A DNA stretch of 39,667 nucleotides from Corallococcus terminator. GTDB lineage: Bacteria; Myxococcota; Myxococcia; Myxococcales; Myxococcaceae. The DNA lies in contig NZ_RAVZ01000043.1 in NCBI RefSeq assembly GCF_003611635.1, positions 1-39,667 of the forward strand. The letters are read 5' to 3'. The notes below the pieces were generated by a model. It was not told where the DNA came from and ran no database searches. It saw only the letters and a program-made list of their open reading frames with translations. A program made the translations under genes and the position numbers. This document shows, one piece after another, positions 1 to 39,667 of this stretch (positions are counted from its first letter, which is position 1; every line of letters starts with the position of its first letter).

Positions 1-24
1 CCCCCCCGACAGGAAACATCCCCC

Positions 25-660
25 GTGCGATTCATCCTGCTCACCCTCCTGTGCCTGGTGCCCGGCCTCGCGCGCGCCCAGGCCGAGGAACTCGAGAACC
101 CCGGCACCGTCTCCGCGGTGCAGGACCGCCTCTACCGCATGCACCACGAGCTGACGCTCGGCGTGGGCGTGCTGCCCGCGGACGCCTACTACAAGGGGCT
201 CATCGGCAACGTCGGCTACACGTACCACTTCAGCGACAGCTTCGCGTGGCAGGTGGGCCGCGGCACGTACAGCTACAACGTGCAGACCAGCCTGCGCCGC
301 CAGTTGGAGCGCGACTTCGACGTGTCCCCCACCAACACCGCCTTCGAGGATCAGGTGCAGTGGATGGTGGGCTCCGACCTGGTGTGGAGCCCGCTGTACG
401 GCAAGACGTCCTTCCTCAACACCAACGTCATCCACTTCGAGGTCTTCCTCCTGGGCGGCGGCACGGTGGTGAAGGTGGAGCGCAGCGACGGTTTCCGTCC
501 CGCCATCAACCTGGGCCTGGGCCTGCGCGTGTTCTCCAGCCGCAACGTGTCCTTCCGCCTGGACGTGACGAACAACACCGTCTTCGCGGGCGCGTCGCGC
601 ATCATCAACGTGCCCACCGTGCAGTTGGGCACGGCCTTCAACTTCGGCGCCACGGAATGA
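25..660 (+). CDS. Outer-membrane beta-barrel protein, GltB/NfsB-like
   Basis: A 211-residue exported protein. Residues 1-19 form a signal peptide ending in ARA. The rest is rich in alternating hydrophobic and polar residues with Tyr and Phe (for example TYHFSDSFAW and INLGLGLRVF), typical of the small outer-membrane barrels of myxobacteria (the family that includes GltA/GltB and NfsA/NfsB). The GTG start is chosen because AGGAAA lies 8 bases upstream and the signal peptide begins there. Its stop overlaps the next start (ATGA). It is the first complete gene of a six-gene coupled series; a partner barrel may lie upstream, outside the window. The family assignment is fairly sure; which paralog it is cannot be told. 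Confidence 0.82.
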   Translation: MRFILLTLLCLVPGLARAQAEELENPGTVSAVQDRLYRMHHELTLGVGVLPADAYYKGLIGNVGYTYHFSDSFAWQVGRGTYSYNVQTSLRRQLERDFDVSPTNTAFEDQVQWMVGSDLVWSPLYGKTSFLNTNVIHFEVFLLGGGTVVKVERSDGFRPAINLGLGLRVFSSRNVSFRLDVTNNTVFAGASRIINVPTVQLGTAFNFGATE

Positions 661-2270
661 CGTCCCGCCCGCTCATCGTCGCCGCGCTCACCAGCGCCGC
701 GCTCTTCGTGTTCCCAACGGTCGCCCGCGCCGCCCCGGACGCGGGCCTGCCGCCCATGCCCGCCGCGCCCGCCACCGCGAAGCCCGGCACGCCTTCGGGC
801 ACCGCCGACGCGGGCACGCTCCCCTCCGACGCGGGCACCGCCGCCGCGCCCGCCGGTCCCGCCAAGGCCGCCGTCGCTGAAGCCCCGCCGCCTCCGCCCC
901 AGAAGGTGGCGCCGGAGACCTTCGACAACGCCCTCAAGGCGTACTTCGACGGCAAGCCGCGCGACGCCGCGGGCCCCCTGTACGCGTGGCTCCAGGCCAC
1001 GCCCCGCACGGACGACAACTATGCATGGGGCCAGTACTTCCTCGCCAAGAGCCTCATCGACCTGGGCCTCACCCACGCGGGCGCCACGTACCTGGCACGC
1101 ATCGCGCGCGAGCGCACCAACCCCAACGTGCTGCCGCGCGCGCTGGACGCGTTGAAGGACCTGACGGACCGGCCGCACGACGAGGTGATGATCGACGAGC
1201 AGGTCTTCGGCGCGCTGGACCTGGGCTTCCTGCCGGAGGAGACGGGCGCGTACGCGCACTACCAGCAGGGCCTGGTGGACCTGCGCGTGGGCAACGAGCG
1301 CTGGGCCGGCACGCACTTCTCCAAGCTCCCGGAGACGAGCGCCGAAGCGAGCCGCGCGAAGTTCGCCCTGCTCGTCACCCGCCTCAAGCAGGTGAAGGAT
1401 CCGCCGGACGAGATGGTGAAGGACTTCCTGTCGCTGTCCGAGGACGAGAAGCTCACCCGCGAGTCGCGCAACGAGGCCGCCCTCGCGGTGGCCCGCCTGC
1501 GCTACGAGCGCAAGGACTGGTCGGGCGCGCTGGACGCGTACGGCAAGGTGAAGCTGCCGCAGTTGGATCCGGGCCGCGCGAGCCTCTACCTGGAAGAGGC
1601 GTGGACCCGCTACAAGCTGGGCGACCTGCGCGCGTCCCTGGGCATCCTCACCACGCTGGACGCGCCGTCCTTCCGCGATGAGTTCCTGCCGGACAAGTAC
1701 CTCTTGCGCGCGCTCATCTTCCGCGACCTGTGCCACTACCTGCCCGCCAAGCGCGCGGCGAAGGAGCTGACGCGGCGGTACGCGGACTCGCTGGAGTCCG
1801 TGCGCTCCCGCGACGACCTGAGCCAGGACGCGCGCCTGCGCCGTGCCGCCAACGCGCACGGTGGCACCAAGCGCGCCGCCCGGTTCGTGTCGCTGCTGGA
1901 CCTGGAGGGAGAGCGCCTGGGCCGCTTCGCCGGCAGCTTCGGCGACCGGCTCTTCGGACACCTGACGCGGCTGTATGACCTGTCCCACGCGGAGGCCGTG
2001 CGCGTGTACGACGCCCGGCTCGCGGAGGCCGTGCGCCAGGAGGCGGACACGCTGTTGCGCGCCGCCGAACAGGTGCGCCTGATGGAGTACGAGGTGGGCC
2101 TGAAGCTGTATGAGCGCGTGAAGAAGGGCGCCCAGGTGGTGGCCGCCGAAGAAGAGCAAATGCTGTCCCCCGCGCAGGTCGCCTTCCGCTTCGACAACGA
2201 ATACTGGAACGACGAGCTCAAGTCCTACCGGGTCCGCATCGAGAGCCGTTGCATCGAGGAAACCCCATGA
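657..2270 (+). CDS. Exported TPR-type protein, GltC/NfsC-like
   Basis: A 537-residue protein with a signal peptide (residues 1-27, ending ARA), a Pro/Ala/Gly-rich linker to about residue 82, then helical repeats of TPR type through most of the remainder. The ATG at 657 overlaps the previous stop as ATGA; an open frame extends upstream but only as a shadow of the barrel gene. A TPR protein directly after a small outer-membrane barrel matches the order gltB-gltC and nfsB-nfsC. GltC is thought to act in the periplasm or at the outer membrane as part of the trans-envelope complex. The role here is inferred from gene order and repeats, not from a diagnostic motif. Confidence 0.75.
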   Translation: MTSRPLIVAALTSAALFVFPTVARAAPDAGLPPMPAAPATAKPGTPSGTADAGTLPSDAGTAAAPAGPAKAAVAEAPPPPPQKVAPETFDNALKAYFDGKPRDAAGPLYAWLQATPRTDDNYAWGQYFLAKSLIDLGLTHAGATYLARIARERTNPNVLPRALDALKDLTDRPHDEVMIDEQVFGALDLGFLPEETGAYAHYQQGLVDLRVGNERWAGTHFSKLPETSAEASRAKFALLVTRLKQVKDPPDEMVKDFLSLSEDEKLTRESRNEAALAVARLRYERKDWSGALDAYGKVKLPQLDPGRASLYLEEAWTRYKLGDLRASLGILTTLDAPSFRDEFLPDKYLLRALIFRDLCHYLPAKRAAKELTRRYADSLESVRSRDDLSQDARLRRAANAHGGTKRAARFVSLLDLEGERLGRFAGSFGDRLFGHLTRLYDLSHAEAVRVYDARLAEAVRQEADTLLRAAEQVRLMEYEVGLKLYERVKKGAQVVAAEEEQMLSPAQVAFRFDNEYWNDELKSYRVRIESRCIEETP

Positions 2271-5200
2271 CCGGCCCGTTCACCGGCCTCATCACCGCCG
2301 CGATGCTCGCGGCCGCAGCTCCTGGCGCCGCCGGCCGCGTCGGGCCCAACCTCAACCCCATCGTCTCCAAGGCGAAGGAGCGCGACGAGCTCATCGCCAA
2401 GCTCAAGCGCGACATCTTCAAGGTGGACCGCTCCATCGGCGAGACGGAGAAGCTCATCTCCAAGAGCCGCAACGCCCCGTACCTCCCGGACCTCCAGTTC
2501 CGGCTGGCGGAGCTGTACGTGGAGAAGAGCCGCTACGTGTACTACCTCCAGGCCGAAGAGCGGCCGGAGGGAGCGTCGGGCGCCATCGTCTCCCCGGAGA
2601 CGCGCCTGATGAAGCAGAAGGCGGTGCAGATGTACTTCCGCCTGCTGCGCGAGTACCCGGACTTCAAGGACGGCGATCAGGTGACGTTCTACCTGGCGCA
2701 CGAGCAGCGCGAACTGGGCCAGTTCGATGAGATGCTCAAGACGTTGGGCGACCTGACGCGCAAGTTCCCCAACAGCCCGCTGCGTCTGGAATCCGAACAG
2801 ATTCTCGGAGACCACTTCTTCGACAAGGCGGACCTCGTCGAAGCGGAGAAGCACTACCAGGCCATCCTGGAGCTGCCGCCGTCGCCGGTGCACGACCTGG
2901 CCCGCTACAAGATGGGCTGGATCCGCGTGAACCAGGCCAAGCACGCGGAGGCCGTCACGTTCTTCGAAGCGGCGGCCGCCAGCGCGCCCCTGCCCGGCGT
3001 GGACGTGAAGAAGGCGCTCAACGTCAAGCGCGAGGCGCTGCTGGACCTCGTGTACAGCTACACGGAGGCCAAGCCCCCCAAGGGCGCGCTCAACTACTTC
3101 GAGAAGCTCAGCGACAGCCGCGCCACGTACGCGCTCGCGCTGGACAAGCTGGGCAACCGCTACTTCATCAAGCAGCAGTACGAGTGGGCCATCCCCACGC
3201 TGCGCAAGCTGATGGAAGTGCAGCCGGACCCGGAGCTGGACCTGGAGCGCGGGCAGAAGCTGTACGACTCGCTCAAGGCCGCCAAGGGCAAGGTGCTGCC
3301 GGAGCCGGAGGACATCCGCTTCCTGGTGCGCGCCTCGGTGCAGAGCAAGACGGATCCGGAGCTCTCCGAGACGGACCGCAAGAAGCAGCTCGTGGAGCTG
3401 GAGGAGATGGCGCGCGACCTGTCCACCCAGGTGCACCTGGCGGCGCAGAAGAAGGACGAGCGCGACCTGTACGTGAAGGCCGCGGCGGCCTACCGCGAGT
3501 ACCTGGGCCTGTTCCGGCCCGAGCAGTACGTGCGTCCCATCATGAAGAACCGCGCGGACGCGCTCTTCGCGGCCAAGGAGTTCCCGGACGCCGCGCGCCA
3601 GTTCGAGGAGCTGGCCCGCTACGAGGACAAGGCCAAGGCCAAGGACGACAAGGCCGTGGACGCGGCGATGTACGGCGCGCTGCTGGCCCACTTCTCCACG
3701 CTCAAGCCGGAAGAGGCCCTCAAGCGCAACGCCTTCGAAGTGGCCGACGCGCGGCAGGCCCTGAAGCTGTTGGGCGCCAACTACGTGTCGCGCTACCCGC
3801 AGAGCCCGCACGTGCTGGACGTGAAGTTCAACATCGCGCGCGCCCACTACGAGGACGGCGACTACCCCAAGGCGGCGGAGCTGTTCACCGCGTTCGCGCT
3901 GGCGCATCCGCAGTACAAGGACGCGCCGGTGGCGGGCAACCTGGCGCTGGACAGCCTCCGGCAGGTGAACGACTTCAAGAAGCTGGACGAGACGGGGCGC
4001 AAGTTCCTCGCGTCGTCGCTGCCGTCCAACTTCCGCGGGGAGGTGCAGAAGATCCTCACGCAGAGCAAGTCCGAGGCGCTGGACGAGCTGGCCCTGCAGA
4101 GCGCGCAGGAGACGGGCGACGTCATCTCCGGCCTGATGAAGGTCGCGGACGAGAACAAGAACACCGACATCGGCGAGAAGGCGCTCTACGGCGCGTTCAC
4201 CGCGGCGCGCGAGAAGCGCGACCTGCCCCGCGAGCGCGAGCTGGGCACGAAGCTGGTGCAGTCCTACCCGAAGAGCCAGTACCTGTCGGATGTGCTGTTG
4301 ACGCTCGGTCGGCACTCGGCCGAAGCGGCGGCCTTCACGGAAGCGGCCGGCTGGTTCGAACAGGTGGGCCAGAAGCTGGGCGGCGACCTGGCGGCGGTGG
4401 ACGGCTGGATGGCCGGCGCGCGGCTGCGGCTGGCGCTGGGTGAGTACAAGGAAGCGTCCCGCAACCTGGAGACGGCGGCGGAGGCGGCCGGTGCTCGCAA
4501 GGGCGAGGTGCTGTCGCTGCTCGCCGAGACGCGCCTGAAGCAGAAGGACTACGCGCGGGCGAAGTCGACCGCGGAGTCCGCGCTGCGGCTGGACAAGAAC
4601 AACGTGGCGGCCGCCGCGGTGCTCGCCGAGGTGCAGGCGGCGACGGCGCCCACGGCGAGCCCCGACGCGCTCATCGCCACCCTCACCGCCGCGGTGCAGG
4701 GCCCTAACGGTCAGTCGGAAGAAGCGGCCAAGGGCCTGTGGTACCTGGGGGAGATCCTCTTCCGCGGCTACAAGGACCTGCCCGCCGACAAGGTGGAGGA
4801 GAAGGTCGCCGCGCTCCAGGCCATGGAGGGCGTGTACACGCAGGCCGCGTCGCTCGGGTATCCGGAGTGGGCGGTGGCGTCGCTGTGGAAGATTGCCCTG
4901 GCGTACGGCCACATCGCGGACGTGGTGGACCAGACGCCGGTGCCGGGCGGGCTGTCCGCCGCGGAGACGAAGCAGTTCCAGGACGCGGTGAAGCAGCAGG
5001 TGGGACCGCTGAAGTCCCGCTCCGACGACGCCTTCAAGGCGTGCCTGTCCCGCGCGGAGTCGCTGGAGGTCTTCAACGCGGCCGTCCTGGGCTGCCGCAA
5101 CCGTACGGACGTGGCCTCGCTGCCGGTGCCTCCGACGGCCGCGCCCACGCAGCCGGCTGCATTGGACGACCTGCGCAAGAAGGCGGAGAAGGTGTTGTCC

Positions 5201-5545
5201 GCCGAAGCGCTGGAAGCCCTGGGCATGGGCTACCTGGACGCGCACCAGTACGGCATGGCGCAGCTCACCTTCGGCCGCGTGACGGAGTTGCAGGACACGC
5301 GCGCCTCCGCGCACGCCGCGCTGGGCTGGGCCATGCTCAACCTGGGCGACGCGATGGGCGCCCGGGCCGCGTACGCCAAGGCGCTGGAGGCGGACCCCAC
5401 CTACGACAAGGCCCGCCTCAACCTGGCCGCGCTGCGCTGCCGCTTCGGCGACACGGACGGCGCGCGCCGCGAATTGGCCGTGCTCAAGGACATGGGCACG
5501 CTCAACGGTCCGGACGTGGACGCGGGCTGGAAGGCGTGCAAGTGA
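2267..5545 (+). CDS. Large exported TPR protein, GltD/NfsD-like
   Basis: A 1092-residue protein. The ATG at 2267 has GAGGA 6 bases upstream and overlaps the previous stop (ATGA). A short hydrophobic N-terminus (residues 1-23) looks like a signal peptide. The rest is a long series of TPR-like helical pairs, with clear units such as residues around EYPDFKDGDQVTFYLAHEQ and, near the C-terminus, ALGWAMLNLGDAMGARAAYA. Size, repeats and place after a GltC-like gene fit GltD (AgmU) and NfsD, large TPR proteins of the gliding and sporulation machines. It would act as a periplasmic scaffold. Paralog identity is not resolved. Confidence 0.75.
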   Translation: MTGPFTGLITAAMLAAAAPGAAGRVGPNLNPIVSKAKERDELIAKLKRDIFKVDRSIGETEKLISKSRNAPYLPDLQFRLAELYVEKSRYVYYLQAEERPEGASGAIVSPETRLMKQKAVQMYFRLLREYPDFKDGDQVTFYLAHEQRELGQFDEMLKTLGDLTRKFPNSPLRLESEQILGDHFFDKADLVEAEKHYQAILELPPSPVHDLARYKMGWIRVNQAKHAEAVTFFEAAAASAPLPGVDVKKALNVKREALLDLVYSYTEAKPPKGALNYFEKLSDSRATYALALDKLGNRYFIKQQYEWAIPTLRKLMEVQPDPELDLERGQKLYDSLKAAKGKVLPEPEDIRFLVRASVQSKTDPELSETDRKKQLVELEEMARDLSTQVHLAAQKKDERDLYVKAAAAYREYLGLFRPEQYVRPIMKNRADALFAAKEFPDAARQFEELARYEDKAKAKDDKAVDAAMYGALLAHFSTLKPEEALKRNAFEVADARQALKLLGANYVSRYPQSPHVLDVKFNIARAHYEDGDYPKAAELFTAFALAHPQYKDAPVAGNLALDSLRQVNDFKKLDETGRKFLASSLPSNFRGEVQKILTQSKSEALDELALQSAQETGDVISGLMKVADENKNTDIGEKALYGAFTAAREKRDLPRERELGTKLVQSYPKSQYLSDVLLTLGRHSAEAAAFTEAAGWFEQVGQKLGGDLAAVDGWMAGARLRLALGEYKEASRNLETAAEAAGARKGEVLSLLAETRLKQKDYARAKSTAESALRLDKNNVAAAAVLAEVQAATAPTASPDALIATLTAAVQGPNGQSEEAAKGLWYLGEILFRGYKDLPADKVEEKVAALQAMEGVYTQAASLGYPEWAVASLWKIALAYGHIADVVDQTPVPGGLSAAETKQFQDAVKQQVGPLKSRSDDAFKACLSRAESLEVFNAAVLGCRNRTDVASLPVPPTAAPTQPAALDDLRKKAEKVLSAEALEALGMGYLDAHQYGMAQLTFGRVTELQDTRASAHAALGWAMLNLGDAMGARAAYAKALEADPTYDKARLNLAALRCRFGDTDGARRELAVLKDMGTLNGPDVDAGWKACK

Positions 5546-6045
5546 GCGCGCGCCTTCGCTTCATCGCTCCGGCGCTGTTCGCGCTCGCCACCGCCGCGTG
5601 TGGCGAGGGCGAGGGCGGCGCGCTGGAGGGCAGCGTGACGCCGCTGCTGGACCTGCGCTACCAGCGCTCCGAAGCGCGGCTGGCGGAGGGCACGCTGGCG
5701 GTGAGCTTCGTCGACACGCAGGGCTCCGGGCAGGACGTGGTGCTCAAGGTGAGCGCGCGCGTGGCGGACATGCTGCCGGAGGACCCGGAGTACGCGGGCT
5801 CGCTGGACATCAACCTGGCGGAACCCCTGGAGGACGGCTCGCAGCGGGGCAGCGTGGACCGCAGCGTGCTGGATGAGCCGGTGCGTCCCTTCCCGCTTCT
5901 GGCGCGCGGCAACCTCTTCGTGAAGTCCCTTCCGAAAACCCCCGGTGACCGCGTGTCGGGCGAGTTCAACGTGACCTTCGTCAACGGCACCGACGTCTAC
6001 TCCGGCCGCACCATCTTCGGCCGCTTCGAGGCGACCGCTCCATGA
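5542..6045 (+). CDS. Small lipoprotein of the Glt/Nfs-like cluster
   Basis: A 167-residue protein. The GTG at 5542 overlaps the stop of the TPR gene (GTGA). The N-terminus carries Arg residues, a hydrophobic stretch and a lipobox-like ending ATAAC, with Cys20 as the lipidated residue. Thr at position -3 is not the ideal lipobox residue, so processing is likely but not certain. The mature part is beta-rich without a motif I recognise (it contains GEFNVTFVNGTDVYSG near the end). Its place after the GltD/NfsD-like gene suggests an accessory envelope lipoprotein, but I assign no specific function. Confidence 0.72.
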   Translation: MSARLRFIAPALFALATAACGEGEGGALEGSVTPLLDLRYQRSEARLAEGTLAVSFVDTQGSGQDVVLKVSARVADMLPEDPEYAGSLDINLAEPLEDGSQRGSVDRSVLDEPVRPFPLLARGNLFVKSLPKTPGDRVSGEFNVTFVNGTDVYSGRTIFGRFEATAP

Positions 6046-6680
6046 AGCGCACCCTGTTGTTGAGCCTGACCCTCCTGGCCTCCGCCTGCGGCCCGCGCTA
6101 CGGCATGCGCGTGCCGGACTCGCTGGTGAAGAAGCTGCCGTACGAGACGCGCATCGAACTGCTGGAGTCGGAGAACGACCTGGCGCTGGCCATCGACCGC
6201 GTGGACGAAGCGGACAACGAGGTCAACCGCGCGCGGGAGAACATCCGCCGGGCCAAGTCCCGCCAGGAGGCCGCCGAGGACGAGGAGGACCGCGCCCCGG
6301 ACGCGTCGTCGCGCGAGGTGGCGCAACTGGCCATCGCGGAGTCGGAGTCCCGCGTGGAGTTCCTGCGCGCGCACCAGCGCCTCAACGTGGGCCTGCGCGA
6401 GGTGGAGAAGCTGTCGCTGCGGTGCGCGTTCGCGAAGTTCGAACTGGCGCGACTCACCGCGGCACGCAAGGCGAAGGTGCAGGGCAGTGAACGCCTGGAG
6501 GTCAAGGAGTACGAGGAGCAGGTGTCCGAGTGTGAAGCGGCCGTGAAGGAAGAGCGCGCGGCGCTTGCGGAGGACACCAAGGAAGCGCAGACCGCGAAGG
6601 AAGCCTGGGAAACGAAGAAAGCCGCCCTCGCCAAGAAGACCTTCGACGCACGCGCCAGCCCCTACGTGGAGAACCTGTGA
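6042..6680 (+). CDS. Coiled-coil lipoprotein of the Glt/Nfs-like cluster
   Basis: A 212-residue lipoprotein: Lys-Arg, a Leu-rich core and the lipobox LASAC with Cys16. From about residue 45 to 200 the sequence is charged and Ala/Glu/Lys/Arg-rich with heptad-like spacing, so a long periplasmic coiled coil is likely. Its ATG overlaps the previous stop (ATGA) and its own stop overlaps the next start (TGATG). A lipid-anchored coiled coil could span part of the periplasm and link the outer membrane to the TPR scaffold proteins; this is inference from structure and context. No named family is recognised. Confidence 0.78.
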   Translation: MKRTLLLSLTLLASACGPRYGMRVPDSLVKKLPYETRIELLESENDLALAIDRVDEADNEVNRARENIRRAKSRQEAAEDEEDRAPDASSREVAQLAIAESESRVEFLRAHQRLNVGLREVEKLSLRCAFAKFELARLTAARKAKVQGSERLEVKEYEEQVSECEAAVKEERAALAEDTKEAQTAKEAWETKKAALAKKTFDARASPYVENL

Positions 6681-8590
6681 TGACGAACGCCACCGTCCTC
6701 ATCCTCCAGTTGCTCGCTGCCCAGGCCCCCGCTCCGGAGGCCGCGCCTCCTGAGAAGCCCGCCGTCGCCGCACCGCGCGCGGACAAGCTCCCGGATGACC
6801 CGGACGCGCTCTACAAGCTGGGCACGGCCTTCCTGTCGCAGAACCAGCCGCGCCGCGCGGTGGCCCCGCTGACGAAGCTGGTGGGCCTCACCCCGGACGG
6901 CGTGCCGGCGAGGGTGGCCCTGGCGCGCGCCCTGCGGCTGTCGGGCGACGTGGACAAGGCGAAGGCGGTGCTGGACTCAGCGCTGGCGGGCTTCCCGGAA
7001 GAGGCCACGCTGCGCTCGGAGCGCGGGCTGCTGGCGCGCATCCAGGACGACACGGACGAGGCCATCACCCAGTACTCGGTGGCGACGGAGCTGGCGCCGC
7101 AGGACGCGGAGCTGCGCTTCAACCTGGGCGAAGTGCTCCAGCGCGCCAGCCGCACGGACGACGCCATCGAGGCGTACCGCGAGGCGCTGAAGCTGGACGG
7201 CAAGCTGCACGTCGCGCGGGTGAACCTGGGCAAGGCGCTGGCGGAGAAGGGCCAGAACGCGGAGGCCAAGGAGACGCTGCGCGAAGCGCTGCGCCAGAAG
7301 GACGGCGACGCGGAGGCGCACTACAACCTGGGCGTCATCCTGATGCGGGAGAACGACGCAGCGGGTGCGTTCGCGGAGTATCACGCCGCCATCAAGGCGG
7401 ACCCCAAGCACGCCCGGGCGCAGAACAACCTGGGCGTGGTGCTGGACGGTCAGGGCAACGCGCGCAAGGCGGCGGAGGCCTTCACGCGCGCCATCGCGTT
7501 GGATCCGAAGTACGCGGAGGCGCACTTCAACCTAGGGCTCGTGTGCTTCCAGTTGGGGGAGAACGCGAAGGCGACGCGCGCGTTCGAGAAGGCGCTGCTG
7601 CTGGAGCCCCGCCGTTCGAGCGGTCCCTACACGCAGTTGGGCCAGCTCTACCTCGCGCAGGGCAAGAAGACGCAGGCGGTGTCCGCGTTCCAGAAGGCCA
7701 TCGAGAAGAGCGCCGACGACGGGAAGAAGACGACGGAGGCGTACCAGGGGCTCGCGCGTGCGTACCTGGGGCTGGGCAAGGTGGACGAGGCGGTGGCCAC
7801 GCTGAAGACGGCGGTGGAGACCTTCCCGGACGAGCCCGGCACGCGCTCCGGCTACGGCGACGCGCTCCGGGCCAAGGGCGACCTGGACGGCGCCATCGCG
7901 CAGTACACGGAGAGCCTGCGGCTGGCGCCCACGACGGAGAACCGGCTGGTGCTCGCGGAGGCCTACGCGAAGAAGCACGTGGGCGCGCAGGCCAGGCCTC
8001 TCTACCAGGCGGTGCTCAAGGAGGATCCGAACCACCGCGGGGCGAAGCTGGGGCTCGCGGATCTGCTGCTGGCCATGGGCGACTACGTGGAGGCGGAGAA
8101 GCTCCTGACGCCCGCCGCGGGCGAGGAGCCGGACACCGCGGCGCTCGCGCGGCTGGGCATCCTGCACTCGCGGCGTGGCCGGCCGGACCTGGCCGTGCCG
8201 GAGCTGGAGGCGGTGGTGGCGAAGGACCCCGCGCAGTTGGAGGCCCGCGCGGAGCTGGGCTTCCTGTACCTGCGCGGCGGTGACGAGTCGAAGGCGGTGC
8301 AGGTGCTGAGCGACCTGCTGGCGGTGGAGCCGCGCAACTCGCTGGGCCTGCTGTACCTGGGCCACACGCTGTACCGGCAGGGCAAGGCGAAGGACGCGGA
8401 GAAGTCCTTCCGGGGCGCTTCGCAGGTGGACCCCATCGCGGGCGAGCCGCACTTCGCGCTGGCGCAGCTCCTGGAGTCCACGGGCCGCAAGGACGAGGCG
8501 AAGAAGGAGTACGCGGAGGCGGTGCGGCTCCAGCCCGACCACGCGGACGCGAAGACGGCGTTGCAGAAGCTCGCCTCCGACGTGCCCTGA
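6680..8590 (+). CDS. TPR-repeat protein closing the Glt/Nfs-like cluster
   Basis: A 636-residue protein of back-to-back TPRs, many close to consensus: AHYNLGVILMRENDAAGAFAEY, then two similar units (ARAQNNLGVVLDG and AEAHFNLGLVCFQLGE). The N-terminus is weakly hydrophobic and then Pro/Ala-rich, so export is possible but a signal peptide is not clear. ATG 6680 is preferred to the GTG three bases upstream because it forms TGATG with the previous stop. It is the last gene before a GC-rich hairpin, so probably the operon end. TPR proteins of this kind are protein-binding scaffolds; the partner is presumably in the same cluster. Confidence 0.8.
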   Translation: MTNATVLILQLLAAQAPAPEAAPPEKPAVAAPRADKLPDDPDALYKLGTAFLSQNQPRRAVAPLTKLVGLTPDGVPARVALARALRLSGDVDKAKAVLDSALAGFPEEATLRSERGLLARIQDDTDEAITQYSVATELAPQDAELRFNLGEVLQRASRTDDAIEAYREALKLDGKLHVARVNLGKALAEKGQNAEAKETLREALRQKDGDAEAHYNLGVILMRENDAAGAFAEYHAAIKADPKHARAQNNLGVVLDGQGNARKAAEAFTRAIALDPKYAEAHFNLGLVCFQLGENAKATRAFEKALLLEPRRSSGPYTQLGQLYLAQGKKTQAVSAFQKAIEKSADDGKKTTEAYQGLARAYLGLGKVDEAVATLKTAVETFPDEPGTRSGYGDALRAKGDLDGAIAQYTESLRLAPTTENRLVLAEAYAKKHVGAQARPLYQAVLKEDPNHRGAKLGLADLLLAMGDYVEAEKLLTPAAGEEPDTAALARLGILHSRRGRPDLAVPELEAVVAKDPAQLEARAELGFLYLRGGDESKAVQVLSDLLAVEPRNSLGLLYLGHTLYRQGKAKDAEKSFRGASQVDPIAGEPHFALAQLLESTGRKDEAKKEYAEAVRLQPDHADAKTALQKLASDVP

Positions 8591-8603
8591 AGATTCCGCC
8601 CTG

Positions 8604-8629
8604 CCCCCGGGCGCGTCGAGCGCCGGGGG
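8604..8629 (+). terminator. Hairpin after the six-gene cluster
   Basis: Seven G-C pairs (8604-8610 with 8623-8629) close a stem that continues with a one-base bulge; the loop is about 7 bases. It starts 14 bases after the stop at 8590. There is no T-tract, which is usual in DNA of this GC content, so termination is likely but not proved. Confidence 0.45.
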
Positions 8630-8640
8630 TGCTGTCCCAA

Positions 8641-8805
8641 GGCAGGCGCGCTGCCCATGGCCTGCCGCATCGCCAGCCCCTTCGAGGCGGCGGGCGAATC
8701 AGCGAGGCCTCCGGCGTGAGGCTTCGCAGGAGCAAGGCCCTCCACCGGCGCCGTGAGTGACGTCGTCTCGTGGTGACCGGTCGTCGCCAGCCAACGGCCT
8801 GGCTG
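8641..8805. other. Hairpin-rich non-coding stretch before the transporter gene
   Basis: The 278 bases between 8590 and 8869 hold no convincing gene. Besides the terminator-like stem they contain three further inverted repeats: GGCAGGC at 8641-8647 with 8660-8666; a 10-pair stem (one G-T pair) of 8702-8711 with 8718-8727; and CAGCCA at 8788-8793 with 8800-8805. A perfect palindrome GACCGGTC lies at 8775-8782. They could be structured leader RNA of the transporter-sulfatase pair, operator sites or the remains of a mobile repeat. I cannot tell which. Confidence 0.4.
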
Positions 8806-8868
8806 ATTGGAAGGGGCCGGGCCGACGACACACTGGCGGGCCCGCTTCCGCGACCTCACGTTCCACAC

Positions 8869-9780
8869 ATGGACCCGGGCGGACTGGCTGTCTTCAAGAC
8901 ACTGGTGGGAGTCGCGATTCCGCTGGCCGCGTTCGCCACCGGGCTGGAGACCTCCCGGCGCGTCAAGCTGCGCTGGCTTTGGCACCAGCCCGCGCTCCTC
9001 CTGCGCTCGCTCCTCGCGGTCGTGGTGCTCGTCCCCCTCTGGGCCCTGCTCGTCCTGGCCGTCAGCAAGCAGCCCGGGATGGTCGAAAACGGCCTGCTGA
9101 TCTCCGTCTTCGCGATGGGCATGGGGCCTCCCGCGACGCTCCAGCGTGCACGGAAGCCCGAGCAGGAGGTGGCCTACACGCTCGGGCTGAACATCACGCT
9201 GCTGGCGCTTGCCATCGGGGTCCTGCCCGCGGCCATCGCGCTGCATGGGGCCCTGGTCGGGGGCACCCTGTCGCTGGCCCCGGAGAAGGTCGCCGCCCTG
9301 GTGCTGTCGCGGGTGTTCATCCCGCTCGCCGCGGGGCTGTGCCTCGCACGCTTCGTCCCCAAGGTCGCGGCGCGGATCGCGCATTTCGCCGGCAGCTTCG
9401 TGACCGGGGTGATGCTGGCCGCGGCCGTCCTGGTGCTCTTCCTCGCGTGGCGGCCCCTGCTCGCACTTGGCGCCCGGGCGTGGCTCACCAGCGTCGCCAT
9501 CGTGCTGCCAGCGGTCGCGGTGGGCTACCTGCTGGGCGGACCCCATCGTGAGACACGAAGTGTCCTGGCGGCCTTCACAGCGCTGCGCTTTCCCGCGCTG
9601 GCTTTCTTGATCCTCGCGCAGACCGCGTACGGACGGAGCGCGACGCCGGTGGTGCTGATGTACGTCCTGACCAGCCTCGCGGTCGTGGGTCTGACCGAGG
9701 CACTGCGCAAGGCCTGGACGAAGCGTCACCGCCTGCCCCCGAGAGAGGTTCAGCATGGCGAAGAAGCGGAAGCCTTTTGA
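8869..9780 (+). CDS. BASS-like integral membrane transporter
   Basis: A 303-residue membrane protein with eight to ten hydrophobic segments. The layout resembles the bile acid:sodium symporter (BASS) superfamily: an early AFATGLE segment, a broken helix with GMGPPATL, and later hydrophobic pairs. The ATG at 8869 is chosen because the first membrane segment follows at once; the frame is open upstream to 8770, but that part is polar and unlike the family. The gene overlaps the arylsulfatase gene by 26 bases, so the two are almost surely co-expressed. A role in uptake of a sulfated or related organic anion is inferred from this pairing only. BASS membership is a by-eye call. Confidence 0.72.
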   Translation: MDPGGLAVFKTLVGVAIPLAAFATGLETSRRVKLRWLWHQPALLLRSLLAVVVLVPLWALLVLAVSKQPGMVENGLLISVFAMGMGPPATLQRARKPEQEVAYTLGLNITLLALAIGVLPAAIALHGALVGGTLSLAPEKVAALVLSRVFIPLAAGLCLARFVPKVAARIAHFAGSFVTGVMLAAAVLVLFLAWRPLLALGARAWLTSVAIVLPAVAVGYLLGGPHRETRSVLAAFTALRFPALAFLILAQTAYGRSATPVVLMYVLTSLAVVGLTEALRKAWTKRHRLPPREVQHGEEAEAF

Positions 9781-12061
9781 AGCGGCCGTGCCCGATTCGC
9801 AGCCGGAGAAGCCGAGAATCAACCTGCCTCCTGGAGGCGCCCCCAACATCGTCGTCGTGCTCCTGGACGACGTGGGGTTTGGTACCTCGAGTGCCTTCGG
9901 CGGCCCCGTCCCCATGCCCACGCTGGAAGCGCTGTCGCGGCAGGGGCTGCGCTACAATCAATTCCATACCACCGCGCTGTGCTCTCCCAGTCGAGCGGCG
10001 CTGCTGACGGGTCGCAACCATCACAGCTCGCACATGGGCGCCATCTGCGAGATCGCCACGGGCTACCCGGGCTACGACAGCATCATCCCGAAGAGCACGG
10101 CGACGCTGGGCAAGGTGTTGTGCCAGAGCGGCTACAACACCGCCTGGTTCGGCAAGGGACACGTGACGCCCATGTGGGAGGTCAGCCCGGCGGGCCCCTT
10201 CGACCGTTGGCCCACGGGCCTCGGGTTCGAGCGCTTCTACGGCTTCCTCGGAGGGGAGACCTCGCAATGGGAGCCGGCCCTCTATGATCAGACCACGCCC
10301 ATCTCGCCGTACCTGAATCAGGAGGGCTACCACCTGACCGAGGACCTGGCGGACCAGTGCATCTCCTGGATCCGCAACCAGAAGGCCTCCGCGCCAGAGA
10401 AGCCCTTCTTCATCTATTTCGCCCCGGGCGCCGGCCACAGCCCGCACCACGTGGCGAAGGCGTGGAGCGACCGGTTCAAGGGCCGGTTCGACCAGGGCTG
10501 GGACGCGCTCCGCGAGCAGACCCACCGCCGACAGCTAGAACTCGGGGTCATCCCTTCCGGAACGAAGCTCACGGCACGCCCCGAGGAGATTCCCTCCTGG
10601 GAGGACTACCCGGACCGCTACAAGCCGGTGGCCTCACGGCTGATGGAGATCTTCGCGGGCTACCTCGCGCACACGGATGCGCAGGTGGGCCGCGTCGTGG
10701 AGTCCATCCAGGACCTGGGGGTCTGGGAGAACACGCTCTTCATCTACGTCGTGGGAGACAACGGGGCGAGCGCGGAGGGCACCCTCCACGGCGCCTGGAG
10801 CGCCCCCTCCTTCCAGAACGGCGTGCCCGAGGATCCCGAGTGGCTGCTCGCGCACATCGACGACCTGGGGACAGCGCGCTGCGAGAACCACTACAACGTG
10901 GGCTGGGCCTGGAGTCTGGATGCGCCCTTCCAGTGGATGAAGCAGGTGGCCAGCCACTTTGGCGGCACCCGCAACGCCACGGTGATCTCCTGGCCCAAGG
11001 GCATCCAGGACGCGGGCGGCCTGCGCTCCCAGTTCCACCACCTCATCGACATCATGCCCACGGTGCTCGAAGCCGCGGGCATCCCCGCGCCGGAAGCGGT
11101 CGACGGCGTCGAGCAGAAGCCGCTCGAAGGCGTCAGCATGCTCTACACCTTCGCGGACAAGGACGCGCCGGGCCGTCACACGACGCAGTACTTCGAAATC
11201 CTGGGCAACCGCGCCATGTATCACGACGGCTGGATTGCCTCCTGCTTCCACGGACGCGTCCCATGGATCCGCTCCCAATCACTGCCGTTTGGCGCCAGCG
11301 AGCGCTGGGAGCTGTACAACATCGCCGACGACTTCAGTCAGAGCGAGGACCTGGCCGCGAGGTTCCCGGAGAAGCTGGAGGCACTGAAGGCGCTCTTCGA
11401 CACGGAGGCGCGCAAGTACAGCGTCTACCCGTTGGATGACAACACCACGCAGCGCGCGCTGCCGCAGTACCGGCCAAGCCTGCTGGAGGGGCAGCGGAAG
11501 GTGACCTACTACCGCGAGAACGTGCGCATGCCGGAGCTGGCCATCGTGAACATGAAGAACACCTCCTTCGTGCTCACCGCGGAGCTGGTGGTTCCCGAAG
11601 GTGGCGCGGAGGGTGTCGTCGTCTGCCAGGGCGGCAGTCTGGCCGGGTGGTCGCTGTATGTCCGAGACGGGAAGCCGGTGTACTTCTACAACTGGCTCGG
11701 CCACGAAATGTACTCGGTCGAAGGCGCGGATCCGCTCCCGGAGGGCGCTGTCGAACTCAAGGTGGTGTTCGACTACGACGGCGGTGGCGTCGGGAAGGGA
11801 GGGATCGCCCGGCTGCTCGTCAATGGCCAGCCCGTGGCCGAGGGGCGCATCGAGAAGACCGTCCCCTTCCTGTTCTCGATGAGCGGCGAGACGTTCGATG
11901 TCGGAGAGGATACCGGCGCGCCCGTCGGCCCGTATGCGCACGGCTTCGCGTTCACGGGGATCATCCGGAAGGTCGTCATCGAGCTGCCTTCGGGGCCTGA
12001 CGAATCCACCCGGCGGCAGGTGCACGCGGGACAGGTCGATGCCGCGCTCATGTCCCAGTGA
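9755..12061 (+). CDS. Arylsulfatase, type I, without signal peptide
   Basis: A 768-residue sulfatase. The active-site signature CSPSR lies at residues 76-80; Cys76 is the residue converted to formylglycine. Other expected residues are present: D38 and D39 (metal), R80, K134, H136 (GKGH), H228 and the metal pair D335-N336 (GDNGAS). A C-terminal region of about 230 residues follows the catalytic domain, as in large arylsulfatases of the Pseudomonas AtsA type. The N-terminus is Lys-rich and not a signal peptide, so the enzyme is probably cytoplasmic. GAGAGAGG upstream of ATG 9755 supports the start. No maturation enzyme is visible in the window. The first codons use more A/T-ending triplets than neighbouring genes. 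Confidence 0.93.
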   Translation: MAKKRKPFEAAVPDSQPEKPRINLPPGGAPNIVVVLLDDVGFGTSSAFGGPVPMPTLEALSRQGLRYNQFHTTALCSPSRAALLTGRNHHSSHMGAICEIATGYPGYDSIIPKSTATLGKVLCQSGYNTAWFGKGHVTPMWEVSPAGPFDRWPTGLGFERFYGFLGGETSQWEPALYDQTTPISPYLNQEGYHLTEDLADQCISWIRNQKASAPEKPFFIYFAPGAGHSPHHVAKAWSDRFKGRFDQGWDALREQTHRRQLELGVIPSGTKLTARPEEIPSWEDYPDRYKPVASRLMEIFAGYLAHTDAQVGRVVESIQDLGVWENTLFIYVVGDNGASAEGTLHGAWSAPSFQNGVPEDPEWLLAHIDDLGTARCENHYNVGWAWSLDAPFQWMKQVASHFGGTRNATVISWPKGIQDAGGLRSQFHHLIDIMPTVLEAAGIPAPEAVDGVEQKPLEGVSMLYTFADKDAPGRHTTQYFEILGNRAMYHDGWIASCFHGRVPWIRSQSLPFGASERWELYNIADDFSQSEDLAARFPEKLEALKALFDTEARKYSVYPLDDNTTQRALPQYRPSLLEGQRKVTYYRENVRMPELAIVNMKNTSFVLTAELVVPEGGAEGVVVCQGGSLAGWSLYVRDGKPVYFYNWLGHEMYSVEGADPLPEGAVELKVVFDYDGGGVGKGGIARLLVNGQPVAEGRIEKTVPFLFSMSGETFDVGEDTGAPVGPYAHGFAFTGIIRKVVIELPSGPDESTRRQVHAGQVDAALMSQ

Positions 12062-12075
12062 AGCGCTCTCCGACC

Positions 12076-12115
12076 TTCATGGGCCCGCGCGCGCTCACTC
12101 CCGCGCGCGCATGAA
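12076..12115. terminator. Hairpin between convergent genes
   Basis: An outer stem TTCATG (12076-12081) with CATGAA (12110-12115) encloses CGCGCG (12088-12093) with CGCGCG (12104-12109). It lies just after the sulfatase stop and over the 3' end of the convergent minus-strand gene, so it could end transcription from both sides. No T-tract. Confidence 0.48.
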
Positions 12116-12922
12116 GTCCACGGGCAACGGCGGTCCGGTGGGCGTGGGACGGGGTCCCTCCGCGAGCGCACGGCCGAAGCGGTAGCGCGCCTCCGCGTGG
12201 ACGCCGAAGGCTTCGCCCTCCGCGCTCGCCAGCAGCACGAGGTCCTCCTCGGGGCTCACGCCCTCGGGGAGCCCCACCGTCCAGGGAACTTCCTGGACAT
12301 CGCCCTCCAGCACGATGGGAGACGTGGGCCCGTCATGGAGGACCATGCGTGACGGCACCCGCAGCGACACCTCCACGGGCGCGGTGAAACCCGGGCTTCG
12401 CTCCAGCCGCGCGACGAGCCGCACGGAGACCCCGCTGGAGTCCACCACCCGCCAGGAGACGTGCAGGGGCGCGGGGACCCGGGCCGTGGTGACAACACCC
12501 CCTGTCCGATTGGGATCCGTGTCCGGGGCTGCTTCGCCCGGCCCCTGCGCGAGCCCTCCAAGCGCGCTGGAAGGGACGGTGCCGCCCGTCCCCGCCATGA
12601 AGACGGCCCCGGTGTTCCGCGTGTCGTGTGACGGGGTGTGCCGAGGCAGCTCCGGGTGGGAACGCAGCGGGACCGGGTGCGCGGAGGCACGGGAAGCCTG
12701 GGCGCTCCAGTGGGGCACCTCTTCCGTGGGAGTCGACAGGTCGGAAGCCCGGGGCGGTTTCTTGCGCCGCACGCGCTCCACGCCCGAAGCAATGCCGGCC
12801 GACAGCGCACCGATGAGGGCCAGGGCCAGCACGGCCCCCGCCATGCGTCTTCGCAACCTGGAGCGAGGAAGCGTCATGGACGCGGTCCGCCAGCTTCGAG
12901 GCTTGGAGCGCGGGAGCTTCAT
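12095..12922 (-). CDS. Single-helix membrane-anchored protein, unknown
   Basis: A 275-residue protein. ATG 12922 overlaps the stop of the upstream zincin gene (ATGA), which fixes the start and shows coupling. A basic N-terminus is followed by one hydrophobic helix at about residues 28-45, then a long Pro/Ser/Thr/Gly-rich low-complexity stretch and a beta-rich C-terminal domain (about residues 150-265) with hydrophobic strands such as LHVSWRVVDSSGVSVRLVA. Topology is probably N-in, with the C-terminal domain in the periplasm. I do not recognise the family. It likely works with the lipoprotein encoded just upstream. Confidence 0.72.
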   Translation of the reverse strand: MKLPRSKPRSWRTASMTLPRSRLRRRMAGAVLALALIGALSAGIASGVERVRRKKPPRASDLSTPTEEVPHWSAQASRASAHPVPLRSHPELPRHTPSHDTRNTGAVFMAGTGGTVPSSALGGLAQGPGEAAPDTDPNRTGGVVTTARVPAPLHVSWRVVDSSGVSVRLVARLERSPGFTAPVEVSLRVPSRMVLHDGPTSPIVLEGDVQEVPWTVGLPEGVSPEEDLVLLASAEGEAFGVHAEARYRFGRALAEGPRPTPTGPPLPVDFMRARE

Positions 12923-14559
12923 GGGCACAGGGGCTCGTGGCTGGGGTACGGGAAGAAGGAGGCAGGCTCGGTGGCGGCATCCACCCGGGCACGGGGGAAA
13001 CCCGTGCACACCAACGCATCCAGGAAGTCCGCGAGGCACGGCGACGGCTTGCCCGTGTCCACCACCTCCGAGAGCACGCCCCGCTCATCCCGGGCCCAGG
13101 TGTGTCGGGTGTAGCCGCGCGCCCATGGGGAGCGGTTCATCGTGGGCGAGGAGAGCGCGTCATACAGGGGCTGGCTCGACGCGGTGCTGGTGGCGGTGCG
13201 GTAGAGGATGGCGGCCACTTCGTTCTCATCCACGCGCTGGAGCAGGCCGTCCTCCGGACGGGGCCGGGGCCAGGCGCTCACGGACGAAGCTCTCGCGGAC
13301 AGGTCCACCCAGAACATCGTCCCGCCCTGCCGGTCGAAGTAGCGCGGACTGCGCCGGGCATCGGCGCTGAACCAGGTGGCCCAGCCTTCGCTCCAGGCCT
13401 GTCCCGGGAAGGTGGGCACGCCCACGTAGTGCGGTCCGCCCTCGTCGGGGCTGGTGCCCCGGCTGGCCATCACCCAGTGCCCCAGCTCATGCATCACCAT
13501 CGCGTCCGACCACCACGCCGCGTCCGAGTCCCCGGGCAGCCACACCTGCGCGTCCCACCTGCGCCCCGCCGCCGTCACGGGCCAGCGCGCGAAGCACGCA
13601 CCGCACGACCATGAAGTGCCGAAGCCCAGCCAGGCCACCACGGGCAGTCCGTCCTTCCCGCCGTAGCGCTCGCGCATCCGGCGCCACGCGGTACCCAGCA
13701 CGTCGAACACGGCCGCCGCGCCGGAGCCTTCCGATTCGGCGAGGGTGAAGGAGGACTGTCGCGACAGCTCGCGCGTCGTGCGCGTCCAGCTCCAGATGCG
13801 GGCCGCTTCGCCCGGCGGCGCCGGCACCCGTTGCTCGCCCGGAAGGCCGGGGTCCGCCACCGCGTAGGCCACCGCGCCGTCGCGCCCCTGCCCCGCCGCG
13901 TACACGACGATGCGGTCGGCGTCGCTGGAGGACGCGGGCACCTTCAACGTGTAGCGGCCCGCTTCGTCCGTCACCTGGGAGTCCAGCAGCGTGTCGCCCT
14001 GGAAGGACACGATGAGGAAGCCCCGCGCGGGGACGAGCTCTGTTTCGGAGGTCCACGCCCGGAACGCCGCATCCGGGAAGCGTCGGGCGTAGCGCACGGT
14101 GCCGCTCAGCGTGGGTCCCGGTGCGCCGCAGAAGCCACGCCCCGGCGCGGCCTCGCAGCCGGAGTCGCAGGCGCGCGCGGACCACTGACCGTTCGTGCAC
14201 ACCTCCCGCGTCCGCGCCTGCGTGCAGCGCGAGACACCATCGACACACGCGAGCCCCGCGACACAGGCGACCGTGGGGGTCTCGACGCAGGCGGAGTCCT
14301 CGCCGCAGTCCTCCCGGTGCACGGCGCCCCCTTCACACCGCTCCAGCACGCGAGGCCCCAGACACCGCCCCTGCGCGGGAAGCTGATCACACGCCAGCGA
14401 GGGCCGGAGCGCTTCATCCGGCAGGCTGGAGACACAGGCCGCGCAGGCCGCGCCGACGCAGTCGCGAGCACAGGGCGTCAATTCCACGCCCGAATCGCAG
14501 CCCACGAGCGCCCAGACGAAGACCCATGTCAGCCACCGCGCCAGAAGCCCGCGTCCCAC
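12919..14559 (-). CDS. Cysteine-rich lipoprotein with zincin metalloprotease motif
   Basis: A 546-residue lipoprotein. The signal ends in LVGC with Cys21. Residues 30-145 hold about 19 Cys in spaced groups, as in many myxobacterial secreted proteins. A short beta-sandwich-like carboxypeptidase-regulatory type segment follows (about 150-235, with VTDEAGRYTLKVPA). The zinc motif HELGH is at 357-361, and EGWATWF at 391-397 probably gives the third ligand, Glu391. This is a gluzincin-like arrangement; the exact peptidase family is unknown. The GTG start has AGAGG about 10 bases upstream. Likely anchored on the periplasmic side of a membrane or at the cell surface. Confidence 0.82.
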   Translation of the reverse strand: MGRGLLARWLTWVFVWALVGCDSGVELTPCARDCVGAACAACVSSLPDEALRPSLACDQLPAQGRCLGPRVLERCEGGAVHREDCGEDSACVETPTVACVAGLACVDGVSRCTQARTREVCTNGQWSARACDSGCEAAPGRGFCGAPGPTLSGTVRYARRFPDAAFRAWTSETELVPARGFLIVSFQGDTLLDSQVTDEAGRYTLKVPASSSDADRIVVYAAGQGRDGAVAYAVADPGLPGEQRVPAPPGEAARIWSWTRTTRELSRQSSFTLAESEGSGAAAVFDVLGTAWRRMRERYGGKDGLPVVAWLGFGTSWSCGACFARWPVTAAGRRWDAQVWLPGDSDAAWWSDAMVMHELGHWVMASRGTSPDEGGPHYVGVPTFPGQAWSEGWATWFSADARRSPRYFDRQGGTMFWVDLSARASSVSAWPRPRPEDGLLQRVDENEVAAILYRTATSTASSQPLYDALSSPTMNRSPWARGYTRHTWARDERGVLSEVVDTGKPSPCLADFLDALVCTGFPRARVDAATEPASFFPYPSHEPLCP

Positions 14560-14660
14560 CTTGAGGAAACCTCTTTCGAGCCAGCGCGCCGCGCCGTGAC
14601 TGGATGCGAGGTGAGGACACCACGCACGGCATACGGGTGGGCAGAGGCAGGCGGCCTACT

Positions 14661-14699
14661 GCCTCCCTGCCCGCCCGCTCGTTTCAGCGGGAGGGAGGC
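14661..14699 (-). terminator. Stem-loop over the 3' end of the hemerythrin-like gene
   Basis: GCCTCCCT (14661-14668) pairs with AGGGAGGC (14692-14699), and CCCGCT (14674-14679) with AGCGGG (14686-14691); five bases bulge on one side and the loop is six bases. It covers the stop codon of the minus-strand gene that ends at 14684 and precedes the next minus-strand gene. No T-tract. Confidence 0.5.
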
Positions 14700-15172
14700 T
14701 CCGTGCGGGCGAGGAACGCGGCCAGCAAGACCTGCCGCTCCGTGGCATCCAGCACCGAATCCAACGCGGGGAACAGGTACGTCTCCTCGCGCAGCGAGTG
14801 GTGGTGCTCCAGGTGCTTGAACGTGCTCTCCATGTCGAACACCCGCAGCACCGCGCGGCGGTAGTCCGGTGCGGAGGGCTCCAACGCGTCCACCGCGTCC
14901 TGACACTTCGCCAGCAACTCCAGCATGCGCTGGTGCTCACCGGTGAAGAGCTCCGGCGCGGCCCCGCGAATCCTTCCGGCCCGGGGCAGCTCCGGTAGGA
15001 GCAGCGCCTCTTCCGCCTCCAGGTGCCGCGTGAGTTCCTTGCGGTAGCGCGACAGCCGCTCACGGGCCACGGGCAGGTCCATGCCCATCAGCGCTTCCTG
15101 ATGCAGCAGGAACAGCTCCTCCAACTCGCGGTGGAGCGCGCCAAGGCTGACGAAGTCGGAGGGCACGGACAT
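14684..15172 (-). CDS. Hemerythrin-like HHE domain protein
   Basis: A 162-residue, all-helical soluble protein. It shows the hemerythrin/HHE pattern of metal-binding His and Glu on four helices: H14, H50 with E54, H80 with E84, and a cluster H120-H124 followed by EETYLFPAL. Such proteins hold a di-iron centre and bind oxygen or nitric oxide or sense iron and redox state. ATG 15172 is chosen because it begins just before the first helix and leaves a 16-base gap to the upstream gene, which has the same direction; the longer open frame would overlap that gene. The two are probably co-transcribed. Confidence 0.82.
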   Translation of the reverse strand: MSVPSDFVSLGALHRELEELFLLHQEALMGMDLPVARERLSRYRKELTRHLEAEEALLLPELPRAGRIRGAAPELFTGEHQRMLELLAKCQDAVDALEPSAPDYRRAVLRVFDMESTFKHLEHHHSLREETYLFPALDSVLDATERQVLLAAFLARTEPPSR

Positions 15173-15188
15173 CGCTTGCGATGCGCCT

Positions 15189-15833
15189 TCAGTGCACCTT
15201 GTCGTCGCGGGCGCCCGTCTCACGGACCACCCGGGGACGCGGCGTCACCATGCGGGCCACGCCGGAGAAGAGCTGGTCCTCGGTGTAGACCTTGCGCACG
15301 CGGCGCTTCACGATTCGCGGGTCGTACGCGGGGCCCGGACGCTCCAGCCATTGCAGCACGCGCACCTCGCCCGAATGGGCCAGGGCGGTGAGCAGCGCCT
15401 CCGGACACAGCTTCAGGTAGCGCCGCACCAGGGGCCGCAGCCGGCGACCGAACTCGTCCCCCAGCTTCGCGTGACGGCGGCCCGCGTGCAGCGTGCCGTC
15501 GAAGCGGCGCGACATGTGGAAGAGCTCGTGCATCAGCGTCTCCAGCCGCGCCTTCGCGGTGGAGCCCCGGAAGAAGAGCGGCCGCAGCGTGATGCAGTAC
15601 AGCATGCGCCGGCCCTGGATGCGCACCACCGGCTTGCGCCGGCCCGCCTTGTCGATGCTCTTGCCGCCCTTGAAGCACAGCGGCTTCACCGTGCCGCGTG
15701 ACGCCCTCCGGGCCTCGCCCGCGACCACCAGGATGCGGCCCACCTTCACATGCCGGAACTCGGGCATGCGGGCGGCAATGTCCCGGATGAGGGAGCGCAG
15801 GGTGCGGTTGAAGTTGGGACGTCGGGGAGCCAC
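15189..15833 (-). CDS. Putative metallopeptidase with HELFH motif
   Basis: A 214-residue basic protein. HELFH at residues 102-106 with H116 or H121 downstream forms a minimal zinc site of the kind seen in phage-type and SprT-like putative metallopeptidases. There is no signal peptide, so it is cytoplasmic. The N-terminal part is Arg/Lys-rich and might bind nucleic acid. The start is a GTG at 15833; no strong ribosome site is seen, so the start is less sure. It diverges from the lipoprotein gene at 15890 and is followed after 16 bases by the hemerythrin-like gene. Confidence 0.75.
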   Translation of the reverse strand: MAPRRPNFNRTLRSLIRDIAARMPEFRHVKVGRILVVAGEARRASRGTVKPLCFKGGKSIDKAGRRKPVVRIQGRRMLYCITLRPLFFRGSTAKARLETLMHELFHMSRRFDGTLHAGRRHAKLGDEFGRRLRPLVRRYLKLCPEALLTALAHSGEVRVLQWLERPGPAYDPRIVKRRVRKVYTEDQLFSGVARMVTPRPRVVRETGARDDKVH

Positions 15834-15889
15834 GGTTGGTGGACAGTCTAGCGGAAAACCCCTTGGGGCCAGCCCCCCGCCTCCCCAGA

Positions 15890-16732
15890 ATGTCCAACGT
15901 GAATCGCTCGACCTGCCGGCTGTCCGTGGTGTCCTTGGTGTTCGCCCTCCTTGCCGGGTGTGCTTCCGCCCCGGTCCGCTCCGGCGGTCCCCCTGCCCTC
16001 ACGGCGCAGGAGACCGCCGTGGTGTCGCAGGGACTCACCGACGCCGCCGTGCGCTACACCGGCCAGGTGACGGGCACCGCCAACGGCGTGATTGAACGCG
16101 CCGACTACGAGCTGGTCTCCGACGGACAGGTCATCAAGACGGGCACCGCGAAGCTGGGCGTGCCGTTCGCGCCGGGCACGCCCGCGGACTTCTCCTTCGA
16201 GGAGAAGTCCGCCTACGTGAAGAGCCCCGAGGACCTGACGCGCCTGAGCGCCCAGGGCGGCACGGTGCTCATCGCGCTGCGCGGCACGCTGGTGGTGCGC
16301 ACGGGCGACACCGAGGACATCCTGCCCTTCGCCGCGAGCCGCGCCGTGCGCGTGCCCCGGCTGCCGGAGGTCATCGTGGAGGGCCTGGACGGCGCGCGCT
16401 ATTCGCCCGAGGAGGTGCAGCTCAACCTGCGCCTGGGCGTGCGCAACCCGAACCCGTTCCCGCTGCGGCTCGACTCGCTGACCTATCAGGTCTTCGTGGC
16501 GGACAAGCCGCTGGAGGAGGGCACCGTCGCCCAGGCGGACACCGTGGATGCGTCCGCGACGGGCGTATACCCGGTGGAGGTGTCCGTGACGCAGCAGACG
16601 TGGGGTCCGGGCGTCAAGGCGCTCATCGCCAAGGGAACCCTGCCCTACAGCGTGAAGGGCGAGGTGAAGGGCCCCATGCTGCAACAGCCCTACACCCTGA
16701 AGGGTGACGTGAAGCTCAACGTGTCCCGCTAG
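15890..16732 (+). CDS. LEA type 2 / WHy-domain lipoprotein
   Basis: A 280-residue lipoprotein with the lipobox LAGC (Cys24). Two beta-sandwich modules follow, at about residues 45-150 and 165-280. The second holds VRNPNPFPLRLDSLTYQVF, the characteristic Asn-Pro-Asn-Pro strand motif of LEA14/WHy domains. These domains are linked to desiccation and stress in plants and occur in bacteria as periplasmic lipoproteins of uncertain role. ATG 15890 is preferred to an upstream GTG because the signal peptide begins here. The gene is 14 bases from aat and may be co-transcribed with it. A second, smaller member lies at 21865-22359. Confidence 0.85.
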   Translation: MSNVNRSTCRLSVVSLVFALLAGCASAPVRSGGPPALTAQETAVVSQGLTDAAVRYTGQVTGTANGVIERADYELVSDGQVIKTGTAKLGVPFAPGTPADFSFEEKSAYVKSPEDLTRLSAQGGTVLIALRGTLVVRTGDTEDILPFAASRAVRVPRLPEVIVEGLDGARYSPEEVQLNLRLGVRNPNPFPLRLDSLTYQVFVADKPLEEGTVAQADTVDASATGVYPVEVSVTQQTWGPGVKALIAKGTLPYSVKGEVKGPMLQQPYTLKGDVKLNVSR

Positions 16733-16746
16733 ACTGGGGCGCGAAA

Positions 16747-17445
16747 GTGCCCATCTACCTGTTGAGCGATGACGAGCCGGAGCTGTTTCCCCCTCCGGGC
16801 AAGGCGGACAAGAGCGGTCTGTTGGCGGTGGGCGGAGACCTGCGCCCGGAGCGCCTGGTGGCCGCCTACGCGCAGGGCATCTTCCCCTGGTACAGCGAGG
16901 GGCAGCCCATCCTGTGGCACTCGCCCGACCCGCGCTTCGTGCTGGAGCCAGCGAAGGTCCACGTGGGCCGCTCGCTGCGCAAGGTGATGAACCGGGGCAC
17001 ATACACCGTGCGCTACGACACCGCGTTCGCGAAGGTCATCGACGCGTGCTCGCGCGTGCACCGCCCCGGGCAGGACGGCACGTGGATCACCGACGCCATG
17101 AAACAGGCGTACATCACACTTCACGGGTTGGGGCTCGCGCACTCGGTGGAGGCGTGGGACGGCGAGGTGCTGGTGGGTGGGCTGTATGGCGTGTCGCTGG
17201 GCGCGGCGTACTTCGGGGAGAGCATGTTCGCGCTCGCGCCGGATGCATCGAAGGTCGCGTTCGCCACGGCGGTGGAGCGATTCAAGGGCTGGGGCTTCCA
17301 CCTCATCGACTGCCAGGTGGAGACGGAGCACCTGGAGCGCTTCGGCGCGGAGTCGTGGCCGCGCAAGCGCTTCCTGGCGGCGCTGAAGGATGCGCTGAAG
17401 GAACCCACCAGGAAGGGTTCCTGGACGGAGGTCGAACCGACGTAG
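16747..17445 (+). CDS. aat: Leucyl/phenylalanyl-tRNA-protein transferase
   Basis: A 232-residue enzyme of normal family length. It transfers Leu or Phe from tRNA to the N-terminus of proteins starting with Arg or Lys, marking them for ClpS/ClpAP degradation. Family hallmarks are clear: AYAQGIFPWY near residue 40, WHSPDPR, the long conserved block with GTWIT and HGLGLAHSVEAW, and GESMFA followed by IDCQVETEHLERFGA. The start is a GTG at 16747, 14 bases after the preceding lipoprotein gene. It acts in the cytoplasm. No oddities seen. Confidence 0.96.
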   Translation: MPIYLLSDDEPELFPPPGKADKSGLLAVGGDLRPERLVAAYAQGIFPWYSEGQPILWHSPDPRFVLEPAKVHVGRSLRKVMNRGTYTVRYDTAFAKVIDACSRVHRPGQDGTWITDAMKQAYITLHGLGLAHSVEAWDGEVLVGGLYGVSLGAAYFGESMFALAPDASKVAFATAVERFKGWGFHLIDCQVETEHLERFGAESWPRKRFLAALKDALKEPTRKGSWTEVEPT

Positions 17446-17538
17446 CAGCGCGGTGCAGCCAGGGAATCTTGGAGTCCTGGTGAGCGCGAAGACGCGTCCA
17501 TAGACTGCCGGCTCCTCATTCTCCTGGAGTCGCCGCGG

Positions 17539-18453
17539 ATGGATGTCCACTACACCTGGATTGGCCCACCGCCGACGGATCGCCAGCGGGACATCGCCGA
17601 GCCCAAGCTGCTGGCAGCCCGCGTGGGCACCGGCGTGAAGATCTACTTCTGGTGTCTCGACGCGCAGGTCGCGGCGTACACACGGGACTTCGCCGCGCAC
17701 CCGAACGTCACCGTGCGGGGCATGCAGGCGTTCCTGGCGGGGGCCACGAAGACGGCCTACCGCTGGTACTACTGGTACAAGGAATCCGACGACTGGGCAG
17801 TCGCGGCAATGACAGACATCCTCAACTGGGGCCTGGCCCTGGCGACGCCGCCCTCGTATCGAGCGTTCGTGAAGGACGCGTGGTCGCTCTTCCTCATGTA
17901 CACCTGGGGCGGCTACGTGCTGGACGCGGGCGTGGGTCCGCACGGCGGCGGCGCGTTCGCGCTCCCGGAGCCCAAGGCGTTCATGGGTCCGTCGCTGACC
18001 CGGGACGACGCCCTGATGATGCGCCGCTTCACGTTGTCGCGGCTCGCGGGGTGGCAGGCGGAGGGCGACGTGACGTTCAACGAGGCGCGCGCGGACGAAG
18101 TCTGCGAAGCGATGCACTACGGCGCGGCGGACGAAGGCGAGGGGGAGACGTGTCCCCAGTTGGAAGTCTGGATGCTGGCGAGCCCCCGCTATTCAAAGGG
18201 CGCCTGGGCGGCGCTGAAGCAGTACTGCGTCGTCTGGAAGGAGATGCAGCAGAACGACGAGTTGGTCAGCGTCACCGCGCCCCAGGTGTTCCGCTACCTC
18301 ATCGCCGGCTCCGTCTACAACGGGCTGACGCACGGACATCACGGCGCGCTGCCACGGACGTCATTGTGGTTCTGCCAGAACGGGCAGAACGGCACCGTGG
18401 AAGTGCCGGACCTGAAGCTGCGCAAGACGTATCACGGGTCCAGCGCGCACTGA
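17539..18453 (+). CDS. Glycosyltransferase-like protein with a degenerate DXD motif
   Basis: A 304-residue soluble protein. The N-terminus (HYTWIG, residues 4-9) resembles the WxG opening of GT-A glycosyltransferases of the TcdA/TcdB and Och1 groups. Residues 113-131 (KDAWSLFLMYTWGGYVLDAG) look like the conserved helix plus GG(x)YLDxD segment of the same group, but the second acidic residue of the expected DXD is Gly131. The substrate is unknown and activity is doubtful if metal binding is lost. No signal peptide. It stands alone: 93 bases after aat and convergent with the next gene. Family placement is by pattern only and could be wrong. Confidence 0.55.
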   Translation: MDVHYTWIGPPPTDRQRDIAEPKLLAARVGTGVKIYFWCLDAQVAAYTRDFAAHPNVTVRGMQAFLAGATKTAYRWYYWYKESDDWAVAAMTDILNWGLALATPPSYRAFVKDAWSLFLMYTWGGYVLDAGVGPHGGGAFALPEPKAFMGPSLTRDDALMMRRFTLSRLAGWQAEGDVTFNEARADEVCEAMHYGAADEGEGETCPQLEVWMLASPRYSKGAWAALKQYCVVWKEMQQNDELVSVTAPQVFRYLIAGSVYNGLTHGHHGALPRTSLWFCQNGQNGTVEVPDLKLRKTYHGSSAH

Positions 18454-18488
18454 GCGGTACGCGCTGGAGGCCTCGGAGCCCTGCCCGG

Positions 18489-19508
18489 CTACTTCTTGCA
18501 GGGAGACAGGCTGCGCTTCGCGTGGATGAGGTCCTCTTCCGTGGGGCTGCCGTAGCGCACGGACTTGGGCGTCATCTTCGGCCTCGGCGCCTTCAGTTGC
18601 TGGTAGTCGTACGCGTAGAACACGCCCATCTGCCGGCTCAGGATGTAGCGCAGGCCGTTGAAGTCCCAGAGGCCTCCGAACAGCACACCTCCCGGCTTCA
18701 ACTCCTGCAACGACGTGCTCTCCGCGTGCCGGACGAACAACTTGGACAGGTCATCCGTGGCCCAGTTGCAGGGGTTGCTGCCATTGCGGTGCAGATAGGA
18801 CACCGTCAAATCAAACGCCCCCGCCGAGTCCTCGCCACCCGTCACGCCGAAGTACTCCCACAACCGCGCGCACTCCGGGGCCGCGCAGTCCTGCGGCGGG
18901 ATGTGCTCCGCGTAGTCCGGCGGGAGGCCATCCGAATCCTTGCCCGTCTGACTGCGATTGGGCCGGCGCAGCCTGCACCCCGTGGGCTCGTCCTTCTGTC
19001 GCACCGCGATGGGCGTGCCCGACAGCCTTCCGGGCGGCAGCAGCTCACACTCCACCGCCACCTCCGCCATCAGGTACGTCTGCCGGTCCTCGTCCGTGCC
19101 CATCCGCACCGCCCACCACGCGGTGGGCGTCGCCTTGCACGCCTTCGAGTTCTCCTTGCCGAACACCCAGAGCGGCACCTTCGTGTCGGGCGCCCCCAGC
19201 TTGCGCGCCATCTCCGCCGGCACCGGCTTCACCCCGGAGCGGCTGCGCGCCCCCGCCTGGAAGAACTTGTCCTTGCCGGAGGGGATGATGGCCTGGTGCA
19301 CCAGCCAGCCCAGCCGCTCGATTCCCACCAGCGCCATGGGCGTCATCGGCATGAACTCCGGCTTCGCCGGGCAGCCCCGGTCCGGCTCCGGCATGTCCAC
19401 CACGACCGCGTCGCCGTTGTCCGCATCCACCTGGGCCCGCGCGGCCATGGGCCACACCGCCAGCACCAGTCCCCACGTGAGCACCGCGCGCATCGCTCTA
19501 CCCGTCAT
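18489..19508 (-). CDS. Secreted protein of unknown function
   Basis: A 339-residue protein with a signal peptide ending AARAQ. ATG 19508 is chosen for its strong GGAGG site 7 bases upstream; the frame is open further but has no site there. The mature part holds about ten Cys, suggesting disulfides in the periplasm or outside, and the aromatic-rich stretches LWDFNGLRYILS and MGVFYAYDYQQL near the C-terminus. I recognise no family. It is followed downstream by the convergent glycosyltransferase-like gene, and a gap of 79 bases separates it from the next minus-strand gene upstream. Confidence 0.72.
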   Translation of the reverse strand: MTGRAMRAVLTWGLVLAVWPMAARAQVDADNGDAVVVDMPEPDRGCPAKPEFMPMTPMALVGIERLGWLVHQAIIPSGKDKFFQAGARSRSGVKPVPAEMARKLGAPDTKVPLWVFGKENSKACKATPTAWWAVRMGTDEDRQTYLMAEVAVECELLPPGRLSGTPIAVRQKDEPTGCRLRRPNRSQTGKDSDGLPPDYAEHIPPQDCAAPECARLWEYFGVTGGEDSAGAFDLTVSYLHRNGSNPCNWATDDLSKLFVRHAESTSLQELKPGGVLFGGLWDFNGLRYILSRQMGVFYAYDYQQLKAPRPKMTPKSVRYGSPTEEDLIHAKRSLSPCKK

Positions 19509-19587
19509 CGTCGGACCTCCGCCGGAAGTCATACCGCAAGCGGACGCCCGGCGGAGCACGTCCCGCCTCACGTGAAGCGCCCTGCCC

Positions 19588-20385
19588 TCAGCGCTGCTTC
19601 TTGCCCGGGACGGCCTTCGGCTTGACCTTCACGGGCGGCGGCCCCGCGTCCGGCGCGGGCACGTCCGACACCGTCGGGTCCACGGCGTCCTCCTCCGGCG
19701 GGGACTCCGGCTTCGGGGGCGCCTCCACCTCCGCCCGGTCCTCCAGCGGAACGCGTCCCACCGCGCGGCGGAACAACTCCCACAGCGCCTTGTGGTGCCC
19801 GGCCCGGTCCGTCTTGCCCGTCAGCACCAACCCCGCGCCGCTGTAGCGCACCGCCAGTCCGGGTGGCATCCCCGCGGTGAACTCCTCCAACTGCGCCTGG
19901 AGCTGCGGCATGTCGAACGTCACGTCCAGCTCCCGCGCCAGATACGCTTCCGTGCGCAGCAGCTCGCGCAGCGCCTTGCGGCACGCGCCGTCCTTCACCG
20001 TGGCCGTCAGCGACTTGTCCACGCCCTGCGTCGCCTTCAGGTCCGGACACGCCTTCTTCGCCGCCGCCAACTGGGGCGCGAAGTTCTCCAACTCGGTGGG
20101 GCCCACCGCCAGACGCCACACGGCGAAGCGCCCCTCCGCGTACAACAGCATCTGCGTGACGCCGGGCTTGTGGGCCGTCAGCAGCAGCTCACCACTGCCC
20201 GACAGCGCCTCCGCCGACACCACGGAAGGGTCCTCCACCTCCGCCCAGTCCACGGCGGCCAGCTTCTGGAAGGTCTCCTTGCCCGGCTCCAGCGTCAGGG
20301 CCTGGTCCACCGGCCAGGCCAGCGCCGCGGCGGGGGCCAGCAGGCCCAGCAGTCCGCCAATGACGTACATCCGACGTCCCCGCAT
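19588..20385 (-). CDS. Exported protein with pilus-assembly/secretin N-terminal domain
   Basis: A 265-residue protein: signal peptide (residues 1-23), then a domain of about 75 residues with the pattern hLxLxxGxxxxhxxxxhxxVxVxDPSVV...LLLTAxKPGxTxhLL, as in the N-terminal domain of CpaC/RcpA-type secretins (PF13629 family). A second compact alpha/beta segment follows (about 120-210), resembling a secretin N-domain or BON module. There is no secretin barrel. The last 50 residues are Pro/Lys-rich. ATG 20385 has GGGAGG 4 bases upstream. It is periplasmic; the partner machine is not visible nearby. The domain call is likely, the role unknown. Confidence 0.7.
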   Translation of the reverse strand: MRGRRMYVIGGLLGLLAPAAALAWPVDQALTLEPGKETFQKLAAVDWAEVEDPSVVSAEALSGSGELLLTAHKPGVTQMLLYAEGRFAVWRLAVGPTELENFAPQLAAAKKACPDLKATQGVDKSLTATVKDGACRKALRELLRTEAYLARELDVTFDMPQLQAQLEEFTAGMPPGLAVRYSGAGLVLTGKTDRAGHHKALWELFRRAVGRVPLEDRAEVEAPPKPESPPEEDAVDPTVSDVPAPDAGPPPVKVKPKAVPGKKQR

Positions 20386-20440
20386 GGTGCCTCCCGCCAG
20401 GGTGGTATGCCCGTCTAGCACGGGATAAGAACGTCGCCCT

Positions 20441-21859
20441 ATGCCTACCTGGACCCTCTGGGTCGCCTGCCTGGCCCTCTGTTTCACGAGGTCCCTGGTC
20501 GCCGCCGCGGAGTCCGCCCTCTATGGGACCTCGGACCTGCGCGCCCAGGAACTCGCCGAGGAGAGCAAGACCTCCGCCGCCCGCCGCGTGCTCCGTCACA
20601 AGACGGAGCGTGAAGCCACCGCCACGGCCCTGCGCCTGGGCATGGTGCTCAGCGGCTTCCTGGCCGCCGCCATCGGCGCCTTCGTCCCCCCGCGCATGCT
20701 GGACTTCAGCCGCTACGGCGAGGCCGCCTGGGTGCCCGTCGCCACCGTGTGCGCGGGCGCCCTCTTCGTGGGCGTGCTCGCGAGCCTCATGGAAGTCACC
20801 ATGCGCGGCCTCGCCAACGGCAACCCGGAGCGCTGGGCGCTGCGGCTCGCGTCGCTGGTGTCCGTGCTGGTGCTGCTGCTCTACCCGCCCATGCGCATCA
20901 TGCTGGGCCTGCTCAACCTGGGCGCGCGCACCTTCGGCCGCACCCTGCGCTTCGAGCCGCCGCCTCCTCCCTTGGAGGAGTTGGAGAAGCTGCTCGCCGC
21001 CCAGGCCGCCCGCAACGAGGTGGACAAGAGCGCGCCCCAGCTCATCCGCTCCATCTTCGAGCTGTCCGACAAGCGCTGCCGCGACGTGATGGTCAACCGC
21101 ACGGACGTCATCTCCGTGGACGTCACCACGCCGCCGGACGAGGTGCTGCGCATCCTGGCGGAGGAGAACCACTCGCGCATCCCGGTGTACCACGACGATG
21201 TGGACCACATCGTCGGCGTGCTGCACGCGCGCGACCTCATCCCGCTGCTCCAGCACCCGGAGCTCATCGTCCTCCAGGACGTCATCCGCCCCGCCCACTT
21301 CGTGCCGTGGATGAAGCCCGTGGGCGACCTGCTCCGGGACATGCAGAAGCGGAAGATCCACATGGCCATGGTCGTCGACGAGTACGGCGGCTTCATGGGC
21401 GTCGTCACGCTGGAGGACATCCTCCGCGAAATCGTGGGCGACATCGGCGACGAGTTCGAGGTGGAGGAGAAGCTCGTCGAGAAGATGGCCGACGGCAGCT
21501 CCCTGGTGGACGCCGCGATGGAGGTGGACCAGTTCACCAAGCTCTTCGGCTTCCCCCTTCCCGAGGGCGACTTCGACACGCTCGGCGGCTATCTGTCGTC
21601 GCTCGCGGGCCACCTGCCCGACGTGGGCGAGCGCTTCACCTACAACGGCTGGCAGTTCGTCGTGGCCACCAAGGAAGGCGCCCGCATCGACCGCGTGCGC
21701 ATGAGCCGCCTCAAGAGCACCGTGCCCGGCCTGCCCGAAGGCACGCCCCGCGACGGCGCGTCCTCGCCTTCCGTGAAGGAAGAAGCCCGGGACGCCGCGC
21801 GCCGCGCCGAGAACGAGCCGCCTCCGGACTCCGGCTCCTCACCCGAAGCGAAGAGCTGA
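20441..21859 (+). CDS. CNNM/CorC-family membrane protein with CBS pair
   Basis: A 472-residue protein of the CNNM/HlyC-CorC (UPF0053) family. Residues 1-170 are the DUF21-type membrane domain with three or four helices and the start TRSLVAAAESALYG. Two CBS domains occupy about 200-325 (with MVNRTDVISVDVTTP and VVDEYGGFMGVVTLEDILREI). A CorC/HlyC C-terminal domain follows (about 345-435, with LGGYLSSLAGHLPDVGERF) and then a charged tail. Members are linked to magnesium or other divalent-cation efflux. It diverges from the exported-protein gene with 55 bases between starts and converges on the LEA-type lipoprotein gene. Confidence 0.93.
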   Translation: MPTWTLWVACLALCFTRSLVAAAESALYGTSDLRAQELAEESKTSAARRVLRHKTEREATATALRLGMVLSGFLAAAIGAFVPPRMLDFSRYGEAAWVPVATVCAGALFVGVLASLMEVTMRGLANGNPERWALRLASLVSVLVLLLYPPMRIMLGLLNLGARTFGRTLRFEPPPPPLEELEKLLAAQAARNEVDKSAPQLIRSIFELSDKRCRDVMVNRTDVISVDVTTPPDEVLRILAEENHSRIPVYHDDVDHIVGVLHARDLIPLLQHPELIVLQDVIRPAHFVPWMKPVGDLLRDMQKRKIHMAMVVDEYGGFMGVVTLEDILREIVGDIGDEFEVEEKLVEKMADGSSLVDAAMEVDQFTKLFGFPLPEGDFDTLGGYLSSLAGHLPDVGERFTYNGWQFVVATKEGARIDRVRMSRLKSTVPGLPEGTPRDGASSPSVKEEARDAARRAENEPPPDSGSSPEAKS

Positions 21860-21864
21860 GCGAA

Positions 21865-22359
21865 TCAGGGCCCCGTCGGGGCCGCCGCTCCGCCCGGCAT
21901 CCACGCGATGCCCAGCACGCGCGCATCCCGGAAGGGGGCTCTCCGCTCGGAGCCTCCGAAGCGCAGCACCACGCCCCCCTCCACCCGCACCGCGTGGGAC
22001 GTGGGCTCCGGACGGGCCGCCGAACGGGGGACGGCCAGCGGGAAGCTCAGCTCCAGCGGGACTTCGCTCTGGCCATCCAGCGGCACGACCATCACCTGCT
22101 CGCCGGTGATCATCCGCTGGCCATCCACCCGCAGGTCGATGTCCGCTCGGGTGAGTGAGGCCGCGTCGGAGGAGGGGTTCTTCACCTTCAGCTTCAGCGT
22201 AAGCGTCCCGGTGCCCTCGCGCGTGAAGGTCAGGTCCACCGCCTCCACCCGCACCGCCTCGTCGTAGGCGCGCGGCTGGAAGGGCACCACGCCCAGACAG
22301 GCGGATCCGATGACGGCACTTCCCAGCACCAGCCCGAGCACCGCCCGGCGCGAGCGCAT
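21865..22359 (-). CDS. Small LEA14/WHy-type lipoprotein
   Basis: A 164-residue lipoprotein: basic start, hydrophobic core and Cys21 in IGSAC. The mature part is one beta-sandwich with strands such as TLTLKLKVKNPSSDAASL and ADIDLRVDGQRMI, the LEA type 2/WHy pattern with an Asn-Pro turn. Its ATG overlaps the kinase stop (TGATG), so it is translated with the kinase. Why an LEA-type lipoprotein should follow a kinase is unknown. The 3' end converges on the CNNM-family gene only 5 bases away and carries a shared hairpin. Confidence 0.8.
   Translation of the reverse strand: MRSRRAVLGLVLGSAVIGSACLGVVPFQPRAYDEAVRVEAVDLTFTREGTGTLTLKLKVKNPSSDAASLTRADIDLRVDGQRMITGEQVMVVPLDGQSEVPLELSFPLAVPRSAARPEPTSHAVRVEGGVVLRFGGSERRAPFRDARVLGIAWMPGGAAAPTGP
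21869..21883. terminator. Hairpin between convergent genes
   Basis: GGCCCC (21869-21874) and GGGGCC (21878-21883) form a perfect 6-pair stem with a 3-base loop, 9 bases after the plus-strand stop and inside the last codons of the minus-strand gene. It may end transcription from both sides. Short and without a T-tract. Confidence 0.42.
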
Positions 22360-23276
22360 CAGCCGCCCAAGAGAGGCTGCAGCGCCTCCACCGTCAGGGG
22401 CCAGCCCGCGCGGCGCGACAGCACCTCCAGCGCCTTGATGAACTCCGCCGCGGACTGAAACCGACGCGCCCGGTCCGCGAACAGCGCCTTGCGCGCCACC
22501 TGCGCCGCGTAGTCCGGCAGGTCCGGCGACACCGTGGACAACAGCGGCACGCGCGCATCCCGCACCTGGTGCATGAGCTGCGCTTCGTTCTCGCCGGTGA
22601 ACAGGCGACGGCCGCCCCACAGCTCCCAGAGCATCACGCCCACCGCGTACAGGTCCGTGCGCGCGTCCACCGCCTGGCCCAGCACCTGCTCCGGGCTCAT
22701 GTACGGCAGCGTGCCGCGCAGCGCGCCGGACTCGCCGCGCATCATCCCTTCCACTTCCGCCACGCCGAAGTCGGTGAGCTTCACGTCGCCCTGGATGCCC
22801 AGGAGCACGTTGGCGGGGTTCACGTCGCGGTGGACGATGGTGGAGCCGTTCTCCCCCACCTTGGCGCGGTGGATGTAGTCCAGCGCCTTGAGCACGCACC
22901 ACGCGATGTAGCAGGCGGACTCCGGCGGCATCGCGGCGCCCGCTTTGATCAGCAGCTCCTGCATGTAGCCGAGCGTCCGGCCACTCACGAGTTCCTGCAC
23001 CATCAGGTAGTCGGGCCCGGCGCGGAACAGCCGGAAGGTCCGCACGATGTGCGCGTTGCGCAGGCGCACCGTGAGCTTCGCCTCGTCGACGAAGGCCTTC
23101 ACATACGCGGGGTCGTTGCGGAAGGACGGGTGCAGCCGCTTGATGACGACTTCCTCGGGCTCGCCCGGGGAGCGCTGCGTCGTCTCGCGCGCGCGTGCTT
23201 GATACACCTCCGCCATGCCGCCGACCGCCAGCCGGCCGACCACTTCATAGCCACCCAGGTCCGGAGCTTCCGCCAC
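22359..23276 (-). CDS. Ser/Thr protein kinase, soluble
   Basis: A 305-residue Hanks-type kinase that is almost only the catalytic domain. Visible motifs: Gly-rich loop GRLAVGGMAEVY (14-25), ATP-anchoring K46 in VIKRL, helix-C Glu65, catalytic loop HRDVNPAN (149-156), DFG (169-171), GTLPYMSPEQ (188-197) and D/LYAVGVMLWEL. In the catalytic loop the usual HRDxK Lys is Asn153; variants here are common in myxobacterial kinases, and D151 and N156 are kept, so it is probably active. No membrane segment. GTG start. It lies 36 bases after glgA in the same direction and overlaps the lipoprotein gene. Confidence 0.93.
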   Translation of the reverse strand: MAEAPDLGGYEVVGRLAVGGMAEVYQARARETTQRSPGEPEEVVIKRLHPSFRNDPAYVKAFVDEAKLTVRLRNAHIVRTFRLFRAGPDYLMVQELVSGRTLGYMQELLIKAGAAMPPESACYIAWCVLKALDYIHRAKVGENGSTIVHRDVNPANVLLGIQGDVKLTDFGVAEVEGMMRGESGALRGTLPYMSPEQVLGQAVDARTDLYAVGVMLWELWGGRRLFTGENEAQLMHQVRDARVPLLSTVSPDLPDYAAQVARKALFADRARRFQSAAEFIKALEVLSRRAGWPLTVEALQPLLGG

Positions 23277-23312
23277 GGCGGTAACACTATCCCGGTTCCG
23301 GAGCGGACCCCA

Positions 23313-24746
23313 CTATTCCGCTACCAGGGAGGCGAAGAGGGACTCGTACTTCCGGGCGGACGCCGCCCAGGAGAAGTCCTTGCCCATCCCCCGACCCCGG
23401 AAGTCGCCCAGGCGCACGGGATCCGCGTAGAGGGCCAGCGCCCGGCGGATGGCGGCCAGGAGCGCCGAGCGGTGGAAGGACTCGAAGAGGATTCCGTTGC
23501 CGTCCAGCCCCCCCTCCACCGTGTCCACCAGCCCGCCCGTGGCCCGGACGATGGGCACCGTTCCGTAACGCAGTGAATACATCTGGTTCAGGCCGCACGG
23601 CTCGTAGCGGCTGGGCATCAGGAAGAAGTCCGACCCCGCCTCCACCAGATGTGACAATTCCGGGTCGAACCCGATGTGCACCCCCACCTGCTTCGGGAAT
23701 CTCGCCTGCAACGCGAGCAGGCCCGCCTCCAGGACCGGATCGCCGTTGCCCACCGCCACGAAGCGCAGGTCCGCCTGGAGCGCCGCGGGCAGCGTCTCCA
23801 GGAGCAGGTCCACGCCCTTCTGCCACGCCAGCCGGCTCACGATGCCGAACACCGGCGCCCCGGTGTCCCCGGACAGCCCGAAGCGCTCCAGGAGGGCGCG
23901 CTTGCAGGCGGCCTTCCCGCCCAGGTCGTCCGGCCCGTAGCGCTCCGGCAGGTAGGAGTCCGTGCGGGGGTTCCACTCGTGCGCGTCGATGCCGTTGAGG
24001 ATGCCGGTGAGCGCGTGCGAGCGCCGCCGCAAGAGGCCATCCAGCCCGTAGCCCTGCTCCGCCGTCTGGATTTCACGCGCGTACGTGGGCGACACGGTGG
24101 TGAGCGCCTCGGAGAAGACGAGCCCCGACTTGAGGAAGTTCACCTGGTCGTAGAACTCCACGCCGTCCGGGGTGAACAGGTCCCAGGGCAGCCCCAGGTC
24201 CTCCATCGTCCCCTTGGGGAAGTGCCCCTGGTAGGCGAGGTTGTGGATGGTGAAGACGCACTTCGCGCGGGCGAGCGGCGTGCCCTGGAAGCCCCGGCGC
24301 AGCGCCACCGGGACCAGGCCCGTCTGCCAGTCGTGCAGGTGGATGATGTCCGGGAAGAAACGCAGCCGCTGCGCGGCCTGGAGCGCCCCGATGCACAGGT
24401 AGGCGAAGCGGCGGGGGTTGTCCGGGAACTCCCCGCCCCCATCGCCGTAGAGCCCCTTGCGTCCGCCGAAGAAGGCCTCGTTCTCCAGGAAGAGCACCTC
24501 CAGGCGTTCGGAGAGGCGCGCGGACAGGACGGGGCCCCCCGCCTCACCGAAGGGGAAGCGCAGCACCAGGGACTGGCCGGTGGGCTCCAGGTGGCCGGTG
24601 TTGCGCACGTCCTGGTAGCGGGGCGTGACGATCTTCACGTCGTGCCCCAGCGCGGCCAGCGCCGTGGGCAGGGCCCCTGCGACGTCGCCCAGCCCCCCCG
24701 TCTTCGAGAAGGGGGTGACCTCCGAGGCGATGAAGAGAATCTTCAT
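23313..24746 (-). CDS. glgA: Glycogen synthase (ADP-glucose)
   Basis: A 477-residue GT5 enzyme of normal length that extends alpha-1,4-glucan from ADP-glucose. The signature KTGGL lies at residues 15-19 within [15 protein letters not shown], and further hallmarks are [26 protein letters not shown] and the C-terminal [23 protein letters not shown] block with the catalytic Glu. ATG 24746 is chosen for the family-typical MKILFIASE start; a GTG two codons earlier is possible. Cytoplasmic. It diverges from pdxH with 66 bases between starts and heads a minus-strand run with a kinase and an LEA-type lipoprotein. Confidence 0.97.
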
Positions 24747-24812
24747 GAACACACGATCGCGGGTCCAGACAGGGAGTCAACCGCGAACGTGCGCCCCGAG
24801 GTGGGGTTTCCT

Positions 24813-25409
24813 ATGGTGCGGCGCGTGACAATCCCGCCCGACCCCATCCAGCGCTTCGCCGAACTCTTCGCCCAGGCAAAACAGGCCATCCCCGTGGACC
24901 CCAACGCCATGGTGGTGGCGTCGGTGGACAACGAGGGCCGCCCGAGCGCCCGCGTGGTGCTGCTCAAGGACTTCGATGCGCGGGGCTTCGTCTTCTTCAC
25001 CAACTTCCACAGCCGCAAGGGCCGCCAGCTCACCGCGCACCCGCACGCCGCGCTCTGCTTCCACTGGCAGCCCCTGGAGCAGCAGGTGCGCATCGAGGGT
25101 CGGGTGGAGCAGGTGACGGACGCGGAGGCGGACGCGTACTTCCAGAGCCGGGCGCGGGGCAGCCAGATTGGCGCGTGGGCCAGCCTCCAGAGTGAGGAGC
25201 TGCCGAACCGCGAGCTGCTGGATGCGCGCGTGGCGGAGGTGGAGGCCCGGTTCCAGGGCAAGCCGGTGGAGCGCCCCCCGCACTGGAGCGGCTTCCGCGT
25301 GGTGCCGGAGCGCATCGAGTTCTGGCACGCCCGCCCCAGCCGCCTGCACGAGCGCAACGTGTACCTGCGCGACGGCGAAGGCTGGAAGACGCAGATGTTG
25401 TTCCCCTGA
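24813..25409 (+). CDS. pdxH: Pyridoxamine/pyridoxine 5'-phosphate oxidase
   Basis: A 198-residue FMN enzyme that makes pyridoxal 5'-phosphate. Family blocks are all present: [20 protein letters not shown] for FMN binding, [30 protein letters not shown], and the C-terminal signature [14 protein letters not shown] with RLHER. ATG 24813 is the first good start, with GAGG 11 bases upstream. In M. xanthus the corresponding gene, fprA, lies next to csgA and is transcribed toward it; here it converges on csgA with an 11-base gap, which supports the csgA call. Confidence 0.95.
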
Positions 25410-25416
25410 GCGGGGA
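25402..25416. terminator. Small hairpin between pdxH and csgA
   Basis: TCCCC (25402-25406) pairs with GGGGA (25412-25416) around a 5-base loop that contains the pdxH stop. The two genes end 11 bases apart head-on, so a shared stop signal is expected here. The stem is short. Confidence 0.33.
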
Positions 25417-25420
25417 CGCA

Positions 25421-26110
25421 CTACCAGGGGATCTCCGCGCCCTCGTAGTCGAAGAAGCGGCCGGAGTGCTCCATCGAGACGCCGTCGATGACCCGGAGCA
25501 TCCCGCGCACCGAGTCGTCCGCCGGCAGCGGCGCGTCCTGGCCGCCCATGTCCGTCTGCACCCAACCCGGATGCAGCAGCACGCACGACAGCCCGTCCCG
25601 ACGCAGGTCGTTGGCCATGGAGCGCACGCCCATGTTCAGCGCGGCCTTGGACATGCGGTAGGCGTACGCGCCTCCTTCCGTGTTGCTGGAGAGCGAGCCC
25701 ATCCGCGACGTCACGTGCGCCACCTTGCGGCCGATACCCTGGCGCAGCGCGGGCAGCAGCGAGGAGGTGATCCGCAGCGGCCCGAGCGCGTTCACCGCGA
25801 TCGTGCGCTCCAGGTCCTCGAAGTCCAGCTCGTGCAACCCCACCCACTGTCCCGACACGCCCGCGTTGTTGATGAGCACGTCCACCGGCTCGCGGCAGAC
25901 ATTCGCCGCGAAGGCGCGCACGCTGTCCGCGCTGGTGACCTCCAGCGAGTGGATCCGCAAGCGATTGCCTGCCTCGTGCAGCAGCGGCTCCAGTCGACGT
26001 GCCATCTCCGGGGCGCGCACGCCCGCGTCGACAGTCTCTCCTCGCCGCAGCAGTTGCTGCACGAACTCGAAACCGATTCCGCGGCTGGCTCCCGTGATCA
26101 CGTAGCGCAT
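25421..26110 (-). CDS. csgA: C-signal protein CsgA, short-chain dehydrogenase
   Basis: A 229-residue short-chain dehydrogenase, the length of M. xanthus CsgA. CsgA gives the C-signal that controls rippling, aggregation and sporulation. The NAD(P) fold TGASRGIG is at residues 6-13, NNAG at 81-84 and the catalytic triad at S135, Y151 and K155. T6, R10, S135 and K155 are the residues reported as needed for CsgA activity, and all sit at the same numbers here. ATG 26110 gives the expected MRYVITGASRGIG start; longer frames add unrelated sequence. Neighbours pdxH (convergent) and hemG (divergent) fit the M. xanthus locus. The first 60 codons are somewhat richer in A/T-ending triplets than usual here. 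Confidence 0.93.
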   Translation of the reverse strand: MRYVITGASRGIGFEFVQQLLRRGETVDAGVRAPEMARRLEPLLHEAGNRLRIHSLEVTSADSVRAFAANVCREPVDVLINNAGVSGQWVGLHELDFEDLERTIAVNALGPLRITSSLLPALRQGIGRKVAHVTSRMGSLSSNTEGGAYAYRMSKAALNMGVRSMANDLRRDGLSCVLLHPGWVQTDMGGQDAPLPADDSVRGMLRVIDGVSMEHSGRFFDYEGAEIPW

Positions 26111-26116
26111 ACCTGT

Positions 26117-26146
26117 ATTAACGCGCGGGGTAGCGCTCCTTGGCAA
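26117..26146 (-). promoter_or_regulatory. Candidate csgA promoter
   Basis: On the minus strand TTGCCA (26146-26141) and GTTAAT (26123-26118) are separated by 17 bases and match the sigma-70 -35 and -10 boxes at 5 and 4 of 6 positions. Transcription would begin almost at the csgA start codon, giving a very short or absent leader. This is a by-eye match in the only A/T-richer part of the 100-base gap between csgA and hemG. Confidence 0.3.
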
Positions 26147-26204
26147 AGCACCTCCCTTCGCACTAAGGCGCCCGTGGGTGCTCACCTCACGACAGCAGGG
26201 GTAG

Positions 26205-27584
<1,380 letters not shown>

Positions 27585-27594
27585 CGGCGCAAGG

Positions 27595-27622
27595 AGCGGC
27601 CGGGGGCCCGGGAGCGACCGCT
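27595..27622 (+). terminator. Hairpin after hemG
   Basis: AGCGG (27595-27599) pairs with CCGCT (27618-27622) around an inner CCGGG/CCCGG stem. It begins 10 bases after the hemG stop. GC-rich without a T-tract. Confidence 0.4.
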
Positions 27623-27723
27623 CACCTCGATTCCTCGACGGCCGGGTGCAACCCTCCCCCCGGGGCCCCTGGGGCGCGGACAGAGTGCGTGGGCATGTTT
27701 CATGGACACTGGAGAAACCCCCC

Positions 27724-27837
27724 ATGTTCTCACTGCGCTCGCCGCTCCTGTTCGTGCTCTCCGTCCTCTTCTTCCCGGCAGTCCTCGCCAGGACGCTCGC
27801 CCTGGACCTGGTCCCGGCGCCCGTCCCCCGGCACTAG
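27724..27837 (+). CDS. Possible 37-residue hydrophobic peptide
   Basis: A short frame starting at ATG 27724, with GGAG about 10 bases upstream. It codes for a peptide with one Arg near the start, a hydrophobic core rich in Leu, Val and Phe, and an ARTLALD segment like a signal-peptide end. It lies in the 284-base gap between hemG and the sensor kinase and ends 31 bases before the kinase start. It could be a tiny secreted or membrane peptide or a leader peptide of the two-component operon, or a chance frame. Too short for a firm call. Confidence 0.35.
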   Translation: MFSLRSPLLFVLSVLFFPAVLARTLALDLVPAPVPRH

Positions 27838-27868
27838 GACGCCGGACGGTGTAGCCTTCCGCTGGAGC

Positions 27869-28924
27869 ATGTCGGAGACGCCGGAAGGCTCCATCGTTCG
27901 CGCCACGCTGCGCGCCCTCGTCGCGCCGTGGCGGCTGGTTCCCATCGTCCTGGTGTCGCTGCCGCTGCTGGCGGCCCAGGTGCGCTGGAGCCTGGACCCC
28001 CATGCGTTCTGGCTGGGCCTGCTCCTGTGCCTGCTGTGCGTCGCCGTCGCGCCCGTGTCCTACCGGGTGCTGTTCCCTGAAGGGCTGGACCTGAGCCATG
28101 GCGGCATCCGCCTGCTGCTCTACGGGGCAGTGGGCTGCGGCGTGGTGCTGTCCGTGGGCTACGCCCTGCCCCGCGTCACCCAGATGCAGCCCACGTTCCT
28201 GTCGGAGCCGTACAACCTGGCCATCTGCGGCGGCCTGTTCCTCGTGGCCGGCTGGGGCCTGGGGCGGGACATCGGCTTCGAGGAGACGCTGCTGCGCGAG
28301 CGAGCGCGTGCCACCCGCTTCGCCTGGGAGGCCGAGCAGGCACAACTGCTGGCCATCCGCAGCCACCTGGATCCGCACTTCCTCTTCAACACGCTCAACG
28401 CCATCGCGGAGTGGTGCCGCGAGGACGGCGCCGTCGCGGAGGCCGCCGTGCTGCGGCTGTCCACGATGCTGCGCTCGGTGCTCGCGGGCGTGCGCAGCGT
28501 CACCTGGCCGCTGTCCCAGGAGCTGGAGTTGATGCGCACGCTGTTCGACCTGCACCTGTTGCGCGACCCGGACCTGTTCCAGCTCCACATGACGGTGGCC
28601 GAAGGGCTGGGCGACGTGCCCGTGCCGCCGCTGCTCTTGCTGCCCCTCGCGGAGAACGCGGTGAAGCACGGGCCCGCGTCCGGGCACCGGGGCTCGATGC
28701 GCGTGGACGTAGCGGCCCGCGACGGAGGGGTGGTGGTGTCCATCGACAACCCCGGCGCCTCCAAGGGGCCGCGCGAGGGCAGCGTGGGATTGCCCACCGT
28801 GGAGCGCCGGCTGGCACTCGCGTATGGCGGACAGGCCTTGCTGGCGCTGGAGAGCGCGGACGGGCGCACCCGTGTCACCGTCACCCTGCCCCGCAGGGGC
28901 CCCCAACCTGGAGTCCTCACGTGA
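27869..28924 (+). CDS. LytS/YehU-type sensor histidine kinase
   Basis: A 351-residue membrane kinase. Four hydrophobic segments occupy about residues 22-135. A short coiled coil leads to the His_kinase (PF06580) block RSHLDPHFLFNTLNAI with phospho-acceptor His170, and the ATPase domain has LAENAVKHG (N263), a DNPG-type segment (IDNPGAS) and GVGLPTVERRL-like GSVGLPTVERRL. It should phosphorylate the LytTR regulator whose GTG overlaps its stop (GTGA). The signal is unknown; no large extracellular sensor domain is present, so the membrane part itself probably senses. ATG 27869 is chosen because the membrane domain follows. Confidence 0.92.
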   Translation: MSETPEGSIVRATLRALVAPWRLVPIVLVSLPLLAAQVRWSLDPHAFWLGLLLCLLCVAVAPVSYRVLFPEGLDLSHGGIRLLLYGAVGCGVVLSVGYALPRVTQMQPTFLSEPYNLAICGGLFLVAGWGLGRDIGFEETLLRERARATRFAWEAEQAQLLAIRSHLDPHFLFNTLNAIAEWCREDGAVAEAAVLRLSTMLRSVLAGVRSVTWPLSQELELMRTLFDLHLLRDPDLFQLHMTVAEGLGDVPVPPLLLLPLAENAVKHGPASGHRGSMRVDVAARDGGVVVSIDNPGASKGPREGSVGLPTVERRLALAYGGQALLALESADGRTRVTVTLPRRGPQPGVLT

Positions 28925-29724
28925 GAGAGCCCCTGCGCGTCCTCATCGCCGATGACGAACTGCTGGCCCGCAAGCGACTGTCCCGCCTGTTGGCCGCGCT
29001 GCCGGATGTGAACGTGTGCGGCGAAGCGGTGGATGGGGACTCGGTGCTCGCCGCGGTGCGCGCGGGCGGCGTGGACGTGGTGCTGCTGGACATCCACATG
29101 CCGGGCCTGAGCGGCCTGGATGCGATGGCCCTGCTGCCGGCAGGAGGGCCGCACGTCATCTTCTGCACCGCGCACGCGGAGCACGCGGTGAACGCCTTCG
29201 AGCACGGCGCGGTGGACTACGTACTCAAGCCCGTGGAGGCGGCGCGGTTGCAGAAGGCGCTGGAGCGCGCCCGGGCCCGGCAGCCGGTTCTCGCGCAGCC
29301 CGCTGTTCCGGCCGCTCGGGCGAAGAACGTCACTGTTCCGCCGCCGCCGGCCTCCGGAGGAATGGGGCCCGCCTTCGCACGGCTGCCCATCCCCACGCGT
29401 CAGGGGCTGGTGCTGGTGTCACCGGACGCCATCTCCCACGCGTCGCTGGAGGATGAGCTGGTCACGGTGTTCACCACGCAGGGGGACTTCCTCACCGACT
29501 TCACCCTCAACGAGTTGGCGGACAAGCTGCCCGCCGAGCACTTCCACCGCGTGCATCGGCGCGCGCTGCTCAACCTGTCGCACGTGACGCGGCTGGAGCC
29601 GCTGGAGACGGGCGGCTACCTGGCGCGCACGGCGCGGGGGCACTCGGTGGAGGTGAGCCGCCAGTCCGCGCGCGAGCTGCGCCGCATGCTGGGCCTGCGC
29701 AAGGGCGCGGAGGACGAGGGCTGA
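28921..29724 (+). CDS. LytTR-family response regulator
   Basis: A 267-residue regulator. The receiver domain (residues 1-115) has the acidic pair D11-D12, phospho-acceptor D57 in LLDIHMPG, the Thr-Ala of FCTAHAEHA and Lys in YVLKPVE. A Pro/Ala-rich linker follows and then a LytTR DNA-binding domain (about 160-258) with FTTQGDFLTDFTLNELADKLP and FHRVHRRALLNLSHV. GTG 28921 overlaps the kinase stop. LytTR regulators bind pairs of direct repeats upstream of their targets; no obvious target operon such as lrgAB is adjacent, so regulation may be at a distance. Confidence 0.95.
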   Translation: MREPLRVLIADDELLARKRLSRLLAALPDVNVCGEAVDGDSVLAAVRAGGVDVVLLDIHMPGLSGLDAMALLPAGGPHVIFCTAHAEHAVNAFEHGAVDYVLKPVEAARLQKALERARARQPVLAQPAVPAARAKNVTVPPPPASGGMGPAFARLPIPTRQGLVLVSPDAISHASLEDELVTVFTTQGDFLTDFTLNELADKLPAEHFHRVHRRALLNLSHVTRLEPLETGGYLARTARGHSVEVSRQSARELRRMLGLRKGAEDEG

Positions 29725-29749
29725 GCACGCCCCCGCCCCGCCTTCCTCG

Positions 29750-31216
29750 TCAGTTCCAGACGAACAACTGGTGCACCTGCCCGGCGTCGTCGCCCAGCGT
29801 GTCCACCAGCGCCTGCCTCGCGGGCCCCGGGAGTTCCGCGCCACCGCGGGCGCAGCGGGCCGCCTCCTCGCGGGTCAGTGCGGGCGCGGAGCAGAAGGAG
29901 TCCTGCCAGCGCGCCAGGAGCGTGCGGAAGAAGGTCTGCTCGTAGCCCTGGAGTTCGCCGTCCAGCCACCCGTCCTTGCTGGGCTGCGCGAACTTCTGCG
30001 GCCTCACGTTGCCCGGGTCGAAGGTGATGTTGTGGTCGTAGCCAGACGCGGTCAGCGTCTTCTCCGCCTTCACCGCCAGGGGTGCGTGCTGTTCCTGGAG
30101 CACCGCCTGGGCCACCACCGCGAAGTGGTACTCCACCTCCCGGAGCAGCGCCCGGTACTCGAAGGCGCGCGGCACCTCGCGGTACTTCGTCACCTCCACC
30201 GTCGTCTTGTACTCCACCGTCTTCTTCTGGGTGACGAGCCGCTTCTTCATCACCCCCTGCTCCTCGTACGCCTCCTCCACCGAGTACGGCACCTCCGCCG
30301 TCGCGGTGCGGTCCTCGTGGTCGGTGTACGGCACCTGCTCCGTCCACGGCGCCGTCAGCGACACCGGCTGGCTGCTGCGGTCCTCGCTGAAGCTGCCCTC
30401 CAGCATGAGCGGCACGCGGCGCGTGGAGGCCTCCGAATACCAGGGCGAGGCTTCGAACGCGCCCGACATCCGCGCCATCAGGTATTTGACGACGTCGTTG
30501 CTGATGCCATCCACGGACACCTGGAACACGGGCACGCCCAGCGCCTCCGGGAACAGCGGCGCCCGGGGCGCGTCCTGCTGATAGTGCCGGCAGTAGCGCG
30601 ACACCAGCTCCGCCCAGTGCGCGGTGCCCACCGAGGGCGCCTGCTTCAGCCGGGCGCACGTCGCCGCGCCGCCCTGCTGCACCGCCTCCTCCATGTCCCG
30701 CCGGATGGGTGACATCTCCGCGTGGGCCAGCAGCGCGCGCTTGCGGTTCAGGTGCGACTCCGCCGTCAGCGCGTGGCCCCGCTTCGCCTGTTCGACGATG
30801 AGCTGGCGCAGGTGCTGGTGCGTGCCCGCCATCTCCTCCAGCAGCGAGCTCTCCATGCCGCCGTCCAGCTTGGAGTTCCACTTCACCTTGTAGGCGAGGA
30901 ACTGCTCCAGGTTCTGCTCCGCGTCCTCGTCTCGCCCCTCCACCCGGGCCTGCCGCGACCAGGAGAGCAGTTGGGACAGGCCGCGCCAGCGCAGGTCATC
31001 CAGCGAGGAGCGCAGCGACGGGTCACTGGGCGAATCCTCGACGACCTTCACGTACAGCTCGGCCGCCTCGACGAAGCGGCCCTTCTCCGCCAGGTCGTTC
31101 GCCCTGCTCCGGACGGTGGAGCACGCGGTCACCGTGCTCGCCAACACGAGCAGCGGCACGAGGAAGAACTTCCGGCGCAGGCCGGAGCGGAGGGACGGGG
31201 ACACGGAGGCGATCAC
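29750..31216 (-). CDS. Large periplasmic lipoprotein with N-terminal TPR, unknown
   Basis: A 488-residue lipoprotein. Residues up to about 32 form the signal, ending STVTAC. GTG 31216 is preferred because GAAGGG lies 8 bases upstream; the GTG three codons earlier would overlap that site. A TPR-like pair follows the Cys (AEKGRFVEAAELYVKVVE), then helical sequence. Residues 290-370 are unusual: alternating charged and hydrophobic residues with Thr/Val/Tyr/Lys-rich strands (for example KKTVEYKTTVEVTKYREVP). I do not recognise the family. It is alone in its transcription unit, converging on the LytTR regulator gene. Confidence 0.75.
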   Translation of the reverse strand: MIASVSPSLRSGLRRKFFLVPLLVLASTVTACSTVRSRANDLAEKGRFVEAAELYVKVVEDSPSDPSLRSSLDDLRWRGLSQLLSWSRQARVEGRDEDAEQNLEQFLAYKVKWNSKLDGGMESSLLEEMAGTHQHLRQLIVEQAKRGHALTAESHLNRKRALLAHAEMSPIRRDMEEAVQQGGAATCARLKQAPSVGTAHWAELVSRYCRHYQQDAPRAPLFPEALGVPVFQVSVDGISNDVVKYLMARMSGAFEASPWYSEASTRRVPLMLEGSFSEDRSSQPVSLTAPWTEQVPYTDHEDRTATAEVPYSVEEAYEEQGVMKKRLVTQKKTVEYKTTVEVTKYREVPRAFEYRALLREVEYHFAVVAQAVLQEQHAPLAVKAEKTLTASGYDHNITFDPGNVRPQKFAQPSKDGWLDGELQGYEQTFFRTLLARWQDSFCSAPALTREEAARCARGGAELPGPARQALVDTLGDDAGQVHQLFVWN

Positions 31217-31349
31217 GAACGGCACCCTTCAGCGCGTGGCGTGTGGCACGCGGGCTGACGACCAGGATGAGTGCCATATTCACCGCGACGCCCCGGTCCC
31301 GACAAGGGCCCCCCGGGTCAGCCCTGGCTCCTCCAGCCCCGGCCGCCGC

Positions 31350-32837
31350 TCAGTCCACGGGCCACGTGTGCACCGGCAGCCCCTCCTCCGCGTGCTGGAG
31401 GTAGCGCTCCAACAGGGCGGCCATCGCGTCCGGCCGGGGCATGTGGGCCTCCAGCTTCGCCAGCACCTCCCGCTGCCAGCGCGACCCGGTGCGCCGCAGG
31501 GCCACCCGCTGCGCGATGATGTCCAGCATCGCGTCCGCCTCTTCCGGGTCCACCCCGTGCTCCGTCAGGCCGCGCCGCGCCACCGGCAGGAGCTGCTTCA
31601 CCAGGTCCACCACCGGCACCGGCCGGGGGCTGGGCGCGACCTCCGCCGGCCACAGCATCACCGCGTCCAGGCCCTTTTGCGCCGCCTGCTTGAAGTTGCG
31701 CCGCGCCTGCCAGAAGGGCAGCGCCGGCAAGAGCGCGTCCACCCGCTCCGCCAGCCCCAGCGTCAGGCCCAGCAGGAACGCCCCGTTGGCCACCATGTCC
31801 ACCAGGGTCGGGCCCGCGGGCAGCGCTCGCAGTTCGATGCGCACGTGTCCGTCCCCGTGCGGATCATAGATGGCCCGGTTCCACGACCAGACGGTGCTCT
31901 GGTGCAGCCGCAGCTCCGCCAGCCCCGGCACGCCCCCCGCCGCGACGACCTCCAACGGGGACTCGTCGCCCACCACCGGCAACAGCGGCGGATAGAGCGC
32001 CACGGCCTCGGAGAACAGCTCGTGCACGCCCTCGCGCACCCAGCCGTGGCCGAACGTCACGCGCGGGTGCAGGTGGGCCACGTCATCCCCGGCCTCGCCC
32101 CGGTCGTCGGTGGCCTGCTGGAAGAGCGCCACGCGCGTCTCCTCCCAGAGGCGCTTGCCCAGGAACAGCGGCGAATTGCCCGACGCCGCCAGCACCGGCG
32201 CCGTGGCCAGTTGCGCGGCGTTGTACACGTGCGCGAAGTCCTCCGGCGCCACGCGCAGGTGGAACTGGAGCGACGTGTTCGCCCCCTCCAACGTCACGTC
32301 GTCCCAGGAGAGGTTGAGCGTGTCATCGCCCGCGATGGCCACCTGGAAGGGGCCGTTGCGCCGCTTGCGGATGGCCGCGTTCAGGGCCCGGTAGCGGGCC
32401 TGCTGCGTGAGCGCCCCCTTGCCCAGGTCCGCCTGCCGGAGCGTGGGCAGGATGCCGATGGCCGCCACGCGCGCGCCCTGCGTCGCCGCCGCGCGCCCCA
32501 GCTCCTTCAGCACGTCCTCGAACTCCGCCCGCAGCGCGGTGAACGGCCGCCCCGCCAGCAGCGACGGCCGCACGTTCATCTCCATGTTGAAGCGGTTGAT
32601 CTCCAGCGTGAGCCGTTCGTCCTTCGACTGGGCCAGCACCAACTGGTTCACCGGCAGCGGGTAGCCCGCGCGGTCCACCAGGTACACCTCCAGTTCCGCG
32701 CCCATCGTCGTGGGCCCCACGCCGAAACCGGGGCGGCGCAGCAGTGCCCGCAGGGCCTCCAGGCTCTCCGCGAGCCGCTGCACGAACCGCTCGTGCTCCT
32801 TCGGCGTGAACTCCTCCTGCTGGATGGCGAGTCCCAT
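31350..32837 (-). CDS. GCS2-family carboxylate-amine ligase (glutamate-cysteine ligase-like)
   Basis: A 495-residue cytoplasmic ATP-dependent ligase. Family features: GAELEVYLVD near residue 45 for glutamate binding and metal, LEINRFNMEMN, LQFHLRV, the central HPRVTFGHGWVREGVHELF, and WSWNRAIYDPHGDGHVRIELRALPAGPT, the typical ELR block. The natural product may be gamma-glutamylcysteine or another glutamyl amide, as in YbdK-type enzymes. ATG 32837 has GAAGG 4 bases upstream. It diverges from rlmN with 178 bases between starts. A gap of 133 bases with nothing convincing separates it from the next minus-strand gene. Confidence 0.85.
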   Translation of the reverse strand: MGLAIQQEEFTPKEHERFVQRLAESLEALRALLRRPGFGVGPTTMGAELEVYLVDRAGYPLPVNQLVLAQSKDERLTLEINRFNMEMNVRPSLLAGRPFTALRAEFEDVLKELGRAAATQGARVAAIGILPTLRQADLGKGALTQQARYRALNAAIRKRRNGPFQVAIAGDDTLNLSWDDVTLEGANTSLQFHLRVAPEDFAHVYNAAQLATAPVLAASGNSPLFLGKRLWEETRVALFQQATDDRGEAGDDVAHLHPRVTFGHGWVREGVHELFSEAVALYPPLLPVVGDESPLEVVAAGGVPGLAELRLHQSTVWSWNRAIYDPHGDGHVRIELRALPAGPTLVDMVANGAFLLGLTLGLAERVDALLPALPFWQARRNFKQAAQKGLDAVMLWPAEVAPSPRPVPVVDLVKQLLPVARRGLTEHGVDPEEADAMLDIIAQRVALRRTGSRWQREVLAKLEAHMPRPDAMAALLERYLQHAEEGLPVHTWPVD

Positions 32838-33015
32838 AGACCTTCCACGATTGGCACGACGCGCCGCGCTGGCACGCGAGGTGTCACCCGCTGGACGCCG
32901 CACCGTCCCCGGAAGCGTTCGCCAGGGCCCACACGCTCCCCTGGTCGCCCTCCGAGCCGGTTCGAAGCCCGAGCCCGGGTGCGCGAGGGCACGGGTGTGT
33001 TATCTCGGCTTCGTC
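32838..33015. promoter_or_regulatory. Divergent promoter region of the GCS2 ligase gene and rlmN
   Basis: These 178 bases lie between two divergent starts and hold no gene. Promoters for both should be here, but no clear -35/-10 pair or repeat stands out by eye. The ribosome site of the minus gene (GAAGG) is at the left edge. Confidence 0.45.
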
Positions 33016-34098
<1,083 letters not shown>

Positions 34099-34317
34099 GC
34101 AACCCGCCGGAGCACGCGGGGTCGCTCGACACACCCGGGCACGTCCATCCGACCTGCCATGTCACCCCCCTCCAGTAGCGTCCGCCCCGCCCCCACGTAC
34201 AACATCACGTGTGGGCCTTCGCGCATTTCCAGGGCCCCTTGCATGGCACTGGCTCGTGGGCACATTCTTCACGACGGCTTCCACGCAACCCCAACGGCTT
34301 TCCCGGAGGAGGTGGGC
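34099..34317 (+). other. Gap between rlmN and the 128-residue gene
   Basis: 219 bases without a supported gene. A weak stem CCCGC/GCGGG just after the rlmN stop may serve as terminator. The frame of the next gene is open back to 34159, but the translation there is low in complexity and lacks a ribosome site, so I read it as non-coding, possibly a leader of that gene. Confidence 0.4.
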
Positions 34318-34704
34318 ATGCTTTCCATCCAGGAGCACGGCACGGTGGAAGAGGCGAGCAGCAATCTGCTCGACTTCATCCTCATCCCCGACAACTGGCT
34401 CGAACAGGCGGCGCCGCAGCCGGAGGGCTCTGCTTCGTGGCCTGCGTCGGACATGCAGTACCAGCGTCGCGTGGGCACCCTGCGCATCTGCGCGTCGGTG
34501 GACGTCGCGCCGTCGCTGGACGTCACGCTCCACATCGCGTTTCGCGCGCCCGGGCTCACGCCCATCAAGGCGGCGGACCACCTGGAGAGCTTCCTCAAGC
34601 AGCGCCTGCCGCTGACGCCCAACAGCGAGTGGCAGGTGGAGGTGGATGATCGCCGGTGGATCCACTTCTCGCGCCGCTACGCGGGCACGCACCTGCTGGC
34701 CTGA
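34318..34704 (+). CDS. Small soluble protein of unknown function
   Basis: A 128-residue protein whose ATG at 34318 follows GGAGGAGG by 5 bases, the best ribosome site in the window, which decides the start against a longer frame. It is acidic, mixed alpha/beta and without signal peptide, membrane segment or known motif. The middle has beta-like GTLRICASVDVAPSLDVTLHIAF and the C-terminus ends RRYAGTHLLA. The stop codon lies inside a perfect 11-pair hairpin. It stands alone and converges on the cyclase gene. A high translation level is inferred from the ribosome site. Confidence 0.72.
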   Translation: MLSIQEHGTVEEASSNLLDFILIPDNWLEQAAPQPEGSASWPASDMQYQRRVGTLRICASVDVAPSLDVTLHIAFRAPGLTPIKAADHLESFLKQRLPLTPNSEWQVEVDDRRWIHFSRRYAGTHLLA

Positions 34705-34723
34705 CCTCCACCGGAGGTCAGGC
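34699..34723. terminator. Perfect 11-pair hairpin over a stop codon
   Basis: GCCTGACCTCC (34699-34709) pairs exactly with GGAGGTCAGGC (34713-34723) around a 3-base loop. The stem contains the stop codon of the 128-residue gene and precedes the 3' end of the convergent cyclase gene at 34756. A strong terminator candidate for either direction, though without a T-tract. Confidence 0.62.
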
Positions 34724-34755
34724 AGTCCCCGCCGCTCGCGCGCCTGCCGTTTCGC

Positions 34756-36366
34756 CTACAGCGACATCTGGTAGTGCCGCAGCGGCTGGGCCACGTTCTT
34801 CACCGGCGTCTCGGTGAGGGCCCCGAACTGGAGCTTGCGCACGAAGGGCTCCTGGGACGTCTTCAGCGCCTCGTGCACGCTCTGCATCACCAGCGTTTCG
34901 CGGAAGCCCGCCAGGGACTGGAGCCGCGCGGCCTGGTTCATCCCGCTGGAGAAGGCCGTGTAGTTGCGGTTGGGACCGAAGAGGCCGCAGTTCGCGGTCG
35001 CCAGGTTCACGCCCACCGCCACGCCCAGCCCCGGCAGCCCCACCCGCTGACACAGGGCTGAAACCTCCTCGCGCGCGCCCAGCTCCGCGGTGAACGCCTG
35101 GATGTCGCACGCGGCGCGCACGGCGGCCTCCGCGCGGCGCACCCGGTCCGTCTGGAAGAACGGCGGGCCGAAGAGGCCGATGACGCAGTCACCCACCATC
35201 TTGTCGAACACGCCCCCGTGCGCCCAGATGCAGTCCACGGCGCGCGCGCTCCACTCGTCCACGAAGCGGCCGATGCTGCGGGGGCTGTCGAAGCCCTGCT
35301 CGCAGATGCGCGTGAAGCCATTGATGTCCGCGAACAGGATGCCCACCTCCTGCTCCTGCGCCCGCAGGTGCCGCGCGTAGTCGGGGTCTTCCAGCAGCGA
35401 GTCGATGGCCACCGTGGGGAAGAACTGCGACAGGTGGATGCGCTCGCGGTTGTAGTCCAGCAGGCGCTGGCTGAGCGTGGAGGCCAGCACGCGGATGAGG
35501 TCCATCGCGTACGCGGAGAAGCCTTCATTGCTCCAGACGACGATCTTGCCCAGGGGCTCGCTGCGCGCCCCCGCGGAGATGAGCACCGCCTCCGTGGTGC
35601 GCCCGTCGAACAGGCGCTTGAGCACGCCCGCGTCGCCGTGCAGCAGCCGGGCGCCGTGCTGGTGCAGCAGCGTCTCCAGCGGGGCGCTGGGCTGCTCCCC
35701 GCTCTCGTACTCCAACTGGCCGTGGCGGTACGTGCGGTAGTGCAGCACGTGCGGCTGCACCGCGTCGCGGTAGAGCAGGAGGAAGCCCGGCAGGCGCACG
35801 CGCTGCGCCAGCGTGCGCACCGCCTGGTCCATGCCCGCTTCGAAGACGGGATTGGCCAGGTGCTCGTTGCACTGGAGGATGACCTGGTGCTTCTCCGACG
35901 CGGTGTGGACCAGCATCAGCACCGTGTCCAGCTCCTCCGCCAGCGCGTCCAGCGTGCGCACCTGACGGGCGCGGGTCTCCACGTCGCCGGGCAGACCCGC
36001 GAAGAGCAGTCCCATCGTGCCCACCGGGGAGCCCGCCACGTCCAGCGTCTGGGTGACGAGCGTGTGGCCCTCGTGGGCGCGCACGCCCGCGGACCCCGCG
36101 AGCAGCGAGCCCGGGAAGACGCCGCCCCAGTCGCCCTCGCTCCAGGTCTGCTCCACCAGCTCCTCGTCGCGCGTGGTGAGGGCGATGGCGCGCGCGCCGG
36201 TGTGCTGGAGCAGCACGGGGAAGCAGCGCCGGAAGCACTGGGTGAGCGTTTCGCGCTCCCGGAGGCTCTCCTCCAGGAGGTCGTCCGCGACACGCCCGAG
36301 CTGGCGCAGGAAGCGGTACTCCTCCAGGGACAACTCAGCGGGTGGGGCGTTGGGCGCGGGGGTCAT
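34756..36366 (-). CDS. Class III adenylyl cyclase with GAF-like sensor
   Basis: A 536-residue soluble protein. Residues 20-160 and 165-305 look like two GAF-type sensor regions. The cyclase domain is at about 338-530: metal Asp347 in FADINGFT, Lys389 and Asp393 in FDKMVGDCVIGLFG, Thr470 and Asn477 in the YTAFSSGMNQAAR segment, and Arg481. Lys389 with Thr470, seven residues before Asn477, is the pair expected for ATP rather than GTP, so the product is probably cAMP. ATG 36366 has GGGG a few bases upstream. It lies 33 bases downstream of a metallophosphoesterase gene in the same direction. Confidence 0.93.
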   Translation of the reverse strand: MTPAPNAPPAELSLEEYRFLRQLGRVADDLLEESLRERETLTQCFRRCFPVLLQHTGARAIALTTRDEELVEQTWSEGDWGGVFPGSLLAGSAGVRAHEGHTLVTQTLDVAGSPVGTMGLLFAGLPGDVETRARQVRTLDALAEELDTVLMLVHTASEKHQVILQCNEHLANPVFEAGMDQAVRTLAQRVRLPGFLLLYRDAVQPHVLHYRTYRHGQLEYESGEQPSAPLETLLHQHGARLLHGDAGVLKRLFDGRTTEAVLISAGARSEPLGKIVVWSNEGFSAYAMDLIRVLASTLSQRLLDYNRERIHLSQFFPTVAIDSLLEDPDYARHLRAQEQEVGILFADINGFTRICEQGFDSPRSIGRFVDEWSARAVDCIWAHGGVFDKMVGDCVIGLFGPPFFQTDRVRRAEAAVRAACDIQAFTAELGAREEVSALCQRVGLPGLGVAVGVNLATANCGLFGPNRNYTAFSSGMNQAARLQSLAGFRETLVMQSVHEALKTSQEPFVRKLQFGALTETPVKNVAQPLRHYQMSL

Positions 36367-36399
36367 GTGGGCCCCTTGTACCGAAGCCCGTGGGCCCTG

Positions 36400-37254
36400 T
36401 CACAGGACCGGCGAGTGCTTCGTTCCCCCCACCACCACGCCGCCTTCCACGTCGATGAGCCAGTAGCCCTCGCGGCCCGCCTGGGTGGAGGACCCCGCCC
36501 CGAACAGGTGGGGCCGGTCCTGGGTGGCCGGGTGGTGGTAGCGCTGGTGGATGTGGCCATGGAGCACCGCGAAGCGCGGGCCCGGCAGCAGCTTCAAGAG
36601 GGCGTCCGCGTCGCGCAGCCCGTGGTGCCAGCCATCCGCGTGGTCGGAGGCGTTGCGCGGCGCGTGGTGCACCACCACCAGGATGGCGCGCCCGTCCAGG
36701 CGGGGGTCCGTCAGCAGGGCCGCCAGCCCTTCGAGCTGCGCGGGGCCGACGGTGCCGTAGGACAGTCCGGGCGTGGGCAGGGGCCGCGCCGAACACAGCC
36801 CCACCACCGCGGCGCCCTCCCCCACCAGGCGCACGAAGGGGAAGGCGCCCTCGCGGCGGTATTCGGGCAGGTCGCTCTCCAGCAGGTGGCCGAAGTGCTG
36901 GGCGAAGCGGCCGCTCTGGTGGGCCCCCGGGGTGAACACGTCGTGGTTGCCGGGGATGACGGTGCAGCGCGAGGGCTGCTGGACCAGGGGCCCCAGCGCG
37001 GCGCGGGCGGCGCGGAACTCGCCCTCCAGTGCGTAGGCGGTGAGGTCGCCGGAGAGGATGAAGTGGTCCACGCCGGGCGCCTGCCCCTCGCGCGCGATGG
37101 CGGAGAGCGTGTGCTGCGCGTGGCGGTAGGCCTTCGCGCGTCCGCCGGCCGTCAGCTCGACGAGGGCCACCCAGCGCCGCCAGCCCAGCTTGTGCAACGG
37201 GAGGGCGAAGTAGTCCTCGGTGATGTGGACGTCGGAGCAGTGCAGGAAGCGCAT
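36400..37254 (-). CDS. Calcineurin-like metallophosphoesterase, possibly a cyclic nucleotide phosphodiesterase
   Basis: A 284-residue soluble enzyme with the complete two-metal site: D8 and H10 (SDVH), D70 (SGD), N103-H104-D105 (GNHD), H196 or H197, and H234 and H236 in GHIH. This set and the length fit class III (CpdA-like) cyclic nucleotide phosphodiesterases as well as other calcineurin-like enzymes. ATG 37254 is chosen since the first strand with SDVH normally begins at the N-terminus; no strong ribosome site is seen. The next gene in the same direction is an adenylyl cyclase, so cAMP breakdown is a reasonable hypothesis. Confidence 0.85.
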   Translation of the reverse strand: MRFLHCSDVHITEDYFALPLHKLGWRRWVALVELTAGGRAKAYRHAQHTLSAIAREGQAPGVDHFILSGDLTAYALEGEFRAARAALGPLVQQPSRCTVIPGNHDVFTPGAHQSGRFAQHFGHLLESDLPEYRREGAFPFVRLVGEGAAVVGLCSARPLPTPGLSYGTVGPAQLEGLAALLTDPRLDGRAILVVVHHAPRNASDHADGWHHGLRDADALLKLLPGPRFAVLHGHIHQRYHHPATQDRPHLFGAGSSTQAGREGYWLIDVEGGVVVGGTKHSPVL

Positions 37255-37327
37255 GGACGGGGTCACGCGGAAGGGAACGCCAGAGGACGGCGGGGCATTC
37301 TCTCCCAGTCGCGCGGAGGAGGAAGTT

Positions 37328-38281
37328 ATGGTCGCGCCCACGATGAGAGGACGTTTCGCGCCCAGCCCCACCGGGCGGATGCACCTGGGCAACATCCGCA
37401 GCGCGCTCCTGGGCTGGCTCCAGGCCCGGGCCGCGGGAGGCGCGTTCCTGTTGCGCATCGAGGACCTGGACCGCGCGCGCTGCAAGCCCCAGTTCCTGGA
37501 GGACCTCTACGCGGACCTGCGCTGGCTGGGCCTGGACTGGGACGAGACCCCGCTGGTGCAGAGCGCCCGCGACGACGTGTACCGCGAGGCCCAGGCGAAG
37601 CTCGAGCGCGAGGGCCTCATCTACCCGTGCTTCTGCACGCGCGCGGAGATCGCCCGCGCGGCGAGCGCGCCCCACGGCCTGTCCGACGAAGGCCCGCGCT
37701 ACCCGGGCACCTGCGCGCACCTCACCTTGGAGCAGGTCTCCGAGCGCTCCCGCACGCGCGCACCCGCGTACCGCTTCCGCGCCCGTCCCGGCGAGGTGCG
37801 CTTCACCGACGACCTGATGGGCCCCTACGTCCAGGATGTGCAGGCGCTGGTGGGGGACTTCGTGGTGCGCCGCAACGACGGCGTGGCCAGCTACCAGCTC
37901 GCGGTGGTGGTGGACGACGCGGACAGCCGCATCACCCATGTCCTCCGGGGCGATGACCTGTTGCCCTCCACGCCCCGGCAGCTCCAGCTCTACGAAGCGC
38001 TGCGCCTGCCCGCGCCGGACTTCCTCCACGTGCCGCTGGTGATGGGCGAGGACGGCAAGCGGCTGGCGAAGCGGGACGGGGCGTTCGCGCTGGCGGAGCT
38101 GCGCGCGCGCGGCCGGCCTCCCGAGCACGTCCTGGGCCTGCTCGCCGCGTGGAGTGGCCTGGGCGATGGCAGCCCGGTGTCCCTGCCCTCGCTGGTCGCC
38201 CGCTTCGACCCGAACGTGCTGCCGCACGCGCCAGTGGTGGCGCGCGAGTCACAGCTCCTGGATGCGCTAGGGCTGCGCTGA
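37328..38281 (+). CDS. gluQRS: Glutamyl-Q tRNA(Asp) synthetase
   Basis: A 317-residue enzyme, short compared with GltX because it lacks the anticodon-binding domain. It attaches Glu to queuosine in tRNA(Asp). Motifs: FAPSPTGRMHLGN (residues 10-22, the HIGH region), RIEDLDRAR, the zinc-type CFCTR with a later PGTC, and KRLAKRDGA as the KMSKS-like loop. ATG 37328 is preferred because GGAGGA lies 6 bases upstream; ATG 37343 would also give a normal start. It diverges from the metallophosphoesterase gene with 73 bases between starts. Cytoplasmic. Confidence 0.94.
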   Translation: MVAPTMRGRFAPSPTGRMHLGNIRSALLGWLQARAAGGAFLLRIEDLDRARCKPQFLEDLYADLRWLGLDWDETPLVQSARDDVYREAQAKLEREGLIYPCFCTRAEIARAASAPHGLSDEGPRYPGTCAHLTLEQVSERSRTRAPAYRFRARPGEVRFTDDLMGPYVQDVQALVGDFVVRRNDGVASYQLAVVVDDADSRITHVLRGDDLLPSTPRQLQLYEALRLPAPDFLHVPLVMGEDGKRLAKRDGAFALAELRARGRPPEHVLGLLAAWSGLGDGSPVSLPSLVARFDPNVLPHAPVVARESQLLDALGLR

Positions 38282-38295
38282 TGCAAGCGTGCCGT

Positions 38296-38321
38296 CCGCC
38301 CCGCCCTCCGGGGTGGAGCGG
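38296..38321 (+). terminator. Stem-loop after gluQRS
   Basis: CCGC (38296-38299) and CCC (38300-38302) pair with GCGG (38318-38321) and GGG within 38310-38313; a few bases bulge on the right arm. It starts 15 bases after the stop. The more A/T-rich stretch just downstream (38323-38345) may hold the next promoter. Confidence 0.35.
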
Positions 38322-38434
38322 CCGTACAGAAGTGAAATGAAAGCGTTCAAGTGGTGCGCACCTTCATTCCAGACACGTACGTCCTCGCCGTGACGACCGC
38401 GGCAGGCGACACACGGAAGCGAGGGTGCAGACCA

Positions 38435-39415
38435 ATGGCAACCATTGTCGAAAGCGAACGCGCCGGAATCATCAGGGAACGCTCCGGAGGCATCCCGGCC
38501 ATTCCGGGCACGGCCTCCAAGCTCAGTTGGGGGGCCATCTTCGGGGGCACCTTCGTGGCGCTGGGGGTGTGGATCCTCCTGTACACGCTGGGGCTCGCCC
38601 TGGGCCTGTCGTCGGTGGATCCCGGCGACGCGAGCAGCGCGAAATCCGCGGGCATCTTCACCGGCATCTGGAGCGTCATCGTGCCGCTCGTCGCCCTCTT
38701 CGTGGGCGGGGTGGTGGCCGCGCGCACAGCGGGCATCGTGGACAAGGCGGGAGGCGCGCTGCACGGCGCGGTGCTGTGGGGCCTGACGACGCTCGCGGGC
38801 GTCATCGTCCTGGGCATGCTGCTGTCGTCGGTGATGGGCGCGGTGTTCAACGTCGGCAAGGCGGCGGTGGGCGCTGGCGGCGCGGCGGCGGTGGGCGCCG
38901 TGACGGGTGGCGGCAACGCGGCGCAGGCGTTCGGCCTGAATGCCAATGACGCGCTCGCGCCGGTGAACCAGCGGCTGCGACAGGAGGGCAAGCCCGCCAT
39001 CACGGCGAACCAGTTGGAGGCGGCGACCAAGGACATCGTCACCGAGGGCGTGCGCCAGGGCCGGATGGACCGAGAGCTGCTGGTGAGCAACATCGCGCAG
39101 AACACCAACCTGTCGCGCGCGGACGCCGAGGACGTGGCCAACCGCGTGGAGATGCAGGTGGATCAGGCCAAGGCCAAGGCCGGTCAGGTGGGCCAGGACG
39201 TGCAGCAGGGCGCGCTGAAGGTCGCGGACCAGTCCGGCCGCGTCTTCTGGGGCCTCTTCGCCGGGCTGCTCCTGGGGCTCGTCGCCGCGGTGCTGGGCGC
39301 CACCCTGGGCGTCAGCCGCCGCCAGCGCATCCTCGGGGAGGGCGTGGTCGCGACGACGACCACCACCACGACCCCGCCGACGACGCCGACGTCGCGTCGC
39401 GAGGTGTACCCGTAG
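38435..39415 (+). CDS. Multi-helix membrane protein with Thr-rich tail, unknown
   Basis: A 326-residue protein. Hydrophobic segments lie at about residues 33-55, 75-95, 105-130 and 268-292. Between the third and fourth is a Gly/Ala-rich part and a soluble helical region (about 165-265) with Gln, Asp and Lys, possibly a coiled coil. The tail after residue 305 is a run of Thr and Pro. ATG 38435 is chosen because GAGGG lies 9 bases upstream and an upstream GTG gives an odd N-terminus. No family recognised. Membrane-shaping or stress-related proteins can look like this, but I assign no function. Confidence 0.75.
   Translation: MATIVESERAGIIRERSGGIPAIPGTASKLSWGAIFGGTFVALGVWILLYTLGLALGLSSVDPGDASSAKSAGIFTGIWSVIVPLVALFVGGVVAARTAGIVDKAGGALHGAVLWGLTTLAGVIVLGMLLSSVMGAVFNVGKAAVGAGGAAAVGAVTGGGNAAQAFGLNANDALAPVNQRLRQEGKPAITANQLEAATKDIVTEGVRQGRMDRELLVSNIAQNTNLSRADAEDVANRVEMQVDQAKAKAGQVGQDVQQGALKVADQSGRVFWGLFAGLLLGLVAAVLGATLGVSRRQRILGEGVVATTTTTTTPPTTPTSRREVYP
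39353..39391 (+). repeat. ACG/ACC trinucleotide tract
   Basis: Thirteen codons of ACG, ACC and CCG in a row code for the Thr/Pro tail of the membrane protein. The tract is imperfect, with seven Thr codons first. Such tracts can change length by slippage. Confidence 0.6.
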
Positions 39416-39436
39416 TCTCGGGCGCTCGCGTGCATC

Positions 39437-39465
39437 CCCGCTTCACGGTGAACCCGTGAGGCGGG
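39437..39465 (+). terminator. Strong hairpin after the membrane-protein gene
   Basis: A 12-pair stem (39437-39448 with 39454-39465, one G-T pair) with a 5-base loop, 21 bases after the stop. It is the longest stem near a gene end on this side of the window and sits just before the next start at 39478. Confidence 0.58.
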
Positions 39466-39477
39466 TATGACACGCGG

Positions 39478-39667
39478 GTGGCGCCCTCGCACCGCACCCT
39501 CCTCCACTGGCTCGTCATCCCCGGCGTGAGCCTGGGCCTGCTGCTGCTGTGCGCGCTCGTGGCGTCCTGGCTCACGCGGCCCGCCGAAGCCCCGGAGGAA
39601 CCGTACGCCGAGCCGCACGTCCTCGCGCCGGCGCCGCCCCCGGTCGCCTCACCCCGCGCGCCGGTCC
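39478..39667 (+). CDS. Membrane-anchored protein, cut by the window end
   Basis: A frame open from GTG 39478 to the end of the window (63 codons seen). It starts with a few polar residues, then one hydrophobic helix (about residues 11-32, Leu/Val-rich), then a Pro/Ala/Glu-rich linker. This is the usual start of a periplasmic protein held by one N-terminal helix. The ATG at 39467 is in another frame that stops soon. The rest, and so the function, is outside the window. Confidence 0.6.
   Translation, partial: MAPSHRTLLHWLVIPGVSLGLLLLCALVASWLTRPAEAPEEPYAEPHVLAPAPPPVASPRAPV

Follow-up and report, generated by a model that had tools for sequence, protein, structure and literature searches.

The six genes that open the stretch analysed here (the window, 39,667 nucleotides of Corallococcus terminator DNA) belong, judging from sequence, to a trans-envelope machine of the broad Glt/Nfs kind, which corresponds to cluster G5 (MXAN_1327) of Myxococcus xanthus and is the ortholog of neither Glt nor Nfs. 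We would put at about even the chances that G5 is an envelope machine which transmits force to move or display surface proteins of the MtsC/MtsD type. Both the motor and the cargo in this reading are ones that we infer, and it draws on a predicted operon, on the recovery of its inner-membrane half from contig C292, on homology, on separate grouping in trees and on the linkage of motors and MtsC/MtsD genes to the cluster in relatives.

A six-gene unit at a contig end

The window is the entire contig C377, and its first base is therefore the end of a contig. The six genes (Table 1) overlap at all junctions, stop and start codons being shared as ATGA (657), ATGA (2267), GTGA (5542), ATGA (6042) and TGATG (6678), and can as such be taken to form one unit spanning 25-8590. 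Gene order and every junction, already given in the preliminary description, could be read directly from the sequence, and the order is constant in 25 related loci, where any gene that is not found is one at which the contig stops. These loci are all myxobacterial bar one labelled Comamonas, and the closest is that of Corallococcus praedator, with 98% for the GltD-like protein. Since the six proteins are 66-83% identical to those of M. xanthus AM003 with dN/dS ratios of 0.18-0.70, the small lipoprotein having the highest, the reading frames are not chance ones. The next gene begins 180-280 bases past 8590, its start being uncertain, and is not the same as the gene downstream in AM003.

Table 1. 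Genes of the predicted unit, in window coordinates.
Product	Length (aa)	Position	Strand	Basis
Outer-membrane beta-barrel protein, GltA/GltB/NfsA/NfsB-like	211	25..660	+	TIGR04565 OMP_myx_plus
GltC-like protein	537	657..2270	+	NF033756 gliding_GltC
GltD-like large TPR protein	1092	2267..5545	+	TPR profiles
Small lipoprotein, G5 type	167	5542..6045	+	Lipobox Cys20, orthologue alignment
Coiled-coil lipoprotein, G5 type	212	6042..6680	+	Lipobox Cys16, orthologue alignment
GltE-like TPR protein	636	6680..8590	+	TPR throughout; blast to GltE/NfsE/G4 proteins

The earlier suggestion of a Glt/Nfs-like trans-envelope machine is borne out by the family matches and by the GltD/GltE homology. The barrel protein scores 124.7 bits against a TIGR04565 cut-off of 60, and a profile made from its orthologues matches barrel genes in four G2 loci with E values of 8.6e-16 to 5.6e-22. 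The GltC-like protein scores 84 bits with NF033756, which is under the equivalog cut-off of 450, and the GltE-like protein exceeds GltE in length. Homologues of C, D and E are thus found in the window together with an outer-membrane barrel, and one of G is found on the abutting contig C292 and in relatives.

Both lipoproteins carry an invariant lipobox cysteine in 12 of 12 aligned rows. The small lipoprotein is predicted to be all-beta with a mean pLDDT of 84.8, and searches of Pfam and NCBIfam gave no match at E<=0.1. For the coiled-coil lipoprotein, long helices are predicted at 34-83 and 88-143 with a mean pLDDT of 88.0; only a weak SMC match (16.5 bits) was obtained, and no specific family. 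Neither predicted fold had a match in the PDB at E<=0.001. GltK was considered as a counterpart of the small lipoprotein and was discarded, as the profile of the latter, run against G2 proteins that include the gltK-like ones, gives no match at E values up to 10.

The inner-membrane half

The preliminary description noted the absence of inner-membrane parts, which holds for the window but not for the genome, since contig C292 of the same assembly encodes an F-like protein (6451-6861) and a full-length GltG-like protein (6901-9402) and ends 37 bases past the GltG-like stop codon. By eye, the end of C292 and the start of the window match the two sides of an intergenic stretch in two related loci (L005 and L006), and the apparent gap is a contig-end artefact. 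Upstream of the AM003 barrel gene lies one for a protein of 761 aa that carries an FHA domain and an AgmX/PglI C-terminal domain and reaches 217 bits with the GltG model (cut-off 650); a gene for a small CglF-like protein (CglF 33 bits, cut-off 90) comes before it. The order F-G-barrel and onwards is the same in all Myxococcaceae loci of sufficient length among the matches listed. The predicted full operon accordingly comprises eight genes in the order F-G-barrel-C-D-lipoprotein-coiled-coil lipoprotein-E, of which the window holds the last six.

GltJ matches the G5 G protein solely by way of the common C-terminal domain. The membrane helix of the GltG-like protein is by eye no nearer to GltG than to NfsG and is uninformative as a clue to the motor. 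FHA domains usually carry a GR motif, but the FHA domain of AM003 G5 has Ser where this motif carries Arg, which counts against the reading that we prefer.

Assignment to cluster G5

Trees were made for D (19 rows), G (14), E (19) and C (17), the G tree being without the G5 row of the window's own genome and without one AM003 row that was a poor match (E 7e-4) and kinase-like by eye. In each of the four, G5, Glt, Nfs and G4 form one group apiece with a bootstrap of 100, G5 being supported at 100/100, and the tree comparison with Glt and Nfs proteins that had been proposed thus separates the cluster from both. The branching order of the four groups is not settled by these trees, for which the tool warns of long branches. 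The window proteins are therefore best described as lying outside the Glt and Nfs groups, in line with the suggestion in the preliminary description of a possibly uncharacterised machine; the locus itself has, however, been in print as G5 since 2011, with its function unknown (PMC3169522).

Four GltD-like genes are found in AM003, one of them the orthologue of the window gene. Another lies within an nfs-like eight-gene cluster. A third, of 1192 aa and followed by a GltE-like gene, was assigned to glt G1, GltD being given as 1191 aa in the 2011 table (PMC3169522). The fourth, assigned to G4, adjoins two genes, one for an MglB-like protein with a Roadblock domain (NF052242 89.8 bits, cut-off 200) and the other for a Ras/Arf-type GTPase of 195 aa, and MglA has the tag MXAN1925, three tags from MXAN_1922 of G4. 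Luciano et al. 2011 list as GltD homologues MXAN_3374 (G3, nfs), MXAN_1922 (G4) and MXAN_1327 (G5) (PMC3169522). Since the other three AM003 genes are accounted for by glt G1, nfs and G4, the window cluster is by elimination G5, and the earlier label of a third type of machine was an undercount: with Glt, Nfs and G4 the cluster is the fourth in M. xanthus.

The surroundings are roughly in agreement with this assignment. A 229-aa SDR gene at 25421-26110, presumably the one that the preliminary description calls csgA, lies 16.8 kb from the cluster, close to the 17 kb stated there, and is 75% identical to a gene on the corresponding AM003 contig. In AM003 this orthologue shares a contig with G5, and a distance of 26.4 kb with 24 called genes separates it from the E gene. 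With csgA as MXAN_1294, 32 genes before D would be expected from the tags as against 27 called, and the gene caller leaves gaps.

As to known systems, G5 resembles Nfs (NfsA-H) in having barrel, C, D, E, F and G in one cluster, but it forms a separate group in all four trees, has F and G first, has one barrel rather than two and has two additional lipoproteins. It shares core parts with Agl-Glt (GltA-K, AglRQS and the VWA adhesin CglB) and may by analogy likewise have a motor acting on surface proteins, but it is not orthologous, the gltK-like proteins lack a match to its lipoprotein, and a polar MXAN_1327 mutant has normal motility and glides (Luciano et al. 2011, PMC3169522). G4 (MXAN_1922, beside mglBA-like genes) has a similar C/D/E/G-like core and likewise groups separately, and it differs in being paired with a motor, M2, by distribution and linkage. 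The passages on G5 in the 2011 paper assign it no function and name neither a motor nor a connection with MtsC/MtsD (PMC3169522). Among MXAN_1325-1328 and MXAN_1922, only MXAN_1327 and MXAN_1922 occurred in a literature search by locus tag, MXAN_1330, 1332, 1333, 1344 and 1345 were not found, and the texts retrieved held neither a link between MXAN_1327 and cohesion nor a sporulation assay of MXAN_1327.

Distribution in relatives

A search of the class, 147 genomes in all, with the GltD-like protein of the window gives matches at E<=1e-40 in 90, or 89 when G041, whose match is of G1 type, is dropped from the G5 count. Of the 195 genomes in the phylum set, 117 have a match to a deep G5 query at E<=1e-25, other paralogues possibly being among the rows, and G5-type clusters can on this evidence be said to occur across the phylum set. 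Twenty deep phylum loci were taken, of which 19 are G5-type (L219 is not); L158, L162 and L173 were read by six-frame profile search. The locus is not uniform, which counts against the reading that we prefer: many loci of this panel have two barrels, and none was found to encode the small lipoprotein. The operon of G149, a genome from a different order, opens with ExbB, ExbD and ExbD genes, which overlap or are at most 30 bases from one another and from the F-like gene. A Ser/Thr kinase domain (PF00069, 132 bits) stands at the start of its GltG-like protein, and a search of L157, from this genome, yielded neither an E gene nor a coiled-coil one.

Recurrent neighbours of the cluster include a weakly cytochrome/propeller-like protein, a GMC oxidoreductase and an FHA sigma-54 activator. 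The last recurs near the cluster in L062, L157-L160 and L202 and is a possible regulator of G5.

Motors

ExbB-ExbD-ExbD motors are found at or beside the G5-type cluster in L175, L204, L205, L207, L208, L209 and L210. The motor comes first, as in G149, in L204, L208, L209 and L210, all of family f11, and lies downstream of the cluster in L205 and L207; in G147 it is about 20 kb from G5. An ExbB gene is present in the available stretch of six of the 19 G5-type phylum loci, several of which end at contig ends. None was found in the sequenced stretches around G5 in Myxococcaceae.

Two Agl-type motors exist in Myxococcaceae. One, with lengths of 245/158/194, fits AglR/Q/S (245/162/194); the other, 245/173/193 and beside topA, was by elimination taken as M2 (MXAN_3003-5). 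Among the 120 genomes that are at least 90% complete, G4 and M2 occur together in 93 and are both lacking in 27, with no discordance, the G4 count excluding rows at <=31% identity (other paralogues). For G5 and M2 the same genomes give 77 with both, one with G5 only, 16 with M2 only and 26 with neither. Across all 147 genomes G4 and M2 are discordant in five (G038, G054, G058, G127 and G142), each less than 90% complete. Furthermore, the motor matched by the M2 query in G149 sits inside the G4 cluster, and the same holds for the M2-type motor on a contig of G150, as far as this contig goes. Because the distributions agree and an M2-type motor lies inside G4 in G149, M2 most likely belongs to G4 and not to G5.

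With M2 following G4, G5 in Myxococcaceae would therefore either borrow AglRQS or be motorless. AglQ has a match in all G5-positive genomes at least 90% complete bar G149, where nothing but the motor in G4 is matched. Two machines, Glt and Nfs, rely on AglRQS, and MXAN_3003 bound neither GltG nor NfsG (Wartel 2013, PMC3858216). Taken together these observations make AglRQS the likeliest motor of G5 in Myxococcaceae. In the papers retrieved from 2014 on that name AglRQS or one of these tags, MXAN_3003-3005 were not found.

Surface proteins encoded beside the cluster

Divergent from the operon in AM003 are a weakly cytochrome/propeller-like gene, a TSP3 lipoprotein gene, MtsC, an MtsD orthologue and another TSP3 gene. 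The MtsC protein scores 597.6 bits with NF047638 (cut-off 350) and is encoded 4.5 kb from F; the MtsD orthologue is 99% identical to the MtsD beside G5 in G122, which scores 1308.6 bits with NF047639 (cut-off 800). The same gene row in Corallococcus G063 holds MtsC (606.6 bits) and MtsD (1294.1 bits) at 7 and 8.6 kb from F, and MtsC/MtsD genes thus lie within 12 kb of G5 in both Myxococcus and Corallococcus relatives. C292, from the genome of the window, holds the gene that opens this row, a TSP3 gene whose product is related to MtsD (87 bits) and which the other end of the contig truncates. The two families are named cell-cell cohesion proteins in NCBIfam, and since a literature search for MtsC and MtsD found no paper on either, their function is taken from these family names.

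TSP3/VWA relatives flank 11 of the 15 related loci that reach F, none being found beside L015, L021, L022 and L026, and likewise flank L161, L166, L169, L175, L205, L215, L216 and L240; such genes lie beside only three of the 19 G5-type phylum loci, several of these being cut by contig ends. Thirteen further relatives that were scanned score 72-207 bits with the MtsD model, which is under its cut-off, and of seven neighbour proteins tested against Pfam three reach the cut-off for VWA and six that for TSP3. As a control, TSP3_bac matches were counted genome-wide in six genomes, with 150 of 184 candidates scored in G143 and 150 of 191 in G149. Those near G5 amount to 5 of 5 in G147, 4 of 9 in G122, 4 of 11 in G063, 4 of 9 in AM003, at least 2 of at least 32 in G143 and at least 3 of at least 27 in G149. 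The five of G147 lie at 2940-2948 kb, between the motor (2936-2938 kb) and G5 (2958-2969 kb). TSP3 genes are however also located elsewhere in these genomes, which counts against the cargo reading. In gliding, the Glt complex recruits the VWA adhesin CglB according to a review, and by analogy proteins of the MtsC/MtsD type are most likely the cargo that G5 would handle.

Possible function of G5

In the mechanism that we prefer, the inner-membrane GltG-like protein with its FHA and TonB-like domains would couple to a proton-driven motor of the ExbB/ExbD type and pull a TPR scaffold of C, D and E. This scaffold would be tied to the outer-membrane barrel and the lipoproteins, and the TSP3/VWA surface proteins encoded by adjacent genes, MtsC and MtsD among them, would be moved or displayed as cargo. 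Relatives would use a motor of their own, with AglRQS as the likeliest substitute in Myxococcaceae. A broader version is offered only tentatively, namely that G5 represents an ancient class of motor-driven MtsC/MtsD handlers, connected to signalling in one deep lineage through a GltG-like protein fused to a Ser/Thr kinase, and that AglRQS serves Glt, Nfs and G5 while M2 serves G4.

The lack of an ExbB gene in the Myxococcaceae stretches around G5, along with the fact that M2 is accounted for by G4, would also be expected if the machine were motorless in this family, that is, a static envelope-spanning scaffold which exports or holds surface lipoproteins. We consider this less likely, since the GltG-like protein, relatives of which contact a motor, keeps its TonB-like C-terminal domain and since more than one machine is known to rely on AglRQS (PMC3858216). 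That M2 drives G5 was raised by the ExbB tree, which unites M2 with the G5-linked motors at 89/84, a value that the tool does not yet rate as strong support, against the distribution. This proposal was set aside on distribution and linkage and is quite improbable, since M2 and G4 are concordant in all 120 near-complete genomes whereas G5 and M2 disagree in 17, since an M2-type motor lies inside G4 in G149, and since G147 has G5 without an M2 match.

The core parts are the same as those of Nfs, a paralogue that distributes spore-coat polymer (PMC3858216), and G5 could conceivably move a surface polymer instead of proteins. The recurrent neighbours are however MtsC/MtsD-type proteins, the weakly cytochrome/propeller-like protein, the GMC oxidoreductase and the FHA sigma-54 activator, no polysaccharide gene having been noticed, and a role in handling polysaccharide therefore seems improbable to us. 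In a transcriptome study, furthermore, MXAN_1327 is placed among Tad-like pilus genes whose expression rises with prey (PMC10196010), but the matches listed for the eight proteins include no Tad family and no Tad gene was noticed in the operons of relatives, and G5 can hardly be a component of a Tad pilus.

In relation to the published descriptions of G5 as far as they were available, what is new is the completeness of the cluster, the motors of its relatives, the link to MtsC/MtsD (NF047638 and NF047639, encoded beside G5 in AM003, G122 and G063) and the pairing of M2 with G4. The literature found assigns no function to G5, G4 or M2, and three claims can be put forward here: that M2 is probably the motor of G4, that relatives of G5 appear to have a motor of their own, and that cohesion proteins of the MtsC/MtsD type are likely cargo of G5. 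If these hold true, myxobacteria would possess a whole set of related envelope machines, some with a motor of their own and others sharing one, of which gliding is just one use, and the cohesion between cells may be actively driven.

Genomic context of the G5 and G4 clusters

The G4 cluster (MXAN_1922), a paralogue of the Glt/Nfs-like envelope machine cluster G5 (MXAN_1327), includes in two loci (L242, G149:C29; L243, G150:C482) a motor picked up by the query for the second Agl-type motor M2 and adjoining an MglA-like gene; among 120 genomes at least 90% complete G4 and M2 are both present in 93 and both absent from 27, neither ever occurring alone. Given this position and co-occurrence, the orphan motor MXAN_3003-5 most likely belongs to G4.

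In Myxococcus and Corallococcus genomes G5 adjoins a row of genes including MtsC and MtsD, labelled by NCBIfam as cell-cell cohesion proteins, and many Myxococcaceae G5 loci also hold a weakly cytochrome/propeller-like protein. The FHA-domain sigma-54 activator found repeatedly in the G5 neighbourhood is possibly a regulator, and the kinase domain on a GltG-like protein of a deep lineage hints at phospho-control. The contig with one Myxococcus-like G5 locus (L018, 84% to the window protein) bears the title Comamonas sp. KCTC 72670, which looks like a mislabelling.

Features near G5 clusters and the GltG-like fusion
Feature	Location	Remark
FHA-domain sigma-54 activator	L062:10856-12067	also L157, L158, L159, L160, L202
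Weakly cytochrome/propeller-like protein	L061:13043-15157 and relatives	divergent from G5 operon
MtsC/MtsD genes	L061:17102-18433, L171:3389-5278, L270:6829-10147	
Ser/Thr protein kinase-GltG-like fusion	L175:1438-4869	N-terminal PF00069, 132 bits

Among same-family genomes with a completeness of 90% or more, a G5 match at E<=1e-40 is absent from G047, G048, G050, G051, G076-G079, G094 and G096, which constitute natural knock-outs for phenotype comparison. PMC10196010 labels MXAN_1327 a Tad-like pilus gene, which looks wrong, and reports its upregulation with prey, an induction that offers a lead towards predation.
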